Shown here: positions 1 through 64,000 of the stretch, piece by piece
Layout of the letters: each line of letters begins with the position of its first letter
Position numbering within the stretch: the first letter of the stretch is position 1
Virus record (IMG/VR): IMGVR_UViG_3300027857_000001
Coordinates: 62,001 to 126,000 of that record
DNA from: a virus
DNA: 64,000 bases
Strand: one strand, 5' to 3'
The notes under the pieces: generated by a model
The model's database searches: none
Told to the model about the DNA's origin: nothing
Seen by the model: the letters and a program-made list of their open reading frames with translations, nothing else
Position numbers and translations under genes: made by a program

Positions 1-288
1 CGGGTTCGCGGCGGCGATCATCGCGCCGGCTGTCAGCGACGCGACGGTCCCGGCAACGCAGGCCGGTTCCGCCCACTCCAGCGGGGAAAGCTCGGCGAGG
101 CGCTGATAGTACCGGTTGACCCTCAGCGCGCCAGGATCGGCGGCGGCGACGTCCGGCTCGATCAGCCAGGTGAACTCCGAATCCTCGCGACCCGTGCTGT
201 CGTCCCGGATGATGACGGCGATCTCCCACAGGTCGTGGCGAGCCGGATCGGTCCCGGTGGTTTCACAGTCGGTGAAGGCGAGTCTCAC
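1..288 (-). CDS. DnaQ-like 3'-5' exonuclease, partial (C-terminus off the window)
   Basis: Reads from a GTG at 288 leftwards off the window edge, so only about 96 N-terminal residues are present. The opening segment FTDCETTGTDP has the D-x-E (Asp7, Glu9) and TTG of the Exo I motif of DEDD exonucleases, followed by the usual WEIAVI strand. Family members remove nucleotides from 3' ends in proofreading or repair. Phage early regions often carry a free-standing copy. The start overlaps the stop of the upstream gene as GTGA, so it is probably translated by coupling. The other DEDD residues lie outside the window. Confidence 0.75.
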   Translation of the reverse strand, partial: MRLAFTDCETTGTDPARHDLWEIAVIIRDDSTGREDSEFTWLIEPDVAAADPGALRVNRYYQRLAELSPLEWAEPACVAGTVASLTAGAMIAAANP

Positions 289-761
289 GCCGGGGCCTCC
301 TTGCGGAAACGGCCACTGATCTCGTCGCGGGACCGGCCGTCGCCCGGGTCGGCACCGACGCGGCTGGAGGGGATCGCGGCAGCGCCGCCGGTCCTGCGCG
401 AGGCCAGGAACGCCCGCACCTCGCCGGCACGGAACTCCCACCGGCCGGACGCCGTCCTGGACGCGGCGAGCTTCCCGTCGCTCGCCCACCGCTGAGCAGT
501 CGACACATCAACCCCCGCGAAGCGCGCCACCTGACGGCTCGTGAGCGTAACGTCACCGTCCGGGCAGACGGCGGCGGCACGCGGGACGGCCGTCCCGCCG
601 AGGAGCGCGTTCACCTCACCGGCCCGGTACCGCCGGTGTCCTCCGGGGGTGCGGAAGCTGGCGATCTTGCCCCTGTCCGCCCACCGCGTCACGGTCTTCG
701 GATCGACCCGGAACAGGCGGGCGACCTCGCCGGGCGTGTAGGCCTCATCGCTATCGTTCAT
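285..761 (-). CDS. tandem helix-turn-helix protein (BldC/MerR-like)
   Basis: 158 residues from an ATG with a good ribosome site (GGAGG, 7 nt upstream). It holds two similar winged-helix modules: residues about 7-50 (YTPGEVARLFRVDPKTVTRW, then a GGHRRYR wing) and about 65-115 (LTSRQVARFAGVDVSTAQRW). BldC-like proteins bind DNA direct repeats, while excisionases and MerR proteins share the fold. A duplicated module in one chain suggests binding of tandem half-sites. It could be a regulator or an accessory DNA-bending protein. It is coupled at both ends by 4-nt overlaps inside the early operon. Confidence 0.75.
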   Translation of the reverse strand: MNDSDEAYTPGEVARLFRVDPKTVTRWADRGKIASFRTPGGHRRYRAGEVNALLGGTAVPRAAAVCPDGDVTLTSRQVARFAGVDVSTAQRWASDGKLAASRTASGRWEFRAGEVRAFLASRRTGGAAAIPSSRVGADPGDGRSRDEISGRFRKEAPA

Positions 762-946
762 GCAGCGCCTCCGGGTCTTCCCCTCCAGCGCCGAATCAGC
801 GCGCAGTGGATGATGCAGTACCTGTCGGGCCGGATCAGCGTCCAGAACCTCAGCGACGGCGGGCACCGGTAGTCAGGCGGCTCCCACCCGCAAGTGCAGG
901 CGTGAGTCGAGGTCTCCCGGATGCCGCAGGCAGTGACCAGCGTCAT
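758..946 (-). CDS. small Cys/His-containing protein, unknown
   Basis: 62 residues, no recognised family. It contains several cysteines in the first half (CGIRETSTHACTCGW) that could bind zinc. The start has a GGGAGG ribosome site and overlaps the previous stop (ATGA). Its own stop overlaps the ATG of the tandem-HTH gene. Support is operon position and coupling rather than homology. Confidence 0.5.
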   Translation of the reverse strand: MTLVTACGIRETSTHACTCGWEPPDYRCPPSLRFWTLIRPDRYCIIHCALIRRWRGRPGGAA

Positions 947-1158
947 GGCTGCCTCCCGTCCAGCGGGCCGAACACGATCTCATCGCCGAAGTTCGTGTAC
1001 CAGCGCGGGCGGAGCCGGCGCTGCGGCCGGCGGCCAGCGGACGAGACCGGCCGGGTGTCAGGCTCGCCGTGATGTTCCCTTGCTGCGGATTCCCAGAGCA
1101 GGTCCGGCGGCGTGGCGTCGGGACGCGGGAGGCGAACGGGGCGCCTGATCAGGCTCAT
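943..1158 (-). CDS. small basic protein, unknown
   Basis: 71 residues, arginine- and proline-rich in the first 50 and ending in a more ordered segment (RWYTNFGDEIVFGPLDG). No family recognised. Both ends overlap neighbours by the 4-nt ATGA pattern that runs through this operon, which is the main reason to accept it. Confidence 0.5.
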   Translation of the reverse strand: MSLIRRPVRLPRPDATPPDLLWESAAREHHGEPDTRPVSSAGRRPQRRLRPRWYTNFGDEIVFGPLDGRQP

Positions 1159-1385
1159 CGCCGGTCATCCTCGCCGGAGTCCCTGACCGTCGCGCACTCA
1201 TGGCCCCACGCCCACTGCACCAGGTCGCCGAGCAAGGCCGTCATGTCAGCGCCGCCGTCGCGGCGGAAGGTGAACGGGCCGCTGGCCTCCCCGCATGCAC
1301 AGGTGACCTTCACGGGCTGGGTGAACTCCTGGGACTCGTCGTCGAGCCCTGCGACGCGGAAGCCGGCCAGGGCGCTGAACCTCAC
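1155..1385 (-). CDS. small protein with CxC motif, unknown
   Basis: 76 residues. The central VTCACGEASGPFTFRRDGG looks like a beta-hairpin with a CxC pair, followed by an amphipathic helix. No family is assigned. It is translationally coupled upstream to the HNH nuclease gene and downstream to the next small gene by 4-nt overlaps. Confidence 0.55.
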   Translation of the reverse strand: MRFSALAGFRVAGLDDESQEFTQPVKVTCACGEASGPFTFRRDGGADMTALLGDLVQWAWGHECATVRDSGEDDRR

Positions 1386-1888
1386 GGCGCGCCTGCCTTC
1401 AGCGCCTGGATCGTCGCGGCTGCTGCTTCTGGATGCCGAGGAGGCTCCGTCGTGTAGCCGCCGTACCTGTCAAGCCGCAACGTCGCGCTGACGATGAGCA
1501 CGGAGACCTCTGCCGGTTTGTCGCTGCCGCGGACGAGCCAGCCGGCGTCGCGGGCATCCGCTGGATGGGCATGCACCCATCCGTGACACCCGGTAGTCCC
1601 GGTCCCGCAGAGTGTAAGGAGGTTCTGGAGCTCGTTCCGGCCGCTCTGGCTGCGCCGCTTGCGGTGATGGATGCTGTACGCCCTGTCCGTGATGTCGGCG
1701 CCGCAGCGGACGCACGCGTAACCGTCACGTTCCAGCACGGTCAGGCGCATCTTCGCGTCGGGCCCGGGGTCACGGCTGCGGCGGAGCGGGATTACCGGGA
1801 TGCCTGCATCTGGCGGAGCGGACTTCCGCCACGGTGAGCGCTTCAGCCCCGCACTGCGGTTCAGGGTGCTGTTCCAGATCCGGGCCAT
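1382..1888 (-). CDS. HNH endonuclease
   Basis: 168 residues, starting at an ATG that overlaps the previous stop by one base (TGATG). The HNH core is clear: CVRC at 59-62, an HH pair at 74-75, Asn86, and CxxxxxxCH near 94-102 followed by WVH. The two Cys pairs probably bind a structural zinc, and the histidines and Asn form the metal-dependent nicking centre. In a phage early region it may act in packaging, recombination or as a free-standing homing nuclease. Position in the early operon away from the terminase argues against a packaging role, but this is not settled. The long upstream extension of the frame is not needed. Confidence 0.8.
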   Translation of the reverse strand: MARIWNSTLNRSAGLKRSPWRKSAPPDAGIPVIPLRRSRDPGPDAKMRLTVLERDGYACVRCGADITDRAYSIHHRKRRSQSGRNELQNLLTLCGTGTTGCHGWVHAHPADARDAGWLVRGSDKPAEVSVLIVSATLRLDRYGGYTTEPPRHPEAAAATIQALKAGAP

Positions 1889-2055
1889 CAGGTCGCCACC
1901 CCTAGCTCGATAGCAACCTCGTGCATGCACCAGATGACCCGTGACCCGGACGGGCACGTCCAGGCGTGCCAGGACGTGCAGTAGTGCCCGTCGTATGAAG
2001 CGCCGAACGAGGCGGCCAGCACCTGCGCGGGGCCCGGCTGGCACCGGTCATTCAT
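1888..2055 (-). CDS. small Cys-rich protein, unknown
   Basis: 55 residues starting at ATG 2055, preceded by GGGAGG, and overlapping the upstream gene by 8 nt. It has cysteines in HYCTSWHAWTCPSG and WCMHE, compatible with a small zinc-binding fold. No family recognised. Confidence 0.5.
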   Translation of the reverse strand: MNDRCQPGPAQVLAASFGASYDGHYCTSWHAWTCPSGSRVIWCMHEVAIELGVAT

Positions 2056-2536
2056 CGCGGCCGCCTCCCAGCCGGACTCCGGCGCGCAGCAGGCAGGCCG
2101 CGAGCCCCGTCGTGTCCCCGCTGACACGCTCCGACGCGTCGATCAGCGCGGCCAGCGTCCTGACCCGGCCAGCGTCGGGCTCGGCACCAGCCTCGTCAGC
2201 CTTGATCGCGATGACTGCGGCGAGCACCCTGGCGACGGGCGGCTCCAGATCCAGACGCTCCCCGTCTGCCCGGAGCCGGACCTTCCCGGCGTGCACGGCT
2301 ACGGCGAGCCGGACTCCCTCCCAGATCCCGTCCGCGATCTCCGGGCGCGGCAGCATGACCGGGGCCGGGTACCCGGCCGCTTCCCACAGCGCCGAGGTGA
2401 TGGCCGGGAACTCGGCCGCCCCGGCTGCGAGCGCGGCACTGCCGCCTGAGTCGCTGACCTCCAGGATCGCGCAGCCCGGCGCGCCCGGCTCCACCCGCAG
2501 CTCAGTGCCGTCGTCGTCAGACAGCGTATATGTCAC
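2048..2536 (-). CDS. hypothetical protein, early operon
   Basis: 162 residues from GTG 2536, which overlaps the previous stop as GTGA. The N-terminal third is acidic and beta-rich (VTYTLSDDDGTELRVEPG). The rest is mostly alanine-rich helix. No catalytic motif or known family seen. Confidence 0.6.
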   Translation of the reverse strand: MTYTLSDDDGTELRVEPGAPGCAILEVSDSGGSAALAAGAAEFPAITSALWEAAGYPAPVMLPRPEIADGIWEGVRLAVAVHAGKVRLRADGERLDLEPPVARVLAAVIAIKADEAGAEPDAGRVRTLAALIDASERVSGDTTGLAACLLRAGVRLGGGRDE

Positions 2537-2751
2537 GTCGTTCCCCAGTTCTTCGGCTGCCGCTCGAACGGCAGCTCGTCGGTGGCGCGGGTCACCTGCC
2601 TGGCCGCGACCCGCACGGCGTCGTGCGCCTCGCTGACGGCCAGGGCGGACGAGTGCTCGTCCGACAGGCTCAGTTCGGCTACCCTCAGTGCGGCCATCGC
2701 CCGCTCGAGAGCATGGAACGCGCACACGTCGTCCATCAGTGCCTGGCTCAT
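2533..2751 (-). CDS. small helical protein, unknown
   Basis: 72 residues from ATG 2751, overlapping the directionality-factor stop as ATGA. Almost entirely amphipathic helix (FHALERAMAALRVAELSL and following). A DNA- or protein-binding helical hairpin is possible, but no function is recognised. Confidence 0.55.
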   Translation of the reverse strand: MSQALMDDVCAFHALERAMAALRVAELSLSDEHSSALAVSEAHDAVRVAARQVTRATDELPFERQPKNWGTT

Positions 2752-3770
2752 GACTCGTTCTCCGATGCAGCGAGAACGCGGAGCAGGTCGTTCAGGTACC
2801 CGTCCAGTTCCTCCCAGGCGTCGTCGACTTCCACCAGGTCCTGGCCGCACCGGCTCACGGCGGCGAGCTTCATCAGCTCCTTGATGCCGCTCCTGGTCAC
2901 GGTGGTCTTCGCGCGGTCGGCGATCTCCTGCGCGGTGACCTGCCCGGCCCCGGGTGCCGCCTGCGTGGCCGGACACGCCTGGCCGGCATCCGGCGGCACC
3001 GGGCCAGCCGTGATCGCACGGTGCCGGCCGCCGGCTGCCGGCGGCAGCTGGTCGGCGAGCGACCGCCCCGCGATCTGCCCGGTCGCGATGGCCCGCACTG
3101 AGTCGTCCACGCGGATTGCGGGCACGTTGTACTGGCGCAGCATCCCGTCCACCCGGGACTCCCGGTATTCCAGCGCCAGCGTCGCGGCCAGGTACTGTCC
3201 GGCGGCGCGGGCACGCTCGAGCAGGAGGGCCTTGTCGATGATCTCGGCCGCAGCGTTCTCGCTCTTGGACAGCAGGCGCCACACCCCGAAGTCGCCGACG
3301 TCGACGAGGCTGACATTGATCCACGTGTACGGGTAGCAGCCCTGCGGGGTCTTCAGCGCCGCCCGGCGGCGGCGCTCCTTGATCGCCTGCCAGAGCGATT
3401 CCTCATCGCCCGGTATGGCGGGCTGCGGGCACTGGCACGGGCCGTGCTGAGGCTGGGTGGTGGTCATCCCGTCGCAGACCATCGTGGGACCGCCGCCGGA
3501 CCAGCGCATGAACGCCTGGCTGATCACCAGCCGGCCCGGAGGGAGCGCGATGGTGATCTCGCGGAGCCTGGTGTACACCTCCCACTCCTGGCGCCACGGC
3601 CGGGGCTGGCTGCCGTCGTACAGCTCGGCGATCTCGGCTGCGCGCTTCGGTGACGGGCTGGTGAACCGGAACCCGTCGAGCCGGTGCGGGTGGCCCTGGT
3701 CGTCCTTGTCGCCGGTCCTGATCCGGCCGACCACGTAGTTCCGTGCCTGGATTCCCGTGAGGATCGGCAT
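2748..3770 (-). CDS. Gp3-like recombination directionality factor
   Basis: 340 residues from ATG 3770. The N-terminal region matches what I know of the phiC31 Gp3-like family: GRIRTGD near 15-21, RFTSPS near 35-40, RPWRQEWEVYT near 57-67, then WSGGG at 90-94 and MVCDG. Gp3 binds a large serine integrase and switches it from attP x attB integration to attL x attR excision. If the assignment holds, the element encodes a serine integrase outside this window. The C-terminal 130 residues are more divergent and helical. It overlaps the exonuclease stop by one base. Homologues of this family also occur outside phages with no proven role, so activity is inferred. Confidence 0.65.
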   Translation of the reverse strand: MPILTGIQARNYVVGRIRTGDKDDQGHPHRLDGFRFTSPSPKRAAEIAELYDGSQPRPWRQEWEVYTRLREITIALPPGRLVISQAFMRWSGGGPTMVCDGMTTTQPQHGPCQCPQPAIPGDEESLWQAIKERRRRAALKTPQGCYPYTWINVSLVDVGDFGVWRLLSKSENAAAEIIDKALLLERARAAGQYLAATLALEYRESRVDGMLRQYNVPAIRVDDSVRAIATGQIAGRSLADQLPPAAGGRHRAITAGPVPPDAGQACPATQAAPGAGQVTAQEIADRAKTTVTRSGIKELMKLAAVSRCGQDLVEVDDAWEELDGYLNDLLRVLAASENES

Positions 3771-4930
3771 CACGCAGCCTCCTGTTCGCGCTGCGCCTTG
3801 ACCGGCAGTTCCTCGCCCTTGAGGGACAGCCCGTGGTCGGCGAGCATCTGCCGGATGGCGCCGAGCAGCTTGCCGCCGATGCCCTTGACCTTCAGGCAGT
3901 CCCCGGCGTCCATCGCCGCGAGCTGCTCCAGGTCCTCGATCCCGGCCTTGACCAGCGGGGACAGTGCCCGGCCGTAGCCCTCGCCGTCGAGGTCCGCGAT
4001 GCGCGGCTGCTGGATGGTGCCGTCGGCGCGCAGCGGGTAGCAGACCTTGCCGGGCTTGGCGTTCTCGGCCTTGCGGCCCTGGAAGATCTCCACGTCGCGG
4101 CGGAACCTGTTCCACGCTTTCGCGTCGTCGGCTCCGGAGATGAGGTGGAACCGGTAGCCGCGCGGGTGCTCGGGCCGCAGGTGCAGCACCGCCCCGGCGT
4201 CGGTGGCGGGCATCGGGACGAGGTCCCCGAAGCCGGCCGGGTCGGCCTCAGACGCGTGCCGGTAGGCGGCGATCTGCTCCCGCCATGTCTTGTCGGGATT
4301 CTTGCCGGTCTTCACGTCGCCGCAGACGGTCACGCCGGGGCCGGGGATGAACCGGCCGGCCGGGCCAATGGCCAGCCCTGGCAGGAACACGATCTTGTCC
4401 AGCGTCCCGGCGACGCCGAGCGGGTAGTTGAACACCGTCATCTCGGCGGCAAGGAAGTGTGGCCCGTAGTCGGCTACCCAGTTCAGGAAGCCCTCGATCA
4501 TCCAGTCCGCGACGACCTCGACCGGGTCTTCGTCGTACTCCTGGCCGGCGAGGTGGCCCGGCAGTTCCGGCAGCACGAGGTCAGACCCGTGCCCTTCCGG
4601 GGACGCCTGCCACAAGACCAGCGCCTCGACCACGTGATGCACGTACGAGCCGACGTCGCGCTTGAGATCGCGGACCTTCTCGGCCCGGCCCTTGGCGAGG
4701 TCGACGGCTGCCTGCCGCCCGCTGGCCCTGGCGGCCACGGACATCGCCCGGCCGCTCAGCACTGCCTCCAGCAGGCCGAGATTGTCCACGGCGCACTCGG
4801 CGGCGAGCCGGGCCGCCCAGGGCACCAGGTACCGCTGCTTGCCGTCCGTTGCGTCCAGGATGGTCGTGACGCGAGTCAGGTTCTCGCCTGTCGGCGGGTA
4901 GATGTACGTGTCAGATTCATTGCGGCTCAC
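3770..4930 (-). CDS. PD-(D/E)XK exonuclease (RecB/Cas4-type)
   Basis: 386 residues from GTG 4930 (GTGA overlap upstream). A PD-(D/E)XK nuclease core is visible: AGTLDK with Asp178, GDVKTGK with Asp205 and Lys207, then a helix with the conserved Gln (EQIAAYRHA). The C-terminal 60 residues (LEQLAAMDAGDCLKVKGIGG) resemble a helix-hairpin-helix DNA-binding segment. Phage relatives degrade DNA ends in recombination or host takeover. It sits directly upstream of the directionality factor and in the same operon as DnaQ-like and HNH nucleases, which suggests a DNA recombination cassette. Confidence 0.7.
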   Translation of the reverse strand: MSRNESDTYIYPPTGENLTRVTTILDATDGKQRYLVPWAARLAAECAVDNLGLLEAVLSGRAMSVAARASGRQAAVDLAKGRAEKVRDLKRDVGSYVHHVVEALVLWQASPEGHGSDLVLPELPGHLAGQEYDEDPVEVVADWMIEGFLNWVADYGPHFLAAEMTVFNYPLGVAGTLDKIVFLPGLAIGPAGRFIPGPGVTVCGDVKTGKNPDKTWREQIAAYRHASEADPAGFGDLVPMPATDAGAVLHLRPEHPRGYRFHLISGADDAKAWNRFRRDVEIFQGRKAENAKPGKVCYPLRADGTIQQPRIADLDGEGYGRALSPLVKAGIEDLEQLAAMDAGDCLKVKGIGGKLLGAIRQMLADHGLSLKGEELPVKAQREQEAA

Positions 4931-5250
4931 TCCGCCGCCTCCGTCCCGGTCCGCGCCTGGTACTCGGAGAACAGCCGCCCGGCAGCGGCGGCAGCGTCGG
5001 TCATCTTCTGCTGCGCCATCCTGACCGCCATGTCCTGCGGGTCGCCGCCGAGCATGAACAGGCCCGGGTCGTACTGCTCCCACGCCATCTCGCCGGAGAC
5101 GAGAAGCCTGTACTCCTCACAGGCGTCGGCAAGGACGTTGCGGCGTTCGGTCAGGACCGCCAGGGCCTCCGTTGCGGTGTGGAGCACGCGGCGCGCCACG
5201 TCGGCGGGCGCGGGGGCCTGCGGACGGGCGCTGACGGCGGCGGCGCTCAT
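4927..5250 (-). CDS. helical hypothetical protein
   Basis: 107 residues. ATG 5250 overlaps the preceding stop (ATGA). Mostly alpha-helical (VLHTATEALAVLTERRNVLA; MAVRMAQQKMTDAAAAAGRL). No motif recognised. Position beside the exonuclease may hint at a recombination accessory role, but nothing in the sequence proves it. Confidence 0.55.
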   Translation of the reverse strand: MSAAAVSARPQAPAPADVARRVLHTATEALAVLTERRNVLADACEEYRLLVSGEMAWEQYDPGLFMLGGDPQDMAVRMAQQKMTDAAAAAGRLFSEYQARTGTEAAE

Positions 5251-5951
5251 GCGGATATCCACCTGTCATCCTCGGCAGATTCCCCGGCATGCTCGCTGCC
5301 AGTGCCGCGCGGCTCCGGATCCTCGCCCTGGACCGGGTCCGGCTCGGCGTCCGCCGCGACGGGAACGGTCGTGGCCAGGAGGTCGGCCCTGGCTGCCCCG
5401 AAGGCGGCGATCGCCGCGTCGAGCCACGCAAGGTCCCCCTCGGCGAGGAACTCGTCCGTGTCGTCGGTGCCGAGAGACACGCCCGCGACGACGCCTGCGC
5501 CGCCGGCGAGCCGCAACCCGACATATACGGGCGTGCCGGCGAGCTGCTCCTCCCGCCAGTACACGCCACCGCGGTACGCCCGCAGCAGCGCGACCGGTGC
5601 TGCGGCCGGCATGGCTGTACCAGGCCCGGCAGGGTCAGGTGCCGCGATGAACGGCCGGTCGTGCGCCGGGACAAGGTCCATGTCGGTGATGCCGGACCAG
5701 TCCTGCGGGTCGCCCGGGAGCGGGCCGGGTGCCGGTGCGGGAGCGCCGTCGTCCCAGGGGGCGCTTCCGGCGCAGACAGCCTCAGGCGGGCGGGCCTGCC
5801 CGCTCTCATGCTGCTGCGTGCGGCCGGACCACGGCCAGCGGAGCCGCAGGACGTGCCTGAGCCGCACCGGGGCGTCCGCGGAGGCTGTGCCTGCAGTGAT
5901 CGTCTCGGCCAGGAAATGCGCGGCAGAGTGCCGGCCGGCGACTGTGCTCAT
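5247..5951 (-). CDS. hypothetical protein, early operon
   Basis: 234 residues from ATG 5951, coupled to the previous gene by ATGA. A proline- and glycine-rich middle precedes a region with alternating strands (VYWREEQLAGTPVYVGLRLA) and an acidic C-terminus. No family recognised and no catalytic pattern seen. Confidence 0.6.
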   Translation of the reverse strand: MSTVAGRHSAAHFLAETITAGTASADAPVRLRHVLRLRWPWSGRTQQHESGQARPPEAVCAGSAPWDDGAPAPAPGPLPGDPQDWSGITDMDLVPAHDRPFIAAPDPAGPGTAMPAAAPVALLRAYRGGVYWREEQLAGTPVYVGLRLAGGAGVVAGVSLGTDDTDEFLAEGDLAWLDAAIAAFGAARADLLATTVPVAADAEPDPVQGEDPEPRGTGSEHAGESAEDDRWISA

Positions 5952-6187
5952 CGTCCCGCTCCCATCCTCGTCATGAAGCGCTGCACGGCCCGGCGCGGGC
6001 ACGATGCGCAGTGGTTGACGTAGACGCGGCCGGCACCGATGGTGGCGGGCACGTGGCAGTGGCTGCAGCGGTAGGGCCGGGCGAGGCGGGCGGCCTCGTC
6101 GCGGCCGACGAGCTTAGCTGCAGCGCTGGTCAGGACCGGGGTAACTGCCGCCGGCGCTCCGCTAGTCATCTGGGGTGACCCGGACAT
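5948..6187 (-). CDS. small zinc-ribbon protein
   Basis: 79 residues. YRCSHC followed by NHCASC gives a CxxC...CxxC zinc ribbon around residues 40-63, with a basic tail. ATG 6187 directly follows the preceding TAA. Likely binds nucleic acid or a partner protein; no named family. Confidence 0.6.
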   Translation of the reverse strand: MSGSPQMTSGAPAAVTPVLTSAAAKLVGRDEAARLARPYRCSHCHVPATIGAGRVYVNHCASCPRRAVQRFMTRMGAGR

Positions 6188-6646
6188 TTACGCGGCCCCC
6201 GTCCCGGCAGCTGCAGGCACGGGCTCGTCGGCAGGCAGGCGGACCCACTCGGTCCCGCCGCCGCACGTGCAGGTGACGTGCTCCTCGGCAACTGCCTCCC
6301 GCCACGCCCTGACCTGTACCTTCAGGCCGCCCGGGAGGGGCGCCTCAAGGACGTAGTAGTAGCCGCTCTCGTCCGGCCTGCCTGTGAAACTGGCGTGCAG
6401 CGCGGCGGCGAGCAGCGTCTCGGCTGCCGCCATGCACCGGCGGGCCTCCGCTCCGGTGCCGGGGATCGTGAACGCGATCCACCCGCCGGCCACGCTGGGC
6501 CGGCCGAGGAGCGGGTGCGGCTCGGCTATGTCCAGGATGCGCCGCACGCCGGCGAACCACGTCGCGCGCTGCTTCTCCCCGGCGGTCATCGCGGCGATGG
6601 CGTCCCGGCGATCCTGCTCAACGGGAGTGAGGCCTTCCGTCTCCAT
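6188..6646 (-). CDS. hypothetical protein, early operon
   Basis: 152 residues. The start is well supported by AAGGAG four bases upstream of ATG 6646. It contains a helical N-terminal half, a beta segment (WIAFTIPGTGAEARRCMAAA) and CTCGGG near the C-terminus. No family recognised. It follows a hairpin and an independent ribosome site, so it may begin a sub-operon. Confidence 0.65.
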   Translation of the reverse strand: METEGLTPVEQDRRDAIAAMTAGEKQRATWFAGVRRILDIAEPHPLLGRPSVAGGWIAFTIPGTGAEARRCMAAAETLLAAALHASFTGRPDESGYYYVLEAPLPGGLKVQVRAWREAVAEEHVTCTCGGGTEWVRLPADEPVPAAAGTGAA

Positions 6647-6724
6647 CGTTCTCCTTCCGTTACCATTCGGGGTGAAGGTCGTTCTCCTTCACCTGGCCCG
6701 GCGGCTATGGACCGCCTGGCCGTC

Positions 6725-6755
6725 AGTGCCTCCGCCTCACGCCGGCGGAGGCACT
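6725..6755. terminator. 12-bp perfect hairpin, possible terminator
   Basis: Perfect 12-bp inverted repeat (6725-6736 and 6744-6755) with a 7-nt loop. It overlaps the stop of the small membrane-protein gene on the minus strand. On the plus strand the stem is followed by CTTTT, so it would terminate plus-strand transcription best. On the minus strand it lacks a U-tract. Confidence 0.6.
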
Positions 6756-6964
6756 CTTTTGCGTTGTGACCGCTGCCACAGCGGTGACCGGCAGGGCGAT
6801 GGCGAGTAGCGGGCGCGCCGCCGGCTGCGGGCCAGGTACTCGGCATCGCTCTCCCCGAACCGGCAGATCTCCCGTCCCCACCAGGCGAGGCCCGCTCCCA
6901 CCAGGACGGTGGCGGCCACGTCAAAGCAGGCACCGAGGGCGAAGGAGCCGAGGGTGGCGATCAC
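6737..6964 (-). CDS. small membrane protein
   Basis: 75 residues from GTG 6964 (GTGA overlap). Residues 3-30 (IATLGSFALGACFDVAATVL and on) form one hydrophobic segment, followed by a basic cytoplasmic-type tail. No family recognised. Confidence 0.5.
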   Translation of the reverse strand: MIATLGSFALGACFDVAATVLVGAGLAWWGREICRFGESDAEYLARSRRRARYSPSPCRSPLWQRSQRKRVPPPA

Positions 6965-7692
6965 GCGGCATCGCCTGGAGCATGGGCCTGGAACACTGGG
7001 CCGGCCGAGCCGGGCAGATGCGACCCCGTGCTCCGCAGGGATGCTCCAGCCTGCGATACGAGCGCCGCATTAGCTTCAGCCCACGTCTTGCTCTCGTCAC
7101 CGCCGACCGCCGCGCTGAGCCGGTCAATGTAGGCGAGCCGTTCGCGGTCTTTCCTCGCCTGGCGGCTCGTCCACTCGGACATGTCGACTGCGTACTTGCG
7201 GAGCTCGGCGATTGTGGACAGCTCGTCCGCGACGGACTCCTTGAAGTACTCGAACAGCTTGAGCTGCCCGCTGGCCCCTTGCCCGATGCGGTCGATCGCC
7301 TCTCCGGCGTCCCGAGCTTCCTCCTCCGGGGTGCGGGGATCGTACGGAGTGGTGTCGGCTCCGAGGGGCAGCTGGACGGGCGGGAATCCGGCTTCACGGA
7401 GCTTGTGCCAGGTCTCGAATCGCGCACGGACGTGCGTGATATGAGCCTCGCTCGGGTACTGCTTGGCCGCCTTGATCCGATGCTGGATCTCGCGCCGGCT
7501 GATCTTGATGCCCTGCCGGCCGGCGGCTGCGATAAGCCCCTCAATGACCCCGTTGCGGAGGTTGCCGCTCCGCGTGGTCTTGGTGCGGTCGACCAGCAGG
7601 CGCCGCGCGTACTCCCAGCGGGCGCGGATGCTGCGGACGTCGGCAGCGGCGATCGCCTTCTCAAGCCGGCCGTAGGCGTCGAAGCTGCTCAT
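6961..7692 (-). CDS. hypothetical helical protein downstream of XRE repressor
   Basis: 243 residues, start overlapping the repressor stop (ATGA). Charged, mostly helical. A segment near 50-75 (IEGLIAAAGRQGIKISRREI) could be a helix-turn-helix, and it continues with a long helix up to an alanine-rich C-terminus. Second gene after the repressor, so a replication or regulatory role is conceivable. I do not recognise the family. Confidence 0.6.
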   Translation of the reverse strand: MSSFDAYGRLEKAIAAADVRSIRARWEYARRLLVDRTKTTRSGNLRNGVIEGLIAAAGRQGIKISRREIQHRIKAAKQYPSEAHITHVRARFETWHKLREAGFPPVQLPLGADTTPYDPRTPEEEARDAGEAIDRIGQGASGQLKLFEYFKESVADELSTIAELRKYAVDMSEWTSRQARKDRERLAYIDRLSAAVGGDESKTWAEANAALVSQAGASLRSTGSHLPGSAGPVFQAHAPGDAA

Positions 7693-7910
7693 AAAGCGGC
7701 CTCGGGCATCAGGTCGTCGATGTCGCAGTCGAGTACTTCTGCGAACTTGTGAAGCGTCTGCACCGAGACCCCTCGCTGCCCGCGCTCGATCAGCGAGATG
7801 AAGCTCTTGTTGAGCCCGGCGCGCGCTGCGAGGGAGGGTCTGTCAAGGCCGGCGCGGATGCGGCGCGCCCTGAGTTTGTCCGGGTCGATGAGGCGCTGGC
7901 TACCACTCAT
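7689..7910 (-). CDS. XRE-family (Cro/CI-like) repressor
   Basis: 73 residues, nearly all helix-turn-helix: RRIRAGLDRPSLAARAGLNK with FISLIERGQRGVSVQTLHKF is the HTH_3 pattern. First gene of the minus-strand early operon and divergent from another XRE-like gene, which fits a lysogeny-type switch. There is no clear ribosome site. A possible -10 (TAGTCT, 7917-7922) lies 12 nt before the ATG, which would fit a leaderless transcript. Confidence 0.85.
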   Translation of the reverse strand: MSGSQRLIDPDKLRARRIRAGLDRPSLAARAGLNKSFISLIERGQRGVSVQTLHKFAEVLDCDIDDLMPEAAL

Positions 7911-8076
7911 AAGGACAGACTATCGATGACTAAAAGCTACACGCAACTGTTGGGTCTAGCCAGTCCGGAGAATTTATGCTTTCGTGACTTAGCGGGAGCG
8001 GAACGGACTAGGAACGCCTGACGTCAGTCGCCTAGAGTCGCCGTTAGTCATCACACAGCAGGGAAGGCTCCCCCGC
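7911..8076. promoter_or_regulatory. divergent switch region with operator-like repeats
   Basis: AT-richer than its surroundings and lying between two divergent XRE-like genes. It contains a perfect 9-bp inverted pair, GATGACTAA (7925-7933) and TTAGTCATC (8044-8052), one copy next to each gene. A direct repeat AGTCGCC occurs at 8026-8032 and 8036-8042. These are candidate operators for one or both regulators. Promoter elements can only be guessed. Confidence 0.6.
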
Positions 8077-8679
8077 ATGGAACCGGACAATCAGGCCCGG
8101 CCCCCGGAAGCAGTCCTCATCAAGCGCGCCCGTGCGGCGGCGGGAATGACTGTCGAGGCTGCCGCGGCGGCGGTCCGCGCGGCCGGAGGCCAGATCAGCA
8201 CCTCGTACTGGGGTGATGTCGAGCGCGGCCAGGGCGGCAGGAGGAGCAGGCGGGTACCGGTCCGGGCGTCCGCCCGGACACTGGCGCAGATGGCCCGGAT
8301 CTTCGGCATCACCCCGGATCGCCTGGCCGGCGAGGGCCAGCGGCCCGATGCCGCAGAGATCCTGGACGAGATCCTGCGCAGTGAGGAATCCGGTCAGCCG
8401 GCGAGTCAGGATGGCAGCCGCCAGCCCGCTCACATGAAGTTCCTCGACCAGGTGGATGAGGGCGCTCTCGCCCCGTTCCTCGCAGCCGTCGAGGCGCAGG
8501 TCCGGGCGGCGACCCCGGCTGACGGCCGCAGGCCGTCCGGGGCGCAGGCGTTCCCGGGCGCCCCGCAGGAAGCAGAGCTGTGGGAGACGCGGCACATCAG
8601 CGATGCTGACAAGCCGCGGGCGATCGCGATGCTCCGGCTGATCGCGGCCGGGGATACGGCCGTGCGCCGTGCGACATAA
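8077..8679 (+). CDS. XRE-like transcriptional regulator
   Basis: 200 residues from ATG 8077 with GGGAAGG upstream. Residues about 12-85 form a Cro/CI-type HTH (LIKRARAAAGMTVEAAAAAV; SYWGDVERG; LAQMARIFGITPDRLAG) with an unusual arginine-rich insert. The C-terminal half is acidic and helical. Divergently transcribed from the small XRE gene, so probably the opposing or co-acting component of the switch. Confidence 0.75.
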   Translation: MEPDNQARPPEAVLIKRARAAAGMTVEAAAAAVRAAGGQISTSYWGDVERGQGGRRSRRVPVRASARTLAQMARIFGITPDRLAGEGQRPDAAEILDEILRSEESGQPASQDGSRQPAHMKFLDQVDEGALAPFLAAVEAQVRAATPADGRRPSGAQAFPGAPQEAELWETRHISDADKPRAIAMLRLIAAGDTAVRRAT

Positions 8680-8855
8680 CCGCGCATCAGCACGTCTATT
8701 GTAACGAACCGATTACGACGGGTGACATTTCCGGCATGTCCCTTGCGTGACGGTTCTCGCAGGACGAGACTCCAGAGAAGCACTACCCCTGGGGGGGAAC
8801 CTGGGGGACACCGGGGCAGCCCCGCAGCCCCCGGCAGGTTGGGGAGGACCGCGTC

Positions 8856-9911
8856 GTGAAAGGCGCACTGCGGGAGCGTGCCCAGGACCCCGGCACCGAC
8901 GAGATGCTGGCTGCGCTCATCACCGTGAACAGCAGGCTCCAGGCGTCGAGCTGGTCGCTCCAGGCGCACACCTACGCCCTGCTCGCGCGGCTTGAGGAGA
9001 CGGCCCGCGCCACCGGGACACTGGACGAGGACGTCATCGCCGAGGTGTACTGCCTGCAGAGCCGGTATGAAGAAGGGCGCCGCGCAGTCCAGGAGAACAG
9101 CGCCGCCATCGAGCAGGCCCTCGGGCACCTGGCATTCAGCCGCGCAGACCGCCGCCAGTGGTACGAGGAGGGCATCGCCGAGGGCGAGCGCCGGGAGCGT
9201 GCGCGGCGCGGGAAGGGACGCCGCACCGGGGGACGCGCGGCCCTGCGCGTCGTCCCCGTGGCCGCCGTCCTCGGCGGCGGCTGGACGTTCATCCGGTCCG
9301 TCTCCGCCGCACGCAAGGCCGCAGCCGCCCTCACGGCCGCGCACCAGCCTGCGGTCACCGCCATGCTGGTGCGTCACCTCGGCAGGGCTGTCAGGGTGGG
9401 CACTCTCGGTGCTGCTGTCTCCGCCACCACCCTGACGCTGGTCGTGCAGACCGCGCCTCACACCACTGCGATCCCGCCCCGTCCCGCCGGCGCCCCGTCG
9501 TCCGACCCGGCCGTCCCGGCCGCAGGCACTGCCGCGATCCCGGCGCACGCTCACCACGAGCGGCACCGTCTCCATCCGGCGGCCGTGCCGCCGCCCGCGC
9601 CGCGCCGCCCCCGGCACCCCAGCCTGTCTGCGCCGCCATCCCCGGCACCGCCCGGGTCCCTCACCGCGCCCGCGGTGGTCATCACGGCCGGCGGCACCGG
9701 CATCCTCACGCTGACCGCCGCCGGCGGCCCGGTCGCCTGGACGCTGACATGCTCGGCCGGCATCACGCTCAGCACCTACAGCGGGCAGCTCGCCGAGGGT
9801 GCCTCGGTCATGATCACGGTCACGGCAGCCGGCCCGGACGTGAACGGCACGATCTGGCTTCCGGGCGGCTGGCCGGTAAGGGTCCGGCCGTTCGGTCTCG
9901 CCCCCGGCTAG
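8856..9911 (+). CDS. membrane-anchored protein with Pro-rich linker and extracellular domain
   Basis: 351 residues from GTG 8856 with GGGGAGG 7 nt upstream. Layout: helical N-terminal domain (1-115), basic stretch (RRERARRGKGRR), hydrophobic segment near 180-200 (VGTLGAAVSATTLTLVV), long Pro/Ala/His-rich linker (200-260), then a C-terminal beta-sandwich-like domain of about 80 residues (WTLTCSAGITLSTYSGQLA) that resembles Ig/BACON-type folds. Such anchored proteins often sit beside HTH regulators in actinomycetes. Function unknown. Confidence 0.65.
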   Translation: MKGALRERAQDPGTDEMLAALITVNSRLQASSWSLQAHTYALLARLEETARATGTLDEDVIAEVYCLQSRYEEGRRAVQENSAAIEQALGHLAFSRADRRQWYEEGIAEGERRERARRGKGRRTGGRAALRVVPVAAVLGGGWTFIRSVSAARKAAAALTAAHQPAVTAMLVRHLGRAVRVGTLGAAVSATTLTLVVQTAPHTTAIPPRPAGAPSSDPAVPAAGTAAIPAHAHHERHRLHPAAVPPPAPRRPRHPSLSAPPSPAPPGSLTAPAVVITAGGTGILTLTAAGGPVAWTLTCSAGITLSTYSGQLAEGASVMITVTAAGPDVNGTIWLPGGWPVRVRPFGLAPG

Positions 9912-10732
9912 CGGACCCGCCCGACCCCCGCGAGCGCGTACGCGGACCCGTCGGCCTCCAGGCAGTCGTGCCATCCCGGCCGCCAGCCCCGGGCCGGGAC
10001 GACACCCGGGTCGAGGAGATCCATGCCGTCGAAGAAACCCGCGATGTCCTGCGCGGAGTGGTTGAACAGGTCCAGGCCGGAACGCCGGACCAGCTCGCGG
10101 ACCTGCCGGAACACCTCATCGTCGTCGTTGTGCCCGGCGGAGATGACCACATAGCTCCCCGGCGCTGCTGCCCGCGAGTACGCGGCGACGACCTGCCGCG
10201 CCTGCTCGCCGGACAGGAAATGCAGCACCATCCCGAATATCAGCCCGGCCGGCCTGCGCAGGTCGATCAGCTCACCTATGCGCCAGTCAGCCAGGACCGC
10301 TGCCGCGTCCGTCAGGTCGGCGCGGATCGCGATGACTCCCGGGGCAGTCGCCATCGCCCGTGCATGCGCGACCGCGACCGGGTCAGAGTCCACGTAGACG
10401 ACCCTGGCTGAGGGAAACACAGCCCGGGCAGCCTCGTGGACGGGGATGATCCGGACCCGCTCGCCGCCTGCTTCTGTCTCTCCCCTCGTGGGGATGCCCG
10501 CGCCCAGGTCCAGGAACTGCCCGACGCCCTGCTGCGCGAGCCAGGTGACCGCCCTGCCGAGGAATAGCCGGTTGCGGACGGCTATGAGCCGGGTTCCGGG
10601 GAACAGGCGCTCCACCTCGGCGGCGGCTGCCCTGTCGGCCGCGAAGCTGTCGCTGCCGCCCAGCCAGTAGTCGTACATCCGGGCGATGCTCGGGACACCA
10701 AGATCGACCGGGGGCCTGTCCCCGCCTCGCAT
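9908..10732 (-). CDS. SAM-dependent methyltransferase, DUF574 type
   Basis: 274 residues. Hallmarks of the actinobacterial S-adenosyl methyltransferase family (PF04672): SIARMYDYWLGG near the start, FLDLGAGIPTRG as the SAM loop, VVYVDSDPVAVAHARA as motif II, and GLIFGMVLHFLSG. ATG 10732 has GGGAG 8 nt upstream; GTG 10741 is an alternative. Substrate unknown. The 3' end overlaps the convergent plus-strand gene by 4 nt. Such genes are common on actinomycete chromosomes and mobile elements, often beside HTH/DUF397 genes. Confidence 0.85.
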   Translation of the reverse strand: MRGGDRPPVDLGVPSIARMYDYWLGGSDSFAADRAAAAEVERLFPGTRLIAVRNRLFLGRAVTWLAQQGVGQFLDLGAGIPTRGETEAGGERVRIIPVHEAARAVFPSARVVYVDSDPVAVAHARAMATAPGVIAIRADLTDAAAVLADWRIGELIDLRRPAGLIFGMVLHFLSGEQARQVVAAYSRAAAPGSYVVISAGHNDDDEVFRQVRELVRRSGLDLFNHSAQDIAGFFDGMDLLDPGVVPARGWRPGWHDCLEADGSAYALAGVGRVR

Positions 10733-10833
10733 GGAGGTCACTCCCTTTCCCCGCCGTCCCGTTCCCTGTTCCTGGTCAATATTCCCGCTACCTGCCGGTA
10801 ACGTGCCGTTCATCCGTGGCCGCGCGGACGGCC

Positions 10834-10968
10834 GTGCCGGGGGCGGCTGCCTCCCGCGCCGCCCCCGGCACATGCCTCCCTCAGGCCCGGTCACCGCGGG
10901 ACGGCGGGGGTGCGGTGACCGGGCTTCCCGGGCGGCACGGCATGCCGCACCATCGTGCCGGCCGGGAA
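10834..10968. terminator. three stacked hairpins
   Basis: Three strong inverted repeats in a row. The first has a 14-bp perfect stem (10834-10847 with 10858-10871, 10-nt loop). The second has a 13-bp perfect stem (10885-10897 with 10912-10924). The third is nested, starting GCTTCCCGG at 10923 and closing with CCGGGAAGC, and has an inner GGCACG/CGTGCC stem. They lie between the end of the small-gene operon and the methyltransferase start, so they probably insulate the two units. Confidence 0.65.
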
Positions 10969-10970
10969 GC

Positions 10971-11201
10971 TCACTGCGCGTGGTCCGGGTAGTGCCTGTC
11001 CGCCTTGGCCATCAGCCCCGCCAGGTCATAATCCACGAGAACGCGGTACCCGTCCGGTTCGGGGACTGTGAGCTCCCACGGATGGTCGAGGCCCGACGGG
11101 CGCAGGACCGTCGCCCCCGGCATCCTGTCCATGAAAGCGTTGAGGCGCCGCACCTGGCCGGGATCCTCTGCCCGGCCGGGCACGAGGTGGAGGTAGCTCA
11201 C
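10971..11201 (-). CDS. small hypothetical protein
   Basis: 76 residues with an ordered alpha/beta look (LHLVPGRAEDPGQVRRLNAF; VLVDYDLAGLMAKADRHYP). Last of four coupled small genes, overlapping the previous stop. No family recognised. Confidence 0.55.
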   Translation of the reverse strand: MSYLHLVPGRAEDPGQVRRLNAFMDRMPGATVLRPSGLDHPWELTVPEPDGYRVLVDYDLAGLMAKADRHYPDHAQ

Positions 11202-11434
11202 CGCAGCTTCCCTCCGACGGCGTCGAATCCTCGCAGCGCGACGGGGTCACCGAGCTCCTTCAGCGCCCACCAGACGAACCGCTGGGCCATGCCGTCGCGC
11301 GGGTTGCGCCACAGACGCAGGGCCTTGATGGCGTCGGCGACGGTCCCGGCCGGGTGCGCCGCCCGCCAGTCCCTCAGCTCGCTCGGCAGGTCCGGGTGCT
11401 TGCGCTCGAAGGCCGCGCACTCCTGCTCGGTCAT
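11198..11434 (-). CDS. small hypothetical protein
   Basis: 78 residues, Trp- and Arg-rich helices (ALRLWRNPRDGMAQRFVWWA). Starts inside the stop of the preceding gene (ATGA). No family assigned. Confidence 0.55.
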   Translation of the reverse strand: MTEQECAAFERKHPDLPSELRDWRAAHPAGTVADAIKALRLWRNPRDGMAQRFVWWALKELGDPVALRGFDAVGGKLR

Positions 11435-11658
11435 GTCGCACGCTCCCTCGGCACAGGATCGGCGAAGTAATCCGAGACGATCCGCAGCCGCAGCCCGGCC
11501 GGGCAGGGGTCTGACAGCTCACTCCCCTTGCCGTCCCTGCGCCGTGCGCGGCACCGGCCGTCGGCGGCCCAGATCTCGTATGCGTCGCCCCAGTGGTACC
11601 TGACCTCGGCGAGCGGGCCGGCGAACCGTCCCGCGATGCCGCGCGGACGCGCGCTCAC
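11431..11658 (-). CDS. small hypothetical protein
   Basis: 75 residues from GTG 11658 (GTGA overlap). A beta-rich middle (EVRYHWGDAYEIWAADGRCR) and a C-terminal strand segment (LRLRIVSDYFADPVP). No family recognised. Confidence 0.55.
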   Translation of the reverse strand: MSARPRGIAGRFAGPLAEVRYHWGDAYEIWAADGRCRARRRDGKGSELSDPCPAGLRLRIVSDYFADPVPRERAT

Positions 11659-11759
11659 CGTGGCCTCCTGTGCCGCCGGCGCAGTTCCGGCACCACGCCG
11701 AGGCCGAAGACCGTCAGGAGAATGATGGCGGTGCCGATCTTGAACGGGGTCATGCGCAT
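11655..11759 (-). CDS. 34-residue single-pass membrane peptide
   Basis: Starts at ATG 11759 (or 11753). MTPFKIGTAIILLTVFGLGV is one hydrophobic helix, followed by an arginine-rich tail: a typical small N-out membrane peptide. Overlaps the next gene by GTGA. A run of eight C lies just upstream. First gene after the GGGTAC operators. Confidence 0.5.
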   Translation of the reverse strand: MRMTPFKIGTAIILLTVFGLGVVPELRRRHRRPR

Positions 11760-11864
11760 CGCGCGCCCCCCCCGGCAGTCTTGTTCCCTGCCCTGCCCAT
11801 CCGCTGGCCTCCCTGGCGCGACGATCGGGATACGGGCAGTCAACTACGGGGAAAGGCAGGCGAC

Positions 11865-11908
11865 GGGTACACGTCGTACCCCGTCACCGATGGGTACGTT
11901 CTGTACCC
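11865..11908. promoter_or_regulatory. two 17-bp GGGTAC-N5-GTACCC operators
   Basis: Two perfect dyads with 6-bp arms and 5-bp spacers: 11865-11881 (spacer ACGTC) and 11892-11908 (spacer GTTCT), 27 bp apart start to start. The second overlaps the last codons of the HTH/TPR regulator, and both sit upstream of the small-gene/methyltransferase operon. They look like regulator-binding sites, perhaps for the neighbouring HTH protein. Confidence 0.7.
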
Positions 11909-13194
11909 GTTAAGGCGGCGATGCCGACTGCGGCAGCCAGGGACCGCGCCCGCTCGCGTATCGCCTCCGCGCCCCTCTCGGCGGCATCGGCCACCCATGA
12001 GCGGGTGAACAGGTTGTACCGCGCGGTATCCGGCGACTCGTCCCGCGCCTGCTCCAGCAGGCTGATGATCGCCACCGGGTCCGGTCGCGCCGTGCGCGAG
12101 CGCAGGGAACGGGCGCGTGCGGACTCGATCAGGTGGAAGCTTCGGCGGGTCGCGCTGGGCATGCCGGCCAGGCGCAGCCGGTTCGCCTGCCGGACCGCGT
12201 TACCGCCCTGCATCAGGTCAGCATGCATGGTGACCGCGTACGCCTCGGTCATCCCGGGGCCGAATATCAGCCAGGGGTGCGCGTACCCGGCACCCAGCGT
12301 CCTGGCCGCCCTTGACGCCTCGTCCCAGTAGCCCCACGCCTCACCCTCGCGCCCGGTCTTCGCGTACGACAGGGCACACGAAAGCTGGAGCAGCCCCCAC
12401 AGTGCGAGATCTTCCTCAGACTCGCCCGGGCGGAGCAGCCGCGCGGCGGACAGCGCCAGCGCAGTACGGGCCTCGGCCGCCTCCCCCGCATCGCGGAAGA
12501 CGTGATTCAGGTACCAGGCCGCAGCGGCGATCGCCGCCGGGTCGTCCGCGTCCTGCGCGGCCTGCATGGCCCTGTCGCCGCACAGCATGATCAGGTCCGG
12601 GCGCGGCTGGAAGGAAAGGAAGAGCTGGGTGACGTGATAGGTCTGGGCGAGCGAGCGGAGCGCGGAGCGGCGCTCGTCGCCGGCCAGGCGGCGGGCCGAA
12701 TCCCGCGCATCCCGCAGCAGGCCCGGGAGCACGACCGACACTGCCGTCCGCTGCCGTCTCGCCCCGTGCCACATCTCCCACGCCTCGCAGGTCCGCGCCG
12801 AGAGCTCGGATGCCGCGACGGGTTCCGTATCCGCCGGCCGGAACATGTAGTCGGTCAGCGCGCTGCTGACTGTGCCGAGGGACTCATGCCGGGCCTTGCC
12901 GAACTGGGCAACGGAAAGGCGCTGATCCCCGGTCAGCTCTGACAGGTCAGCGACCTGGAGTATCTCCGCGATGCGCAGCAGCAGCGGAATCCGGGGGACT
13001 TGCAGCCGTCCCGTCTCCACGGCCTTCACCCATTCTGCTGACTTCCCGGCAAGGCCCGCGAGTACGGGCCGGGACATCCCCGCACGCTCCCTGAAGTACC
13101 TGATCCGCTCGCCGGCCGGTTTCCCGGCAAGCTCGGGGCTGCTCCCTGGTGTAGAATCCACGATGAGACCCTGCCTATCTGACTGCATCGACAC
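11884..13194 (-). CDS. HTH regulator with TPR-like C-terminal region
   Basis: 436 residues. An XRE-type HTH at about 25-90 (RIRYFRERAGMSRPVLAGLA; AEWVKAVETGRLQVPRIPLL) is followed by about 330 helical residues arranged like tetratricopeptide repeats (AAAAWYLNHVFRDAGEAAEA; AWGYWDEASRAARTLGAGYA). This is a common actinomycete regulator architecture in which the TPR part senses a small molecule or peptide. Its last codons overlap one of two GGGTAC operators that precede the downstream operon, suggesting autoregulation or control of that operon. Confidence 0.8.
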   Translation of the reverse strand: MSMQSDRQGLIVDSTPGSSPELAGKPAGERIRYFRERAGMSRPVLAGLAGKSAEWVKAVETGRLQVPRIPLLLRIAEILQVADLSELTGDQRLSVAQFGKARHESLGTVSSALTDYMFRPADTEPVAASELSARTCEAWEMWHGARRQRTAVSVVLPGLLRDARDSARRLAGDERRSALRSLAQTYHVTQLFLSFQPRPDLIMLCGDRAMQAAQDADDPAAIAAAAWYLNHVFRDAGEAAEARTALALSAARLLRPGESEEDLALWGLLQLSCALSYAKTGREGEAWGYWDEASRAARTLGAGYAHPWLIFGPGMTEAYAVTMHADLMQGGNAVRQANRLRLAGMPSATRRSFHLIESARARSLRSRTARPDPVAIISLLEQARDESPDTARYNLFTRSWVADAAERGAEAIRERARSLAAAVGIAALTGTERTHR

Positions 13195-13283
13195 CAGCCA
13201 GCATAACGCGGGGTCTTAACTATGCGCAGCTTGTGAATCACACGGGCAGGGGGACAAGCACCCGGGTGCATGGGGAATAGTCC

Positions 13284-13484
13284 CTATCCCGGGGTTACGC
13301 GCCGGTTCGTCACTCTGGCCCGGCTGACGGGCAGTCCCGCCCGGGGGCGCCGAATTGAGTGCGGGCACCCGGCCGTCACGCCGCCGTCCGGCCCCAGGAT
13401 GACCGCGTCCCGCCGGCCCTCTACCGGGACCTCCTTCACCCGGCTGGCAGGCACCATGACCAGCACGTAACGCTGCTCATCCAT
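13284..13484 (-). CDS. small hypothetical protein
   Basis: 66 residues from ATG 13484, overlapping the GntR gene by 8 nt. A beta-strand opening (MDEQRYVLVMVPASRVKEVP) and a basic tail. No family recognised. Probably co-transcribed with the GntR regulator. Confidence 0.5.
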   Translation of the reverse strand: MDEQRYVLVMVPASRVKEVPVEGRRDAVILGPDGGVTAGCPHSIRRPRAGLPVSRARVTNRRVTPG

Positions 13485-13998
13485 TCCGGTCCTCCTGTTC
13501 CGGCCGTGCTTCCACAGACGCCCCGTCCAGGTCCCAGTCTCTTCCGGCCGCCTCGCGGATAAGCTCGCAGAGCCGGTCGGCCGCATGCCCGGAGTGCGCG
13601 GCGAGGATGACGGCCGCGACTGCTGGCCCGTCCCCGGCCAGTGCTGCGCCCACGGCCTCCGCCATAGGGTCATCCGCGACCACCGCCTCGAGCGCATCAA
13701 GAAGCCTGCCGTATGCATCGGCGTCGATACCGGGGGCCGCAAGGGCAATGCGGGCCACGACGGCGTAGCGGTGCAGAGGGAGGACTACCGTGCCGCGCCC
13801 GTCGCCGACTCTGGCCAGCCGCCACGCGACCAGCGTTTCCAGCGCCCTCTGGGCGACAGACTGGGTGACTCCGTACTCGCGGGCCATGGCCGGAGCGCCA
13901 GGCAGGGTGACACCCGGAGCCCACTCGCCGGCGAGTATCCGCTGCCGCAGGTCCCGCGCTACCTGTTCGTAGCGCGCCACTGGCGGCGTCAGCTTCAC
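13477..13998 (-). CDS. GntR-family transcriptional regulator
   Basis: 173 residues from GTG 13998, which has GGAGAG upstream; an in-frame ATG at 14103 would add 35 residues. The winged helix is typical (YEQVARDLRQRILAGEWAPG; PAMAREYGVTQSVAQRALET; VGDGRGTVV). The C-terminal half is helical and lacks a known effector domain. It is divergent from the conjugation-type module. In actinomycete integrative elements a GntR protein (KorSA in pSAM2) represses transfer and replication genes, and that role is inferred here. Confidence 0.8.
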   Translation of the reverse strand: MKLTPPVARYEQVARDLRQRILAGEWAPGVTLPGAPAMAREYGVTQSVAQRALETLVAWRLARVGDGRGTVVLPLHRYAVVARIALAAPGIDADAYGRLLDALEAVVADDPMAEAVGAALAGDGPAVAAVILAAHSGHAADRLCELIREAAGRDWDLDGASVEARPEQEDRNG

Positions 13999-14153
13999 GC
14001 GGCGCTTCCCTCTCCTCCGTCTCCGGCTATCGCGCCCATCGTATTGCCGGTAACCGTTAACGCCTAGCTCCGGCGGATTGACATTTACGCGGGCAGGGGT
14101 CATGGTTGGAGTATCTCACGGATAACGCTCAGAATTAATACGGAGATGACCGC

Positions 14154-14681
14154 ATGAGCACCTCCCTCCTTCCCTGGCTGATCGCCGCAGGCCTCGTCCT
14201 GGTGTGGCTGTTCAGCTGCGTCTCGGCCTGGTCCGATAACCGGTACGAGGTCACTGCCGTCTCGTCATGGCGTTTCCGTCTCACCCGCCGCTGGTACAGC
14301 ATCCGCAGTAGGGTCCGGTGCGGTGACCGCGGCGAGGTCTACGAGGTGCGCGACTGGTCCGATGACGGCACCGCCGTCCCGTGGCTGCTGGTCGCGAACT
14401 TCAACGGCGATCCTGACGACGTGTACTGGTGCCCGGTCACGGACTGCACCCCGTCCGCCGTCCGCCGGTTCCGGCCGCGCCTGCTGGTGGTCCGCTACGG
14501 CCGGATCCCGGTGCCGTGGCTGTTCCTGTTCTGGTACGAGCCGGCGCCCCGCCAGTGCAAGTACTGCGGCGAGCCTGCCACCTGCGAACACGACTCCGCC
14601 ATCAGCCACGGCGGGTGCCTGTGCGATGCACACCTGCTCGCGGCCGACCGGGTCCGCACCCGCGAGCAGGGTGCGTCATGA
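14154..14681 (+). CDS. membrane-anchored protein with C-terminal zinc finger
   Basis: 175 residues. Residues 5-25 (LLPWLIAAGLVLVWLFSCVS) form a membrane segment. The C-terminus carries CKYCGEPATCEHD...GGCLCDAHL, a Cys/His cluster that probably binds zinc. First gene of the plus-strand module and divergent from the GntR gene; the 50-bp gap is AT-rich and likely holds the promoter. No family name known. Confidence 0.65.
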   Translation: MSTSLLPWLIAAGLVLVWLFSCVSAWSDNRYEVTAVSSWRFRLTRRWYSIRSRVRCGDRGEVYEVRDWSDDGTAVPWLLVANFNGDPDDVYWCPVTDCTPSAVRRFRPRLLVVRYGRIPVPWLFLFWYEPAPRQCKYCGEPATCEHDSAISHGGCLCDAHLLAADRVRTREQGAS

Positions 14682-14971
14682 ACGGCCCGCCCCGAGCGTG
14701 GATGCGGCACGCTGCGTGCCGTGATCTGCCGCTGACGCTCTTCTTCGGCCCGGACGGCGAAGATGCCGTAGCCCGCGCCGAGCGCGAGAAGCAGGCGAAA
14801 GCCGTCTGTGCCGGATGCCCTGTGCGCGTCGAGTGCCTGATGTACCGGCTGGGCTACCCGTATCAGCGGGATGACGGGATCTGGGCCGGGTTCGACGGCG
14901 GCCAGCGGGCTCAGCTCCGCCGCAGCGATCTCCGCCGCCAGCGCCACGCAGAGAGGACGGCGGCGGCATGA
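14678..14971 (+). CDS. WhiB-like iron-sulfur regulator
   Basis: 97 residues, coupled to the previous gene by ATGA. It has the four cluster cysteines in WhiB order (Cys14, Cys44, Cys47, Cys53; CAGCPVRVEC) and the turn GIWAGFDGG in place of the usual G[IV]WGG, followed by a basic tail that would contact DNA. Wbl proteins hold a 4Fe-4S cluster and bind the primary sigma factor. Phage and plasmid copies are known to interfere with host Wbl function. Here it is embedded in the transfer module. Confidence 0.9.
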   Translation: MNGPPRAWMRHAACRDLPLTLFFGPDGEDAVARAEREKQAKAVCAGCPVRVECLMYRLGYPYQRDDGIWAGFDGGQRAQLRRSDLRRQRHAERTAAA

Positions 14972-15174
14972 ACACCCTGTACGCCATCGTCGCCGCAATC
15001 GGCGCTCTCATCGCCGCCTGCCACCAGCACGTCACCGTCACGCTGGCCGGGCACGCCTTCGGCACCTCGCTGGGCGTGCTGATCCTGTGCACGGTCATCG
15101 CCGTCTGCATGGCCGCGACCGTGATCACGGTCCGGTCAGTGTTCTGGCCGGCCATGTCGCGGGTCGCCTCATGA
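14968..15174 (+). CDS. small two-helix membrane protein (Spd-like)
   Basis: 68 residues with two hydrophobic segments (YAIVAAIGALIAACHQHV; GVLILCTVIAVCMAATVITV). Overlaps genes on both sides by ATGA and directly precedes traB. Small membrane proteins in this place in actinomycete elements are usually called spread (Spd) proteins and help plasmid movement along the mycelium. That assignment rests on position and topology. Confidence 0.6.
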   Translation: MNTLYAIVAAIGALIAACHQHVTVTLAGHAFGTSLGVLILCTVIAVCMAATVITVRSVFWPAMSRVAS

Positions 15175-17501
15175 CGAGCCTCAACGGACACGGCGAGGAT
15201 GAGGGCGGCCAGGTCATCGCCCTGCGGCCGGATTCCGGTGCGGATGCACAGGACTCCGGCCAGCCGCCCGGCCCGCCAATCCCGCCCGCGGTGGCCGCCG
15301 GTGACGGCGAGCCAGGCAAGCGCCGCCCCATCGTCCCCCCCGCGCTCGGCCGTGACCGCTGGCGGCAGACCGCCGGCGAATGGGCCGGGGAAACCTGCTA
15401 CCGGTGCGCGTATCACGCGGTCAGGTCACCGTGGTACCCGGTGTGGTTCAGCTTCCTGGCCGGCCGGGGCGGGTGGCGGCTGGTGAAGAAGCTAGCCCGC
15501 TGGTGGTCCGCACCTGAACTGAAGATCCTGGAATCCGAGGCTGTCGCCAGGGGCAATGCGGCCCACCACCAGGCGATGCAGGCCCATCTTGAAGGCACGC
15601 GGACCCGCAAGCGGCACGGCCAGATCGTCGGGGTCAGCGCGTTCCTGGCGGCCGGTGTCATCGCTGCGGCCCTGAAGTTCGCGCCCTGGTGGGCCTGGCC
15701 GCTCGCCGGATGCGCCACGTACCCGGTGCTGGTTTATCACGGCAGGCCCATCGGGAAGCCGATCATCCACTCGGCGATCGTCCCCCCGCAGTACCAGCCG
15801 CCGACGAAGGAGATCATCACCCAGGCGTTCGACAGCCTCGGCATCGGCAGGCTGAGCGCCCACATCAAGACGGCGGGCACGCTCGACTGGATCATCGACC
15901 TGCACAACGACAACGACGGCTGGGCGATCGAGCTTGACCTGCCCAAGGGCGTCACCGCGAAGATGATCATCGCCAAGCGCAAGGAACTGTCGTCCGGGCT
16001 GCGCCGCCCGCTTTCCGCCGTCTGGCCTGAAGCGGTTCCCGGAGAGCACGAGGGGCGCCTGTTCCTGTGGATCGGCCGCCGCGACCTGGCGAAGCAGAAG
16101 CCCGTCCCGTACCCGCTGCTGAAGTCCGGCACAGGGGACATCTTCCAGCAGGCGCCGTTCGGCACCCTCCCGCGCGGGACGAAAGTCACCGTACCGATGT
16201 TCCAGGCCAACTGGCTGGTCGGTGCGACCATGGGCAACGGCAAGACCGCGACACTCAGGGTGCTGCTGGCCTGGGCCGCGCTCGACACGGTGTGCGACCT
16301 GTGGATTCACGAGCACTCCGGCAAGGGTGACCTGGAGCCGTACGCGCAGGTATCCCACCGCTACGTGTCCGGGATCGATGACGAGTCCATCGCCTACACC
16401 GCCGAGTCCCTGCGCATGCTGCGCAGGGAACTGGAGAAGCGGCAGAAGATCTTCAAGACCATACCTGGGGAACGCAAGCCGGACGCCGCCCTGACCCGCG
16501 AGCTGGCGCTGGCCGACAGGCGGCTCCGCCCGATCGCGGCCGTGTTCGATGAGGCTCACAACGCCTTCAGCCATCCCAGGTACGGCGAGCAGATTGAGGC
16601 GGACATGGAGTTCGTCATGCGCCTCGGACGGGCCTACGGGATCATGATCTTCCTCGCGACCCAGCGGCCCGGCCAGGGCTCGATCCCGCCGGCCATCACC
16701 GCCGTGCTCGTGATCCGGTTCTGCCTGAAGGTCAACGACCAGGTCACTAACGACATGATCCTCGGCACCGGCTCATACACGGCGGGCTGGAACGCCGCCG
16801 AGTTCCGTCACGAGATAGACGCGGGCCTGGGCTGGCTGCGCGGGGCTGCCGAGCCCTGCGCGCCGAAGGTCTACTACCTCAACCTGCCCGCGACCAAGAA
16901 AGTCGCTGCCCGTGCGCGAGCGATGCGCGAGGCCGCCGGCGTGCTGTCCGGTCACGCGCTCGGCGAGGAGAACCCGGCGGAGGAAACCCGCGACTACCTC
17001 GCCGATGTCCTGTCGGTGTTCGGCACCGAACCGAACCTGTGGTGCAAGACCATCGCCGAGCGCATGCGTGACCGGATCCCGGGCGTCTACGCGGACACCA
17101 CTCCTGCTGCGGTCTCAAGCCAGCTCAAGGCGCGCGGAGTCACCGTGAAGAACGTCCGTGAGCCCGGCAGGGACCCGAACCTGGGATGCGAGCGCGCGGC
17201 TGTAGAGGCGGCACTGGCCGGCAAGGTCCCGGCCGCAGCGCCTGCTGAAGGGCAGCGGGCCGACCCGGAACTGCTGGCCCTCGCTGCCGAGCAGGTGATC
17301 AGCACCCAGCACGCGACGACCGCGATGCTCCAGCGCAAGCTCCGGGTGACGCACGCCGAGGCACTGGACCTGATGGCTGCGCTCGAGCTGGCCGGGATCG
17401 TCGGCACGGCGAGGGAAGGCTCGGTCTCGCGGGATGTCCTCGTGAAGCCGGACGGCCTCGGGGACGCGCTCGCGAGGGTGAAGGAGACGGCCGGTGTGTA
17501 G
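15171..17501 (+). CDS. traB: TraB-type FtsK/SpoIIIE conjugative DNA translocase
   Basis: 776 residues from ATG 15171 (ATGA overlap). Membrane segments lie near 155-195 (VGVSAFLAAGVIAAALKFAP and following). The motor has Walker A GATMGNGKT (351-359) and Walker B VFDEAH (Asp460, Glu461), then LATQRPGQGS as sensor. The last 80 residues (TTAMLQRKLRVTHAEALDLM; RDVLVKP) form a gamma-like winged helix that in TraB recognises 8-bp clt repeats. Family members move double-stranded DNA between mycelial cells with no relaxase. It is the core gene for assigning this module to actinomycete integrative conjugative or plasmid elements. An alternative is a phage-encoded FtsK-like partition motor. Confidence 0.85.
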   Translation: MTSLNGHGEDEGGQVIALRPDSGADAQDSGQPPGPPIPPAVAAGDGEPGKRRPIVPPALGRDRWRQTAGEWAGETCYRCAYHAVRSPWYPVWFSFLAGRGGWRLVKKLARWWSAPELKILESEAVARGNAAHHQAMQAHLEGTRTRKRHGQIVGVSAFLAAGVIAAALKFAPWWAWPLAGCATYPVLVYHGRPIGKPIIHSAIVPPQYQPPTKEIITQAFDSLGIGRLSAHIKTAGTLDWIIDLHNDNDGWAIELDLPKGVTAKMIIAKRKELSSGLRRPLSAVWPEAVPGEHEGRLFLWIGRRDLAKQKPVPYPLLKSGTGDIFQQAPFGTLPRGTKVTVPMFQANWLVGATMGNGKTATLRVLLAWAALDTVCDLWIHEHSGKGDLEPYAQVSHRYVSGIDDESIAYTAESLRMLRRELEKRQKIFKTIPGERKPDAALTRELALADRRLRPIAAVFDEAHNAFSHPRYGEQIEADMEFVMRLGRAYGIMIFLATQRPGQGSIPPAITAVLVIRFCLKVNDQVTNDMILGTGSYTAGWNAAEFRHEIDAGLGWLRGAAEPCAPKVYYLNLPATKKVAARARAMREAAGVLSGHALGEENPAEETRDYLADVLSVFGTEPNLWCKTIAERMRDRIPGVYADTTPAAVSSQLKARGVTVKNVREPGRDPNLGCERAAVEAALAGKVPAAAPAEGQRADPELLALAAEQVISTQHATTAMLQRKLRVTHAEALDLMAALELAGIVGTAREGSVSRDVLVKPDGLGDALARVKETAGV

Positions 17502-17689
17502 GACCAGGACCCCGGAAACCGTTAAACATCTCCTACAGCCCCGGACCTGCGAAGACATGGAGCGCGATAACGGGCGCTACAGAGTGCGGGCCTGTGACCT
17601 GCGATGTTATGCGGGACCTACACAGGCATCACGGCGCGCGGAATGGCAGTCCCTAGGGAGCACCTGCACAAGACGGAGGATCAGCGGGC

Positions 17690-18310
17690 GTGCGGATCTC
17701 GGTATCGCTGATCCGCTGCGGCCGGTGCGGGAAGACCTACTCCCGTCCGCTCGGGCACGTCTGCGTCACCAGTGCCACGAGCAAGCGCAGGACACGGCGC
17801 ACTGCCTTCCGGCCGCACGTCTCGCTGACCTGCTCGAAGTGCGGCAAGCCGCTCGGCAACCCGCTCACACACACCTGCACGGTCCGCACCGACTGGAAGA
17901 AGCGGGCCGCCGCTGCCGAGCGGAAGCGCAAGGCCTCGGAGAAGCGCCGGAAAGCCGCGCCGGCGAAGGCTGCGGCGAAGGCCCGCCGGAAGGCCGCGGC
18001 TGGTGTCCGCCGCGCCGCCGAGCGGGAACGCCGCAAGCAGGCCGTCGCCAGGGCCGTAGCCGCCGAGCGCGCCCGGAACGAGAAGGCACGCAGGCGTGCA
18101 GCCAGCCAGACCCACGACAGGACACGCCATGAGCCTCAGAGCTGCGGGGACCTCAATTGCCACCGCTACCCGTGCCGCATCTGGCGTGAAGCTTCCGAGG
18201 CCGGCCACCTGCGCGGACTCGCCGAGGGCTACGCGAAGGGCTACGCCGACGGGTACGCGAGCGGCTACCCGGACGGGATCAGGGCGTGTCCCCTTCCCCA
18301 CCAGGGGTGA
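17690..18310 (+). CDS. zinc-finger protein with long basic coiled region
   Basis: 206 residues from GTG 17690, with GGAGG 10-15 nt upstream. Two zinc knuckles (CGRCGKTYSRPLGHVC; CSKCGKPLGNPLTHTC) precede a highly charged helix of about 85 residues rich in KRA, then a Cys-containing tail and four YA/SGY repeats. Likely nucleic-acid binding. Genes like this accompany traB in streptomycete elements. No function known. Confidence 0.65.
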   Translation: MRISVSLIRCGRCGKTYSRPLGHVCVTSATSKRRTRRTAFRPHVSLTCSKCGKPLGNPLTHTCTVRTDWKKRAAAAERKRKASEKRRKAAPAKAAAKARRKAAAGVRRAAERERRKQAVARAVAAERARNEKARRRAASQTHDRTRHEPQSCGDLNCHRYPCRIWREASEAGHLRGLAEGYAKGYADGYASGYPDGIRACPLPHQG

Positions 18311-18313
18311 GGC

Positions 18314-18646
18314 ATGCTGATCGCCGTCCTGGCCGTCGTCGTCGCTGCGTGCGCCAGCCACGGTGCACTAGCGCTGATCCTCGCCATGTTCGCAGCCGTC
18401 ACCGTGTACGTGCTGGTCACGCTCGTGCACCCGGTGCACCGCTGTGTGCGGTGCCGGGGACGGCGGGTCATCGTGCACGGGAGCCGTGCACAGGCATGCC
18501 GGCCCTGCAGGGCGTCCGGCCGTACCAGGCGGCTGGGCGCCCCGGTTATCCACCGTCTCGCCTGGTCGCTCATCGGCCCGGCGCTCCGCTCTGTGCTGGA
18601 AGTACGCCACGAGGAGCTGCGCGAGAAGGCGGGGTACCCGGAATGA
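18314..18646 (+). CDS. membrane protein with CxxC zinc knuckle
   Basis: 110 residues. Residues 1-40 are hydrophobic with two segments. Next comes CVRCRGRRVIVHG...CRPC, a zinc knuckle, then a helical tail. Starts 3 nt after the previous stop. Part of the transfer module; function unknown. Confidence 0.6.
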   Translation: MLIAVLAVVVAACASHGALALILAMFAAVTVYVLVTLVHPVHRCVRCRGRRVIVHGSRAQACRPCRASGRTRRLGAPVIHRLAWSLIGPALRSVLEVRHEELREKAGYPE

Positions 18647-19074
18647 GCTGTCCTGGCCTCCACTGCCCCGGCTGCGGGTCCTGCTCGGGCGGCGGCGGCC
18701 AGCTCGCTGCGTGGGCGCTGCTGGCCGCCGCCGCGACCGGAGTCCTGTCGTGGCTCGCAGCCCGCATCTGGTGGATCGCCGGGGCGGCAGCCGGAGCTCT
18801 CGCCCTCGCGATCCTCGCCGCCGTCCTGCTGCGCCGTGCCATGCACCGGATGCGGGCGGCCGACCTGGCGCAGCTCGCCGCGACGCACAAGACCATCGCC
18901 GCCGAACGGAAGCCGCAGGTCACGAAGGTGACGCCGACCGCGATCACGAACCACTACCACGGGCCCGAGGTCCACTTCCACGGCGCGGGGGCGGCTGAGG
19001 CTGCAGTCCGCGCCATGCAGCAAGCGATACCCGGGCAGGCCGGGGACGCCATCACCGGAAGGAACGAGCGATGA
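18643..19074 (+). CDS. membrane protein with Cys-rich N-terminus
   Basis: 143 residues (ATGA overlap at 18643). N-terminal MSCPGLHCPGCGSCSGGGG, two membrane segments between 20 and 65, then a soluble tail with His-rich HYHGPEVHFHG. Probably a small Spd-like membrane protein of the transfer module. The Cys and His clusters suggest metal binding. Confidence 0.6.
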   Translation: MSCPGLHCPGCGSCSGGGGQLAAWALLAAAATGVLSWLAARIWWIAGAAAGALALAILAAVLLRRAMHRMRAADLAQLAATHKTIAAERKPQVTKVTPTAITNHYHGPEVHFHGAGAAEAAVRAMQQAIPGQAGDAITGRNER

Positions 19075-19253
19075 CCAAGTCAGTCAGCGGATCGCGCCGC
19101 GCTGACGGCAAGCCAGAGACGGCAGCCGACAAGCGGTTCTTCGACCTGCGCGAGTCCGGCTACACCGGGCCGATCGACCAGGACGGCCGCGTCCCCGCCG
19201 AGGACCGTCCAGCGCGCGGGATCCTCCACGCGCTCCGCAAGCGCGAGGCGTGA
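19071..19253 (+). CDS. small charged protein
   Basis: 60 residues, hydrophilic (DKRFFDLRESGYTGPIDQDG). Starts inside the previous stop. No family recognised. Confidence 0.5.
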   Translation: MTKSVSGSRRADGKPETAADKRFFDLRESGYTGPIDQDGRVPAEDRPARGILHALRKREA

Positions 19254-19257
19254 CGTC

Positions 19258-19926
19258 ATGACCCACTTCACCCTAATCAGGGCCCGGTCCCAGCCTGACG
19301 GCATCCTGCCCGGCAGTGACAACACAGGCCAGCCGCCTATTGTCACGGCCAACCCGCGCTGCCTGCTGCCCTCGGAGGTATTCGGCGACACCGAGACGGA
19401 ACTGCTCGGGCACGCCTGGGAACTGGCCGGACTGGAGCCGCGCGGGCCGGTCACCGAAGACGAAGGCGACGCTGAGTGCCCGGACGGCTGGACCATCACG
19501 AGTCGCACGGCGGACCTGTCCGCGATGCTCGGACCGCAGGCCGCCCAGATCCTCGACGCGATCGCCGAGGCAGAGAAAACCCTGGTCAGCGGCGGTCCTG
19601 GCGACGCGACAGAGGTCGCGGAGGCGTACCACGCTGCTGTCGAGGCGGACTACCGGGCCATCGACACCGCGGCCGACGCCGCAGTCGCCGCGCTGGAAGC
19701 GTACGGAGCGGACGGGGACTGGTGGGCCGGGATCGGCGCCTGCCAGTACGGCCGGGGCGAGATCCTCGCCCTCGCCGCCCGCGACCTCACCGGCACCACG
19801 ACGGAATGGGCACAGGAGGCTTACGGCACCCTGACCCGGCCCTGGCTGACCGCATTCGGTCGGCCGGTTCACCCAGATGACAAGACGGCTACGGCCGGGA
19901 AGGAACAGTTATGCCACTCCCAGTAA
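19258..19926 (+). CDS. hypothetical acidic protein
   Basis: 222 residues, acidic and helical (ADLSAMLGPQAAQILDAIAE; AVAALEAYGADGDWWAGIGA). No motif recognised. Begins 4 nt after the previous stop and overlaps the integration host factor gene by 16 nt, so it belongs to the same transcript. Confidence 0.6.
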   Translation: MTHFTLIRARSQPDGILPGSDNTGQPPIVTANPRCLLPSEVFGDTETELLGHAWELAGLEPRGPVTEDEGDAECPDGWTITSRTADLSAMLGPQAAQILDAIAEAEKTLVSGGPGDATEVAEAYHAAVEADYRAIDTAADAAVAALEAYGADGDWWAGIGACQYGRGEILALAARDLTGTTTEWAQEAYGTLTRPWLTAFGRPVHPDDKTATAGKEQLCHSQ

Positions 19927-20231
19927 TGACCCCTGAGCAGCGCGCCGAGGCGCTCCGCAAGGCCGCCGCATCCCGCGCCGCCAGCTCGGCCGCGCTCGCG
20001 AAGGTCCGCAGCGGAGAGATCACCGTCGCCGACGTCCTCGACAGCGACGACTCCCCGCTGCTGGCCGCACCCGTCCGCCGCGTCCTGCTCGCCGTCCCCG
20101 GCATCGGCTCCGCGAAGGCGGACAAGATCCTCGCCGAGGTCGGCATCGACGGGAAGCGGCGCTTCCGGGGCCTCGGCGTCCAGCAGCGGGCCATCCTGCG
20201 TGACCTCGCCGAGAAGTTTCCCGCACCCTGA
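19911..20231 (+). CDS. mihF: integration host factor, actinobacterial type (mIHF-like)
   Basis: 106 residues. It matches the mycobacterial/streptomycete IHF pattern: MPLPVMTPEQRAEALRKAAA at the start, LLAVPGIGSAKADKILAEVG (helix-hairpin-helix) and RFRGLGVQQRAIL near the end. mIHF bends DNA in intasome formation for phage L5 and acts as a nucleoid protein in Streptomyces. A mobile-element copy may support its own site-specific recombination or transfer. Preceded by AAGGAA and followed by a strong terminator, so it closes the operon. Confidence 0.85.
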   Translation: MPLPVMTPEQRAEALRKAAASRAASSAALAKVRSGEITVADVLDSDDSPLLAAPVRRVLLAVPGIGSAKADKILAEVGIDGKRRFRGLGVQQRAILRDLAEKFPAP

Positions 20232-20238
20232 CCCTCCA

Positions 20239-20279
20239 TCCCGCACCCGCCCGGTCCCCGCTTCCGGGCGGGTGCGGGA
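20239..20279 (+). terminator. strong 16-bp hairpin terminator after the IHF gene
   Basis: Perfect 16-bp stem (20239-20254 with 20264-20279) and 9-nt loop, 8 nt after the IHF stop. No U-tract, as is common in actinobacteria. Confidence 0.8.
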
Positions 20280-20314
20280 ACCGCCCCGAAGACGACAACC
20301 CGAGGACACCTGAC

Positions 20315-21601
20315 ATGGCACCCCTTACGCTCCCGAACCCGCCGCGCTTCTGGCGCAAAGGCGAGACGCTGGCGTGGCCTCAGCGCAAGCAGGACGACGC
20401 CAGGACCGCCATCGACGGCGACACGGTGATACGCCTGCTGACCGCCTTCGTGGTCCTGGCGGTCGCAAGCTTTGCGGCAGTGATCAGCTACAGCCATATC
20501 TTCTTCCTCGGACGCCACCACGGCCAGGATGGCACTGCCGCGCGGCTGCTGCCGCTGTCGGTCGACGGGCTGATCGCCGCCGCGTCTCTTGTCATGCTCC
20601 ACGCGGCAAGAAACAGGCTCTCGGTGCCGTGGCTGGCGCGCGCCATGCTGGCAACCGGCGTCGGAGCCACCGTCGCCGCCAACGTGGCGTATGGCCTGCC
20701 CTTTGGCGTTGCTGGCGCACTGGTCAGCGCATGGCCTGCCGTCGCGTTCGTAGGCTCGGTTGAGATGGCCGTCCGGTTCGTGCGTGACGCACGCCATGCC
20801 GCCACGGCACCGGCAGTAGAGCAGACAGAACACCGGACAGCCGGCCGGACAGAAACCGGCGCCGAAGGCGACAGCAAAACGGCAGATGCCCAGGCCGGCT
20901 CTGACAACCTGCCGGACAGAGACTTGGCCAGAATGCCGGACAGCGTGGCGGACAGGGACCGCCGCGAACGCCGCCACCGCCAGCCGTCAGCACGCGCCCG
21001 CGCCGTCACCACGCTGCGCCGCAACCCGGCACTGACTGACGCCGAAGTGGCGAAGAAAACTGGCGTGTCGGAGCGCACTGTCCAGCGCGCCAGGGAAGAC
21101 CTCGCGGCGACGGCCAAATTACAGAGGAGCAGACCCATGACCACGACAGAGACCGGGCAGCCATACGAGCGCACCGACGGCCCGGTGAACCTGTGGTTCA
21201 GCCTCAGCTACGCGAACTTCCTGGTGTGGCACCGGACCCACATGCAGTCGATGCCGCTGGACTGGCAGGACCGTTTCGTGGAGCTGGCGGAAGAACTCGA
21301 GGCGGCCTTCCCGGACCACGCGGCGACCGGGTACGAGGTCGCCACCGTCCGCGACGCGTACGTCAGCGAGCTGACCGTTGCCGAGATGGAACAGCTCGGC
21401 ATCACCGCGGATGGCGAATCCGGTGAGTACTACGACCGCAACGGCCGGACCCTCCACAGCTTCCAGCATGTCGGCATCCCGGTCCCCGACCCGGTTCCGC
21501 ACTACCGCCGGTCTTACCTGCCTCCCGATGAGGAGGCCATAGCTGCTGTCCGGGCAGCCCGCACTGCGAATCACTGTAGTGATGACCGGTTATCCGGCTG
21601 A
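20315..21601 (+). CDS. DUF2637 membrane protein with HTH, fused to a second domain
   Basis: 428 residues. Residues 35-165 hold four membrane helices in the DUF2637 style (LLPLSVDGLIAAASLVMLHA). A charged linker and a C-terminal HTH (LTDAEVAKKTGVSERTVQRA) end near 272. The frame then continues without a stop into a soluble domain (VNLWFSLSYANFLVWHRTHM) of about 155 residues. ATG 21137 at the joint has a good ribosome site (GAGGAG, 21124-21129), so the second part may also be made alone. DUF2637 proteins are typical of actinomycete plasmids and integrative elements. The 3' end overlaps the convergent helicase gene by 31 nt. Confidence 0.75.
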   Translation: MAPLTLPNPPRFWRKGETLAWPQRKQDDARTAIDGDTVIRLLTAFVVLAVASFAAVISYSHIFFLGRHHGQDGTAARLLPLSVDGLIAAASLVMLHAARNRLSVPWLARAMLATGVGATVAANVAYGLPFGVAGALVSAWPAVAFVGSVEMAVRFVRDARHAATAPAVEQTEHRTAGRTETGAEGDSKTADAQAGSDNLPDRDLARMPDSVADRDRRERRHRQPSARARAVTTLRRNPALTDAEVAKKTGVSERTVQRAREDLAATAKLQRSRPMTTTETGQPYERTDGPVNLWFSLSYANFLVWHRTHMQSMPLDWQDRFVELAEELEAAFPDHAATGYEVATVRDAYVSELTVAEMEQLGITADGESGEYYDRNGRTLHSFQHVGIPVPDPVPHYRRSYLPPDEEAIAAVRAARTANHCSDDRLSG

Positions 21602-24552
21602 CGCGGCATATCGCCGGGCACCCAGGTCACCCCTAGTTCCGTGAGCACCTCCTGGGCCTCGGGATGAATCTTCCCGCCGCGGCGGACGACCGCCTTCTTG
21701 TTCGCCAGCCACTGCCCCAGCTTCAGGCCATCCGGCGTGACATACGTGCCGGGCACCATAGCGTGCCCGTTCTCGGCGTGCCAGGCGCGCAGCGCCGCGA
21801 TCATCCCGGGCTGATTCCGCCTCCTGGGCGGGTGCCACCGCACCCGTAGTTCCTCCAGTGCCTCGCGCGTGGCGGGCAGCACCGTGTCCCCGCGTGCGAG
21901 CTGGGCTTTCTTGTTGCGAAGCCATTGCCCGAGCCGCAGGCCATCAGCCGTTACGTACCGGTACGGCACGTCCGCGTTCCCGTTCTCGGCGCGGTACGCA
22001 CGCAGCGCCGCGATCATCTCGGACTGGTCGCGGTCTCGCGGGCTGCCCCATTCGATCCCGAGTTCTTCCAGCGCGGCTGCCCTGTCTGGCGCGAGCCTCC
22101 CGGCGGCATAATCTTTGCGGCGGTTGCTCAGCCATGAGCCGAGCGCCTTGATCCGCTTGCCGGCCGCAGGGTGCGGGATGCGCAGGTGACCGTGCTCGCG
22201 GCGGAAATCGCGGCAGTCCTCCAGCCCGTCAAGCCAGGACGGCTCGCCCGGGTCCAGCGGCACCCCGAGTTCCTCGAGCGCCGCCGTCCTGGCGGGGGCG
22301 AGCATCCCGGAACGCCACTGCTTCCGGGCGCCGGTGAGCCATGGGCTCAGCCTGATGCCCCGAGGCGTCCGGTAATCGCGCGGGAGGACGCAGTGACCGT
22401 GCTCCGCGATGAACTCCCGGAGCGCCTCCAGGTTGTCATCCCATGTCCATCTCGGGCTCCAGTCGATCCTGAGCCGTTCCAGGACGGCCGCGCGCTCCGC
22501 AGCCAGCTCGCCCTTCCGGTACTGGCCGCGCAGCATGACGATCCACGTGCCGAGCTTCACGCCGCTGACCGGAGGGTGCCCGGACGGGACGTTGATGTGC
22601 CCGTGGACGGCGTGGTACTCGCGCGCGGCAGCGAGGTTCCGCTCCCACGCGTCTCCCAGGTCCCACCGCATGCCGAGCGCTTCCAGGGCCGCGGCACGGC
22701 CGGATGCGAGCTTCCCGGCCCGGTAGTCATCACGCCGGCTGTCGATCCACGTGCCGAGACGGAACCCGTCGTCAGCGGCATACCGCTGCGGGACGTCAAG
22801 ATGGCCGTGCTCCGCCCGGTACGCGGCAGCCGCCCGGATGCCTGCCTGCCAGGCGGCTTCCGCGTGCACGGCCCCCATGTCCCAGACCATGCCTAGCTCG
22901 TCGAGCTTCGCGACCCTGTCAGGCGGGAGCTCTCCCCGCTTGCGCGCTGTCCGCTGGCCCGCGATCCACCGGCCGAGCAGGTACCCGTCAGGTTCCGGCT
23001 GGTCGACGGGAACGCGCAGGTGCCCGTGCCCGGCACGCCAGGCGACGGCGCGGGCGTACCCGTCCAGCCACCGGCTCGTGGTCGCATTCAGCAGCCTGAG
23101 TTCCAGCGCGCGGGCGAACGCGGCCGTGACCGGCTGCCCGGCCAGGCTCAGCCACTGCGGCGCATCCAGGATCCCGCCCTTCCCCTCCCTCGCCCCCCAG
23201 GCGGTGACTCGGACGCGGCCCTCGTCGAGCCAGTCGCTGAGCCGCTCGTCATGCGACCGCAGTGCCCGCACGACCCGCCATACCGTGTCGAACTGCGACC
23301 CTTCCAGCGCCGCCTCAGGGTTCTCGGCCGCATTCAGGAGGACAGGCACGATGACCGTCGCGATCTTCCCCTCCGCCGTACCGCGCCGGAGCGCACGCCC
23401 GACCGCCTGGACCACGTCGGTCGCGGAGTCACGGGGATCGGCGAACAGCACCGCGTCCAGCTCCGGGATGTCCACTCCCTCGGCAAGTACCTGGCAGTTG
23501 CTCACCACCACAGTCCGGTCGCGCGGGTGGTCCAGGTGCCGCAGGATGTCGCGGCGCTGCCAGGGCGGCATCTGCCCGTCCACCGCCTGCGCTGCGACGA
23601 TCGCGGGCCTCTCGCCGGCGGGCAGCAGGCCGGCGGCATTCAGCAGGGTTTCCGCGAACCGGTGCGCGGTCGCCACCCTGGAGTGGTAGGTGATCACGCG
23701 CCGCAGGTTCCACTGTGCCGAGGCTTTGAGTGCCGCGATCTGGGCGGCGAGCATCCCGGCGGTGACCGGCGGCCCGTCCGCCGATACGATCCGGTTCGCG
23801 GCCGGCGCGGTCAGGCGCGCGACCTCCGCGTCAGTGACGACCACCACGGCGACCCTGTAGTCGGCCAGCAGTCCCGCCTCGATCGCGTCAGCGAAGGCCA
23901 GCCGGAACACTTCCGGCCCGAACACTGCCTCCTTGTCCATGCTGACTGTCTCGTATCGTTCCGACGACATGATCCGGGGCGTCGCCGTCATGTAGAGCCG
24001 CCGTGCCGCCGGGATGGCCGTGTCGTAGTTGATGACGTTCCAGGCCCGGTCGGTACGGCCCGCCGCCCGGTGCGCCTCGTCGATCACGGCCAGGTCCCAT
24101 CCGGGAACACCGGGCGCGGTATGCGCGGCGGCGACTGCGGGCAGCGAGCTGTAGGTGGTGAACACCGTGACCCGCCTGCCGCTCCGGAGCCATGCCGCGA
24201 TGCCGCCAGGATCGGTGGACACCCCGCCGTTCAGGTGCGCCAGCGCCGGCCGCAGCCGCGCCGCTTCGGCCTGCGCGGAGTGATCCGAGCAGGCGGCGCC
24301 GATCACCCCGGCGTTTTCCCCCAGCCATGCGGCGTACACCCGGGCGGTCTGTGCGAGCAGGTCCAGCGTCGGGACCACGACCAGGACTTTCCCTGACGCA
24401 GCTACCAGCCGGGACACCTCAGCTCCGACCAGGGTCTTCCCGGTGCCGCACGCCATGATCACCTGGCACCTTCCCCCGCTCGCGAGGGCAGCCGAGGCGG
24501 CCCTGACGGCGTCCGCCTGGTGCGGCCACAGCGGCTGCGCGGACCGGGTCAC
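21571..24552 (-). CDS. DEAD/DEAH-box helicase with seven helicase-associated repeats
   Basis: 993 residues from GTG 24552 (GTGA overlap). Superfamily 2 core: Walker A ACGTGKT (GTGKT 36-40), VIDEAH (DEAH 158-161), YMTATPR, and motif VI QAVGRALRR. From about 495 to 985 come seven copies of a 66-70-residue module, each with a pattern like EHGH...VP...G..LG.W...R...G.L...R...L..L...W, the Helicase-Associated (HA) domain. HA repeats are found on actinobacterial and phage helicases and are thought to bind nucleic acid. The exact substrate is unknown; remodelling of replication or recombination intermediates, or a defence role, is possible. Confidence 0.85.
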   Translation of the reverse strand: MTRSAQPLWPHQADAVRAASAALASGGRCQVIMACGTGKTLVGAEVSRLVAASGKVLVVVPTLDLLAQTARVYAAWLGENAGVIGAACSDHSAQAEAARLRPALAHLNGGVSTDPGGIAAWLRSGRRVTVFTTYSSLPAVAAAHTAPGVPGWDLAVIDEAHRAAGRTDRAWNVINYDTAIPAARRLYMTATPRIMSSERYETVSMDKEAVFGPEVFRLAFADAIEAGLLADYRVAVVVVTDAEVARLTAPAANRIVSADGPPVTAGMLAAQIAALKASAQWNLRRVITYHSRVATAHRFAETLLNAAGLLPAGERPAIVAAQAVDGQMPPWQRRDILRHLDHPRDRTVVVSNCQVLAEGVDIPELDAVLFADPRDSATDVVQAVGRALRRGTAEGKIATVIVPVLLNAAENPEAALEGSQFDTVWRVVRALRSHDERLSDWLDEGRVRVTAWGAREGKGGILDAPQWLSLAGQPVTAAFARALELRLLNATTSRWLDGYARAVAWRAGHGHLRVPVDQPEPDGYLLGRWIAGQRTARKRGELPPDRVAKLDELGMVWDMGAVHAEAAWQAGIRAAAAYRAEHGHLDVPQRYAADDGFRLGTWIDSRRDDYRAGKLASGRAAALEALGMRWDLGDAWERNLAAAREYHAVHGHINVPSGHPPVSGVKLGTWIVMLRGQYRKGELAAERAAVLERLRIDWSPRWTWDDNLEALREFIAEHGHCVLPRDYRTPRGIRLSPWLTGARKQWRSGMLAPARTAALEELGVPLDPGEPSWLDGLEDCRDFRREHGHLRIPHPAAGKRIKALGSWLSNRRKDYAAGRLAPDRAAALEELGIEWGSPRDRDQSEMIAALRAYRAENGNADVPYRYVTADGLRLGQWLRNKKAQLARGDTVLPATREALEELRVRWHPPRRRNQPGMIAALRAWHAENGHAMVPGTYVTPDGLKLGQWLANKKAVVRRGGKIHPEAQEVLTELGVTWVPGDMPRQPDNRSSLQ

Positions 24553-25121
24553 TGCTCCGTAACCCGCAGTCCTGCCGCGGCGAATCCCTCCGCGCTGTCC
24601 GCCCGGAACCCGTCGTCAGGGTCCCGCCACTGCCCGCCGTCACGCGGCTGGACGTCCTGCCACCAGCGGGAGATCGCGTCGGCCAGGGCGTGATCCGCTG
24701 CCGGGCCCAGCGACCCGAGGTAATCCAGCAGGACGGACTCGTCAAAGCCGTGCTTGCGGCCGTAGCTGCTGCAGTCCCCGGCCGGCCCGGACCTGGCGAG
24801 GCGGAACGCGTCGTGACACTGGGCGAATACCATGCCGATCCCGGTGCTGACAGCCGGCTCGATGTCCGGAGAGTTCAGCACCTCCGCGACTGCGATCGCC
24901 TGCGGCAGGGAGAGCCGGATCCGGGCAAGCTCGGCGGCCAGGACTGCCCGCCACAGGCCGATCTCGGTCGCTGCCTGGGTGTTCTTCGACACGATCTGGG
25001 CGCGCGGCATGCGGCCCATCCGGGACGCGAGCCACCGGCCGGTCTCTGCGCTGGCGCGGAACTCGACCCGCACTGAGCCGGCGGCCGGGCGCCCGCGCTT
25101 GCGGTGCCCGACGGCGGTCAC
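24549..25121 (-). CDS. hypothetical protein upstream of the helicase
   Basis: 190 residues from GTG 25121, coupled at both ends by GTGA. N-terminal segment is basic and strand-like (GSVRVEFRASAETGRWLASR), similar in look to ribbon-helix-helix openings. The middle is helical and the C-terminus acidic. No family recognised. The tight coupling suggests a partner of the helicase. Confidence 0.6.
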   Translation of the reverse strand: MTAVGHRKRGRPAAGSVRVEFRASAETGRWLASRMGRMPRAQIVSKNTQAATEIGLWRAVLAAELARIRLSLPQAIAVAEVLNSPDIEPAVSTGIGMVFAQCHDAFRLARSGPAGDCSSYGRKHGFDESVLLDYLGSLGPAADHALADAISRWWQDVQPRDGGQWRDPDDGFRADSAEGFAAAGLRVTEQ

Positions 25122-25549
25122 AGGGAGGCCGCGGCGTGCTTGTAGGTGACGGTCTCCATGACCTCACCGGTAACCGGGTCGCTGCCCCACGTGTCGGTGA
25201 GCCGGACGAGGTCGCAGCAGCCGCAGGACTCGCGGATGAGGACGCCGCCGCCGCTGCCCCGGACGCTTTCCTCCTGCCAGTCGTGCGCTGCGTCAGCCGG
25301 AGTGCACGCGGGCTCGGCCGGCTGGAATGTGTGCGTCACGGTACGCCAGCCGGCCTGGTACTCGCCGCCGTCTTCGCCGGTCTCGACGCGGGTGACCTGG
25401 GCGCGGACACGGAACGTCCTGCCTGACTGCTCCTGGCCGTAGTCTCCGGTGCGGAGCAGTTCCAGGGCGTGCGCTTCGGCGGCAGCCTCGTTCGCGGCCT
25501 CGAACCGCTCGTCGTATCCGCTGTCCTCGCGGTAGATGTACGTGGCCAT
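25118..25549 (-). CDS. hypothetical protein with CGCC motif
   Basis: 143 residues. GAGGAG 8 nt upstream of ATG 25549 supports the start. Beta-rich throughout, ending in ESCGCCDLVRLTDTWGSDPV, a pattern reminiscent of a small metal-binding hairpin. Second gene of a four-gene minus operon that runs into the helicase. Confidence 0.6.
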   Translation of the reverse strand: MATYIYREDSGYDERFEAANEAAAEAHALELLRTGDYGQEQSGRTFRVRAQVTRVETGEDGGEYQAGWRTVTHTFQPAEPACTPADAAHDWQEESVRGSGGGVLIRESCGCCDLVRLTDTWGSDPVTGEVMETVTYKHAAASL

Positions 25550-25561
25550 GGGGCGTTCTCC

Positions 25562-25912
25562 TCAGAAGTCTCCGGCGTCGCAGGTGCCGGTCACGGTGAC
25601 GGCGGCGAGCGCGGCGGGGGTCATGAGCCGGTAGGTGACGTGCCGGCGGTTCACCGGGGTCTCGTCGTCGTAGACGATGACGTCGGCGCCGTAGCTGCCG
25701 CCGAAGTCGGAGGCGGCGGTGTTCTCGTCGCGGTCCCAGTCGCCAGGGGCATCGATGACGACGAGGCCGGTGAGGTCGATGTCCACGGTGTGCAGGTAGT
25801 GGGCCTGACAGGCGGCGAACGCGTAGTCGCGGGCCGCGTCGTCGTCCTCGGCGAGGCACAGGCCCTCGTGGAGAGCTGGTGTCTGGCTGCTGCTGCCGTG
25901 GTACATCCTCAT
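25562..25912 (-). CDS. small protein resembling an ADP-ribosyltransferase fold
   Basis: 116 residues from ATG 25912. Begins MRMYHGSSSQTPALHEGLCL, has DDAARDYAFA, then paired strands (TVDIDLTGLVVIDAPGDW; YGADVIVYDDETP) and a C-terminal TYRLMTPAALAAVTVTG. The H-G-S start, the [DE]D..A..YA helix and the strand order are like compact ART or RNA 2'-phosphotransferase-type domains used by phages and toxins. No alignment was made, so the assignment is weak. It has its own promoter with a dyad and probably makes a leaderless message. Confidence 0.55.
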   Translation of the reverse strand: MRMYHGSSSQTPALHEGLCLAEDDDAARDYAFAACQAHYLHTVDIDLTGLVVIDAPGDWDRDENTAASDFGGSYGADVIVYDDETPVNRRHVTYRLMTPAALAAVTVTGTCDAGDF

Positions 25913-25951
25913 AACCATTACTGTAGACCAAAACACAATATCTGTCTACAG
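25913..25951 (-). promoter_or_regulatory. sigma70-like promoter covered by an 8-bp dyad
   Basis: On the minus strand TAGACA and TACAGT are separated by 17 bp, with the second hexamer 7 nt before ATG 25912, giving an almost leaderless transcript. The arms of a perfect inverted repeat, CTGTAGAC (25921-25928) and GTCTACAG (25944-25951), overlap both hexamers. This is the layout of a repressor-blocked promoter. The stretch is markedly AT-rich for this genome. Confidence 0.65.
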
Positions 25952-26101
25952 AAATTCTGCCGCTAATTCTCCGGATTCTCCCTGGCGACCCGGCGGCTCA
26001 CCGGCCTGCCCGTCCATGTACAGCAGCCGCGCCGGTAGGATTGACATAGCGCACTCGCGCCCATCTGCCTGCCAGTCCCCCCTGATCGGTGCTGTCTCCC
26101 C

Positions 26102-26257
26102 GTGATCACCGCCGTACTGCTCATCGCCATGTCCGCCGCGATCCTGCTCATCGTCTTCATGCCGGAACTTGACTCGCCGCGCAACGACGAGCCCCGCCAG
26201 GAGGACCGGGAACCGCAGGATAGACGGGACCAGGCGGACGCGCAGCTCGCCGCCTGA
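26102..26257 (+). CDS. 51-residue single-pass membrane protein
   Basis: GTG 26102 to TGA 26257. The first 20 residues (MITAVLLIAMSAAILLIVFM) are one hydrophobic helix. The rest is very hydrophilic (EDREPQDRRDQADAQ). No ribosome site is obvious. The hydrophobic-then-charged layout and lack of stops make it likely real, but no homologue is known to me. Confidence 0.45.
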   Translation: MITAVLLIAMSAAILLIVFMPELDSPRNDEPRQEDREPQDRRDQADAQLAA

Positions 26258-26325
26258 CACGCCCGGAACCGTCCCGGCCGTCGGCGGCCTTTGCGTCTCC
26301 TGTCCCGGCAGGTCATCATGGGCGC

Positions 26326-27459
26326 ATGCCGCGCTTGCGTTCAGGGTCCCTTCCGCGCCGGCCCGCAGCTGACGGGGGCGAGCAGCAGGAGTGCGGCCGC
26401 GGCGACTGGTGCTCGTCCAGGACCCGGGACCAGGACGGCGTGTGGCGCCCCGCTCTCACCTGGCAGGCGTTCTGCTCGTCCGACACCGGCGTCATCAGGC
26501 AGCAGGCCACGCAGATCCCGGCGCTGATCGGGCTGCTCGCCGACCCGCGTACCCGCGTGCTGGCCCGCCCTGGCCGTCCCGGGCGCCGGGTACCGCCCGG
26601 GCCGAGGGTGAACGCCGCCGTCGCGGCCGACGCGCTGCAGCGCGAGGCGGCGGCACTGCTCGGCGGCTGGGCGGCCCGGGTCCGTGCCGTCCCGGGCCTC
26701 GGCATCACCGAACCTGGCAGCATGCCGGGGACGGCGGAGCGGCTCGCTGCCGACTGCCGGGACCTGGCGCTGTACACGGTGCCGCTGCTGGCGCTGCAGC
26801 CAGGCTGGACGACCCGCACCTACAGCCTGCCCGCCGGCCGGGACGGCGGGGTCGTCCGCTCCCGCGGCACCTGCCGCCTGTGCGGGCGGGCAGTCACCCG
26901 CAGTCCCGTCTCAGGCTGGTGGTGGGCACTGGACGGTGCCGCGGCGTTCTGCGACCACGACCCGGGCCGGATCCCGGGTGCCGTGACGCCGGGCCCGGTA
27001 CCGGACGACCTCGCCGCGCAGATCGGCGATGACGAGATCACCGTGTGCGGCGACGGGTGGGTCAGGGTCATGACCCGGCGGGACGGCCGGTCAGCCGGGC
27101 TGGAGATCCTCGAGCTGCATTACCGCGGCCGCCGGCTCGCCGGCTGCGTCCCCGCGCCGAGGGTCCGGCTCGACGGGGTCCCGTGCCGCCGCCAGGACTG
27201 CGACCAGATGGCACTGGAGCTCGCCGAGCCTCCCTCTGACCCGTCGCTGCCCGCGATGCACTCACGGTGCGCCGCGTGCCGTGACGAGATGACACGGGAA
27301 GAGTACGACGAGTGGGCTGCCCGGTATGCCCGGTGGGCGCAGTCCGCGGGGACGTTCCCGTGCAGCAGGTGCCGGCTGGGACGCTGCGGCGAGTGCCGGT
27401 GGGACGCGTGCCAGTGCCGCGCGGGAGGGCACGCCGGCCACGCCGGCGAGGCTGCCTGA
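26326..27459 (+). CDS. Cys-rich hypothetical protein (actinophage-type)
   Basis: 377 residues. N-terminal WCSSRTRDQDGVWRPALTWQ is a phrase I associate with actinophage replication-region proteins. The middle has CRLCGRAV and CDHD; the C-terminus has CAAC, CSRCRLGRCGECRW and CQC, so at least two zinc sites. Located just upstream of a MerR-like gene. Function unknown. Confidence 0.65.
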   Translation: MPRLRSGSLPRRPAADGGEQQECGRGDWCSSRTRDQDGVWRPALTWQAFCSSDTGVIRQQATQIPALIGLLADPRTRVLARPGRPGRRVPPGPRVNAAVAADALQREAAALLGGWAARVRAVPGLGITEPGSMPGTAERLAADCRDLALYTVPLLALQPGWTTRTYSLPAGRDGGVVRSRGTCRLCGRAVTRSPVSGWWWALDGAAAFCDHDPGRIPGAVTPGPVPDDLAAQIGDDEITVCGDGWVRVMTRRDGRSAGLEILELHYRGRRLAGCVPAPRVRLDGVPCRRQDCDQMALELAEPPSDPSLPAMHSRCAACRDEMTREEYDEWAARYARWAQSAGTFPCSRCRLGRCGECRWDACQCRAGGHAGHAGEAA

Positions 27460-27564
27460 ACCGGTTGCGGCACCCCAGACCACCCCGGTATCATTAGCTG
27501 CACCAGCCATTACCATGCCCCGGGAGCGCCACCCGTCCCGGGGTATCACTGTCTGCAGGGGCAG

Positions 27565-27834
27565 GTGAGCAGCATGCTCCCCGCCCGCGGCGACGGCTAC
27601 CTGACGACCCCCGAGGCGGCGAGGCTCGCCGGCGTGGAGCCGGTGACGATCCGGAAATGGCGCCGGATGGGCTACCTCGCCGTGCAGGGTCTCGACGAGC
27701 GCGGCTACCCGCTCCACACCGCCGAGGCGGTGGCCGCGGCGGAGAAGCATGTCCGGGACCGGGGCATCATGTGGTCGGGGGTGGACCCCCGGGCGGTACG
27801 CAAGAGCACCCGCCGCCTGAGCGGCGCCGCCTGA
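27565..27834 (+). CDS. MerR-like helix-turn-helix protein
   Basis: 89 residues from GTG 27565 (or ATG 27574). YLTTPEAARLAGVEPVTIRK, then WRRMGYLAVQG and RGYPLHTAEAVAAAEKHVRD, form a single winged HTH like MerR/excisionase proteins, followed by a basic tail. It could be an excisionase-type DNA-bending factor or a regulator of the neighbouring replication gene. Confidence 0.75.
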   Translation: MSSMLPARGDGYLTTPEAARLAGVEPVTIRKWRRMGYLAVQGLDERGYPLHTAEAVAAAEKHVRDRGIMWSGVDPRAVRKSTRRLSGAA

Positions 27835-27865
27835 GCGGCACCGTCCCCCGTCCTTCGTGCCCCGT

Positions 27866-29497
27866 TCACTCGCCGCGCATCTGCGCGGCGAAACCCGCGA
27901 ACCGGTCCCTCACGGTCTCATCCCGCGACGGCGCGCCCGCGAGTTCCCGGCATGCGGCACGGGCACGTTCCGGCCAGTCCCCGCCCGCCGCGTCCGCGAC
28001 GGCCAGCAGAGGCCGCCAGATCTGCGCGGGACGCCCGTGGATCCCCGCCGGCACCTCCGGGACGGCTTTCGCGACCTGCCCGGCGACCTGCCCCGCCCAG
28101 ACCGCCATCCACCTGCGGATCTCTCCCGCCTTGCTCTCCGCGTACTCGTCCAGGTCGCGCGGCAGGTCATCCGCCGGCGCCGGCTCCATCCGTATCCGGA
28201 TTCCCCGCGACAAGGTTGCCTTCATCTGCTCCCCGGCGTTCTTCTCAAGCATGTCCAGCCCGGCGACCGCCATCGCGCCGAACACGCCGGTCCGCGTCGC
28301 CTTGCTCCCCGTCCCGTTGAGGACCGTGCCCGCGCGGGTGTACCCGCCGTTGATGACGGCCCGCACGGCACTCTTCCGTGCCCCGGCCCCGAACAGGATG
28401 TCAGCCTCGTCGATGAACACCGTCGCGTGCTCCTGGCTGACCGTCGCGACGAGGCCCGCGAACGACGGCTCCAGGTCCAGCCCGTAGTATGCCGGGGACA
28501 GCAGCCCGGTCGCCTCCAGCACCTGCGACTTCCCCGACCCGCCCGCCCGGGACAGCACGAACAGCCGCGGTGACGCCCGGGTCACCAGCACCCCGCCCGG
28601 GTCCCGCATCCACGCGTGGCCCAGCCACAGCGTCACCGTGTCGTACGCGGCAGCGGACGGCAGGCGCGTGTACGACCCGTACCAGCAGTCGCGGACCAGG
28701 CCGAGCAGCTGGTCACCCGGCACCCGCGCCGCCTCCGGGCACACCGCGCCGGAACCGCCCGGCGCTACCACCGTCCCGGTGATCGCCCCGCCGTCCCCCC
28801 GGGCCGCCACCACAGCACGGGCCACGTCTATCCGGCGCCGCGCCTCCTCCCGGTACGGATCCAGGCCTGCGGCTCCGGCTCCTCGCTGAACAGGTCCATC
28901 TGCCCGCCGTCCGCCTGCGGCACCGCCGGAACCTCCCGGGCCGGCAGCACCTCGCTCACAGGGAACAGCCCCGGCGGCAGCCCCCGGTACTTCCTCGGCA
29001 GCAAGCCCTCGTCGAAGTCCTCCGGCCTCATGTCCAGCCACGACAGCCCCTCCCTCCCCTCCCTGCCCATCCGGCACCTCCTCGCATTCGCGGGCGGTCA
29101 CCGCGGCACGCCCGTCCCGTGCGGCAGCACGCTCATCTCTCGCCGACGCAGCCAGTTCCTCCTGGTACCGCGTGATGGTCAGTCTCGGATGCACCGCCCA
29201 CCAGTCCAGCAGCTCCGGCGACGCATACAGCCGGGCCCTCCGCTCCGGCCCCGACCACAGCCCCTGCGGATCCACCCCCGCCTCGGTCCCGGCCCGGGAC
29301 AGCAGCACCCCCCGGCACTCCGCCTCCGCCGCCAGGTACTGCGCATGCGCGGCAAGCCGCCACCCCTCCGCCACTGACTCACGCACCCGCCCTGCAGCCT
29401 CCAGGCGGTCCAGCCGGTCACACTCCGCCACGACGGCGTCATACACCGCTTTCAGCCCGGCCATATCCAGGCCCCGCAGCTCATCCACGACAGTCAC
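27866..29497 (-). CDS. P-loop ATPase with DUF3631-type C-terminal domain (replication-like)
   Basis: 543-residue open frame. From about residue 225 to the end it follows the DUF3631 pattern: Walker A SRAGGSGKSQ, Walker B ATVFIDEADILFG, GVFGAMAVAGLDMLE, then HGRPAQIWRPLLAVADAAGG near the C-terminus. DUF3631 proteins act in plasmid or phage replication as primase-associated helicase-like ATPases. The first 140 residues are a separate helical region. Residues about 140-225 are low-complexity and coincide with a nested gene-like frame (28828-29070), so the real products may be two proteins, with the ATPase starting near GTG 28825. Confidence 0.7.
   Translation of the reverse strand: MTVVDELRGLDMAGLKAVYDAVVAECDRLDRLEAAGRVRESVAEGWRLAAHAQYLAAEAECRGVLLSRAGTEAGVDPQGLWSGPERRARLYASPELLDWWAVHPRLTITRYQEELAASARDERAAARDGRAAVTARECEEVPDGQGGEGGAVVAGHEAGGLRRGLAAEEVPGAAAGAVPCERGAAGPGGSGGAAGGRRADGPVQRGAGAAGLDPYREEARRRIDVARAVVAARGDGGAITGTVVAPGGSGAVCPEAARVPGDQLLGLVRDCWYGSYTRLPSAAAYDTVTLWLGHAWMRDPGGVLVTRASPRLFVLSRAGGSGKSQVLEATGLLSPAYYGLDLEPSFAGLVATVSQEHATVFIDEADILFGAGARKSAVRAVINGGYTRAGTVLNGTGSKATRTGVFGAMAVAGLDMLEKNAGEQMKATLSRGIRIRMEPAPADDLPRDLDEYAESKAGEIRRWMAVWAGQVAGQVAKAVPEVPAGIHGRPAQIWRPLLAVADAAGGDWPERARAACRELAGAPSRDETVRDRFAGFAAQMRGE
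28828..29070 (-). CDS. nested small ORF inside the ATPase frame
   Basis: 80 residues in a different frame from the ATPase ORF. It has a near-perfect ribosome site (GAGGAGG, 6 nt before ATG 29070) and a composition that looks coded (LSWLDMRPEDFDEGLLPRKY; GGQMDLFSEEPEPQAW). The overlapping long frame is Gly/Ala-rich here, as expected of a shadow frame. Either this is the true gene and the long ORF is two genes, or both frames are used. Confidence 0.5.
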   Translation of the reverse strand: MGREGREGLSWLDMRPEDFDEGLLPRKYRGLPPGLFPVSEVLPAREVPAVPQADGGQMDLFSEEPEPQAWIRTGRRRGAG

Positions 29498-29603
29498 AGC
29501 AGCACCTCCACAGGAGCACGGTCAGGCCCGTGCCGCCAGCGGCGCAGGCAACACGGAACAGCAGGTCACACCCTCAAGCACACTTGAACAGGGGGCACCG
29601 GAA

Positions 29604-30245
29604 ATGACCACCCCCGCCGCCGGCAGCCCCGCCCGGGCCGGCAACACCCCGCCCCGCAACGGCCACGGCCGCTACATCCGCGCCATCCAGACCATCGACC
29701 GGGACCGCCGCGCCGCCGAACTCGTCACCCAGGGCTGGACATACGAGCAGGCCGCGAAAGAACTCGGCTACAGCGACCGCGGCGACACCTGGCGTGCCGT
29801 CCAGAAAATCCGCCAGGAAGCCGCACGACTCGACGGCACCAGCGAGGAAATCCGCCGCCAGCAGCTCGCCGAGCTCACCGAACTCCGCCGCCGCATCTGG
29901 GACCAGCTCAACAACCCCCTCCCCGCCATCGACCGCCTCGGCCGCATCGTCCTCGACGGCAACGGCAACCCCGTCCCCGACGCCCAGGCCCTCACCGCAG
30001 CCGGAACCCTCCTCGTCCGCGTGAACGAGCGCATAGCCCGCATCCGCGGCACCGACGCCCCCCGCCGCGCCATCACCCTCACCGGACACACCGGACCCGA
30101 GGAAATCAGGGCATTCATCGCCAGCGCCAACCCCCAGGACCTCGCCGCAGCCATCGAGATGGTCCGCCGCGAAACCGAAGAAGCCGAACGCACAGCAGCC
30201 ACCCACGACAACCCGAAAGCCATCACCGCCACCGTCGAACCGTAA
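29604..30245 (+). CDS. TerS-like DNA-binding protein (possible small terminase)
   Basis: 213 residues from ATG 29604. An HTH near 35-75 (LVTQGWTYEQAAKELGYSDR; DTWRAVQKIRQEA) is followed by helices with LAELTELRRRIWDQLNNPLP and a C-terminal acidic tail. Actinophage small terminase subunits share this HTH-plus-helices layout, often ending near RGTDAP. It lies 8 kb from the large terminase, so a role in replication control is also possible. Confidence 0.55.
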   Translation: MTTPAAGSPARAGNTPPRNGHGRYIRAIQTIDRDRRAAELVTQGWTYEQAAKELGYSDRGDTWRAVQKIRQEAARLDGTSEEIRRQQLAELTELRRRIWDQLNNPLPAIDRLGRIVLDGNGNPVPDAQALTAAGTLLVRVNERIARIRGTDAPRRAITLTGHTGPEEIRAFIASANPQDLAAAIEMVRRETEEAERTAATHDNPKAITATVEP

Positions 30246-30593
30246 CCGCAGCCCAGCGGTTACCCCGGCAGCGAGTCACTCCGCGCACGGCGATGCACCC
30301 GGCCAGCCAGCAAGCCGCACACTAGCCCCGCAGCTCACAGCCATGTCCCGCCTGGCCGCCGGCCCGACGACCCCGGCAGAACACAACCCCGTGACCCTCC
30401 AGACCCCCCGTAAACCCTCCATCCGGCGATCCCGCTCACCAGCCTGCGCCCGCGGACCTCACGAGACGCGGACCACCGGAACCCTGACGCCGGACCACCG
30501 GAACCCTTGGGACAACGGCTGGCCGCGACAACTGGCTTCGCGGGTGATCAGCGGGCAGACGGCAGGTAAACCAGCAGGTCAGCGACCTCAGCC
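30246..30593. other. 348-bp gap with a 17-bp direct repeat
   Basis: No convincing gene on either strand. CGGACCACCGGAACCCT occurs at 30469-30485; a copy differing only in its final base or two starts at 30491, giving a 22-bp repeat unit. This lies between a plus-strand gene and the end of a minus-strand operon, so terminators or a replication or binding site are possible. Confidence 0.5.
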
Positions 30594-30779
30594 TTACCGG
30601 TCCCCGGCGTCCGCGGTGTCCCGGCGTGCCCGCAGCCTTGCCTCACCGGACGCGGCGAGCACCCGGCCGATTGCGTCGATCTGGTCCTGTGCGGTGTCCC
30701 TGACTTCGCGGAGCCGTTCCAGCTCGGCGTAGAGGCGTGCTACCTCCGGCTCGCCGAGGATGACGGTGGCGTCGCTCAT
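30594..30779 (-). CDS. small coiled-coil protein
   Basis: 61 residues from ATG 30779 (ATGA overlap with the RHH gene). Almost entirely helix with heptad spacing (VARLYAELERLREVRDTAQD). Probably a partner co-transcribed with the RHH regulator, which resembles the two-gene layout of small regulatory or partition cassettes. No family recognised. Confidence 0.6.
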   Translation of the reverse strand: MSDATVILGEPEVARLYAELERLREVRDTAQDQIDAIGRVLAASGEARLRARRDTADAGDR

Positions 30780-31093
30780 TTCTTGCCTCCTGTTTCCGGG
30801 TGGCATACGCCGCATTTGCAGCCGGCCCGGTGGGCGGCGGTGACTGGCGCGGGGGTCCTGGCGGCTGGCTGTGGTGGTGATACAGGCTCAGCCGGGCCCG
30901 CGCTGGTGGTTATACGGGTGGTTATACCGGTGGTTATACGCGGGGCGTCCATGGCGAGCTTCTCCTCGATGGCGCTGACGACGTAGGCGGTCACGGTCAC
31001 GTTCCGCTCGCCGGCGGCGGCCTTCAGGGATGCCATGAGGTCAGCCGGGATGCGGAATGCTGTCTGCGTGGTCTTGTGGATTCCGCTGGGCAT
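30776..31093 (-). CDS. ribbon-helix-helix DNA-binding protein with operator repeats in its own gene
   Basis: 105 residues. RHH domain at about 8-50: KTTQTAFRIPADLMASLKAA followed by VTVTAYVVSAIEEKL. A linker follows with the amino-acid repeat ITT-G-ITT-R-ITT (residues 53-63), encoded by three exact GTATAACCAC boxes at 12-bp steps. The C-terminus has CKCGVCH. RHH proteins dimerise and insert a beta ribbon into repeated DNA sites, as repressors, antitoxins or centromere binders. Four more copies of the box lie upstream of the gene, so it is probably autoregulated. Confidence 0.75.
   Translation of the reverse strand: MPSGIHKTTQTAFRIPADLMASLKAAAGERNVTVTAYVVSAIEEKLAMDAPRITTGITTRITTSAGPAEPVSPPQPAARTPAPVTAAHRAGCKCGVCHPETGGKK
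30906..30939 (+). repeat. three GTGGTTATAC boxes at 12-bp spacing inside the RHH gene
   Basis: Exact copies at 30906-30915, 30918-30927 and 30930-30939. The 12-bp period keeps the reading frame and encodes the ITTx repeat of the RHH protein. Confidence 0.85.
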
Positions 31094-31217
31094 CGTCAGC
31101 GCCTGTTTCCGGACTTGCTCATCGCCGCCATTCCTCGTGTGGATGCCAGGGCAGTTCCTCTAGGCCCGCTGCGCTTGCGGCGGCTCCGTCCGGATGCCGC
31201 CTTGCCGTGCTCTTTCT

Positions 31218-31280
31218 GTATAACCACGCTAGAGCGGTGGTTATACGGTGTCAACCGGTGGTTATACAGGGTGGTTATAC
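31218..31280 (+). promoter_or_regulatory. four GTGGTTATAC boxes upstream of the RHH gene
   Basis: One inverted copy (31218-31227) and three direct copies (31237-31246, 31258-31267, 31271-31280). The first two form a perfect 10-bp inverted repeat with a 9-bp spacer. The last overlaps the stop of a frameshifted small gene. Likely binding sites of the RHH protein. Confidence 0.75.
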
Positions 31281-31413
31281 GGAGTCAGGCCCGGGTCTCT
31301 GCCCGGGCGGGGGCGCGGGTACCTGCTCCTCATCTGCCTCCTGGCGTGACTGCCGGCAGTCCCAGCACGGGCACCCGCGCTCGTGCGGCCAACTCAGGAT
31401 AGAAATCGGTCAC
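31275..31413 (-). pseudogene. frameshifted small CxCWDC protein gene
   Basis: GTG 31413 has GGAAGGAG 8 nt upstream and opens VTDFYPELAARARV, but this frame ends early at 31330. Dropping one G from the run at 31374-31376 would join it to a frame reading CPCWDCRQSRQEADEEQVPA and ending at 31275, giving a plausible 45-residue zinc-knuckle protein. So the gene appears broken by a one-base insertion. A base-calling or assembly error is the alternative. Confidence 0.45.
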
Positions 31414-31589
31414 CGCTCCACTCCTTCCTGGTCGCACAGCACCTCCAGCTCCTCGGTGCTGAGATCGTCGAGCCCGCACGTGACCGCCAGCCGTTCTGCT
31501 GCCTCCTCGTGGCCGGCGCTCACCTCGGCGAGTATGGCCGATGCGCAGACGGCGTCGTCAGCGGTGAGGATCCGGGTCACGGCGATCAT
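31410..31589 (-). CDS. small acidic protein
   Basis: About 59 residues from ATG 31589 (or GTG 31580) to a stop at 31410. Helical and acidic (CASAILAEVSAGHEEAAERL; CGLDDLSTEELEVLCDQ). Overlaps the upstream gene by 23-32 nt and the next start by GTGA. No family recognised. Confidence 0.5.
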   Translation of the reverse strand: MIAVTRILTADDAVCASAILAEVSAGHEEAAERLAVTCGLDDLSTEELEVLCDQEGVER

Positions 31590-31815
31590 CGGCCCGGGAG
31601 ATGTCGTACTGGCCGTCCGGGTCGAGGGTGATCGCCCAGGCGGCCCGGTACATGCCGCCAGGGCCGTCCGAGTACGCGACCCTGGCGGGGCCGTCCCACA
31701 GCGGGGCGTTAACGCCCTTGTAGGGCTCTATCCGGGTGATGCGGTGCGGGACGCCGAGGAACCACAGGTCGTCTCCGGCCCGGACATCCTGGCCGCGGGT
31801 CCGCCGGATCGCCAT
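31558..31815 (-). CDS. hypothetical protein
   Basis: 85 residues from ATG 31815 (TGATG overlap). Beta-rich small domain (DVRAGDDLWFLGVPHRITRI; GGMYRAAWAITLDPDGQYDI) that looks like an SH3-like barrel. No family assigned. Confidence 0.6.
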   Translation of the reverse strand: MAIRRTRGQDVRAGDDLWFLGVPHRITRIEPYKGVNAPLWDGPARVAYSDGPGGMYRAAWAITLDPDGQYDISRADDRRDPDPHR

Positions 31816-32057
31816 CAGCCCTCCCACGGCGTAAAGACGCTCAGGCTCACGGTCCCGCCAGGCGCCAGCTTGCCCTCGGCGTCGTACAGGCCGCCGTCCG
31901 GGTGCCGGTCCCGCTTCGAGTGCCCCAGCCCGGTGATCCGGCCCGGGACCTGGTCCCCGGCTGCGAGGCCGCAGGCGTTCGGGTATACCGGCTCGACGGC
32001 TACCCGCCAGTCCTGCGGCTCGTCCTTCAGTGCCTCGATCAGTTCGGCCACAGTCAT
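31815..32057 (-). CDS. hypothetical protein
   Basis: 80 residues. N-terminal MTVAELIEALKDEPQDWRVA is a recurrent opening of small phage proteins of unknown function. The rest is beta-rich. Preceded by GAGGAGG-like sequence and coupled to the next gene by one base. Confidence 0.65.
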   Translation of the reverse strand: MTVAELIEALKDEPQDWRVAVEPVYPNACGLAAGDQVPGRITGLGHSKRDRHPDGGLYDAEGKLAPGGTVSLSVFTPWEG

Positions 32058-32122
32058 GTCAAGTCCTCCTCGTTCCCAGCAGGGTCATCATGCTCGTCCG
32101 GTGCGGCCCACATGGCCATCAC
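32054..32122 (-). CDS. 22-residue micro-ORF
   Basis: GTG 32122 with GGAGG 9 nt upstream, ending at 32054 inside the ATG of the next gene (ATGA). Acidic (MMAMWAAPDEHDDPAG). It may only serve to couple translation. Confidence 0.3.
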   Translation of the reverse strand: MMAMWAAPDEHDDPAGNEEDLT

Positions 32123-32123
32123 G

Positions 32124-32348
32124 TCAGCGCACCTCCAGCCGGATCGCATCGCCCAGCCCGGCCAGCAGGTTCGGTACGGTGCGGGTGCCGGCACCGCGCC
32201 TGTAAGTGTTCTGGTTGATCCAGACCAGCGCGCCGATGCGCTCCATCGACTCAAGGTCCGGGATGTCCGTCTTGTGACTGCGGACCTTATACGTCGTGCC
32301 GTCGTAAGTGACGGCCGGCTTCGGTGTGCCCTTGAGTGTCACCGTCAC
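32124..32348 (-). CDS. hypothetical protein
   Basis: 74 residues from GTG 32348 (GTGA overlap). Strand-rich first half (VTVTLKGTPKPAVTYDGTTY) and a helical second half. No family recognised. Confidence 0.6.
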   Translation of the reverse strand: MTVTLKGTPKPAVTYDGTTYKVRSHKTDIPDLESMERIGALVWINQNTYRRGAGTRTVPNLLAGLGDAIRLEVR

Positions 32349-32476
32349 GCCTCCTGCCCGCTTGCGGCTCTCCTGTCGGACTGAGCGCTGAACCGGTGGT
32401 CCCGCAGGTACAGCAGGTCCTCGCAGGTGCCGATCTTGATCCGGCGCCGGCGGTACAGCGCGTACTCGCCCATCAT
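32345..32476 (-). CDS. 43-residue basic protein
   Basis: ATG 32476 with AAGGAGG close upstream. Contains YALYRRRRIKIGTCEDLLYL. No family recognised. Coupled both sides. Confidence 0.5.
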   Translation of the reverse strand: MMGEYALYRRRRIKIGTCEDLLYLRDHRFSAQSDRRAASGQEA

Positions 32477-32736
32477 GTCCTCCTTGCCGCGGCGATGATC
32501 GCCGCTGACGCATGCCTGATGTCGTTGTCGTCGCTTTCGGCCCACGCCTGGAACGCGGCCTCAGCCGCCGGCGACCGCTCGCAGATGACATCGATCAGGA
32601 CACGCCGGGCGAACCGCTCAGCGTCATCGAGCTTCTTCTTGCGGTCCATCAGCGCGAGCCCGTCAGCCAGCATCCGCAGCGGACGCTGGCTGAGCAGTGC
32701 CCGCATCTTCTCCTCGGCGTGCTCGCGGGTGGTCAT
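32473..32736 (-). CDS. helical hypothetical protein
   Basis: 87 residues from ATG 32736 (ATGA overlap with the DUF932 gene). Entirely helical and charged (MLADGLALMDRKKKLDDAER; DVICERSPAAEAAFQAW). No family recognised. Confidence 0.6.
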   Translation of the reverse strand: MTTREHAEEKMRALLSQRPLRMLADGLALMDRKKKLDDAERFARRVLIDVICERSPAAEAAFQAWAESDDNDIRHASAAIIAAARRT

Positions 32737-33830
32737 GCCGCGAGTTCCAGCGGGCGCCCGAGGACGGTGCCGAGGGTGGCGAGCGTCGCGCCGTCGAGGG
32801 CGTCGGTCCGTCCCTGGACGGCGTTGAGCATGTTCCGCTCGGCACGGACGGCGCCCCGGACGGTGCCCATGTGGTGGGCGTAGGTGTTGACGGCCTGCAC
32901 GACTCCCCACGCGGTGCCGTTCCACGGCGCGACCCTCTGGTCGTAGGTGTACAGGCGGTGCAGGTCGCCGCGCTTGCTCTCCGCCATGGTCCGGGACCGG
33001 CCGGGCTGCGCCGGGACGGGCACGTGCGCGTCGAGGAACCTCGACCACTCGGTTCGGGACACGCCGGTGGCGCACAGCTGCGCGACTTCAGCGGCGAAGT
33101 CGTCCGTGATCTCGTGGATGACGCTGAGAGCCTGCCTGGCCTCGGTCAGCTTCAGGTGGCTGTACCGGGAGTGCCGGATCTTCAGCTGCTGGCCGCGCTC
33201 ACCCATGGCGATTCCGTGGGTGTTGTCGCACACGACGTTGGTGACCTTCCGGCCGAACGTCGTCGACAGCGACCCGTCGAACGAGGTGGTCGCTAGCAGG
33301 TAGGGGCGGAACTCGACCCCTTCGGGGAGCTTCACGTTCTCGGGCATCTCAACGGACACCCAGGCGATCGCGCCGTCGCGGAGCAGCCCGGCGGACCCGA
33401 TCTGCAGGTCGTCGTCCAGGATGCTGGCGACTGTGGTGAGCAGCCACCGGTCGTACGGGTGCTTCTCGTACCCGTCGGTGAACAGGCCCATCACGTGGCC
33501 CGTGTCGGACCGCGCGATGGCCTGCCGGTGCTCTTCGTGCTTCAGGCCCAGCGACCGGAGCACGTACGCCTTCGCCTCCTCGGCGGTCGGCTGGGCAATC
33601 AGCTCCCCGATGTCCAGGGTGACGTCGCCGGGCCGGCGCACGTACACTTCCCACGACTCGGCGTCCCACCCGAACAGGCGGCGCCGGACGTCGCCGACCG
33701 GGACCGCGCCGGGATAGTGGTTGGGCTCGCCGCCCTGCAGGTCGGCCCGGTAATGCCAGGCGCTGCCCCGCTTGTCCGTGAACCCGACGAGAACGTTGCT
33801 GTTCAGCCACTCCATGGTTTCCCTAGACAT
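32733..33830 (-). CDS. DUF932 (phage/plasmid-like protein, TIGR03299 type)
   Basis: 365 residues with GGAAGGAG 7 nt upstream of ATG 33830. Typical features: MEWLNSNVLVGFTDKRGSAW near the start, then RPYLLATTSFDGSLSTTFGR, VVCDNTHGIAM, KIRHSRYSHLKLTEARQALS, and a C-terminal TAWGVVQAVNTYAHH. The family occurs in phages and plasmids and is often close to replication or recombination genes; its biochemical role is not established. First clearly promoted gene of a minus sub-operon. Confidence 0.85.
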   Translation of the reverse strand: MSRETMEWLNSNVLVGFTDKRGSAWHYRADLQGGEPNHYPGAVPVGDVRRRLFGWDAESWEVYVRRPGDVTLDIGELIAQPTAEEAKAYVLRSLGLKHEEHRQAIARSDTGHVMGLFTDGYEKHPYDRWLLTTVASILDDDLQIGSAGLLRDGAIAWVSVEMPENVKLPEGVEFRPYLLATTSFDGSLSTTFGRKVTNVVCDNTHGIAMGERGQQLKIRHSRYSHLKLTEARQALSVIHEITDDFAAEVAQLCATGVSRTEWSRFLDAHVPVPAQPGRSRTMAESKRGDLHRLYTYDQRVAPWNGTAWGVVQAVNTYAHHMGTVRGAVRAERNMLNAVQGRTDALDGATLATLGTVLGRPLELAA

Positions 33831-33925
33831 AGCTGTCTCCTTCCGGATCGTGACCGCCCCTTGACGGGCGCGCCACGCGCACGAGCCAGGCCCGTTCGCG
33901 CGCCGGCGTGCCAGTCAGGACCAGC

Positions 33926-34219
33926 TCACGGCGTGACCGGCCGCCGGCTCGTGATCAGGTCCCGCCATGCTGCGGTCAGCGCAGCGAACTGCCCGCCGGT
34001 GCGCCACCGCGTGGTCACCTGAAACCCGTAGTCGGCCGCTGTCACGTCGTTTATGCGGAGCACGCCGAGCGCCAGGTCGTAGCTGCCGTACAGCTGCCCG
34101 AGCAGGCAGCGGGCCGTGTCGCCCAGGTCCAGGCGGTCAAGGTCCAGGCGGTCTGGCCAGCCGGGGCAGAGCTGGTCGAGCATTCCGGCGCCGCGGGCTA
34201 CAGCGGCGGTAGCGGTCAT
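33926..34219 (-). CDS. hypothetical protein
   Basis: 97 residues from ATG 34219 (ATGA overlap). Helical, with ARCLLGQLYGSYDLALGVLR in the middle and GFQVTTRWRTGGQFAALTAA near the end. A recurrent type of actinophage small protein. Function unknown. Confidence 0.6.
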   Translation of the reverse strand: MTATAAVARGAGMLDQLCPGWPDRLDLDRLDLGDTARCLLGQLYGSYDLALGVLRINDVTAADYGFQVTTRWRTGGQFAALTAAWRDLITSRRPVTP

Positions 34220-34497
34220 GGCGATGCCTCCGTCTCCCCGGTAGTGTCCGGGTCGATGCCGCGGGCGGTCATCTGCTCGCACAGGTACTGGACGACGTCG
34301 CCGCCGTTCCACGATTCGCCGAGGTCACGGTTGAACGTGATGGCGAGGTCCCGCAGCCATCTCGTGACCGCGCCGCACTCCCGGCAGTCCCGGACCTTCG
34401 CGGGGGCGCCGTTGATGACAGCGTCATGCACCCGCTCGCACGTGCACGCCATGGGGGTAGCGGCCGGGATGCCGCTGCTGGTGTCCATGACGGTCAC
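34216..34497 (-). CDS. small zinc-knuckle protein
   Basis: 93 residues. CTCERVHDAV...CRECGAV suggests a C4 zinc site, then a helical C-terminus. Coupled to neighbours by ATGA. Confidence 0.6.
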   Translation of the reverse strand: MTVMDTSSGIPAATPMACTCERVHDAVINGAPAKVRDCRECGAVTRWLRDLAITFNRDLGESWNGGDVVQYLCEQMTARGIDPDTTGETEASP

Positions 34498-34682
34498 CAG
34501 GCGCCGGCAGGCTCAAGGAACCTGGCCGGCAGGCTCGTCACGGTGCCGTCACTGAGACGGATACCGACCCGGGCACCCACCGTCACCACGGTGGCCTCCC
34601 GGTAGCCGGCCACCCACAGCGACGTGGCCGGGCTCGTCCGGACACGCATGCCCGGCACGAAATCAGCAGCGATACTGAACAT
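34494..34682 (-). CDS. small beta-barrel-like protein
   Basis: 62 residues with a full AGGAGG ribosome site before ATG 34682. Repeated strands (GMRVRTSPATSLWVAGYREA; GARVGIRLSDGTVTSLPARF) suggest an SH3-like fold. No family named. Confidence 0.6.
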   Translation of the reverse strand: MFSIAADFVPGMRVRTSPATSLWVAGYREATVVTVGARVGIRLSDGTVTSLPARFLEPAGAW

Positions 34683-34735
34683 CAGGGGTTACCTCCTCAC
34701 CCTCACCTCCCGCACGATGCGGGACGCCAGGGCAA

Positions 34736-34769
34736 GGCAGGACCGCGCCGCCGCATGAGCGGTCCTGCC
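34736..34769 (-). terminator. 11-bp hairpin between minus genes
   Basis: Perfect 11-bp stem (34736-34746 with 34759-34769) with a 12-nt loop, directly after the stop at 34778. Separates two minus sub-operons. Confidence 0.6.
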
Positions 34770-34777
34770 CCGCGTTT

Positions 34778-35131
34778 CTAGCCTCTGACCTGGATCAGGT
34801 CGTAAGCGTCGTACGTCTGCGTCTCGATCCCGTGCCGGAAGCAGCGGCCGACCCAGCAGATCCACGTCTGGCCGCCCAGGATGCTGCCGTTCACTGCGCG
34901 CATCCGGGCGCCGTCGGCTCGCTCGTCGGTGAAGTGCACGGCAGCGACTGGCAGGGTGATGAGGCCCGTATTCACGTCGCGGCCAGCCACGCGGAGCGCG
35001 GCCTCGGCGGCGGCCAGGTCCCCCGGCCGGTCTTCGCGCCGCGCGAACCTGCCGGCCGCCTCACGGTAGGCCGCTACCGCCTGATCAAGCGCGGCCAGCT
35101 GCCCCGCGCTCATGGTGCCTGTGCCGTTCAC
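34778..35131 (-). CDS. hypothetical protein
   Basis: 117 residues from GTG 35131 (GTGA overlap). Helical N-terminal half (LAALDQAVAAYREAAGRFAR) and a C-terminal beta region (VHFTDERADGARMRAVNGSI; CFRHGIETQTYDAYDLIQVR). No family recognised. Confidence 0.6.
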   Translation of the reverse strand: MNGTGTMSAGQLAALDQAVAAYREAAGRFARREDRPGDLAAAEAALRVAGRDVNTGLITLPVAAVHFTDERADGARMRAVNGSILGGQTWICWVGRCFRHGIETQTYDAYDLIQVRG

Positions 35132-35388
35132 TGCTGCCACCCGCGCTGAGGCGCGTCCGGATCCTGCGCCGCTATCCGCTGGAGACGGATCGCCTCACGG
35201 GTCTTCCGCGCGAGGAATTCCCACGTGTCCGGGCACTCGCCGCACGTGCACGCCTCCCCGGTCATCCCGGTGTCCGGGCACGTGCTGGCACTGAACGCGT
35301 CCCCCGCGCGGAAAGCCTCACGCAGCTTGCCGCCTGCCTTCACCCACGCCGCGTCGGCGGCAGCGATAACGGCTGCATCGGCGGTCAC
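35128..35388 (-). CDS. small zinc-knuckle protein
   Basis: 86 residues from GTG 35388 (GTGA overlap). Contains CPDTGMTGEACTCGECPDTW, a compact Cys cluster, then a basic helix. No family recognised. Confidence 0.6.
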   Translation of the reverse strand: MTADAAVIAAADAAWVKAGGKLREAFRAGDAFSASTCPDTGMTGEACTCGECPDTWEFLARKTREAIRLQRIAAQDPDAPQRGWQQ

Positions 35389-35633
35389 GGCACTACCACC
35401 CTGCCGTCGGTCGTGAAGGCCACAACCGGTGTACTGCTGTCGTGCCGGAAGGACATCCGGCCCCGCGCTGCGACCTGCCCGGAATCCCAGTAGCGGGTAA
35501 ACCGCCACTCGTCATAGCCGGCGTTCCGGCCGGTCCGCTCCTCCAGGTACAGCGCCTGCCCGTTCACAACGACGCAGTCACCCGGCGACAGGTCCGGTAC
35601 CGGCTTGCTGATGACGCACACTCGTGCAGCCAC
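35385..35633 (-). CDS. hypothetical beta-rich protein
   Basis: 82 residues from GTG 35633 with AGAGGAG upstream. Contains DLSPGDCVVVNGQALYLEER, looking like a small barrel. No family recognised. Confidence 0.6.
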   Translation of the reverse strand: MAARVCVISKPVPDLSPGDCVVVNGQALYLEERTGRNAGYDEWRFTRYWDSGQVAARGRMSFRHDSSTPVVAFTTDGRVVVP

Positions 35634-35648
35634 GGGACTGTCTCCTCT

Positions 35649-36071
35649 CTAGTCGCAGCATCCGCAGCACGGCGCGTCCTCGCACCGGCCGTGCCGCTCG
35701 GTCATCCGGGCACCAGACGACGTGTACGCATAGCGGCGCCCCTCATGCTCCGCCCGGGCCGCCGCGAGCGCTGCCCGCGACGCGATCCGGTCATGCTCCG
35801 AACCGGGACCGCCAGGGCCGCCGAAACCGCCCTCGCGGTTCCTCTGGTCCGTCGAGTCCGGGCATCCGCCCACATACAGGCCGGACACGGGCGACCCGGC
35901 CCATTCGGCGTCGGTGTGCGTCACCGACCACCCGCCTGACTCCTCGCGGTACAGCAGGCCGCCGTAGGCTGGAACCTCAACGTGACACCACCGGCAGCCG
36001 TCCGGGCGACGGTTCGGCCTGTACACCAGCCCGGGCGTTATAGCTTGCCGGCGCCGTCGCTGATAGGGCAT
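35649..36071 (-). CDS. Cys-rich hypothetical protein
   Basis: 140 residues with GAGAGGAG before ATG 36071. CRWCHVEV near 26, then SVTHTDAEW, and a C-terminal CEDAPCCGCCD. Probably metal binding. First gene of the leftward operon that ends at 34778. Confidence 0.65.
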   Translation of the reverse strand: MPYQRRRRQAITPGLVYRPNRRPDGCRWCHVEVPAYGGLLYREESGGWSVTHTDAEWAGSPVSGLYVGGCPDSTDQRNREGGFGGPGGPGSEHDRIASRAALAAARAEHEGRRYAYTSSGARMTERHGRCEDAPCCGCCD

Positions 36072-37158
36072 CGCAGTCTCCTCTCGCTCGCATCAGGGTC
36101 AAGTACTTCCATGCGTGCCGCCGTCGCCTTCTGAGGGCTGTCACCCGTTGCCTCCCGCGACCAGGTCGCGGTGCTAGTGAGAACGGCGGCTGGACAGCAC
36201 TGCGCGCGGCCAGCTCGCTAACACGAGCCCACCGCGCGGCACCATCCGAAGAAGTAATCTGAGCAAAGGTTCACCAGCCACGTTCCGCTACGCGTTCAGT
36301 GGCCGGCCAGGATGTCGCATACGCGCAAGAGCTCACCTCACGCCATCCCTTCTGATGTTTTTCTGGCGCGGTCCCGTGCGGTCCCGCCGGCGTGGCTGAT
36401 CTCGCCGGCACTGGGTCACCCGATAGGGATTCCATTGTCTTAGTTCGCGCCGCCAGCACCTGAGAAGGGGACACGTCAACCCTCTTTGCGGCACTGGCCC
36501 CCGGACAGACTCCGGGGCGTGTTATTGAAGAATGGCACAACCAGACGTGCTACTGGTCTACGTCGCTTCCATGCCCACCGTGGTAATCCACGCGCACAAG
36601 GGCAGGATGTTCGTGCAAGCCACCGAAACAGGACTGGCCAGAGGTCTTGCTGCCACGCCAGCGGGAATTACCCGGCCAGCGCTGTCCTGCTAAGGCACCC
36701 CCTGCATTAAATCCCCGCAAGTCTAATACGGGATGCAGGATTGCGGCCGTACCTGGCATGCGCTATGCACCGCGCTTATCTGTTCTCAGCCAGGTTGCCT
36801 AGATCGTCAGTCGATCCGCCTATTACTGATGTCATGCCCACCGGTCACGGGACCGTCCCGCGCATAGCCCGGCATGTGTCCACGGTGGCGGGCCTCGCGG
36901 CGCGTGTCCCCTAGCCATCGGGGAGCCACTCTGTCGAACAGTGAAGTCCGTACATGAGCCGCACGTAAGGGGAGCTGGTGACCGTGGCGAGTCGTCAGAC
37001 AGGCGTGTCGGTCGGTAGCGCGCCGGCCGTGCGGCCGTCTAGCTGATTCAGTTGTCCGGCCAGCTCTCCCGCTGGTACCCATCACGCTCCTGCGTGGTTC
37101 CGGTACCGGCCGGGGGGCCGGCCCGCCGGTCCGGCGAACCGGTCCGACACGAAGAACA
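36072..37158. other. gene-free region with several hairpins
   Basis: About 1.1 kb with frequent stops in all frames and lower GC than the genes around it. Hairpins include CCCCGGA/TCCGGGG (36499-36505 with 36511-36517) and CCTGCAT/ATGCAGG (36701-36707 with 36733-36739). No tRNA fold, ORF with a ribosome site or long repeat was found. It separates two early gene blocks and could be an origin, attachment site or non-coding RNA locus. Confidence 0.5.
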
Positions 37159-37192
37159 CTACCGCCTAGACGGTATACCGTCAAGACGGTAG
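37159..37192 (+). promoter_or_regulatory. 34-bp dyad operator/promoter, copy 1
   Basis: A perfect 14-bp palindrome GACGGTATACCGTC (37169-37182) is flanked symmetrically by CTACCG (37159-37164) and CGGTAG (37187-37192). A -10-like TAGAGT follows at 37190-37195, 12 nt before ATG 37202. Direct repeats GGTAACGGT lie just downstream (37204-37212, 37226-37234). Confidence 0.65.
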
Positions 37193-37370
37193 AGTCACGG
37201 AATGGTAACGGTAGGGTCGCGACACGGTAACGGTGATCGATCGACGGCCGCGCACCGCGCAGCCCAGCCTCAGAAGCAGACACCCTCTCTCATATCACGC
37301 AAAAGGGACAAAACGGTCAGAATGCCGGCCACCCTGGAAGATTTCGCGTGGCGTTCTCGCTCTCCCCTCA

Positions 37371-37407
37371 AGGCCGCCTGGACGGTATACCGCCATTGCG
37401 GTATCAT
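37371..37407 (+). promoter_or_regulatory. related operator/promoter, copy 2
   Basis: GACGGTATACCG (37381-37392) with the same CCGCCT left flank and a CGGTAT right flank as copy 1. TATCAT at 37402-37407 begins 12 nt before ATG 37414, exactly as in copy 1, and TGGACG lies 17 bp upstream of it. Looks like a leaderless promoter under repression. Confidence 0.65.
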
Positions 37408-37875
37408 GTGCTCATGACTGACCCGAGCAAGACGAGCGTGCACCTGTCTCCCGAACTGAAGGCCAGGATGGCCGTTCTCGGCCTGAAGCCCGCGAGGGCT
37501 ATCGAGCTTGGCGTCGGCGTCGCGGAGCAGGACAGCCGGGAGACGCTTGAGGCGATGCTCCGCAGGGTGGTGCGCGAGGAGCTCAGGGACGCGGGGGTCC
37601 TGCCGCGGTAGTGCCTGTGCGGGCCGGGCAGGCAGGGCGGATCGCGTTGCCAGGCGTCCTCGTCCGCGAGGGCCTGGCGCGCGGCAGCGACGATGCGGCG
37701 CAGCTTTGCCGTCTCGGTCACCGCCCGGTCACGTTCGGCCAGCGCCCTCTCGAGCCGCTTCTTCAGTTCCACGCCGGCCTTCGCCTGCTGCACGGCACGG
37801 ATCGCCCGCCCGGACCGCGGTCAGCACGCTTGAGGTGTGTGCGTCGCAGCCGGGGCATGTCATCTTGTCGCTCAC
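37404..37875 (-). pseudogene. broken gene for a Zn-knuckle/coiled-coil protein
   Basis: GTG 37875 opens VSDKMTCPGCDAHTSSVLTA, which I recognise as the start of a common actinophage small protein. That protein normally continues with a second CxxC and then a long helix. Here the frame after GDPC goes out of register, while the expected helix (VQQAKAGVELKKRLERALAE) is found one frame over, starting near 37793. An internal deletion seems to have removed the second zinc ligand pair and shifted the frame. The second frame stays open to 37404, antisense to the RHH-like gene. Confidence 0.5.
37414..37611 (+). CDS. small RHH-like protein
   Basis: 65 residues. TSVHLSPELKARMAVLGLKP resembles the start of a ribbon-helix-helix domain, followed by an amphipathic C-terminal helix (SRETLEAMLRRVVREELRDA). 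It lacks a ribosome site; the promoter elements place transcription start at or near the ATG. The palindrome upstream may be its own operator. Confidence 0.6.
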   Translation: MTDPSKTSVHLSPELKARMAVLGLKPARAIELGVGVAEQDSRETLEAMLRRVVREELRDAGVLPR

Positions 37876-38063
37876 GGCCGTTCCTCCGGATCTTCCGGGT
37901 GCCAGTAGCAGCCGGGGTCTTGAGGCAGCGAGGAGAGGGCCGGCATCGCGCGCATGCTGGCCGGCGGGGCCACGCACATGCACGGCTGAGGATGCCAGCC
38001 CGCATTGCCGCAGAAGGTGTACGGCCCGTCCTGGCAGATCCGGCCGCGAGTGGTGACGGTCAA
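37872..38063 (-). CDS. small Cys/His-rich protein
   Basis: 63 residues from TTG 38063, overlapping the DUF6221 stop (TTGA). Contains CQDGPYTFCGNAGWHPQPCM and CYWHPEDP, likely metal binding. Ends in GTGA overlap with the next start. No family recognised. Confidence 0.5.
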   Translation of the reverse strand: MTVTTRGRICQDGPYTFCGNAGWHPQPCMCVAPPASMRAMPALSSLPQDPGCYWHPEDPEERP

Positions 38064-38545
38064 GGCATCCAGCTCTGCTGGTAGTCGGGGTGGCTGCTCC
38101 AGGTGGCGGCCACTGCTCTCATGGTCGGGCATGGCCAGTTGTCGGGGCGGCCGGAGTTATCGCACTCGTGGCAGATGAAAGCGGCCCGCTCGATGCCGTC
38201 ACCGTCGAGGTAGTCGTCGCTGACCATGTAGTGCAGCGCGACGATCGCCCGCATCGCCGAGGTCGCGGCCAGTACGCGTGCCGGGTCGTGGCGGGCGATG
38301 TGCGTGGCGGGCCGTCCTCCGCGGACGCTGTCGCGTGCTATCAGGATGCGATCCCAGTCGCCGGCGAAGACCGACTCGTAATCCTCCGAGCGATGGTTAT
38401 CGAACGCGTGATGCTGGCGACCGCCGCGCCGCCACTCCAGCGTGTGCGGCCCGTCATTGTGCTCGGTAGCTCGCGCTACCGCCTCATCCTCGTCGAGGCG
38501 CGCGGCGAGGAACTCGGTCAGGCTCGGTACGGTCACGGCTTCCAT
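38060..38545 (-). CDS. DUF6221 family protein
   Basis: 161 residues from ATG 38545 (GTG 38536 is possible). Matches the DUF6221 pattern: LTEFLAARLDEDEAVARA, HIARHDPARVLAATSAMRAI, CHECDNSG, then WPCPTMRAVAATWSSHPDYQ at the end. The family is frequent in actinobacterial prophages and plasmids with no known biochemical role. First gene of this minus operon, divergent from the terminase. Confidence 0.75.
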   Translation of the reverse strand: MEAVTVPSLTEFLAARLDEDEAVARATEHNDGPHTLEWRRGGRQHHAFDNHRSEDYESVFAGDWDRILIARDSVRGGRPATHIARHDPARVLAATSAMRAIVALHYMVSDDYLDGDGIERAAFICHECDNSGRPDNWPCPTMRAVAATWSSHPDYQQSWMP

Positions 38546-38631
38546 GAAATCACGCCGACACATGCCTGCGGGTTGCGCCGGCATGCCTTCCCGCCTGCTC
38601 ATTCCCTGGAGGTGGCCATGCCGTCTCCTCC

Positions 38632-40296
38632 GTGGCCCGAAGGCGCAAGACGGGGATGCGGGGCGGTGACCTGGTGCCTGCTCCTCCTGGCATGACCCTG
38701 GCCGAGCAGGAACTGGCGGCGCTCGAGGAGCTCACGGCGCTGAAGGCGAAACTCGCATCGGTGAGGGGCCGGGGGATCGCCCGGTACGTGCACGACCCGC
38801 TCGGGTTCGTCCAGAACGCGGTCAGGTTCAGGCCCGGCGGCGGCCTCGCCGCCTACCAGGCCGAGATCATCGCGGACCTGCCCCGGATGAGGCGGATAGC
38901 GGTCAGGGGACCGCGGGGGCTGGGCAAGAGCTGCCTGGTCTCCCTGATCGTCCTGTGGTTCGCGCTGACCCGCGACGCGGCGGGGACCGACTGGAAGATC
39001 TGCACCACTGCCGGGTCGTGGGCTCAGCTTGAGAGCTACCTGTGGCCTGAGATCGCGAAGTGGGCGAACAGCATCGACTGGGCCGTGATCGGCCGGGAGC
39101 CGCTCAGCCCCCGCAGTGAGCTGATGAGAACCCAGATGCGCCTGCGGCACGGCCTGGCCCTCTCCGCCTCCCCGGAGCGGCCCGACGTGATCGAGGGGCT
39201 TCACGGTGACAGCGTCCTCGTCGTGATCGACGAGGCGAAGATCGTCTCGCCGGGCATCTTCGACTCGATCGAGGGCGCGTTCTCCGGCGCGGGTGACGGC
39301 AGCGACCTCGAGGCGTACGCGCTCGCGTTCTCGACGCCTGGCGAGCCGTCAGGCCGGTTCTACGACATCCACACCCGCAAGCCCGGCCTGGAGGACTGGC
39401 ATGTCCGGCATGTCACCCTCGGCGAGGCGGTAGCGGCGGGCCGGATGACCATGTCGTGGGCGCGGCAGCGGAAGAAGCTGTGGGGCGAGACCAGCGCCCT
39501 GTACCAGAACCATGTCCTCGGCGAGTTCTGCGCTGACGATGAGGACGCCGTCATCCCCCTCGCGTGGGTGGAGGCGGCGTTCGAGCGATGGCGGGAGTGG
39601 GACCGGGACGGCCGCCCGGACCAGGACGGCGTGAAAGCCGTCGGCGTCGACGTCGCCCGTTCCGGCACCGACCGGACCGTCGCCGCGGTCCGGCACGGCG
39701 ATGTGCTCACCGGGCTCGCCGACTGGGCGAAAGCAGACACGATGATCACGACGGGGCGGGTCAGGGGCATCCTGGAAGCAGACCCGGAAGCCACCGCGGT
39801 CGTCGACGTCATCGGCATCGGCGCTGGGGTCTACGACCGGCTCCGGGAGCAGGGCTGCCGCAGCGACCCGTTCAACGCGGGACGCAAGACCACGCGGCGT
39901 GACAAGACAGGCCAGTTCGGGTTCTGCAATGTGCGGGCCGCGGCCTGGTGGAACCTGAGGGAACTGCTCGAGCCGCCGGCGTCCCGGCTCGCGATCTTCC
40001 CCGACGACCAGCTCGCGGGGGACCTCACCGCGATGCACTACAAGCACACCAGCGACGGGAAGATCCAGGTCGAGTCCAAGGACGACATCCGCAGGCGCAT
40101 CGGCCGGTCCACCGACCGCGGCGACGCGGTCATGCAGGCGTTCTGGATGTCGGCCGGGTCGTGGGCCGACGCGTACGGCACCACCGGCTGCCCGGCCTGC
40201 GGCAGGTCGTTCATGAAGGAAGCAGACGGGAAGCTCCGGACGCACTGCCCGCACTGCCGGAAGCCGCTAGACGAGCCCGAGAGTGAGGTCGCATGA
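38632..40296 (+). CDS. terL: terminase large subunit with C-terminal zinc ribbon
   Basis: 554 residues from GTG 38632 (ATG 38656 or 38692 are alternatives). ATPase: Walker A GPRGLGKS (93-100), Walker B VVIDEA (Asp200, Glu201). Nuclease: VGVDVARSGTD with Asp340, VVDVIGIGAG, and DRGDAVMQ near 500. It pumps phage DNA into proheads and cuts it. The last 40 residues carry CPACGRSF and CPHCRKP, an extra zinc ribbon. A 25-codon leader ORF (38618-38695) with a strong ribosome site ends in ATGA on ATG 38692, so translation could also start there. Confidence 0.9.
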   Translation: MARRRKTGMRGGDLVPAPPGMTLAEQELAALEELTALKAKLASVRGRGIARYVHDPLGFVQNAVRFRPGGGLAAYQAEIIADLPRMRRIAVRGPRGLGKSCLVSLIVLWFALTRDAAGTDWKICTTAGSWAQLESYLWPEIAKWANSIDWAVIGREPLSPRSELMRTQMRLRHGLALSASPERPDVIEGLHGDSVLVVIDEAKIVSPGIFDSIEGAFSGAGDGSDLEAYALAFSTPGEPSGRFYDIHTRKPGLEDWHVRHVTLGEAVAAGRMTMSWARQRKKLWGETSALYQNHVLGEFCADDEDAVIPLAWVEAAFERWREWDRDGRPDQDGVKAVGVDVARSGTDRTVAAVRHGDVLTGLADWAKADTMITTGRVRGILEADPEATAVVDVIGIGAGVYDRLREQGCRSDPFNAGRKTTRRDKTGQFGFCNVRAAAWWNLRELLEPPASRLAIFPDDQLAGDLTAMHYKHTSDGKIQVESKDDIRRRIGRSTDRGDAVMQAFWMSAGSWADAYGTTGCPACGRSFMKEADGKLRTHCPHCRKPLDEPESEVA

Positions 40297-40604
40297 TCCC
40301 GGCAGGCGCACGCCTGATTCCCGACCCCGGAGCCGAGATGGAGCGCGTAGCCGGCCTGCGGAGGGCCCTGCCGTCTTCCCTGAAGCCTGACCAGCTCACT
40401 GACCTGGTCCGTGAGTGCGTCACGATCGTCAGGCCCGGCGAGGTACTGGTGGTCCGCGTGCCGGAGGGCTGGACGCCGGGCCAGCTCCGCGACGCGCAGG
40501 AGAACATCGCGGCGTGGACTGGCGTCCACGCGCCCGCCGTGAAGGTGCTGCTCGTGCATGCCGACGGGTTCGCTGTCATGAGCGAGCCGGGAGGCCCTGA
40601 GTGA
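40293..40604 (+). CDS. small protein after terminase
   Basis: 103 residues (ATGA overlap). Helical start, then a compact alpha/beta unit (GEVLVVRVPEGWTPGQLRDA; VKVLLVHADGFAVM). No family named; a frequent type of small actinophage late-region protein. Confidence 0.65.
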   Translation: MIPAGARLIPDPGAEMERVAGLRRALPSSLKPDQLTDLVRECVTIVRPGEVLVVRVPEGWTPGQLRDAQENIAAWTGVHAPAVKVLLVHADGFAVMSEPGGPE

Positions 40605-41164
40605 CCTACCCCGGCCAGTCCCCAGGTTTCCCTCCGCTTGACCCGGCTGCCCAGTCCGCGATCAGCGCCGCGCAGGAGCGCCTCGCTGTCCTCACCCGGC
40701 AGCGGGTACAGCTGCCGGGCCGGCCGCTGAGCAGCACCGAGAAGGACGAGGCGCTGCTGGCTGCCGCCGGCTCGGCGTGCGTGCTGTGCGGAGGCATCCA
40801 CCCTGGTGCGGGCACCCCCGCGTGCCCCAGGGTCGCGACGTTCGAGCTGAACGGCGACGGGACGGTCATCAGGGGGTCGTTCTGGCCCGAAGGACAGTGG
40901 GACACCGGGAAAGTCGTGTTCCCGGCTGACCTCGCCGAGCAGGACGAGGGCCCCGCCGCCCCGGGTGTCACCGGCACGACACTGGTCCTGCCGGACGAGA
41001 TGGCCATCCCTCACTACAGCCGGATGATGCGCGCCACTGATGAGTGGTCGGAGCTGTTCCCCGGCCTGCAGTGCCGGCACCGCGGCGATAACCAGTACCC
41101 GCCGGCGGGGGCAGTGCTGGAGTTCCGCCTGACGCCAGGAGGAGACAGCGATGACCTGCACTGA
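40601..41164 (+). CDS. hypothetical protein
   Basis: 187 residues (ATGA overlap). N-terminal helical (SAQ-rich), with CVLCGGIHPGAGTPACP as a possible zinc site and a beta-rich C-terminal half (VATFELNGDGTVIRGSFWPE). Function unknown. Confidence 0.6.
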   Translation: MTYPGQSPGFPPLDPAAQSAISAAQERLAVLTRQRVQLPGRPLSSTEKDEALLAAAGSACVLCGGIHPGAGTPACPRVATFELNGDGTVIRGSFWPEGQWDTGKVVFPADLAEQDEGPAAPGVTGTTLVLPDEMAIPHYSRMMRATDEWSELFPGLQCRHRGDNQYPPAGAVLEFRLTPGGDSDDLH

Positions 41165-41312
41165 GCCGGTCCCGGGACCCACGCCGGCGATGCTGGCCGA
41201 CCCGTCCCTCGGGGCGTGCCGGCGGATGCGGCCCGGCTGCGCCGAGCTAGCATCCGGCCGTGTGTCGTCACTCATCCTGCGATCGTCCCACCGGCGGGCA
41301 GATCGCCGCTGA
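41151..41312 (+). CDS. small Cys-containing protein
   Basis: 53 residues. ATG 41151 has GGAGGAG 7 nt upstream. Overlaps the previous gene by 14 nt and the convergent minus gene by about 40. Hydrophilic; no family recognised. Confidence 0.45.
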   Translation: MTCTEPVPGPTPAMLADPSLGACRRMRPGCAELASGRVSSLILRSSHRRADRR

Positions 41313-41505
41313 ACTCGTACTCGTACTCCGGCGCATCAACCGCCCAGAAGTCCGTCGCGCCGTCAGGGAACTGCACCAGCCAGCACGCCCTGTCCGGTTC
41401 GCCGGCGCGGACCGGCAGCAGAGCCGACCCCCTGACGACCGCCCACTCGCCGCTGCGGAACGAGTACGGGTGCATCGCGCGCATAAAGGTGACCTTGCTG
41501 CTCAT
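41272..41505 (-). CDS. hypothetical protein, minus-strand island
   Basis: 77 residues from ATG 41505 (ATGA overlap). Beta-rich (WAVVRGSALLPVRAGEPDRA; YEYEFSGDLPAGGTI). Last of four minus genes inside the plus-strand late operon. Confidence 0.6.
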   Translation of the reverse strand: MSSKVTFMRAMHPYSFRSGEWAVVRGSALLPVRAGEPDRACWLVQFPDGATDFWAVDAPEYEYEFSGDLPAGGTIAG

Positions 41506-41834
41506 CCCGCAGTCTCGCACTCCCACGACGGGTCCCATGCCGGATGCGCAGACCACTCGAAGTCAGCGTCGTAACAGCACCGGTGCTCGAAGCACTCGCG
41601 GGGCAGGTGATAGTCACCCCGGCAGGAGCACCGGGTGCAGCCTTCCAGCAGGCACCTCGCGCCGAGCTTGCGGGCCTTCGCGAGGAACAGCTTCTCCGGG
41701 AGCGCGGTCCCCAGCATCCGCTCGAGGGCACCCTGCACGTCGTGGCGGCTCCGCCAGGAGCCGCCCGCGCTCATCGCAGGCGTGGCAGCGACGGCGGCGA
41801 TGAAGACGTCATCGGGGATGTCGGCCGCCTTCAT
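41502..41834 (-). CDS. Cys-rich hypothetical protein, minus-strand island
   Basis: 110 residues from ATG 41834. N-terminal helices (PDDVFIAAVAATP), then CLLEGCTRCSCRGDYHLPRE with CFEHRCCYD, a dense Cys/His cluster. No family known. Confidence 0.6.
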   Translation of the reverse strand: MKAADIPDDVFIAAVAATPAMSAGGSWRSRHDVQGALERMLGTALPEKLFLAKARKLGARCLLEGCTRCSCRGDYHLPRECFEHRCCYDADFEWSAHPAWDPSWECETAG

Positions 41835-42196
41835 CTTCCTGTCCTGAACCACGTTCCACGGCCGTCCCAGTGCCATGTCCCGTCGGGATGCGGTCCGCGC
41901 GCGCAGGCCAGTGGTGCCGGTCCCTGCGCCGGGGCGAGGTAAGGCAGGTCGAGGGGATGCACGGGGGTGTCCCTGAGGATGAGTTCTGCCCTGACCGCGA
42001 GCACGAGCGACTCGTCCGGCGCGAACAGCGCCGCCCGGCAGGACCCTGAGGATGGAACCGGAGCCTGCGGATCCTCGAGCTGGTCGCGGTAACCGGGAGG
42101 GCAGGCCGGGCGTCCCGGGTGCCACATCTCGTCGAGCGCGCGGGCCACGATGCCCGGGGCCAGCGTCCCCGCCGGGAATCCCGCCAGGTCAGTCAC
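41831..42196 (-). CDS. hypothetical protein, minus-strand island
   Basis: 121 residues from GTG 42196 (GTGA overlap). Contains WHPGRPACPPGY, a central helix and WHWDGRGTWFRTGR at the end. Function unknown. Confidence 0.55.
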   Translation of the reverse strand: MTDLAGFPAGTLAPGIVARALDEMWHPGRPACPPGYRDQLEDPQAPVPSSGSCRAALFAPDESLVLAVRAELILRDTPVHPLDLPYLAPAQGPAPLACARGPHPDGTWHWDGRGTWFRTGR

Positions 42197-42498
42197 TCGC
42201 CATCGGCCTTCCACCCGAACCGCATCCCGTCCGGCAGGCCCTCGCTGAGCCGGTCCGCGATGTCCTGCATGCGGCCGGGAAGCGCTGACAGGTACGCCTG
42301 TTCCGCCGCGCGAGCCTCAGCTTCGGCTGCGTTGCACGACCGCCAGTCGATCACCCTCCCGCGGCGGTACGCGGACGTCACGGCGCGCCAGATCCGGATG
42401 CGCAGCGGAACGGCCGCCAGGCCGGCATCCCGCGGCTGGAGGCCGCAGGCGCGCAGCACGTGACCGCTGAGCCGCCCTGCGTACTCATGTTCGCTCAC
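42193..42498 (-). CDS. helical hypothetical protein, minus-strand island
   Basis: 101 residues from GTG 42498. Helical and basic (PLRIRIWRAVTSAYRRGRVI). First gene of the island; the 27-bp gap to the divergent plus gene must hold or overlap both promoters. Confidence 0.55.
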   Translation of the reverse strand: MSEHEYAGRLSGHVLRACGLQPRDAGLAAVPLRIRIWRAVTSAYRRGRVIDWRSCNAAEAEARAAEQAYLSALPGRMQDIADRLSEGLPDGMRFGWKADGE

Positions 42499-42525
42499 CG
42501 GTCAAGCATGGCATGGTGGTGATCC

Positions 42526-42924
42526 GTGACCGGACTGGACTCGCTGCCAGGCGACGACGGCCAGCAGCTCGAGGACCTCACCACCCGGGACCTGGCCCGG
42601 GTCATGGTACGGATCCAGCGGCTGCGGTGGGCGAAAGTCCGCGACCTGGAAGCCCTGACCGCGGAACTCGCGGCAGCGAAGAAGGCCGCGACGGTCGTCC
42701 ACGCCAGGGCGTTCCTCGCCGCTGACGGCCCGCAGGACGAGCGCACCCAGACCGCGAAGCTCGCCGCCGCCGACGCGGTGTTCGGTGCGGACGTGGTGAG
42801 AGGGAAGCTGGACGCGTGCAAGGCATCGATGGAGACGCTGCGCGACGACTGGGATACCTGCAGGTCGGTCAACAGCAACCAGCGTGCCGAGAAGAACGCG
42901 ATAGAGGGATACGGAGCGTCATGA
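42526..42924 (+). CDS. coiled-coil hypothetical protein
   Basis: 132 residues from GTG 42526, almost all helix with heptad character (VRDLEALTAELAAAKKAATV; SMETLRDDWDTCRSVNS). Resembles actinophage late-region helical proteins near terminase. Its stop (ATGA) lies at the edge of the TnpB element. Confidence 0.6.
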   Translation: MTGLDSLPGDDGQQLEDLTTRDLARVMVRIQRLRWAKVRDLEALTAELAAAKKAATVVHARAFLAADGPQDERTQTAKLAAADAVFGADVVRGKLDACKASMETLRDDWDTCRSVNSNQRAEKNAIEGYGAS

Positions 42925-43080
42925 CCCCACGGATAAATCCGGGGGCTTGCGGGTCACGCTGCCGGGCTGGCTGCCGCGGAGAGTGCCGCGTCCGGCCGCA
43001 TGACTGCGGCCCAGCCAGCGATGTTCCTGGCTGCGAAGATGTCCGCTGGCCCAGCGAGGCCGCAGCTCGTGCAGCGGAAC
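42922..43080 (-). ncRNA. probable omega (reRNA) region at the tnpB 3' end
   Basis: In this family the guide RNA spans the end of tnpB and the right-end hairpin. Here the hairpin at 42925-42945 lies 9 nt beyond the stop. The boundaries given are only approximate and follow from the family, not from a fold prediction. The guide would begin in flanking DNA below 42925. Confidence 0.4.
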
Positions 43081-44054
43081 GTGGCCTGATCGGGCCGGTT
43101 CCGCTTGTCGATGTGGCCGCACCCGGGGCACCTGCGGGAGGTGTTCCGGGGATCCACCAGTACCACCGGGACGCCTGCGAGGGCGGCCTTGTAGGCGATG
43201 AACGCCCGGAGCTGGAAGAACGACCACGAGAGCCGGTCTGCGCGCTGAGCCTTCCGTACCGTTGTCCGGCTGTTGATCCCGCTCAGGTCTTCGAGCTTGA
43301 TCCCGCGTCCGGTGTCTTTGGCTTCGCTGACCAGGGTCTTGCTGATGCAGTGGTTGACGTCCCGGGCGAACCGGGCTTCCTTGCGGCGCCGCCTGGCGAG
43401 GAGCCGTTTCGCGGACTTGGTTCCCTTCGACTGGAGCCGGGCCCGGAACTGCCGGTTGCGGTAGCGGACCGCGCGGACGGCCTTACCGCAGTGGATGTTC
43501 CCGTCGGCGTCGGCGGCGATGTTGACGATACCGAGATCCACGCCCAGCCACCCGGCGGGCTCCGGGCCCGCGGGCGGCTCGGGGACATCGATCACGACGG
43601 CGAGATAGAACTTGCCGTCCCGCCAGATCAGGTCCGCCGCGCCCCGCAGCACTGTTCCGGTGGTGCCCAGCCACCGGCCCTGCCAGACCACCGGGACGAT
43701 GATCCGGCCGGCCAGGGTCAGGATCGACACCCGGTCGCGGCCCTTCCACGACAGGATCCGCTGGTCGAACGCGACAGCGCCCAGCTCGCGGAACACGGGC
43801 TTGATGGTCTTGTCCCGCTTGTACGCCTCGCACGCCTTGCTTATCGCCCGGACGGCCATCTGCGAGGACAGGCCGAACTCCGCGCGCAGGTCCGCGTAGA
43901 CGAGCGGCTGGAGGCGGATCTTGTTCGCAGTCTTGTGCTCGAACGCGACTTCAGCGGCGCGGCTGGCGGCGGCGTTGCAGGCCTGCATCGTCGCCAGCAG
44001 GGCCTCCGCCTGCTCGGGCGGAGGTGCGAGCTTCAGCATCTCCGTAACCAGCAC
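42954..44054 (-). CDS. tnpB: TnpB RNA-guided nuclease
   Basis: 366 residues from GTG 44054. The RuvC-like catalytic triad is complete: GVDLGIVN (Asp173), KLEDLSG (Glu255) and GPADIFAARN (Asp338). The zinc finger CPGCGHIDKRN...CTSCG is intact. TnpB is guided by an omega RNA made from the element's 3' end to cut target DNA next to a short motif, which favours retention of the element. The large N-terminal frame extension is a shadow and is excluded. Probably active. Confidence 0.9.
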   Translation of the reverse strand: MLVTEMLKLAPPPEQAEALLATMQACNAAASRAAEVAFEHKTANKIRLQPLVYADLRAEFGLSSQMAVRAISKACEAYKRDKTIKPVFRELGAVAFDQRILSWKGRDRVSILTLAGRIIVPVVWQGRWLGTTGTVLRGAADLIWRDGKFYLAVVIDVPEPPAGPEPAGWLGVDLGIVNIAADADGNIHCGKAVRAVRYRNRQFRARLQSKGTKSAKRLLARRRRKEARFARDVNHCISKTLVSEAKDTGRGIKLEDLSGINSRTTVRKAQRADRLSWSFFQLRAFIAYKAALAGVPVVLVDPRNTSRRCPGCGHIDKRNRPDQATFRCTSCGLAGPADIFAARNIAGWAAVMRPDAALSAAASPAA

Positions 44055-44208
44055 ACCATAGATACTAGGCTTCAATGCGGAAGGGTGCGAGGCGGCACGC
44101 CGCACAGGACACTCCCATTCCTCCCCAGGGCTGAAGCCGGGGGCTTCCTGGGAGCTTTTCGGTGAGAACCGGCATGCCAGCGAACCTGCGGACGGCTGGG
44201 GGTTCCGC

Positions 44209-44586
44209 GTGAGCCCCCCGTCTCCGGAAGAGGAGGACGCCGCACTGACCGGCACCGCGCCCGGCGGCACGCCTGCCACGGACCTGGACCGCGCCATGCT
44301 GCGGCTCCGCCTGGTCGCCGAGGCGAAGAGCCGTGGTGTCAGCTGGGCGGCGATCGGGCTTGCCCTGGGGTGCGACGGGAAGGCCGCCAAGCGGTACGTC
44401 AAGCGGTTCGCCGCCCGCACACAGCACGACCTGCTGCTGCTGTCACCAGCCGTCGACGTGCCGCTCGACAGGGACGGGCAGCGTGATCAGCGCAGCGACC
44501 AAGCCCGGACACCTCCGCAGGGTGCCGTGCCCAGTCCGTCAGCGGCCCGCAAGCGCCAGCACCAGGTCAGGCGGAGAGGCCGGTGA
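44209..44586 (+). CDS. small HTH protein
   Basis: 125 residues from GTG 44209. HTH at about 40-68 (EAKSRGVSWAAIGLALGCDG) with a basic C-terminal tail. Its start overlaps the stop of an upstream frame that has lost its 5' part to the TnpB element. Could help terminase or regulate late genes. Confidence 0.6.
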   Translation: MSPPSPEEEDAALTGTAPGGTPATDLDRAMLRLRLVAEAKSRGVSWAAIGLALGCDGKAAKRYVKRFAARTQHDLLLLSPAVDVPLDRDGQRDQRSDQARTPPQGAVPSPSAARKRQHQVRRRGR

Positions 44587-44831
44587 TCTGCCGTGACTGC
44601 GTGTCATCGTTCCACTCGTGCTGCGCGAATATCCGGCGGCTCGGCACCGCCAGGCCGGCCGCCAGCGCCTGGTGTGACTGCCAGCATCAGCCGCGCAAAG
44701 GCGAGATGAGGAACCTGCTGCTCGCGGCCTCACCGCAGGCGAATGGGCACCGGAACAGCATGGGCGTAACATCATCAGCAGGCAGCACACCCATGCCTGC
44801 TGATGGCGGAGGAGGCGGCGGTGACGGCTGA
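44583..44831 (+). CDS. small zinc-binding protein
   Basis: 82 residues from GTG 44583 (GTGA overlap). MICRDCVSSFHSCCANI followed by WCDCQHQPRK is a pattern of small actinophage zinc proteins. The C-terminus is Gly-rich. Function unknown. Confidence 0.6.
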   Translation: MICRDCVSSFHSCCANIRRLGTARPAASAWCDCQHQPRKGEMRNLLLAASPQANGHRNSMGVTSSAGSTPMPADGGGGGGDG

Positions 44832-45192
44832 CGACGAGCCGGCGACCTCTGATGAGCTGCGCGGCCACCCGAAGCCGCCAGGTTCGGGTAACGACGAGCT
44901 GCGGGCGCCACCGACTGACGCGCACCGGACCGGCGGCATGACCCCGGGCGGCGCCGTACCGGACATCTCGCGCAGTCCGTCGCAGGTCCCGGACATCACC
45001 AGGCGCGCCCTGCCCGCAGGCTCAATGCCCGAGGACCCGTTCACGGCCGCCGACGCCGGGTCGGTCGCCCTCGCGGAGTCCTACTGGGGCATGATCCACG
45101 CCGGGATACCCGTCCACTCGGCCGAGCGGATCATCGGGCACTGGCTGGCATCGCTGCCAGGCGACGCGAAGGCCGGCCCGCGTGACTGGTGA
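44821..45192 (+). CDS. hypothetical protein before the portal region
   Basis: 123 residues from GTG 44821 with GGAGGAGG just upstream. Hydrophilic, disordered first 80 residues, then an ordered helix (ALAESYWGMIHAGIPVHSAE). Late-region protein of unknown role. Confidence 0.5.
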   Translation: MTADDEPATSDELRGHPKPPGSGNDELRAPPTDAHRTGGMTPGGAVPDISRSPSQVPDITRRALPAGSMPEDPFTAADAGSVALAESYWGMIHAGIPVHSAERIIGHWLASLPGDAKAGPRDW

Positions 45193-45475
45193 GGAAGAAG
45201 ACCAGGAGCTGCTGCGCCGCATCCGCGCCGATGACCTGTTTGTCCTGAGTATCCTGAGTACCTTGACCCGCCGCCGCCGCGAAGCTGACGAATTCGAATA
45301 CCTGGCCATCAAGGGCGCACGCGATGACGGGATCTCATGGAGCGACATCGCCGGGGCGCTCGGCCTTGAGTCCCCTCAGGCCGCGCGCAAGCGATTCGGG
45401 GACCTGCGCGAGCTTTGCGGCATGCCGAGCCCTGACCAGCCTACGGCCGTCCCGCCGGAAAGGCTGCGCACTTGA
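45182..45475 (+). CDS. small HTH protein
   Basis: 97 residues from GTG 45182. Contains DDGISWSDIAGALGLESPQA-type HTH after a long helix. The layout resembles small DNA-binding proteins near actinophage terminase genes. Confidence 0.65.
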   Translation: MTGEEEDQELLRRIRADDLFVLSILSTLTRRRREADEFEYLAIKGARDDGISWSDIAGALGLESPQAARKRFGDLRELCGMPSPDQPTAVPPERLRT

Positions 45476-45532
45476 GCGAGCCGTCGCCGGAGGGCATCCC
45501 TGAGCCGGCCGGCGCGCACGGCGGAAGCCCCA

Positions 45533-45715
45533 TTGCCCCCGGACCCGTTCGCCGGAGGACAGGCGGACTGGGTGTCGCTTCACGAGTTCTACCGGGGCCT
45601 GCGCACTGGCGGCTTCGGGATGATCGAGGCGGCCGTCTACATGGCCGCCGTCTTCGCGGTCAGCGCGGCCGTTCAACAGCAGCAGGACTCGCCGCAGGTA
45701 CCCGGCCAGGAGTAG
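45533..45715 (+). CDS. small helical protein, possibly frameshifted
   Basis: 60 residues from TTG 45533: PPDPFAGGQADWVSLHEFYR, then LRTGGFGMIEAAVYMAAVFA. The N-terminal part may actually start at TTG 45472 (TTGA overlap), whose frame (SEPSPEGIPEPAGAHGGSP) would join perfectly if one base near 45532 were absent. A frameshift or sequencing error is suspected. Confidence 0.5.
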   Translation: MPPDPFAGGQADWVSLHEFYRGLRTGGFGMIEAAVYMAAVFAVSAAVQQQQDSPQVPGQE

Positions 45716-45800
45716 CCCCGCCTGGAGTCCGGATCATCACAGTCGCGAGAATCCTGGCCATGCGGAACACGGAATAGCCGGATCTGCCTGAGGGGGTGCC

Positions 45801-48800
45801 ATGGCATCTCCTCAGGCCATCTTGCGTGCTGCCAAGGCTGTTCCCGGCGCCCGGCCGACACCGCCGCCCCAGGGTGCGAATATCGGCATCGGGCGGATCT
45901 CGCCGCTGGCGTGGGACCTGTCTGAGGATGCCGGATACGCCAGGGCCTATGCCCCTTTCATGCCCCGGCCTGCGAGAACCTTTACTTCCGGCGCCTTCGG
46001 GCCGTTCTCGCCTATCCTTCCTGTCCCTGTGGACGAGCCACCTCCGGGCGGCCAGCTTCCCGACCCGCGCCGCTTCGACTACCCCGTCGGCTGGAACCTC
46101 CCGACCATCCCCGGCCAGGACGGCTTCCGGATGGCCTCGTTCGCCGTGCTGGACACGGTCAGCCGCCTCTACTCCGTCGCGCGTACCTGCATCGAGCGGC
46201 GCAAGGCGGCCATTGTCGGCATGGACTGGGACATCGTCCCGACCCGGGAGGCATCCAAGGCGTATCAGGGTTCTCACTCGGCGATGCGCGACTTCGGGAA
46301 GCGCCGCGCTAAGGCTGTCGCGTTCTTCAACCAGCCAGACCGCGACTTCGACGACTTCGGCGGGTTCCTGTCTGCCCTGCTGGAACAGGTGTTCGTAAAC
46401 GACGCGATGTCGCTGCTGCTCAAGCCCGTGCGCGGCCGGGGCCTGCGCAAGGGCGTGCTCGGGTCAGACCTCGACTGCCTGGGGCTGGTTGACGGCAGCA
46501 CCATCAGACCGCTCCTGTCCCTGTCAGGCGGGCGGCCTCGTCCTCCCGCACCCGCCTGGCAGCAATTCCTGAAAGGCGTGCCCAGGTCCGATATCAGCGC
46601 GATGCTGAGCGGCCAGGACATCGAGGACGCCGGGCTGACAGCCTACGCGGGACCGGCGTTCCGCACCGACCAGATGATCTACCGTCCCGTCGTCCCGCGT
46701 GTGAACTCCCCTTACGGGTTCAGCATGGTCGAGATGGCGCTGCTGGTCATCATGACCGGGCTGCGCAAGCAGGCGTACCAGGCCCAGTACTACGACGAGG
46801 GAACGGTCCCGGCGGTTTACCTCAGTCCCGGTGACACCAGTATCACGCCGAGCCAGATCCGGGAGCTTCAAGACGCTCTCAATGGCTTCGCCGGGGACCC
46901 GGCCTGGCACCACAAGATCATCGTCACGCCGCCCGGGACCACCATCCACCCGATGCGGCCCTCGCAGCTCGCCGACCAGTTCGACGAGGTCATCATGAGC
47001 CAGGTCGCGATGGTCTTCGACGTGGACCCGATCTCGCTCGGCCTGGTCCCCAACGTGTCCTCGACCGTCTCCCCGTTCGCCGCAAGGGAGATGGCGCAGG
47101 CCAGCCGCACCGTTCACGAGCGCACCAGCACGAAGCCGCTGCTGAAGTACCTGTGCTCCATCTTCAACGCGATCCTGCACCGAGTCCTCGGCCAGGACGA
47201 CATGAAGTTCACGTTCGCCGGCATGGACGAGGCGGCGGACCAGGCGGCCGTCACGGACCTGCTGGTGAAGCAGGTCCAGAACGGCATCCGCAGTGTCGAC
47301 GAGGCGCGGGAGGAACTGGAGCTGACCCCGTGGGGACTGCCGGAGACCTCAGGGCCGGTCGTGTTCACGCAGGCCGGCGTCATGCCGTTCGAGTGGGTTC
47401 CGGGGATGGCCGTCGCCCAGGCCGAGGGCGCCTCGGGGCCGTACAGCGGCGAGACGGCACCATCGACGAAGCCGGGCGGTCCGCACGGGGATACCCGGCC
47501 GCTCGGGGTTCATCACCCGCCGTCGTCGCGGCCGTGGACAGGCTCCCGTGACCTGCAGCACATCAGGCCGGACAGGCCGCCGTCCCGTGCGCCGGTACCG
47601 TCCGGCGCGGGACGCACCGGGCACACGCCGGCGCACTCGGCCGCGGAAGGGCACACCGCGGTGTCAAGGCAGGACGGCAGGGCGAAGGCTGTCAGGTCTG
47701 AGCTTGAAGCGCTGAGCAGGCACCTGCGCAAGGGCCGCGCCGTCTCGACGTGGGAGCCCCGCCACCTGTCCGGGCAGGTGATGGCGGTCATCGCCGAGGA
47801 TCTCACCAAGGGGCTCGGTGCCGACGAGGTCATCAGGGGCGCCATGACCGTCGCGCTGCCGCGTGGCGAGTACGAGCGGTCGGACAAGCCGGAGGGCGCT
47901 GCGGTCCCGGGGCATGAGCGGCGGATCGCCGGGGCGTTCGAGGACGCGGCCGCGCACGCCGGGCGGCTCGTAGCGCAGGCGCGGTCAGGGGAGCTGGCTC
48001 TCCCGGTGCCGGAGCTTGCCGCGAAGATCCTGTCGGTGCTCCGCGCCAGCCTCGGGCCGGTGCTGCGCGGCGTGCACCGGGACGCATGGGCAGCCGGGAA
48101 AGACGAGGCCGCCTCGGCGCTCCGGATCACGTCGGCCGGTGATGAGCAGGAGCGGGAAGCGTGGATCGCCTCGCAAGGGCGTGACTGGCTGGAGGCCGTC
48201 TGCCGCACCGCCGGACCGGAGCTTACCCGGCTGCTCGCGGCCCCCGGCCCGGTCACTGAGGATGCTGTGGCCGCCGTGCTGGGTGCCGGGCAGCGGCCGG
48301 CCCTGATCGCGTGCACGGAGACGGCGAGGGCACGGAACGCCGCTGCGCTCAGTGTCATGCAGCACGCCGGGGTGCAGCGGAAGCGGTGGTTGCCGGACGG
48401 CGGCAGTGTGTGCGCCGCGTGCCGGGCGAACGCGGAGCAGGGAGCAATCCCGCTTGCCGCCCCGTTCAGCTCCGGGGACGTCGCGGGGCCAGCGCACCCT
48501 GGCTGCTCCTGCGGCGTGGCCGCAGGACCGCGGGACGCGGCGAAGCTCGCCAGGCGCGCCGCTGACCTGAACGGCGAGGTCTGGTGGCCGCAGGGCTCAT
48601 ACCCGTCCGGTCCGGCGGCGGGAGGCGGCGGCCGGATGGTCCCGGCGCATGACGCCGACGGCACCGAGTACCTCGTGCCCGGCGGGGTGCCGGGGATGAC
48701 CGCAGGCGGCGAGCCGCCGCGCCAGGACGGAGACGGTCCCGGCCCGGTGACGGAGGACGCACCCGGCACGGTCAGCGCCGGGCGCGGCGACGTGCACACG

Positions 48801-49565
48801 CTGGGCGGCGGGACGGCAGGTCTGTACCGGGACCTGAGCGACCGGACGCACGCAGGCAGCCCGGACAGCGCCGATGACGCGGCATGGCCAGGAACCCGCG
48901 GCATCCCGCCGGGGCGCGATGCGTCGTGGCCGCTGCAGGGCTACATGGGCGGCTACTGGCCGCAGGGCGGCCACGGGACAGGGCAGTCACCGGGAACCAG
49001 TGCAGGCAGCGCAGACCGGGGCAGGGCACCCGGAGCGCACGGCAAGGCCGCATCCGGGTACGACCTGAGCCGGCGATCCGGGATGATCTCCCTCGACCTC
49101 CCGGCGGGACTCGTCAGGCCAGTGCCCGGCGGAGTCAGTGATCATCACGTCACGATCTGCTACCTAGGCAACGACGTGACAGATGAGCAGTTCGCGCTGG
49201 CCTGCCTCCGCGCCTCCGCCGCTGCCGCGCTCATGCCGGGCCCGCTGTGCGGTGTCATCTCCGGCCGCGGGACCTTCGAGCCGTCCGCCAGCAGCGACGG
49301 GAAGGTACCGGTGTGGGCCGGGGTGATGCTGCCCGGCGCGGAGATCCTGCGGGAAGCACTCGCGGACCTGTCCGCCAGCGAGTTCAGCCGGTGGCTCCCG
49401 CACGTGACGCTGGCCTACCTGGACCCGGCGGACCCGCTGCCGGACCCGGTGACTCCTGTCCCGGTGACGTTCACGCACATCAGCGTGCACCGCGGTGGCG
49501 ACGTGGAACGGTTCGAGCTGGGCGTGCCGCTGACGCAGCGCGCCCTGGCCGGAGCCGCAGCATGA
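45801..49565 (+). CDS. portal-MuF-2H phosphoesterase fusion
   Basis: 1254 residues in one frame. Residues 1-560: phage portal (YSVARTCIERRKAAIVGMDW; SPYGFSMVEMALLVIMTGLR; QVAMVFDVDPISLGLVPN). A Pro/Gly linker follows. About 630-910: MuF-like head protein, with the typical end WLPDGGSVCAACRANAEQGA and HPGCSCGVA. After another disordered linker, about 1105-1250 is a 2H phosphoesterase with both motifs, HVT at 1116-1118 and HVT at 1201-1203. Portal-MuF fusions are known, but the added LigT/AKAP7-like domain is unusual. It would hydrolyse cyclic or 2'-5' phosphodiesters, for example RNA ends, ADP-ribose phosphates or defence signals. Very likely part of the virion. Confidence 0.8.
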   Translation: MASPQAILRAAKAVPGARPTPPPQGANIGIGRISPLAWDLSEDAGYARAYAPFMPRPARTFTSGAFGPFSPILPVPVDEPPPGGQLPDPRRFDYPVGWNLPTIPGQDGFRMASFAVLDTVSRLYSVARTCIERRKAAIVGMDWDIVPTREASKAYQGSHSAMRDFGKRRAKAVAFFNQPDRDFDDFGGFLSALLEQVFVNDAMSLLLKPVRGRGLRKGVLGSDLDCLGLVDGSTIRPLLSLSGGRPRPPAPAWQQFLKGVPRSDISAMLSGQDIEDAGLTAYAGPAFRTDQMIYRPVVPRVNSPYGFSMVEMALLVIMTGLRKQAYQAQYYDEGTVPAVYLSPGDTSITPSQIRELQDALNGFAGDPAWHHKIIVTPPGTTIHPMRPSQLADQFDEVIMSQVAMVFDVDPISLGLVPNVSSTVSPFAAREMAQASRTVHERTSTKPLLKYLCSIFNAILHRVLGQDDMKFTFAGMDEAADQAAVTDLLVKQVQNGIRSVDEAREELELTPWGLPETSGPVVFTQAGVMPFEWVPGMAVAQAEGASGPYSGETAPSTKPGGPHGDTRPLGVHHPPSSRPWTGSRDLQHIRPDRPPSRAPVPSGAGRTGHTPAHSAAEGHTAVSRQDGRAKAVRSELEALSRHLRKGRAVSTWEPRHLSGQVMAVIAEDLTKGLGADEVIRGAMTVALPRGEYERSDKPEGAAVPGHERRIAGAFEDAAAHAGRLVAQARSGELALPVPELAAKILSVLRASLGPVLRGVHRDAWAAGKDEAASALRITSAGDEQEREAWIASQGRDWLEAVCRTAGPELTRLLAAPGPVTEDAVAAVLGAGQRPALIACTETARARNAAALSVMQHAGVQRKRWLPDGGSVCAACRANAEQGAIPLAAPFSSGDVAGPAHPGCSCGVAAGPRDAAKLARRAADLNGEVWWPQGSYPSGPAAGGGGRMVPAHDADGTEYLVPGGVPGMTAGGEPPRQDGDGPGPVTEDAPGTVSAGRGDVHTLGGGTAGLYRDLSDRTHAGSPDSADDAAWPGTRGIPPGRDASWPLQGYMGGYWPQGGHGTGQSPGTSAGSADRGRAPGAHGKAASGYDLSRRSGMISLDLPAGLVRPVPGGVSDHHVTICYLGNDVTDEQFALACLRASAAAALMPGPLCGVISGRGTFEPSASSDGKVPVWAGVMLPGAEILREALADLSASEFSRWLPHVTLAYLDPADPLPDPVTPVPVTFTHISVHRGGDVERFELGVPLTQRALAGAAA

Positions 49566-50629
49566 CCGGGCCGCTGGTCGCGATGACAGCCGCTGACCTG
49601 CACGCCCTCCAGGCCGGCGGCACCGTGTGCGGCCACGGCGCCGCCGCCATCGCCGGAGCCGCCCTGATGCTCGGCAAGAACGCCGCCGACTTCACGGATG
49701 CCACGCCGGTTGACGCGGAGCACGTGTATCTCCAGCTCGCCGCCAACTTCCCCGCCTCCGCGATCCAGTGGGTCAGGCGGGCGACATGGGCCGGGCCCGT
49801 CTGGGTTCCGTGGGGCCGGATCGACACCGACGATGAGGAGAAGTGGGCGGCCAGCCACGAGCCGGGACGTGTCGCGGAGTTCGCCCGGCAGATCAAGGAC
49901 CACTCCGGGCACGTCGCGCCGTCAGTGCTGGTACAGGAACCGGACGGCGGCAGGGCGTTCATAGTTGACGGCCACCACCGTGCCCTCGCCCGGCGCAGGC
50001 TCGGGCAGCGCGTCCTCGCCTACCTGGGCACGATCAGCCCTCGGGACCGGATGGCGGCGCTGGAAACCCACTCCTGCCAGATCCACCACGGCACCGACCC
50101 GGCGAACAAGCTGGCCCAGCCGGGGGGCACGGACAGCGGCATCCGGTCGGCGGGGCTGGCGGTCCGGGCAGCCGGCACCGGAAGGGTCCTGATGCAGCAG
50201 CGCGCCGTAAACGGCGGTGACGACCCCGCGGACGGCTTCTGGGAGATACCCGGCGGCCGGCTGAACAGCGGGGAAGACCCGCTGGATGCCGCGCGCAGGG
50301 AATGGGCCGAGGAAACCGGGCTCGAGGTCCCCGCGGGAACCCTCACCGGCATCTGGGACAGCTCAGACGGCTCCTACCGGGGATTCGTGCACACGATCCC
50401 GTCCGAGGACGTGCTCGACCTCAGCAGCCGGCCGGCGGCCGGCGAAGGCGACTTCGGCGCGGTGCTCGCATGGTGGGACCCCGGGCAGATCAAGGGCAAC
50501 CCGGCTGTCCGCGAGGAGCTGGCACACGACCACAAGCGGGTGCGGCGGGCGCTGAAGTCGGCGCAGACGCCAGTGCTGGAGGTCACGCCGGCCCGCATCG
50601 TAGCCGCCGGGTGGCCGCGCCGCTGGTAA
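49562..50629 (+). CDS. ParB-like domain fused to Nudix hydrolase
   Basis: 355 residues (ATGA overlap with the portal fusion). Residues 40-155 resemble a ParB/sulfiredoxin-like domain (SVLVQEPDGGRAFIVDGHHR). From 200 on is a Nudix hydrolase with an exact Nudix box (G232-x5-E238-x7-R246-E247-x2-E250-E251-x-G253). Nudix enzymes cleave nucleoside diphosphates linked to another group. ParB-like domains bind or hydrolyse nucleotides such as CTP. Together with the adjacent 2H domain it suggests nucleotide processing linked to the head. Confidence 0.8.
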   Translation: MTGPLVAMTAADLHALQAGGTVCGHGAAAIAGAALMLGKNAADFTDATPVDAEHVYLQLAANFPASAIQWVRRATWAGPVWVPWGRIDTDDEEKWAASHEPGRVAEFARQIKDHSGHVAPSVLVQEPDGGRAFIVDGHHRALARRRLGQRVLAYLGTISPRDRMAALETHSCQIHHGTDPANKLAQPGGTDSGIRSAGLAVRAAGTGRVLMQQRAVNGGDDPADGFWEIPGGRLNSGEDPLDAARREWAEETGLEVPAGTLTGIWDSSDGSYRGFVHTIPSEDVLDLSSRPAAGEGDFGAVLAWWDPGQIKGNPAVREELAHDHKRVRRALKSAQTPVLEVTPARIVAAGWPRRW

Positions 50630-50687
50630 GGGCAGGAGACAGGGTTTCGCAGCAGAAGGCGGCTGCGCTCACCTGCCGCCACCATCA

Positions 50688-51137
50688 TCATCCTTGCTGA
50701 ACCCGTAAAGCGAGCCAGACTTCGCCCTTGTGGTGCTCGCAACCGCAGCCATGGTCGCAGGTCCGCCACCAGGCCCAGCCGAAGTGCTCTTGCACGGAAC
50801 TGTAGCGCTCCCACTGGTAGCACTCCGGGCACTCGCCCGGGTCGGGTGGCCCCGCAGCAGTGCCGTCCCGGTCGGCGAGACGCCCGAACCACCGCCAGGC
50901 CGAGCCGCAGCGCGGGCACGGAACAGGATCATCGAACTTGCCCCAGCCGGGCGGGTCAGGCAGTCCGCAGGACGTGCACCAGCTCCGGGCGGTGTCGGGT
51001 TCTCCAGCGGGCAGCTCACCGCGAAGCTCGCACGGTACCGGCTCAGGCTCGTACGGGGCCAGCTCATCACCAGGTGATGATCGTGCCGCCTGCCGCGCCT
51101 TCGCTCGTGCCGCCATCCGGTCTTCCCAGGTGCTCAC
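50688..51137 (-). CDS. zinc-ribbon protein, lone minus-strand gene
   Basis: 149 residues from GTG 51137. Three Cys pairs (CTSCGLPDPPGWGKF; CPRCGSAW; CPECYQWE) and a C-terminal CDHGCGCEHHKGEVWLALRV. It is the only minus gene between 45.8 and 53.1 kb, a typical moron position. Confidence 0.6.
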   Translation of the reverse strand: MSTWEDRMAARAKARQAARSSPGDELAPYEPEPVPCELRGELPAGEPDTARSWCTSCGLPDPPGWGKFDDPVPCPRCGSAWRWFGRLADRDGTAAGPPDPGECPECYQWERYSSVQEHFGWAWWRTCDHGCGCEHHKGEVWLALRVQQG

Positions 51138-51167
51138 GTGCTCCAGCGTAGGACGGTGACCTGGCTG

Positions 51168-51503
51168 ATGGCAGCATCCGACCTGCGCACAGACCTTCCT
51201 GGCACTGTCCGCGCCGGGTGGCAGTGCCCTGCGTGCGGGACGGTCTACTCGCCGGATGTGGCCGCGTGCTCGTGCTCGGCGGTGAAGCCGTCGCTTGCGG
51301 AGCGCATCAGATGGGGCAACTCCGGAGGCTCCTGCACGTGCACGTCGTTCGGGCTGGCGACGATCCGGTGCCCGCTCCATCAGGGTCCGCTGCCGGCCGC
51401 GACGACCCCGGCGTGCACCTGCCCGCAGGTATGGCACGGCATCACCCCGCCGCCTGCCTGCCCGGTTCACGGCCAGACCGGGATGATGCGGGTGACCTGC
51501 TGA
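51168..51503 (+). CDS. Cys-rich hypothetical protein
   Basis: 111 residues from ATG 51168 (GTG 51156 possible). WQCPACGTVYSPDVAACSCS, CTCTSFG, CPLH and CTCPQVWHG indicate several zinc sites. The stop overlaps the next ATG by one base. Confidence 0.6.
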   Translation: MAASDLRTDLPGTVRAGWQCPACGTVYSPDVAACSCSAVKPSLAERIRWGNSGGSCTCTSFGLATIRCPLHQGPLPAATTPACTCPQVWHGITPPPACPVHGQTGMMRVTC

Positions 51504-52213
51504 TGGCCGAGATCCGCGTTCATGAGCTGCGCGTGGCCGAGCAGGGCCGCTGGCAGTTCCGTGACTCGGCCCTGACCTGGTGCCCGGTGAAGCGCTACGG
51601 ATTCACCTCCACGTTCGACCCGTTCCCTGCCTACGCGCACGACCGGGCTGCCACCGAGGCTGCCGCCGCGCACGTCCAGGGGTGCTGGCCGCCGTTGTGG
51701 GACGTGGACTGCTACCTGGCCGACCGGGAGGAGAACTCCCGGTCTAACGGGCACTCGAACGTCCACGAGGGCCACTATGAGGGCGGCGAGTGGGTGAAGT
51801 TCCCCGCCGGGATGATCATGCTCGGCGGCAAGCGCGTCCCGCCCCATCCGGCGATGACCCGGTACCTGGTCGGCCACGAGTACGGGCACAACGTCGCCTA
51901 CATGCTCAACTCGCTGCGCGACGGCGTGAAGCACATCGCCAGCACCGATGACCTTGAGCGCGAGTACGCGCAGGTCCGCGGGCTGCCGGATGGCAGTGTC
52001 CATCACGGCGAGGGCGGGAACTGGCACGACTCGGCGTGCGAGATCATGGCCTGCGACTTCCGGATCCTGGTGTGCCAGGTGGAGACGGAGTTCTGGCCGC
52101 ACCCCGGAATTCCCAGGCCGGAGGATGCCGGCGGTGTCGCTGGCTGGTGGCGCGCGGCAAGCGCCCGGCTTGACGAGGCACGCTCTGCCGCACTCACCGG
52201 ACGGGCTTCCTGA
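51503..52213 (+). CDS. putative HExxH zinc metallopeptidase
   Basis: 236 residues. HEYGH at 125-129 (LVGHEYGHNVAYML) is a zincin active site, and Glu180 in CEI MACDFRIL is a candidate third ligand 51 residues on, as in gluzincin-like or ImmA-like folds. No signal peptide. The gene lies between portal and capsid genes, so the enzyme could act on virion or host proteins. A structural, inactive use is also possible. Confidence 0.65.
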   Translation: MAEIRVHELRVAEQGRWQFRDSALTWCPVKRYGFTSTFDPFPAYAHDRAATEAAAAHVQGCWPPLWDVDCYLADREENSRSNGHSNVHEGHYEGGEWVKFPAGMIMLGGKRVPPHPAMTRYLVGHEYGHNVAYMLNSLRDGVKHIASTDDLEREYAQVRGLPDGSVHHGEGGNWHDSACEIMACDFRILVCQVETEFWPHPGIPRPEDAGGVAGWWRAASARLDEARSAALTGRAS

Positions 52214-52536
52214 TGGCGACCGCGAAACGCCACCGCAAGCGGAAACGGCACGGCAGGCGCACCGTCAAGGCTGTCTACACACCGCTGCCGGAGTACCGCA
52301 GCAGGGGAAGCACGGAGGCCGCGCTCCTGCTGTCGGCCGTCGCGGATGCGCTGAACGCCTGCGAGAAGGCAGGCATCCTGGTCCAGCTCGCGCACGGCGC
52401 GACAATCACCGACCAGGGGTACGTGCTAGCCCCGTTCGACGAAGACCCGGGGCACGTGGGGCAGCGGTGGGTGGCACGTACCAGGATGCTGACCGAGTTC
52501 CCCGGGGCGCAGGACTGCGGAGAGACAGGAGACTGA
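52213..52536 (+). CDS. hypothetical basic protein
   Basis: 107 residues (TGATG overlap). Basic N-terminus (KRHRKRKRHGRRTVKAVY), then an alpha/beta region (AALLLSAVADALNACEKAGI). Probably binds nucleic acid. No family known. Confidence 0.55.
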   Translation: MATAKRHRKRKRHGRRTVKAVYTPLPEYRSRGSTEAALLLSAVADALNACEKAGILVQLAHGATITDQGYVLAPFDEDPGHVGQRWVARTRMLTEFPGAQDCGETGD

Positions 52537-52830
52537 GTGGGATCAGCCAGGCGTGAGCGGATGACATTCGAGTTCGAGGGAACGCCGCCGCATACGGGGG
52601 TGCCGCTCGTCAACGGGCACCGGGTGTGCTCGGCGGAGGCGATCGACGTCCACATCGGTGCCTTGGACGTGCCGCGTGTCACGCTGAGGCTGCTCGCTGC
52701 CGACTCGCTGAAGCTACGGCTGGACAGCGCGGCCGTTGAAGTCGCGGGTGAGACCCGCGAGGCGCTGATTTCACTGGGCTGGACGCCGCCCGCTTGCGAG
52801 CAGCCGTCCGGCAGCGGAGAGGAACCCTGA
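52537..52830 (+). CDS. beta-rich hypothetical protein
   Basis: 97 residues from GTG 52537, directly after the previous stop. EAIDVHIGALDVPRVTLRLL, SLKLRLDSAAVEVAGETREA and LGWTPP are recurrent in a small actinophage family of unknown function. Confidence 0.65.
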   Translation: MGSARRERMTFEFEGTPPHTGVPLVNGHRVCSAEAIDVHIGALDVPRVTLRLLAADSLKLRLDSAAVEVAGETREALISLGWTPPACEQPSGSGEEP

Positions 52831-52962
52831 ATGGCCCGCGTCAAGGTCCACGCCGTCTGCATGCGACCGCTGGCCGAGTGCGACTGTCCTGATGACGATG
52901 AGACCGGTGCGGGGAGCCCTGCCTCGGACGGTGATGCCGGTGATGCGGACCGGGAATGGTAA
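52831..52962 (+). CDS. 43-residue acidic protein
   Basis: ATG 52831 follows GGAGAGGAA. KVHAVCMRPLAECDCPDDDE then an acidic Gly/Asp tail. No family recognised. Confidence 0.45.
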   Translation: MARVKVHAVCMRPLAECDCPDDDETGAGSPASDGDAGDADREW

Positions 52963-53190
52963 GCCGGGGTCACTCCTGGCACGGGTGTTACCGGTCGGGT
53001 AGCATCAGGTGCAGGTAGGAGCATTGGCTTCAGCGCCAGGCAGCTCAAGAGCCCGGTTCTCCGTTCTCCGCGAACTGCACAGCCCTCGCAAATCCGCGCC
53101 GGACATCCGCGTGCTGCAATGCGGACCTCGCTGTAGCTACCCGGGCGGCGCCCCGGCCAGGCCGATCCACCGGATATCCGCGTCGGCTGC

Positions 53191-53397
53191 TCAGCCGGGG
53201 AACATCCCGGCTGGGATGTCAATGGTCACATCCATGGCCGCGCCTCCCTGGACAACATCAGCGGCAACGAGGGTTCCCTCCATCGAACCGGAATCGCCTC
53301 GGACAGTAACTGACGCGCCGAGCTGACCGTCCAGGCATCTGGAAGCGAACAAGGTACCGCGTCCCGCCGGGATGCGAAGTGTCACTCTCTGGCTCAT
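53191..53397 (-). CDS. small beta-rich protein, minus strand
   Basis: 68 residues from ATG 53397: SQRVTLRIPAGRGTLFASRC and MDVTIDIPAG. Strand-heavy with plausible codon use. Divergent from the protease gene. The 228-bp gap on its left (52963-53190) holds no recognisable gene. Confidence 0.5.
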   Translation of the reverse strand: MSQRVTLRIPAGRGTLFASRCLDGQLGASVTVRGDSGSMEGTLVAADVVQGGAAMDVTIDIPAGMFPG

Positions 53398-53458
53398 TCC
53401 CCTTATTGTGGCACGCCCCCTCGGCGGTCACCTGCGCTCATGCCTGAGGAGGCTGCCC

Positions 53459-56215
53459 GTGGCCGCGACCCTCACCGCCGATCAGGAGCTGGCGTACTAC
53501 TCGTTCCCGATCGACAAGTCGAAGACCGAGGAGACCGCTGAGATCAACCCGGCGGACGGCACCCCGGACCTGGTGGTGTGGGGCAAGGCCTCCGACGGGA
53601 GCCTCGACGGGGACCTGCAGGTGGTTGACCCCGAGTTCAGTGCGACGGCGATCCGGGACTGGTTCGACACCGGCGCCAACGTGCGCGTGCAGCACCAGGC
53701 CCAGCGTGATCCGGCCGGCAAGGGCATCCACATCGACGTGACACCTGACGGCACGTGGGTGAAGACCCGCGTCTCGGAACCAGTCGCCAAGCACCTGGTG
53801 CGCACTGGGGCGCTGAATGACTACAGCATCGGGATATCCCGCCCGGCGATCCTGCGCCGACACCCCGTCCTCGACCCTGAGGGCAAGGCGGTCAACGGGA
53901 TCATCACCGGCCGGAAGGACGGCCTCACCAGGATCAGCGAGATATCCCTGGTAGACAGAGGCTCGAACTACAATACGAAATTCGCCGTAGTGAAAGCGGC
54001 GGCGGACGGCAGCCCCGTGTACGTGGGCAAGGTCACCGGTCCAGGCAACATCGCCATCACGACCGCGTACGACGACGACCAGGACGGAACGGTGACCGTG
54101 GACATCCCGAAGACCGCCACAGTCACGTTCTCCCCGTCCGACCTCGCCAAGCTCCTCGCCCACCGTGAGGAAGCCGAGCGCCGGCAGGCCGACGCGGCGA
54201 CAGTGAAGCGGGACTTCGACCGGAACGTCGGCGGAGGCACTGACCGGGACAAGCTCAAGGCGTCCGACTTCGTATTCCCCGAGACCCGCGACTTCCCTGT
54301 CGTAACTCCAGGCGACGTCTCCGACGCGGTATCAAGCTGGGGGAGGTACAAGGGCAAGCGGTCATTCGATGACTTCAAGAGGCTCCTCACGCGCCTCGCC
54401 CGCCGCAAGGGCGCTGAGTTCGCGACGGAGCTGCCCGAGGCGTGGAAGTCCCGCAAGGAGAAGAAGGCGGACAAGACGGCCACAGCCCCGGCAGTGCAGG
54501 CAGGCGAGACCAGCAACCCCGCAGCAGGCCACACCGCAGTCACCATCAAGACAGGAACGGCCGCACAGCAGGGGGACGACGACGACAAGGATGATGTCCT
54601 CCACCACCAGGACGGGCAGGACGACGACCCCGACACCGAGGCGGACGACATGGACAAGACCGCCGTGCCGGACGCCGTGAAACCGCCGAAGCCAGGGAAG
54701 GCCACCTGCCCGTCGTGCAGCGCCCGGTGCAAGCCGTCGTGCCGGTTCTGCCCCCAGTGCGGCGCGTCCATGACCGCCGAGAAGGCGTCGAAGCCGGTCC
54801 CGGACCAGGCGGCAGGCGAGGAAGGCCGGATCGACCCGGCACCCCCGCACCGCGAGCCGGACGGCCCCGCCATGGAGTCGCTAGAGCAGGACGCGCACAT
54901 CGAGGACGGCGACGAGGCCGCCGAATACCGCGCGGCAGCCGCCCGCAAGGCCGCCGGCATACCGTACGACGCCGCGTGGATGCACGACCTGCTGTGCCCC
55001 GCCTACGACCCGGCGACCGCCCGCAAGTGCCACCCGCACGCCGGGCTGCCGCTGATCGACGAGGCGGCATGGCAGGCCAAGGCGCTGGAAGTCGCGGCGT
55101 CCGCGCCGCTCGAGCAGGCCCGCGAGGCGGCACTGCTGTGGCAGCACGCCCGCACAGTCAGGGCGCTGCCCGCCGACCTGGCCGGCGAGATCGCCGGGGA
55201 GGCACACAAGGCGTTCCGTGACGCCAACCCCGGCCCGGGACGCGCCCCGGTACCCGGCGAGATCCCCGCCGCCAGGTACGCGCGGCCGTACCTTACCGCC
55301 GGGCACGCCGCGCCGTCACCAGGCCACGACAGCCCGCACACCGCACCCGTCCAGCCAGGGCACATCTCGGCAGCGGACTTCCAGCGCGGGAACATCCAGG
55401 AAGGCCACGCCGCCGGCTCTCCCGGCAACCCGGCACAGCGGCCCGCACCGGTCCCCGCACCGGAAATCCCGGGCGTCCCGACGCGGGTCTACTACACGAA
55501 CGTGCAGCGGGACAACGCACGGCAGGCGATGACCGCCATGCATGACCACATCGCCCGCACCTTCCCCGACGTCTGCCCGATGGCGGCACCTGGGCAGATG
55601 GGCGAGCCAGGTGAGGGCGCACGGCCGGTACCCGCCGGAGCCGGCGGTCCCGTCCCGCACGATACCGCCGCCAAGCACGACGGCGAGCCGCACAGCACCG
55701 CCGCCGCCGACCGCGTCACCAGGCTCGAGCGCAGGCTCCGCAAGGCCCGCAAGGCCGCAGGCTACGACGTGACAGCAGCGAACATCCCCGGCGAGGCCGT
55801 GACCCTGAAAGCCGCCGCCGGCCCCGACCTCGTCAAGGCGGTATCCGACGCCGTTGCTGACCTTCACGCCGAGCTTGCCAGCACCCGGGAGCGGATCACG
55901 CAGCAGGGTGACCTCATCGCCGGGCAGGCGAAGATCCTGAAGAAGCAGGCGAAGGCGATCGACGTGATCGCATCCCAGCCCGACCCGGCCGTCACCGCCT
56001 ACCGCGGCGTCGCCCTGGCAGGCAGCCCTAAGGCTTCGGCCGCCCCGGCGGGGCAGCCGACGATGGCCCAGCGTGCGGAGCACGCCAAGGCCGCAGTGTT
56101 CAACGAGATGTACGAGCGGTGGCGCAGCGCAGCCGGCCCCGATGACCGGGAGAACGCCTACGCCGCCATGACCGAGCTGGCCGGCCTCAACTTCGGGAAT
56201 CCCATGAGCACCTAG
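53459..56215 (+). CDS. prohead protease fused to scaffold-like protein
   Basis: 918 residues from GTG 53459 (GAGGAGG 6 nt upstream). Residues 30-190 are an HK97-type prohead protease: LVVWGKASDGSLDG, QHQAQRD with His79, DYSIGIS with Ser123/Ser127, ISLVDRGSNYNTKF. The rest is long, acidic and low-complexity, with coiled-coil helices near the C-terminus (ELASTRERITQQGDLIAGQA), as in scaffolding proteins that the protease removes. A zinc-ribbon-like CPSCSARCKPSCRFCPQCG near 420 is unusual. Directly upstream of the capsid gene. Confidence 0.8.
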   Translation: MAATLTADQELAYYSFPIDKSKTEETAEINPADGTPDLVVWGKASDGSLDGDLQVVDPEFSATAIRDWFDTGANVRVQHQAQRDPAGKGIHIDVTPDGTWVKTRVSEPVAKHLVRTGALNDYSIGISRPAILRRHPVLDPEGKAVNGIITGRKDGLTRISEISLVDRGSNYNTKFAVVKAAADGSPVYVGKVTGPGNIAITTAYDDDQDGTVTVDIPKTATVTFSPSDLAKLLAHREEAERRQADAATVKRDFDRNVGGGTDRDKLKASDFVFPETRDFPVVTPGDVSDAVSSWGRYKGKRSFDDFKRLLTRLARRKGAEFATELPEAWKSRKEKKADKTATAPAVQAGETSNPAAGHTAVTIKTGTAAQQGDDDDKDDVLHHQDGQDDDPDTEADDMDKTAVPDAVKPPKPGKATCPSCSARCKPSCRFCPQCGASMTAEKASKPVPDQAAGEEGRIDPAPPHREPDGPAMESLEQDAHIEDGDEAAEYRAAAARKAAGIPYDAAWMHDLLCPAYDPATARKCHPHAGLPLIDEAAWQAKALEVAASAPLEQAREAALLWQHARTVRALPADLAGEIAGEAHKAFRDANPGPGRAPVPGEIPAARYARPYLTAGHAAPSPGHDSPHTAPVQPGHISAADFQRGNIQEGHAAGSPGNPAQRPAPVPAPEIPGVPTRVYYTNVQRDNARQAMTAMHDHIARTFPDVCPMAAPGQMGEPGEGARPVPAGAGGPVPHDTAAKHDGEPHSTAAADRVTRLERRLRKARKAAGYDVTAANIPGEAVTLKAAAGPDLVKAVSDAVADLHAELASTRERITQQGDLIAGQAKILKKQAKAIDVIASQPDPAVTAYRGVALAGSPKASAAPAGQPTMAQRAEHAKAAVFNEMYERWRSAAGPDDRENAYAAMTELAGLNFGNPMST

Positions 56216-56274
56216 ACAACGCGGTACCCACGCCGCCACCCGGCGGCCACATCACGGAAGGGAGGCAGCATTCA

Positions 56275-59200
56275 ATGGCTGCAACCCTCGAGGCGGACCT
56301 GCTCAGCGCAGCGCCTCTCAAGAGCGCCGGCAATACGGCGCTCAACCCGGACGGCCTGACCCAGGCGCTGTACGGCGACGCCGCACAGCCGTTCCAGGGA
56401 CACACGGCCGCACGCCACTCCACGACCGGCGACGCCATCAAGTCCGCGATGCCCGACCTCGTCAAGGGCGCCGGCCTCGCCCGCAGGGGCGGCAACACCC
56501 CCCTGACCGATTCCCGCGACATCGCGCTCCGCGCCCACCAGGCAACCCTGGACCTGCGCGGCGAGGTGGCCCGCGGGTACAGCGCCCGCTCCGAGGTGGT
56601 GAAGTCCGGATTCAGTTCCGGCTTCCTCAACCAGTTCGGAGCGCTCCGTACAGCGCTGATGACCCCGTCCATCGGCGAGCAGATCGCGCAGGTGTTCGCC
56701 AACCTGCCGGGCGGAGCCGAGGCTCTGTCCAAGTCATTCACGGCCGGGAACCTTGGTCTCGGATCTATATTCGGTTTTGTGCCATTCGATCTCCTCGCGC
56801 CTTCCGTCTGAGGGCCGCCGCACCGCGAGGTGCGGATGACAACTCCGAGAATTGCTGGGAAGCCCGCGCCACCTGGCCAGGCCACAACGCGGGGCGAAAG
56901 CCCGGACGTGACGGCCTGAGAACTGGCCAGTCCCAGGGGTCATCAGCAGCCGAGCTTCTAAGGGCACCACGTGCCTACGAAGAAGGTTCACAGACCATGC
57001 ACGGAGCACCTCACTGAGGTGAAGATATGGTCGGGACCCGCAGCGAGAGCGCGGGAGCCAGGCGGAAACGATCTGGCCCGGCAGCAGGACCGGTAACAAG
57101 TCGTCACGGCTTATCTACCCTGTGTACACCCTCGGCGATTAGGGGGCCCTGCGGAGCGATCCGCAGGTTAACACCGCACTGCCCGGGGAACCCCTCCAGA
57201 GCGACTGGGGAATCCCGGTCCGCCACGATGCCCGTGGCGGCGTAGAGACTGTACGTGCGGGCTCTGCGATCAGCGTGCCCACGGGGCATCACCTGCGCAC
57301 GCCAGCAGAGCATGAGACAGTCCGAGCCTGCAGGAAGGCAAACTGCAGGAGGCGCGCGGAAACGACGCGCCCGCCCGCTCAGCCGAGCGGGACGTAACAA
57401 GCCAACTGCTACCGCAACAAGTTCCCGCGCCCGGCTGGCCAGGGCGCCAGCCGCATCGAGCGGCTCGTCCTGGGGATCTCCGGTTCCCAGACCGGTGGCC
57501 AGGGCGTCCTGGACATCTCCCTCCCGGAACTGGTGCAGTCCGGCGGCACGTTCTCCAACTGGCCGCTTAACCTGCCCCCAGCCGGGTCACAGGCATCGAC
57601 CACGCTCAATGTCCCTTACCGCTTCCTTGGCGTGACCGAGGAGCTGTCCTGGCTCGCGCAGTTCGCCGGGCAGGGCTATGAGGACATAAGCGCCCTAAAC
57701 TTACCTGGGGCCCAGCATGGCGACATGCTGGTGAGAACCCTGCTGTATCGGTGAAAGCCCTTCGTCTAGATGCGATATCCTCGTATCTATGGGTAACGCC
57801 GAGGCAACCCGGCCCGCAGCCGGAGAGTCCGTAGAGGCCATACGCAGGGGATCTGACGAGCCGGAACATTCTCATGCGGACTGCGGCACTGCCCGCCAGC
57901 CGGCGAGCACCAAGGTCATCAACACGCCGCATGAGGTCATGTTCCATCAGGCACTAACCCGCGCCCGCCTCAGCTTCGAGACACAGTCTCACCCAGCTGG
58001 CGACAGGTACGAAGCGGATATCGAGCTACTGCAGAAGCCGATCGTCATCGAGGTGACGAACAGTCCCGGCGAGAAACGAGCGGCCGGCCGGCGCGAGCGC
58101 AAGACGGCCGCACTGGAAGCCGCAGGTTACCGGGTCTACTGGTTCAGCAACCATCAGGCGCGCACCAACCCCGATGCCGCAGTGCAGCGGGTAATGCGGG
58201 AAAACGGCCTCCGCCAGGAGGAAGCGCCTACCGTCCTGATCCGGCCGAACCGGACCGGTCATGCTGGCCAGCTCAACCCGAACTGGGGCGGCGGCCCAGC
58301 GGCAGCAGTGTGCGAGCAATGCGGTTCGCTGGTCGCATCCAGGCGCCGCAATGGCGGCAGGATCGCCCGCTTCTGCAACTCGAAGTGCTACGGGAAGTGG
58401 ATGCACGAGCATCCGGAGACAGTCAACAACAAGCGCCCTATGCCCCCGATGCCCGATCTTGCGGATCGGTACGGCGCGGGAATGTCCGCGCAGCAGGTGG
58501 CTGACTCCTACGGCGTGAGCCGTGCCTACATCATGCAGGAGATGCGCAGACGCGGCATTCCCCTGCGGCCAGCGGGCGGTTACCGTCCTCGTGGCGGCTT
58601 CCGGGCCACAGGCACCCTTCCCGGCTCGCAAAATGTCAGATCGTGACATGGTCCGACCCGCGACCGATGACAAAGGCGCGGAGCTAGGCGGAACAGAAAC
58701 GGCCTAGCCATCCTGTCCGGAATCGCTCCGACCGGACAAGATGTAACAAAAGTGGGCAAACCTCATCATGCTCCAGGAGCAGATGCTCGGCGAGGAATAC
58801 CAGCTCATCTGCGGCTCGTCCGCGAACCTCGCCGCGCCCGCCGCGCCTACGGTGACAGCACGGACGGCGGGCTCCAACGAGACCGCGATCGGGTCGAACG
58901 CCAACTACGCGGTCGTGGTGACCGCGACGAACTGGTTCGGCGAGACCGTGGCATCCTCCGCCGCGACCGTGTCTGGCGGCACTGGCGCCTCCCAGGTCGT
59001 GGACGTCACCATCGCCCCCTCGGTGGGTGCGATGAACTACAACATCTACGTCTCCACCAACGGCACCCCGGCCCGGACGAACGAGTACCTCGTCGCATCC
59101 CAGGTCGGGGGGATCAGGTACACCATCCAGGGCGCGGCGCCGACGTCCGGCACCAACCCGCCGGCCGCTGACACCGGGACCGGGAAGAACACCCGGATCG

Positions 59201-59814
59201 AGGGCGTCATCCCGACGCTCACCGGCCTGTCCGCGTCGGGCGGCGTGTACCCGACGTCGCCGGTCAACTGGCAGGGCGGCTACGTCAACCAGGCGGTCGG
59301 CACCCACCTGTCTTACAACGCCATCTACACGGCGCTGAAGAACCTGTGGCAGACCACCTCGAACAACCCTGGCGCGTTCAAGGCCGACCCGGCCGAGCTG
59401 ATCTCGTCCGGAATCGACATCGCCAACCTGTCCCAGGACGTCATCAGCCAGGGTCAGGGAACCAACTACGAGCTGTTCATCCAGCAGTCCCAGGTCGGTG
59501 ACGTCACCGTCGGGGCTGCGGTGAGCCAGTTCCAGAACCCGCTCACCAGGAGCATCCTCAAGCTCGTCGTCCACCCCTGGTACACCCAGGGCAACGCCGA
59601 GCTGCTCTCCTACCAGCTCCCCCAGACGTGGACCAATGTGGCGAACGCCTGGGAAATGACGATGGTCCAGGACTACGTGAGTATTGCGTGGCCAGTCATT
59701 GACGCTACGTATCGCTACAGTTTGTTCGAATTCGGGGCTCTAGTTGCGTCTGCGCCTTTCTACAGCGCGCATCTCGGCGGCCTGCAGAACTCGGATAGCT
59801 CGCCGTTCTCCTGA
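56275..59814 (+). CDS. major capsid protein gene interrupted by three group I introns
   Basis: Four exons are predicted: 56275-56802, 57104-57132, 57409-57696, 58755-59814. They join to exactly 635 codons (634 residues). The junctions read ...LLAP/SRLIYPVYT/L/YRNKFPRPAG... and ...EDISAL/ANLIMLQEQM..., the expected order for actinophage HK97-fold capsid proteins. Each exon before an intron ends in T and each intron ends in G. The product builds the head; residues of exon 4 about 290-390 look like an inserted Ig-like domain. The start has GGAAGGGAGG upstream. Without splicing only a 178-residue fragment would form. Confidence 0.8.
56803..57103 (+). ncRNA. group I intron 1 (ORF-less, 301 nt)
   Basis: Signs of a group I core: a P-element AATTGCTGGGAA (56850-56861), and a P7 pair GACCAT (56993-56998) with ATGGTC (57027-57032), the latter preceded by AAGAT as in the S element. 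The upstream exon ends GCCT and can pair with GGGC just inside the intron (P1, with a U-G pair at the splice site). Ends GTAACAAGTCG. Confidence 0.75.
57133..57408 (+). ncRNA. group I intron 2 (ORF-less, 276 nt)
   Basis: P7 pair GACTGT (57247-57252) with ACAGTC (57317-57322). The exon end ACCCT pairs with AGGGGG at the intron start (P1). Ends GTAACAAGCCAACTG, with the same GTAACAAG as intron 1. Flanked on the left by the 29-nt exon 2. Confidence 0.75.
57697..58754 (+). ncRNA. group I intron 3 with homing endonuclease ORF (1058 nt)
   Basis: The exon end GCCCT can pair with GGGGC a few bases into the intron. An S-like element GACATGGTCCGACC (58645-58658) follows the ORF; its P7 partner was not found by eye. 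Ends GTAACAAAAGTG, again sharing GTAACAA with introns 1 and 2. Confidence 0.7.
57789..58646 (+). CDS. intron-encoded Vsr-like homing endonuclease
   Basis: 285 residues inside intron 3. A PD-(D/E)XK domain of the Vsr/EDxHD kind at about 55-125 (TPHEVMFHQALTRARLSFET; DRYEADIELLQKPIVIEV; AALEAAGYRVYWFSNHQ), a zinc finger (CEQCGSL...FCNSKCYGKW) and a C-terminal HTH (YGAGMSAQQVADSYGVSRAY) for DNA binding. It would cut intron-less capsid genes to spread the intron. The start may be a later Met. Confidence 0.75.
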   Translation: MGNAEATRPAAGESVEAIRRGSDEPEHSHADCGTARQPASTKVINTPHEVMFHQALTRARLSFETQSHPAGDRYEADIELLQKPIVIEVTNSPGEKRAAGRRERKTAALEAAGYRVYWFSNHQARTNPDAAVQRVMRENGLRQEEAPTVLIRPNRTGHAGQLNPNWGGGPAAAVCEQCGSLVASRRRNGGRIARFCNSKCYGKWMHEHPETVNNKRPMPPMPDLADRYGAGMSAQQVADSYGVSRAYIMQEMRRRGIPLRPAGGYRPRGGFRATGTLPGSQNVRS

Positions 59815-59825
59815 GTGTCAGGTAC

Positions 59826-59863
59826 CCGGCAGCGGGTCAGCTCCGGAGCTGGCCCGCTGCCGG
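59826..59863 (+). terminator. hairpin after the capsid gene
   Basis: An 11-bp perfect stem (59826-59836 with 59853-59863) encloses a second palindrome CAGCTCCGGAGCTG. It begins 12 nt past the capsid stop. A weaker hairpin follows at about 59892-59920. Typical for attenuating the strong capsid transcript. Confidence 0.75.
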
Positions 59864-59951
59864 CTGACCTCCGCGGGGGCCGGTAACTCCGAGCCCCGGA
59901 AGCTGATGCCTCCCGGGGCTTCCGCATGCAATCAATCCCGAAGGAGTCACT

Positions 59952-60239
59952 GTGGCCATCTTCGCTACATCGGTACAGGGGACGACCGTGACCTCCTCGG
60001 TCACCCAGGTCTACTCCACGGCGGGCCTGACGAGCCCCCGCGACGTCACGCTCATGAACCAGGGGACCGCCACGATCTACGTCGGCGGTTCCCAGGTGAC
60101 TGCCACCAACACGGGCGTCCCGGTCGCCTCCGGGCAGCAGCTCACCGTCGCCGGCGCCGCCCAGAACCTGTGGGCGATCACGTCGGCGGGCACTGCCACC
60201 GTCGAGGCCGGGCTCGCCTCGGTGGACGTGGTGGTGTAG
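59952..60239 (+). CDS. minor structural protein (beta-rich), copy 1
   Basis: 95 residues from GTG 59952 with GAAGGAG upstream. Thr/Val/Gly-rich beta protein: DVTLMNQGTATIYVGGSQVT and NLWAITSAGTATVEAGLASV. Probably a head decoration or spike protein. Related in pattern to the next two genes. Confidence 0.65.
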   Translation: MAIFATSVQGTTVTSSVTQVYSTAGLTSPRDVTLMNQGTATIYVGGSQVTATNTGVPVASGQQLTVAGAAQNLWAITSAGTATVEAGLASVDVVV

Positions 60240-60242
60240 CCG

Positions 60243-60731
60243 ATGCCGTACGTGAACGTCAGCGGCACGGCCAGCACGGCCGTGTCGTACCCGGGGTCGG
60301 GCGGGAAGCAGACGCTGTTCCTGTTCAACGCCGGGCAGCAGCCCGCCTACCTGGGGACGGGCCCGGGGGTGTCGTCAGCCACCGGGTTCCCGCTCACTGC
60401 CGGGAACCGGGTTGACGTGACGAACGCAGCCGGCACGGTGTACGCCACCGCGGGCGGCAACCAGGTCACGCCGTACGGGACCGCGAACGCGGCGACGTCG
60501 GTCGCCGGGTCGGTGATCACGGTCGCGTCGGCCGGGACGGCGTTCACCGCCGGGATGACGATCGTGATCGAGCCGGGCACGCCCCGGCAGGAGGTCACGA
60601 GTGTCGCGTCGAGCAACGCCGGGACGGTGAACACGTCCCCGCCGATGACGTTCGCGCACGGGTCGGCGGCGACGTTCTCCCAGTACTCGCCGCTGGCGAC
60701 GACGCTGCAGGTGATCCGGGGTGCGGTCTAG
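60243..60731 (+). CDS. minor structural protein (beta-rich), copy 2
   Basis: 162 residues. Repeats the FNAGQQPAYLGTGPGVS pattern of the neighbours, then a longer C-terminal beta domain (ITVASAGTAFTAGMTIVIEP). Likely virion surface. Confidence 0.65.
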   Translation: MPYVNVSGTASTAVSYPGSGGKQTLFLFNAGQQPAYLGTGPGVSSATGFPLTAGNRVDVTNAAGTVYATAGGNQVTPYGTANAATSVAGSVITVASAGTAFTAGMTIVIEPGTPRQEVTSVASSNAGTVNTSPPMTFAHGSAATFSQYSPLATTLQVIRGAV

Positions 60732-60734
60732 CCG

Positions 60735-61007
60735 ATGATCGTCACCTCGCAGGCGTCTGTGGCGGGCAGCGCGGTCTCGCTCGGCCGGGTCCCGGCCGGC
60801 CCGTGCACGGTGGTCATCACCAACGGCGGCGGATCGGCCCTGTTCGTCGGCGCGGGCACGACGGTGACCGTGACGTCCGGCGCCCCGGTTCCGGCCTCGG
60901 CCGTGGTGCCGCTGCCGGGGTTCCCGTCGTCGTCGCCTGTGCAGCTGTGGGGCATCACCTCCGGCGGCACGGTCACGGCGGGCCTGTTCATATCCACGGC
61001 GTCCTGA
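60735..61007 (+). CDS. minor structural protein (beta-rich), copy 3
   Basis: 90 residues. CTVVITNGGGSALFVGAGTT and PVQLWGITSGGTVTAGLFI parallel copy 1, pointing to tandem gene duplication. Confidence 0.65.
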   Translation: MIVTSQASVAGSAVSLGRVPAGPCTVVITNGGGSALFVGAGTTVTVTSGAPVPASAVVPLPGFPSSSPVQLWGITSGGTVTAGLFISTAS

Positions 61008-61015
61008 GGAGCCAG

Positions 61016-61375
61016 ATGACCGTACAGGTACAGCTCCCGCCGGGGTGCCGCGGGCTCACGATGCAGGACGGCACGCGGTATGCGGGACGTGAGGGCGGTC
61101 ACGTCACCGTGTCCGACGACCATGCCCCGTTCGTGCGCCGGCAGACAGGCGGCGATGCCGGGCTGACCGGGCACGGGTCGTTCCGTTCCTTCGCCGGGAC
61201 GCGGGAGGGCCGGTGGTGCCCGGAATGCCGGTTCCTCGCGAACGCGTGGTCGCTGACGTGCCCGAAATGCGAGCGGCGCGGAATCACGACCGCCACGGTC
61301 CCGGAGGGCGACATGCCCGCCAGGACTAGGGCCGCGCTTCCCTCGGCGTGCGCCCCGGTTTTCCCGGTGCATTAG
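61016..61375 (+). CDS. small protein with zinc ribbon
   Basis: 119 residues from ATG 61016 with GAGGAG upstream. N-terminal beta (VQLPPGCRGLTMQDGTRYAG), then CPECRFLANAWSLTCPKCER. A late-region protein common in actinophages; function unknown. Confidence 0.65.
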   Translation: MTVQVQLPPGCRGLTMQDGTRYAGREGGHVTVSDDHAPFVRRQTGGDAGLTGHGSFRSFAGTREGRWCPECRFLANAWSLTCPKCERRGITTATVPEGDMPARTRAALPSACAPVFPVH

Positions 61376-61476
61376 ACGACAGGCCGGCATGCGCTTGCGC
61401 GCCAAGCCTGGAACGCCGGCATGGAGCCACGCACCCCTGCTCACGTAACCAGAACAGCCGAAAGGATCTTGTTCCT

Positions 61477-62154
61477 ATGACAATTCACGCGCGGAGTGAC
61501 ATCTGCGCCGTCACGATCTCTGTCGCGCATGGCGGGTGCGGATCAGCGCATCACCGACCGGCAAACGACGGGAACCCCGCGAAAACGTGGGCACTGACCT
61601 GCGCGCCGTGCGAGAAGCATCTCCGCAGCGACCCTCACTGGGCCGGAAGTGCCTCCGAAGTGCCGGAGACTTTCGATGAGTCCAAGGGCCGGGAGGACTT
61701 CGAGCGGCGCGGCGCAGCTGACCGTGACACCGTGCTGGCTGCGGCTCTCGCGAAGCTCGCCGGCGTGGATCTCCCGCCGGCTCTGCGCGGGCTGATCGGC
61801 AGCACCGGGCCGTCTGGAGCGGTCACCTGCCCGTCCGGGCACAGCTGCGATCCGGGCTCTAAGTTCTGCGGAGACTGCGGGGCAGCCCTGGACGCAGCCG
61901 TCCTCACCTGTCCCTCCGGTCACGAGGTCACGCGCGGCATGAAGTTCTGCGGCGAGTGCGGCAGCCCCGTAGCCGCGGCAGCGCTCCCGCCTGCTGCTGC
62001 GCCGGAGCCGATGGACGCAGAGGTGGCCGCCGCCGCGAAGCCGCGGCTGAAGGACATGCGGGCCGGCGACCTCCGGGACATGGCCCGCGCTCGCGGGCTG
62101 GACGAGTCGGGGACCCGCGCCGAGCTGCTTGCCCGCCTGCGTGCCGCCGCCTGA
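61477..62154 (+). CDS. zinc-ribbon and SAP-domain protein
   Basis: 225 residues from ATG 61477. CAPC near 45, then two double zinc ribbons (CPSGHSCDPGSKFCGDCG; CPSGHEVTRGMKFCGECG) and a C-terminal SAP-like helix-extension-helix (MRAGDLRDMARARGLDESGT) that binds DNA or RNA. Between structural genes, so possibly injected or involved in DNA handling at the head. Confidence 0.7.
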   Translation: MTIHARSDICAVTISVAHGGCGSAHHRPANDGNPAKTWALTCAPCEKHLRSDPHWAGSASEVPETFDESKGREDFERRGAADRDTVLAAALAKLAGVDLPPALRGLIGSTGPSGAVTCPSGHSCDPGSKFCGDCGAALDAAVLTCPSGHEVTRGMKFCGECGSPVAAAALPPAAAPEPMDAEVAAAAKPRLKDMRAGDLRDMARARGLDESGTRAELLARLRAAA

Positions 62155-62205
62155 CGTGCCCGGGGACGTCGGCAGCGCGCTCCGCCCGGCGGCCAGGGTG
62201 ACCCC

Positions 62206-62793
62206 GTGACCGCTTACACGCTGTTCGGGCAGTCCGGCGGCGGGAGCCTGGCCGCCGACACGAACACGTACACCATGGGCGTGCAGTTCTCGGTCTCCCA
62301 GTCCGGCTGCACCCTGACCGGCATGTGGTTCTTCTCGGCGTCAGGCGCCGGGTCCCTCCCGGAGACCATCGCCCTGTTCGCAGTATCGGGCGGGACGCTC
62401 GTGCACAGCGAGTCAGCGACGTGGGCCGGCGCGGCCGGGAGCGGCTGGGTGCGGGCGTCGTTCAGCAGCCCGCCGTCCCTCACCGTGAGCACGAACTATG
62501 TCGCCGCTGTATTCGATTCTGGTGGCTTCAACTGGTACAGCGGCACGCACAACTACTGGGACACAGGCGCCGGCTCGGGCGGCATCACTAACGGGCCGCT
62601 GTCCGCGCCGAACAACGCCGGTGCAGCGCACGGCCAGGACGCATTCGACAACTCCGGGCCGCTGGCGTTCCCCACCACCAGCTTCCAGGCCACCAACTAC
62701 TGGATGGACCCCGAGGTCACCGTCACGGCCGCGACGGCAGGGAGGCCTCCCCTGATCGCCGGCCAGGCCGTACAGCGCGCAGCCGCCTGGTAA
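62206..62793 (+). CDS. DUF4082-like surface protein
   Basis: 195 residues from GTG 62206. Beta-sandwich pattern GVQFSVSQSGCTLTGMWFFS, LVHSESATWAGAAGSGWVRA, TVSTNYVAAVFDSGG, with a Trp/Asn-rich middle, is like the DUF4082 carbohydrate-binding-type fold. Likely exposed on the virion. Confidence 0.65.
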   Translation: MTAYTLFGQSGGGSLAADTNTYTMGVQFSVSQSGCTLTGMWFFSASGAGSLPETIALFAVSGGTLVHSESATWAGAAGSGWVRASFSSPPSLTVSTNYVAAVFDSGGFNWYSGTHNYWDTGAGSGGITNGPLSAPNNAGAAHGQDAFDNSGPLAFPTTSFQATNYWMDPEVTVTAATAGRPPLIAGQAVQRAAAW

Positions 62794-62820
62794 CACCCTC
62801 TCAGACCGGAAGGACCCGGC

Positions 62821-63327
62821 ATGCTCTACACCGCCTGGACCAACGCCGACGTGGCCCTCACTGCGGCGACCGCCAAGACCGCACTGTACATCATCCCCCC
62901 GGCCGGGTTCGGCTACCAGCTGTGCGTGGTGGAAATCGGCGTCGAGTTCGAGGGTGCGGTCCAGGGTACCGACTGCCTGACCGAGCTCGTCGAGTCCACC
63001 GCCGCCACCGCCGGTACCTCCGGTGCTTCCGGGTCGGCCAAGCAGCTGCGCGGCGCACGCGCCATCTCCCCGACCGCCGCGGTCACCTCGACCGGCCTGG
63101 GCCTGACGATCAACCAGGCGTACAGCGCGGAGCCGACCGTCCTGACTCCTATGTACGCCCCGTTCAAGATCCCCAACGGGCAGTCCTATATCTGGCAGTT
63201 CCCGCTCGACACCGGCCCGGAGTTCCCGGCGCCGGGCGGCGGCACGGGCGCGATGGGCCTTCGGCTCACCTCACCGACCTCGGTGAACGCCCGCTGCCAC
63301 ATCACCTTTGCAGTAGGTTACCGATAA
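62821..63327 (+). CDS. structural protein, hypothetical
   Basis: 168 residues from ATG 62821 with GGAAGGA upstream. Ala/Thr-rich beta protein (FGYQLCVVEIGVEFEGAVQG; YIWQFPLDTGPEFPAPGGG). Its place after the capsid genes suggests head-tail or decoration function. Confidence 0.6.
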   Translation: MLYTAWTNADVALTAATAKTALYIIPPAGFGYQLCVVEIGVEFEGAVQGTDCLTELVESTAATAGTSGASGSAKQLRGARAISPTAAVTSTGLGLTINQAYSAEPTVLTPMYAPFKIPNGQSYIWQFPLDTGPEFPAPGGGTGAMGLRLTSPTSVNARCHITFAVGYR

Positions 63328-63369
63328 CGCTTAATCCCACGTTACATCCGCACATGGTAGCGTCTACAC

Positions 63370-64000
63370 ATGGGCATGATCGTTGGGCAGGTCTTCGGCC
63401 GCTGGACCGTACTGGAAGACAGCGGCGGAGCGAAGGTAGCATGCCGTTGCGCCTGCGGCACGGAGCGCGGCGTAAGCAGGTATTCCCTGGCCACAGGCCA
63501 TTCCAGGTCGTGCGGATGCTACAGCCGGGAAGCTGCGAGCGCGCGGGCTCGCGCACAGGTCAAGCATCCGGTGAGCAAAGGTGACACGTTCGGGCGCTGG
63601 CTGGTTCTCGACGCCTCCGACCGTGCCGCAGTCAAAGTCCGCTGTGAGTGCGGCGAGATGCGAGCGGTACCCGCCTCGCATCTGGTCCTGGGCGCGTCAA
63701 GGTCCTGCGGGTGCTGGAAGGCAGAGGAACTGTCGCTGCAGCCGCATGGGACGAAGCACGGGATGGGCCGCCACCCGCTGTACAGCACCTGGCATCACAT
63801 GGTCCGGCGGTGTACGGACCCCGGCGACAGAGCCTGGCATAACTACGGTTTCCGAGACATCAGGATCTACGGCCCGTGGTTCGATGTCGCACGGTTCATC
63901 GAGTACATCGAGCATGAGCTCGGCCCGCGGCCAGATGGCCTGACGATCGACCGGATCAACAACGACGGGCACTACGAGCCGGGAAATGTCCGGTGGGCGA
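63370..64000 (+). CDS. HNH-type homing endonuclease, partial (3' end off window)
   Basis: At least 210 residues. Two zinc-binding units of the same kind (CRCACGTERGV...SCGC; CECGEMRAV...SCGCW) precede an HNH-like region with TIDRINNDGHYEPGNVRWA near the edge, typical of free-standing phage homing nucleases. No ribosome site; a TAGCGT 12 nt before the ATG suggests a leaderless message. Lies right after a structural gene, so it probably homes into a neighbouring late gene. Confidence 0.75.
   Translation, partial: MGMIVGQVFGRWTVLEDSGGAKVACRCACGTERGVSRYSLATGHSRSCGCYSREAASARARAQVKHPVSKGDTFGRWLVLDASDRAAVKVRCECGEMRAVPASHLVLGASRSCGCWKAEELSLQPHGTKHGMGRHPLYSTWHHMVRRCTDPGDRAWHNYGFRDIRIYGPWFDVARFIEYIEHELGPRPDGLTIDRINNDGHYEPGNVRWA

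Follow-up and report, generated by a model that had tools for sequence, protein, structure and literature searches.

In an uncultured soil bacteriophage, three group I introns have very probably invaded the putative major capsid gene at three conserved positions, and they are predicted to be spliced out. The gene lies in the window, the whole stretch of 64,000 nucleotides analysed here, which is part of a 135,301-base virus record (G000:C1:62001-126000). The inserts are exact, the joints between the exons are conserved, and the inserts have group I cores and shared ends. An earlier note on this DNA had proposed three group I introns in one major capsid gene, and our analysis supports this as the best reading of the region; the capsid identity of the gene itself is likely.

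Results

Excision of three inserts restores a conserved open frame

The exons, introns and neighbouring genes are listed in Table 1. Excision of the three introns left 635 codons (stop included) with no internal stop, encoding a 634-residue protein. The coordinates of the earlier note were exact, and the frame that it had described was open. The unspliced gene was read to a stop after 178 codons, and products retaining intron 1, 2 or 3 are predicted to stop after 178, 188 or 300 residues, respectively. Exon 2, joined to exons 1 and 3, provides residues 177-186, in which the codons for SRLIYPVYT are complete and codon 186 is split; skipping of this exon is predicted to shift the frame and lead to a stop after 229 residues. 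Because retention and skipping both give early stops, the full-length protein needs all three introns out and the 29-nt exon in.

Table 1. Positions of the exons, introns and neighbouring genes within the window.
Feature	Position	Strand	Evidence or remark
Portal protein gene, upstream	45801..49565	+	Pfam PF04860, E 3.6e-14
Gene directly upstream, 947 aa	53372..56215	+	without family match
Exon 1 of probable major capsid gene	56275..56802	+	176 codons; last base T
Intron 1, 301 nt, ORF-less group I (type A)	56803..57103	+	Rfam RF00028 match
Exon 2, micro-exon, 29 nt	57104..57132	+	matches intact relatives; same exon in L130
Intron 2, 276 nt, ORF-less group I (type B)	57133..57408	+	model R1 match
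Exon 3, 288 nt	57409..57696	+	open joined frame, intact relatives, spliced alignment
Intron 3, 1058 nt, group I (type C, B-like core plus ORF)	57697..58754	+	R1 (modest match) and direct helix reading
Intron-3 ORF, 285 aa, DUF559 (PD-(D/E)XK/Vsr-like) nuclease	57789..58646	+	Pfam PF04480, E 1.8e-5
Exon 4, 1060 nt with stop codon	58755..59814	+	joined frame, intact relatives, spliced alignment

The joints were compared with the first 40 related loci taken from IMG/VR by protein search. The gene was uninterrupted in 28 of the 40, and the alignment was gap-free through all three window joints. The residues across the joints in the alignment of these intact relatives are ...FDLLAPSRLIYPVYTVFRNK... 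and ...EDISALANLILLQ.... The conserved capsid order claimed for each joint was therefore borne out by relatives whose intact genes lack the inserts as coding sequence. The spliced-alignment script demanded U before the intron and G at its end and rewarded GTAACA; these rules gain no independent support from its catalogue, and independent evidence for the U/G boundary comes from scoring of the joints by the protein profile alone. With the U/G rule off, this boundary was among the best-scoring choices at 16 of 16 simple joints, including the three window joints. A seventeenth stretch that was scored lies in locus L038 and consists of two introns flanking a 28-nt exon. When the profile was made without the window sequence, spliced alignment returned the same three window introns. 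In addition, these three codon positions are occupied by introns in the independent contig L130, which also has the 29-nt exon and a fourth intron. DNA similarity to the region was sought in named phages and none was found.

The gene is the probable major capsid gene, as judged from gene order and weak fold matches. It matched PHROG 13692, a family of unknown function, and had no Pfam match; no named capsid family was matched by sequence. AlphaFold gave a weak model with 66 sequences (pLDDT 57) and an unusable one with 12. The best matches of the weak model in a viral library included two named major capsid proteins (E 5e-5 and 2.6e-4). Fold matches include the capsid of phage SU10, and the inserted Ig-like part also draws tail proteins. 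Upstream are the portal gene and, directly before exon 1, a gene whose product looks like a prohead protease or scaffold by reading only. The head module also holds a gene for a TnpB/Cas12f-like transposon protein (42954-44417, minus strand; PF07282, PF01385), located between the portal gene and a 554-aa gene (38632-40296, plus strand) that reads like a large terminase and has only a weak, zinc-ribbon-like Pfam match.

The inserts have group I ends, guides and cores

As the earlier note had claimed, the upstream exon ends in T and the intron in G in 3/3 cases, the pattern of group I introns. P1 pairings of 4, 4 and 5 bp, with the U-G wobble, were likewise found for introns 1, 2 and 3. Across the 46 catalogued introns described below, mean P1 was 4.33 bp, compared to 3.56 (sd 0.17) with random T-ended exon ends, and was above all 500 random sets. 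By one fixed rule, P10 (the guide with the 3' exon) was 3, 0 and 2 bp, short or absent in introns 2 and 3. The GTAACAA reported near all three 3' ends is at 57093-57099, 57394-57400 and 58743-58749. The common terminus is GTAACA, 4-9 nt and a last G, and the 3' module of the wider set of phage introns described below consists of a CAGAAAUGAC hairpin followed by this terminus.

In intron 1, the IGS lies near 56812 and P7 is formed by 56993-56998/57027-57032. The core of intron 2 spans 57170-57324. In intron 3, the 5' half of the core is at 57734-57857, P8 at 57850-57857/58635-58642 and P7 at 57834-57841/58648-58654; P7, P3 and P8 could be read directly, with P8 and P7 closing around the ORF. 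Thus, the P7 strands match in introns 1 and 2, as had been noticed, and also in intron 3. No ORF of more than 80 aa was found on the plus strand of introns 1 and 2, so no homing nuclease is encoded there.

Rfam at gathering thresholds gave no match in the whole window. With a relaxed threshold, intron 1 matched the full length of Intron_gpI (42.8 bits, E 4.7e-9; gathering score 50) and introns 2 and 3 gave no match; the RF00028 gathering cut-off was reached by none of the three. Splicing of the introns in the capsid gene of LittleE and the tail gene of BAKA, two mycobacteriophages, has been shown by RT-PCR (Pope et al. 2013, PMC3706429). Since these proven introns also miss the RF00028 cut-off (30.7 and 28.6 bits, respectively), it is not decisive here.

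A covariance model, R1, was built from 13 aligned relatives of intron 2, with the window sequence excluded. When no structure was supplied, RNAalifold folded these relatives into P3, P4, P5, P6 and P8, with two-sided changes in 25 of 40 pairs. When P7 was added as a pseudoknot, 95.2% of cells were paired and double changes occurred in 28 of 47 pairs, P7 included. Covariation was 0.475 against 0.152 (sd 0.015) in shuffled alignments, with 0/500 shuffles reaching it, and at most 0.09 with the strands slid; relatedness is kept by the slide control and not by the shuffle control, and the structure was derived from the same sequences. R1 matched intron 2 with 139.6 bits (E 1.4e-34) and intron 3 with 24.4 bits (E 8e-5), the next match in the 64 kb scoring 9.7 bits. 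In the whole 135-kb record, R1 found nothing beyond introns 2 and 3, and RF00028 found intron 1 only. The covariance-model search that had been proposed as a check thus matched all three introns, intron 1 by Intron_gpI and introns 2 and 3 by R1, and a P3-P8 core with the P3/P7 pseudoknot is found in each. The R1 score of intron 3 is modest, and its core is split by a long ORF.

Intron 3 carries a probable nuclease ORF

The intron-3 ORF begins within P5 and has its stop codon between P8 and P7, overlapping the ribozyme core, and has an HTH-like stretch at its C-terminus. Compared with the ORF at the same site in L130, its dN/dS was 0.23, indicating purifying selection. Most relatives have EADGxxH at the usual place, where the window and L130 have EVTNSPG; the intron-3 nuclease may be inactive or use another arrangement. 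Type A introns of some relatives contain LAGLIDADG nucleases on the opposite strand. Homing nucleases opposite to the capsid gene strand were observed in the site-294/255 introns of L029, L034 and L026, assigned to LAGLIDADG by Pfam in L029 and L034 and by motif only in L026.

The same gene is repeatedly interrupted in related phages

The catalogue of this capsid gene, covering the IMG/VR relatives and the window, contains 46 introns at 24 sites after two loci judged duplicates were dropped; it includes near-duplicate contigs (L026-L028, L029-L031), and the counts are of sequences, not independent events. Five introns were found in L118 and L141, four in L034, L130 and L140, and three in the window, L038 and L123. 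The internal exons include ones of 16, 27, 28, 29, 29, 32, 37, 38, 42, 45, 50 and 54 nt. Conservation at the sites was 0.875, compared to 0.765 (sd 0.029) at random positions, and 0/10,000 draws were as high. Siting in conserved stretches fits homing at conserved codons, and splicing constraints could give the same. Different introns can occupy one site: at position 176, the window and L141 have an intron of type A, and L015 and L130 have one of a nuclease-bearing type.

A further type-B core (128.5 bits) was observed at L118:7314-7590, in the last capsid codons. It was left out of the five introns of L118, the C-terminus being plausible either spliced or unspliced there. L123, a fragment in an Actinomycetes metagenome bin, is probably a phage contig; its copy of the gene has three short introns, of 224-273 nt. 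When R1 was run on 299 genomes of a single bacterial class, it matched only the bin of L123, so the type-B lineage is uncommon in that class.

Related introns in virion genes of other phages

A scan with the type-B core matched 22 contigs, mostly in this same capsid gene. The other matches were in major head proteins of other families (L124, phrog_1357; L128, PF05065) and in the unidentified L129 and L144; this head-gene bias is partly expected because the scan was built from capsid introns. A second type-B pattern matched 7 contigs. In L125 (about 4000-4700, reverse complement), a major-head-protein gene, assigned by similarity to L124 (phrog_1357), has two type-B introns around a 44-nt exon.

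A broader scan used the 3' module GCAGAAATGACNNGC...GTAACA, an exact pattern that introns 1 and 2 of the window, carrying the GGAAAC variant, do not match. At least 120 stretches matched. Downstream exons were examined in L153-L229, and 58 readable ones were kept. Among the matches listed, these exons fell into 22 PHROG families, and those of named function were all virion proteins (18/18: head, tail, tail tube, portal and tape measure); some exons had no match, and the counts are per family, not per exon. Pfam on the same exons, among the matches listed, agreed except for one weak sugar-binding match. Many phages thus have introns with the CAGAAAUGAC...GUAACA module in genes for head, tail, portal and tape-measure proteins.

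T4-type (IA2) phage introns resemble those of the window in their group I fold, homing nucleases and conserved coding targets, but in a comparison scan with their P7 motif (51 contigs) the neighbouring exons were mainly NrdD, ThyA, DNA polymerase and NrdB; the 25 families listed also included two tail families and one terminase. The contrast in gene preference is clear, but it is a lead, not a census, the exon-picking rules having differed somewhat and one pattern having been used per side.

Discussion

The proven mycobacteriophage introns are among the closest known counterparts: R1 scored 51.1 bits against the LittleE intron and 65.5 bits against that of BAKA, and both share U before the intron and G at its end with the window. 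For BAKA, the exact splice product had been deduced in that study from the LittleE case (PMC3706429). The BAKA intron has the same CAGAAAUGAC...GUAACA module and ends in CAGAAATGACC...GTAACAAACCG, with G at the 3' splice site, the end form seen in the window introns. However, LittleE and BAKA have one intron per gene, the capsid families differ, and the LittleE intron contains a bottom-strand endonuclease gene.

The earlier note had called three introns in one capsid gene, with a 29-nt exon, exceptional. The three introns and the micro-exon are real, but they are not unique. According to the summary in PMC11878797 of Landthaler & Shub 1999, the tail tube gene orf142 of Staphylococcus phage Twort has three group I introns and shows exon skipping; by this description alone it is like the capsid gene in being a structural gene with three group I introns, although a different gene. 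Bastillevirinae have up to three group I introns per gene, with a small exon between two introns and exon skipping, and three introns occur in single polymerase and terminase genes (PMC11878797). Their interrupted genes are DNA polymerase, terminase, thymidylate synthase and ribonucleotide reductase genes, not capsid genes. In relatives, this same gene has four or five introns and shorter exons.

One rival reading is that the capsid gene is a pseudogene, decayed or mis-assembled, whose insertions are junk and are not spliced. It would agree with the metagenomic origin of the record, with evidence drawn from sequence alone and with the early stop of the unspliced reading. This is very unlikely, since exact excision leaves the whole frame open and brings conserved residues together at every joint, the independent contig L130 is interrupted at the same three sites, the inserts contain covarying helices, and dN/dS of the capsid protein (MCP) between the window and L130 is 0.39. 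Another splicing element, such as a group II intron, an intein or a bypassed sequence, can practically be dismissed. Nothing favours it beyond the absent Rfam match for two of the three inserts, whereas in-frame stop codons in all inserts exclude inteins, no Rfam group II match was obtained, and the group I core has its P3/P7 pseudoknot.

It is conceivable, though we consider it rather doubtful, that the group I introns are only partly functional, either needing a maturase or other protein, or with exon 2 often skipped so that splicing regulates capsid output. Exon skipping is described for Twort orf142 and phage SIOphi in the account of PMC11878797, which also reports that four of eight spliced Bastillevirinae genes were spliced only in infected cells, and the 29-nt exon is a plausible candidate for skipping. 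On the other hand, the sequence has no sign of a dedicated factor or of regulation, and many relatives are intron-free, so no regulated step would be essential to this phage group.

Under the preferred reading of three group I introns that are removed, each intron RNA would fold into a P3-P8 core with the P3/P7 pseudoknot, and its internal guide would pair with the last bases of the upstream exon. Two transesterifications would then remove the intron and join the U-ending exon to the next, restoring the 634-residue capsid protein through the micro-exon. We infer that this happens in the cell, and the introns may be self-splicing without protein. The introns would have spread between phages by DUF559 or LAGLIDADG homing nucleases recognising conserved capsid codons, and the intron-3 nuclease may have served in such homing. 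Spread by homing nucleases is our proposed cause of the many sites, and of the different introns at some sites, among relatives.

In reviews and a survey of 2025, phage group I introns are described as inhabiting DNA polymerase, ribonucleotide reductase and terminase genes, and the reason is asked (PMC3984707, PMC11878797). We think it reasonably likely that many phages share a set of group I introns that in part escape Rfam, have one 3' module in common and are specialised for the structural genes of the virion. In this capsid family, such introns would have entered up to five positions per gene one after another and left exons of as little as 16 nt. The protein that phages make in the largest amount is here a repeated intron target, and the introns with the 3' module show the opposite gene preference. 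The choice of target, whether by nuclease recognition, expression timing or splicing context, becomes directly testable, and five-intron genes with 16- to 50-nt exons test the splice-site accuracy of group I ribozymes. In practice, standard annotation breaks up such capsid genes, and they are missed as phage markers.
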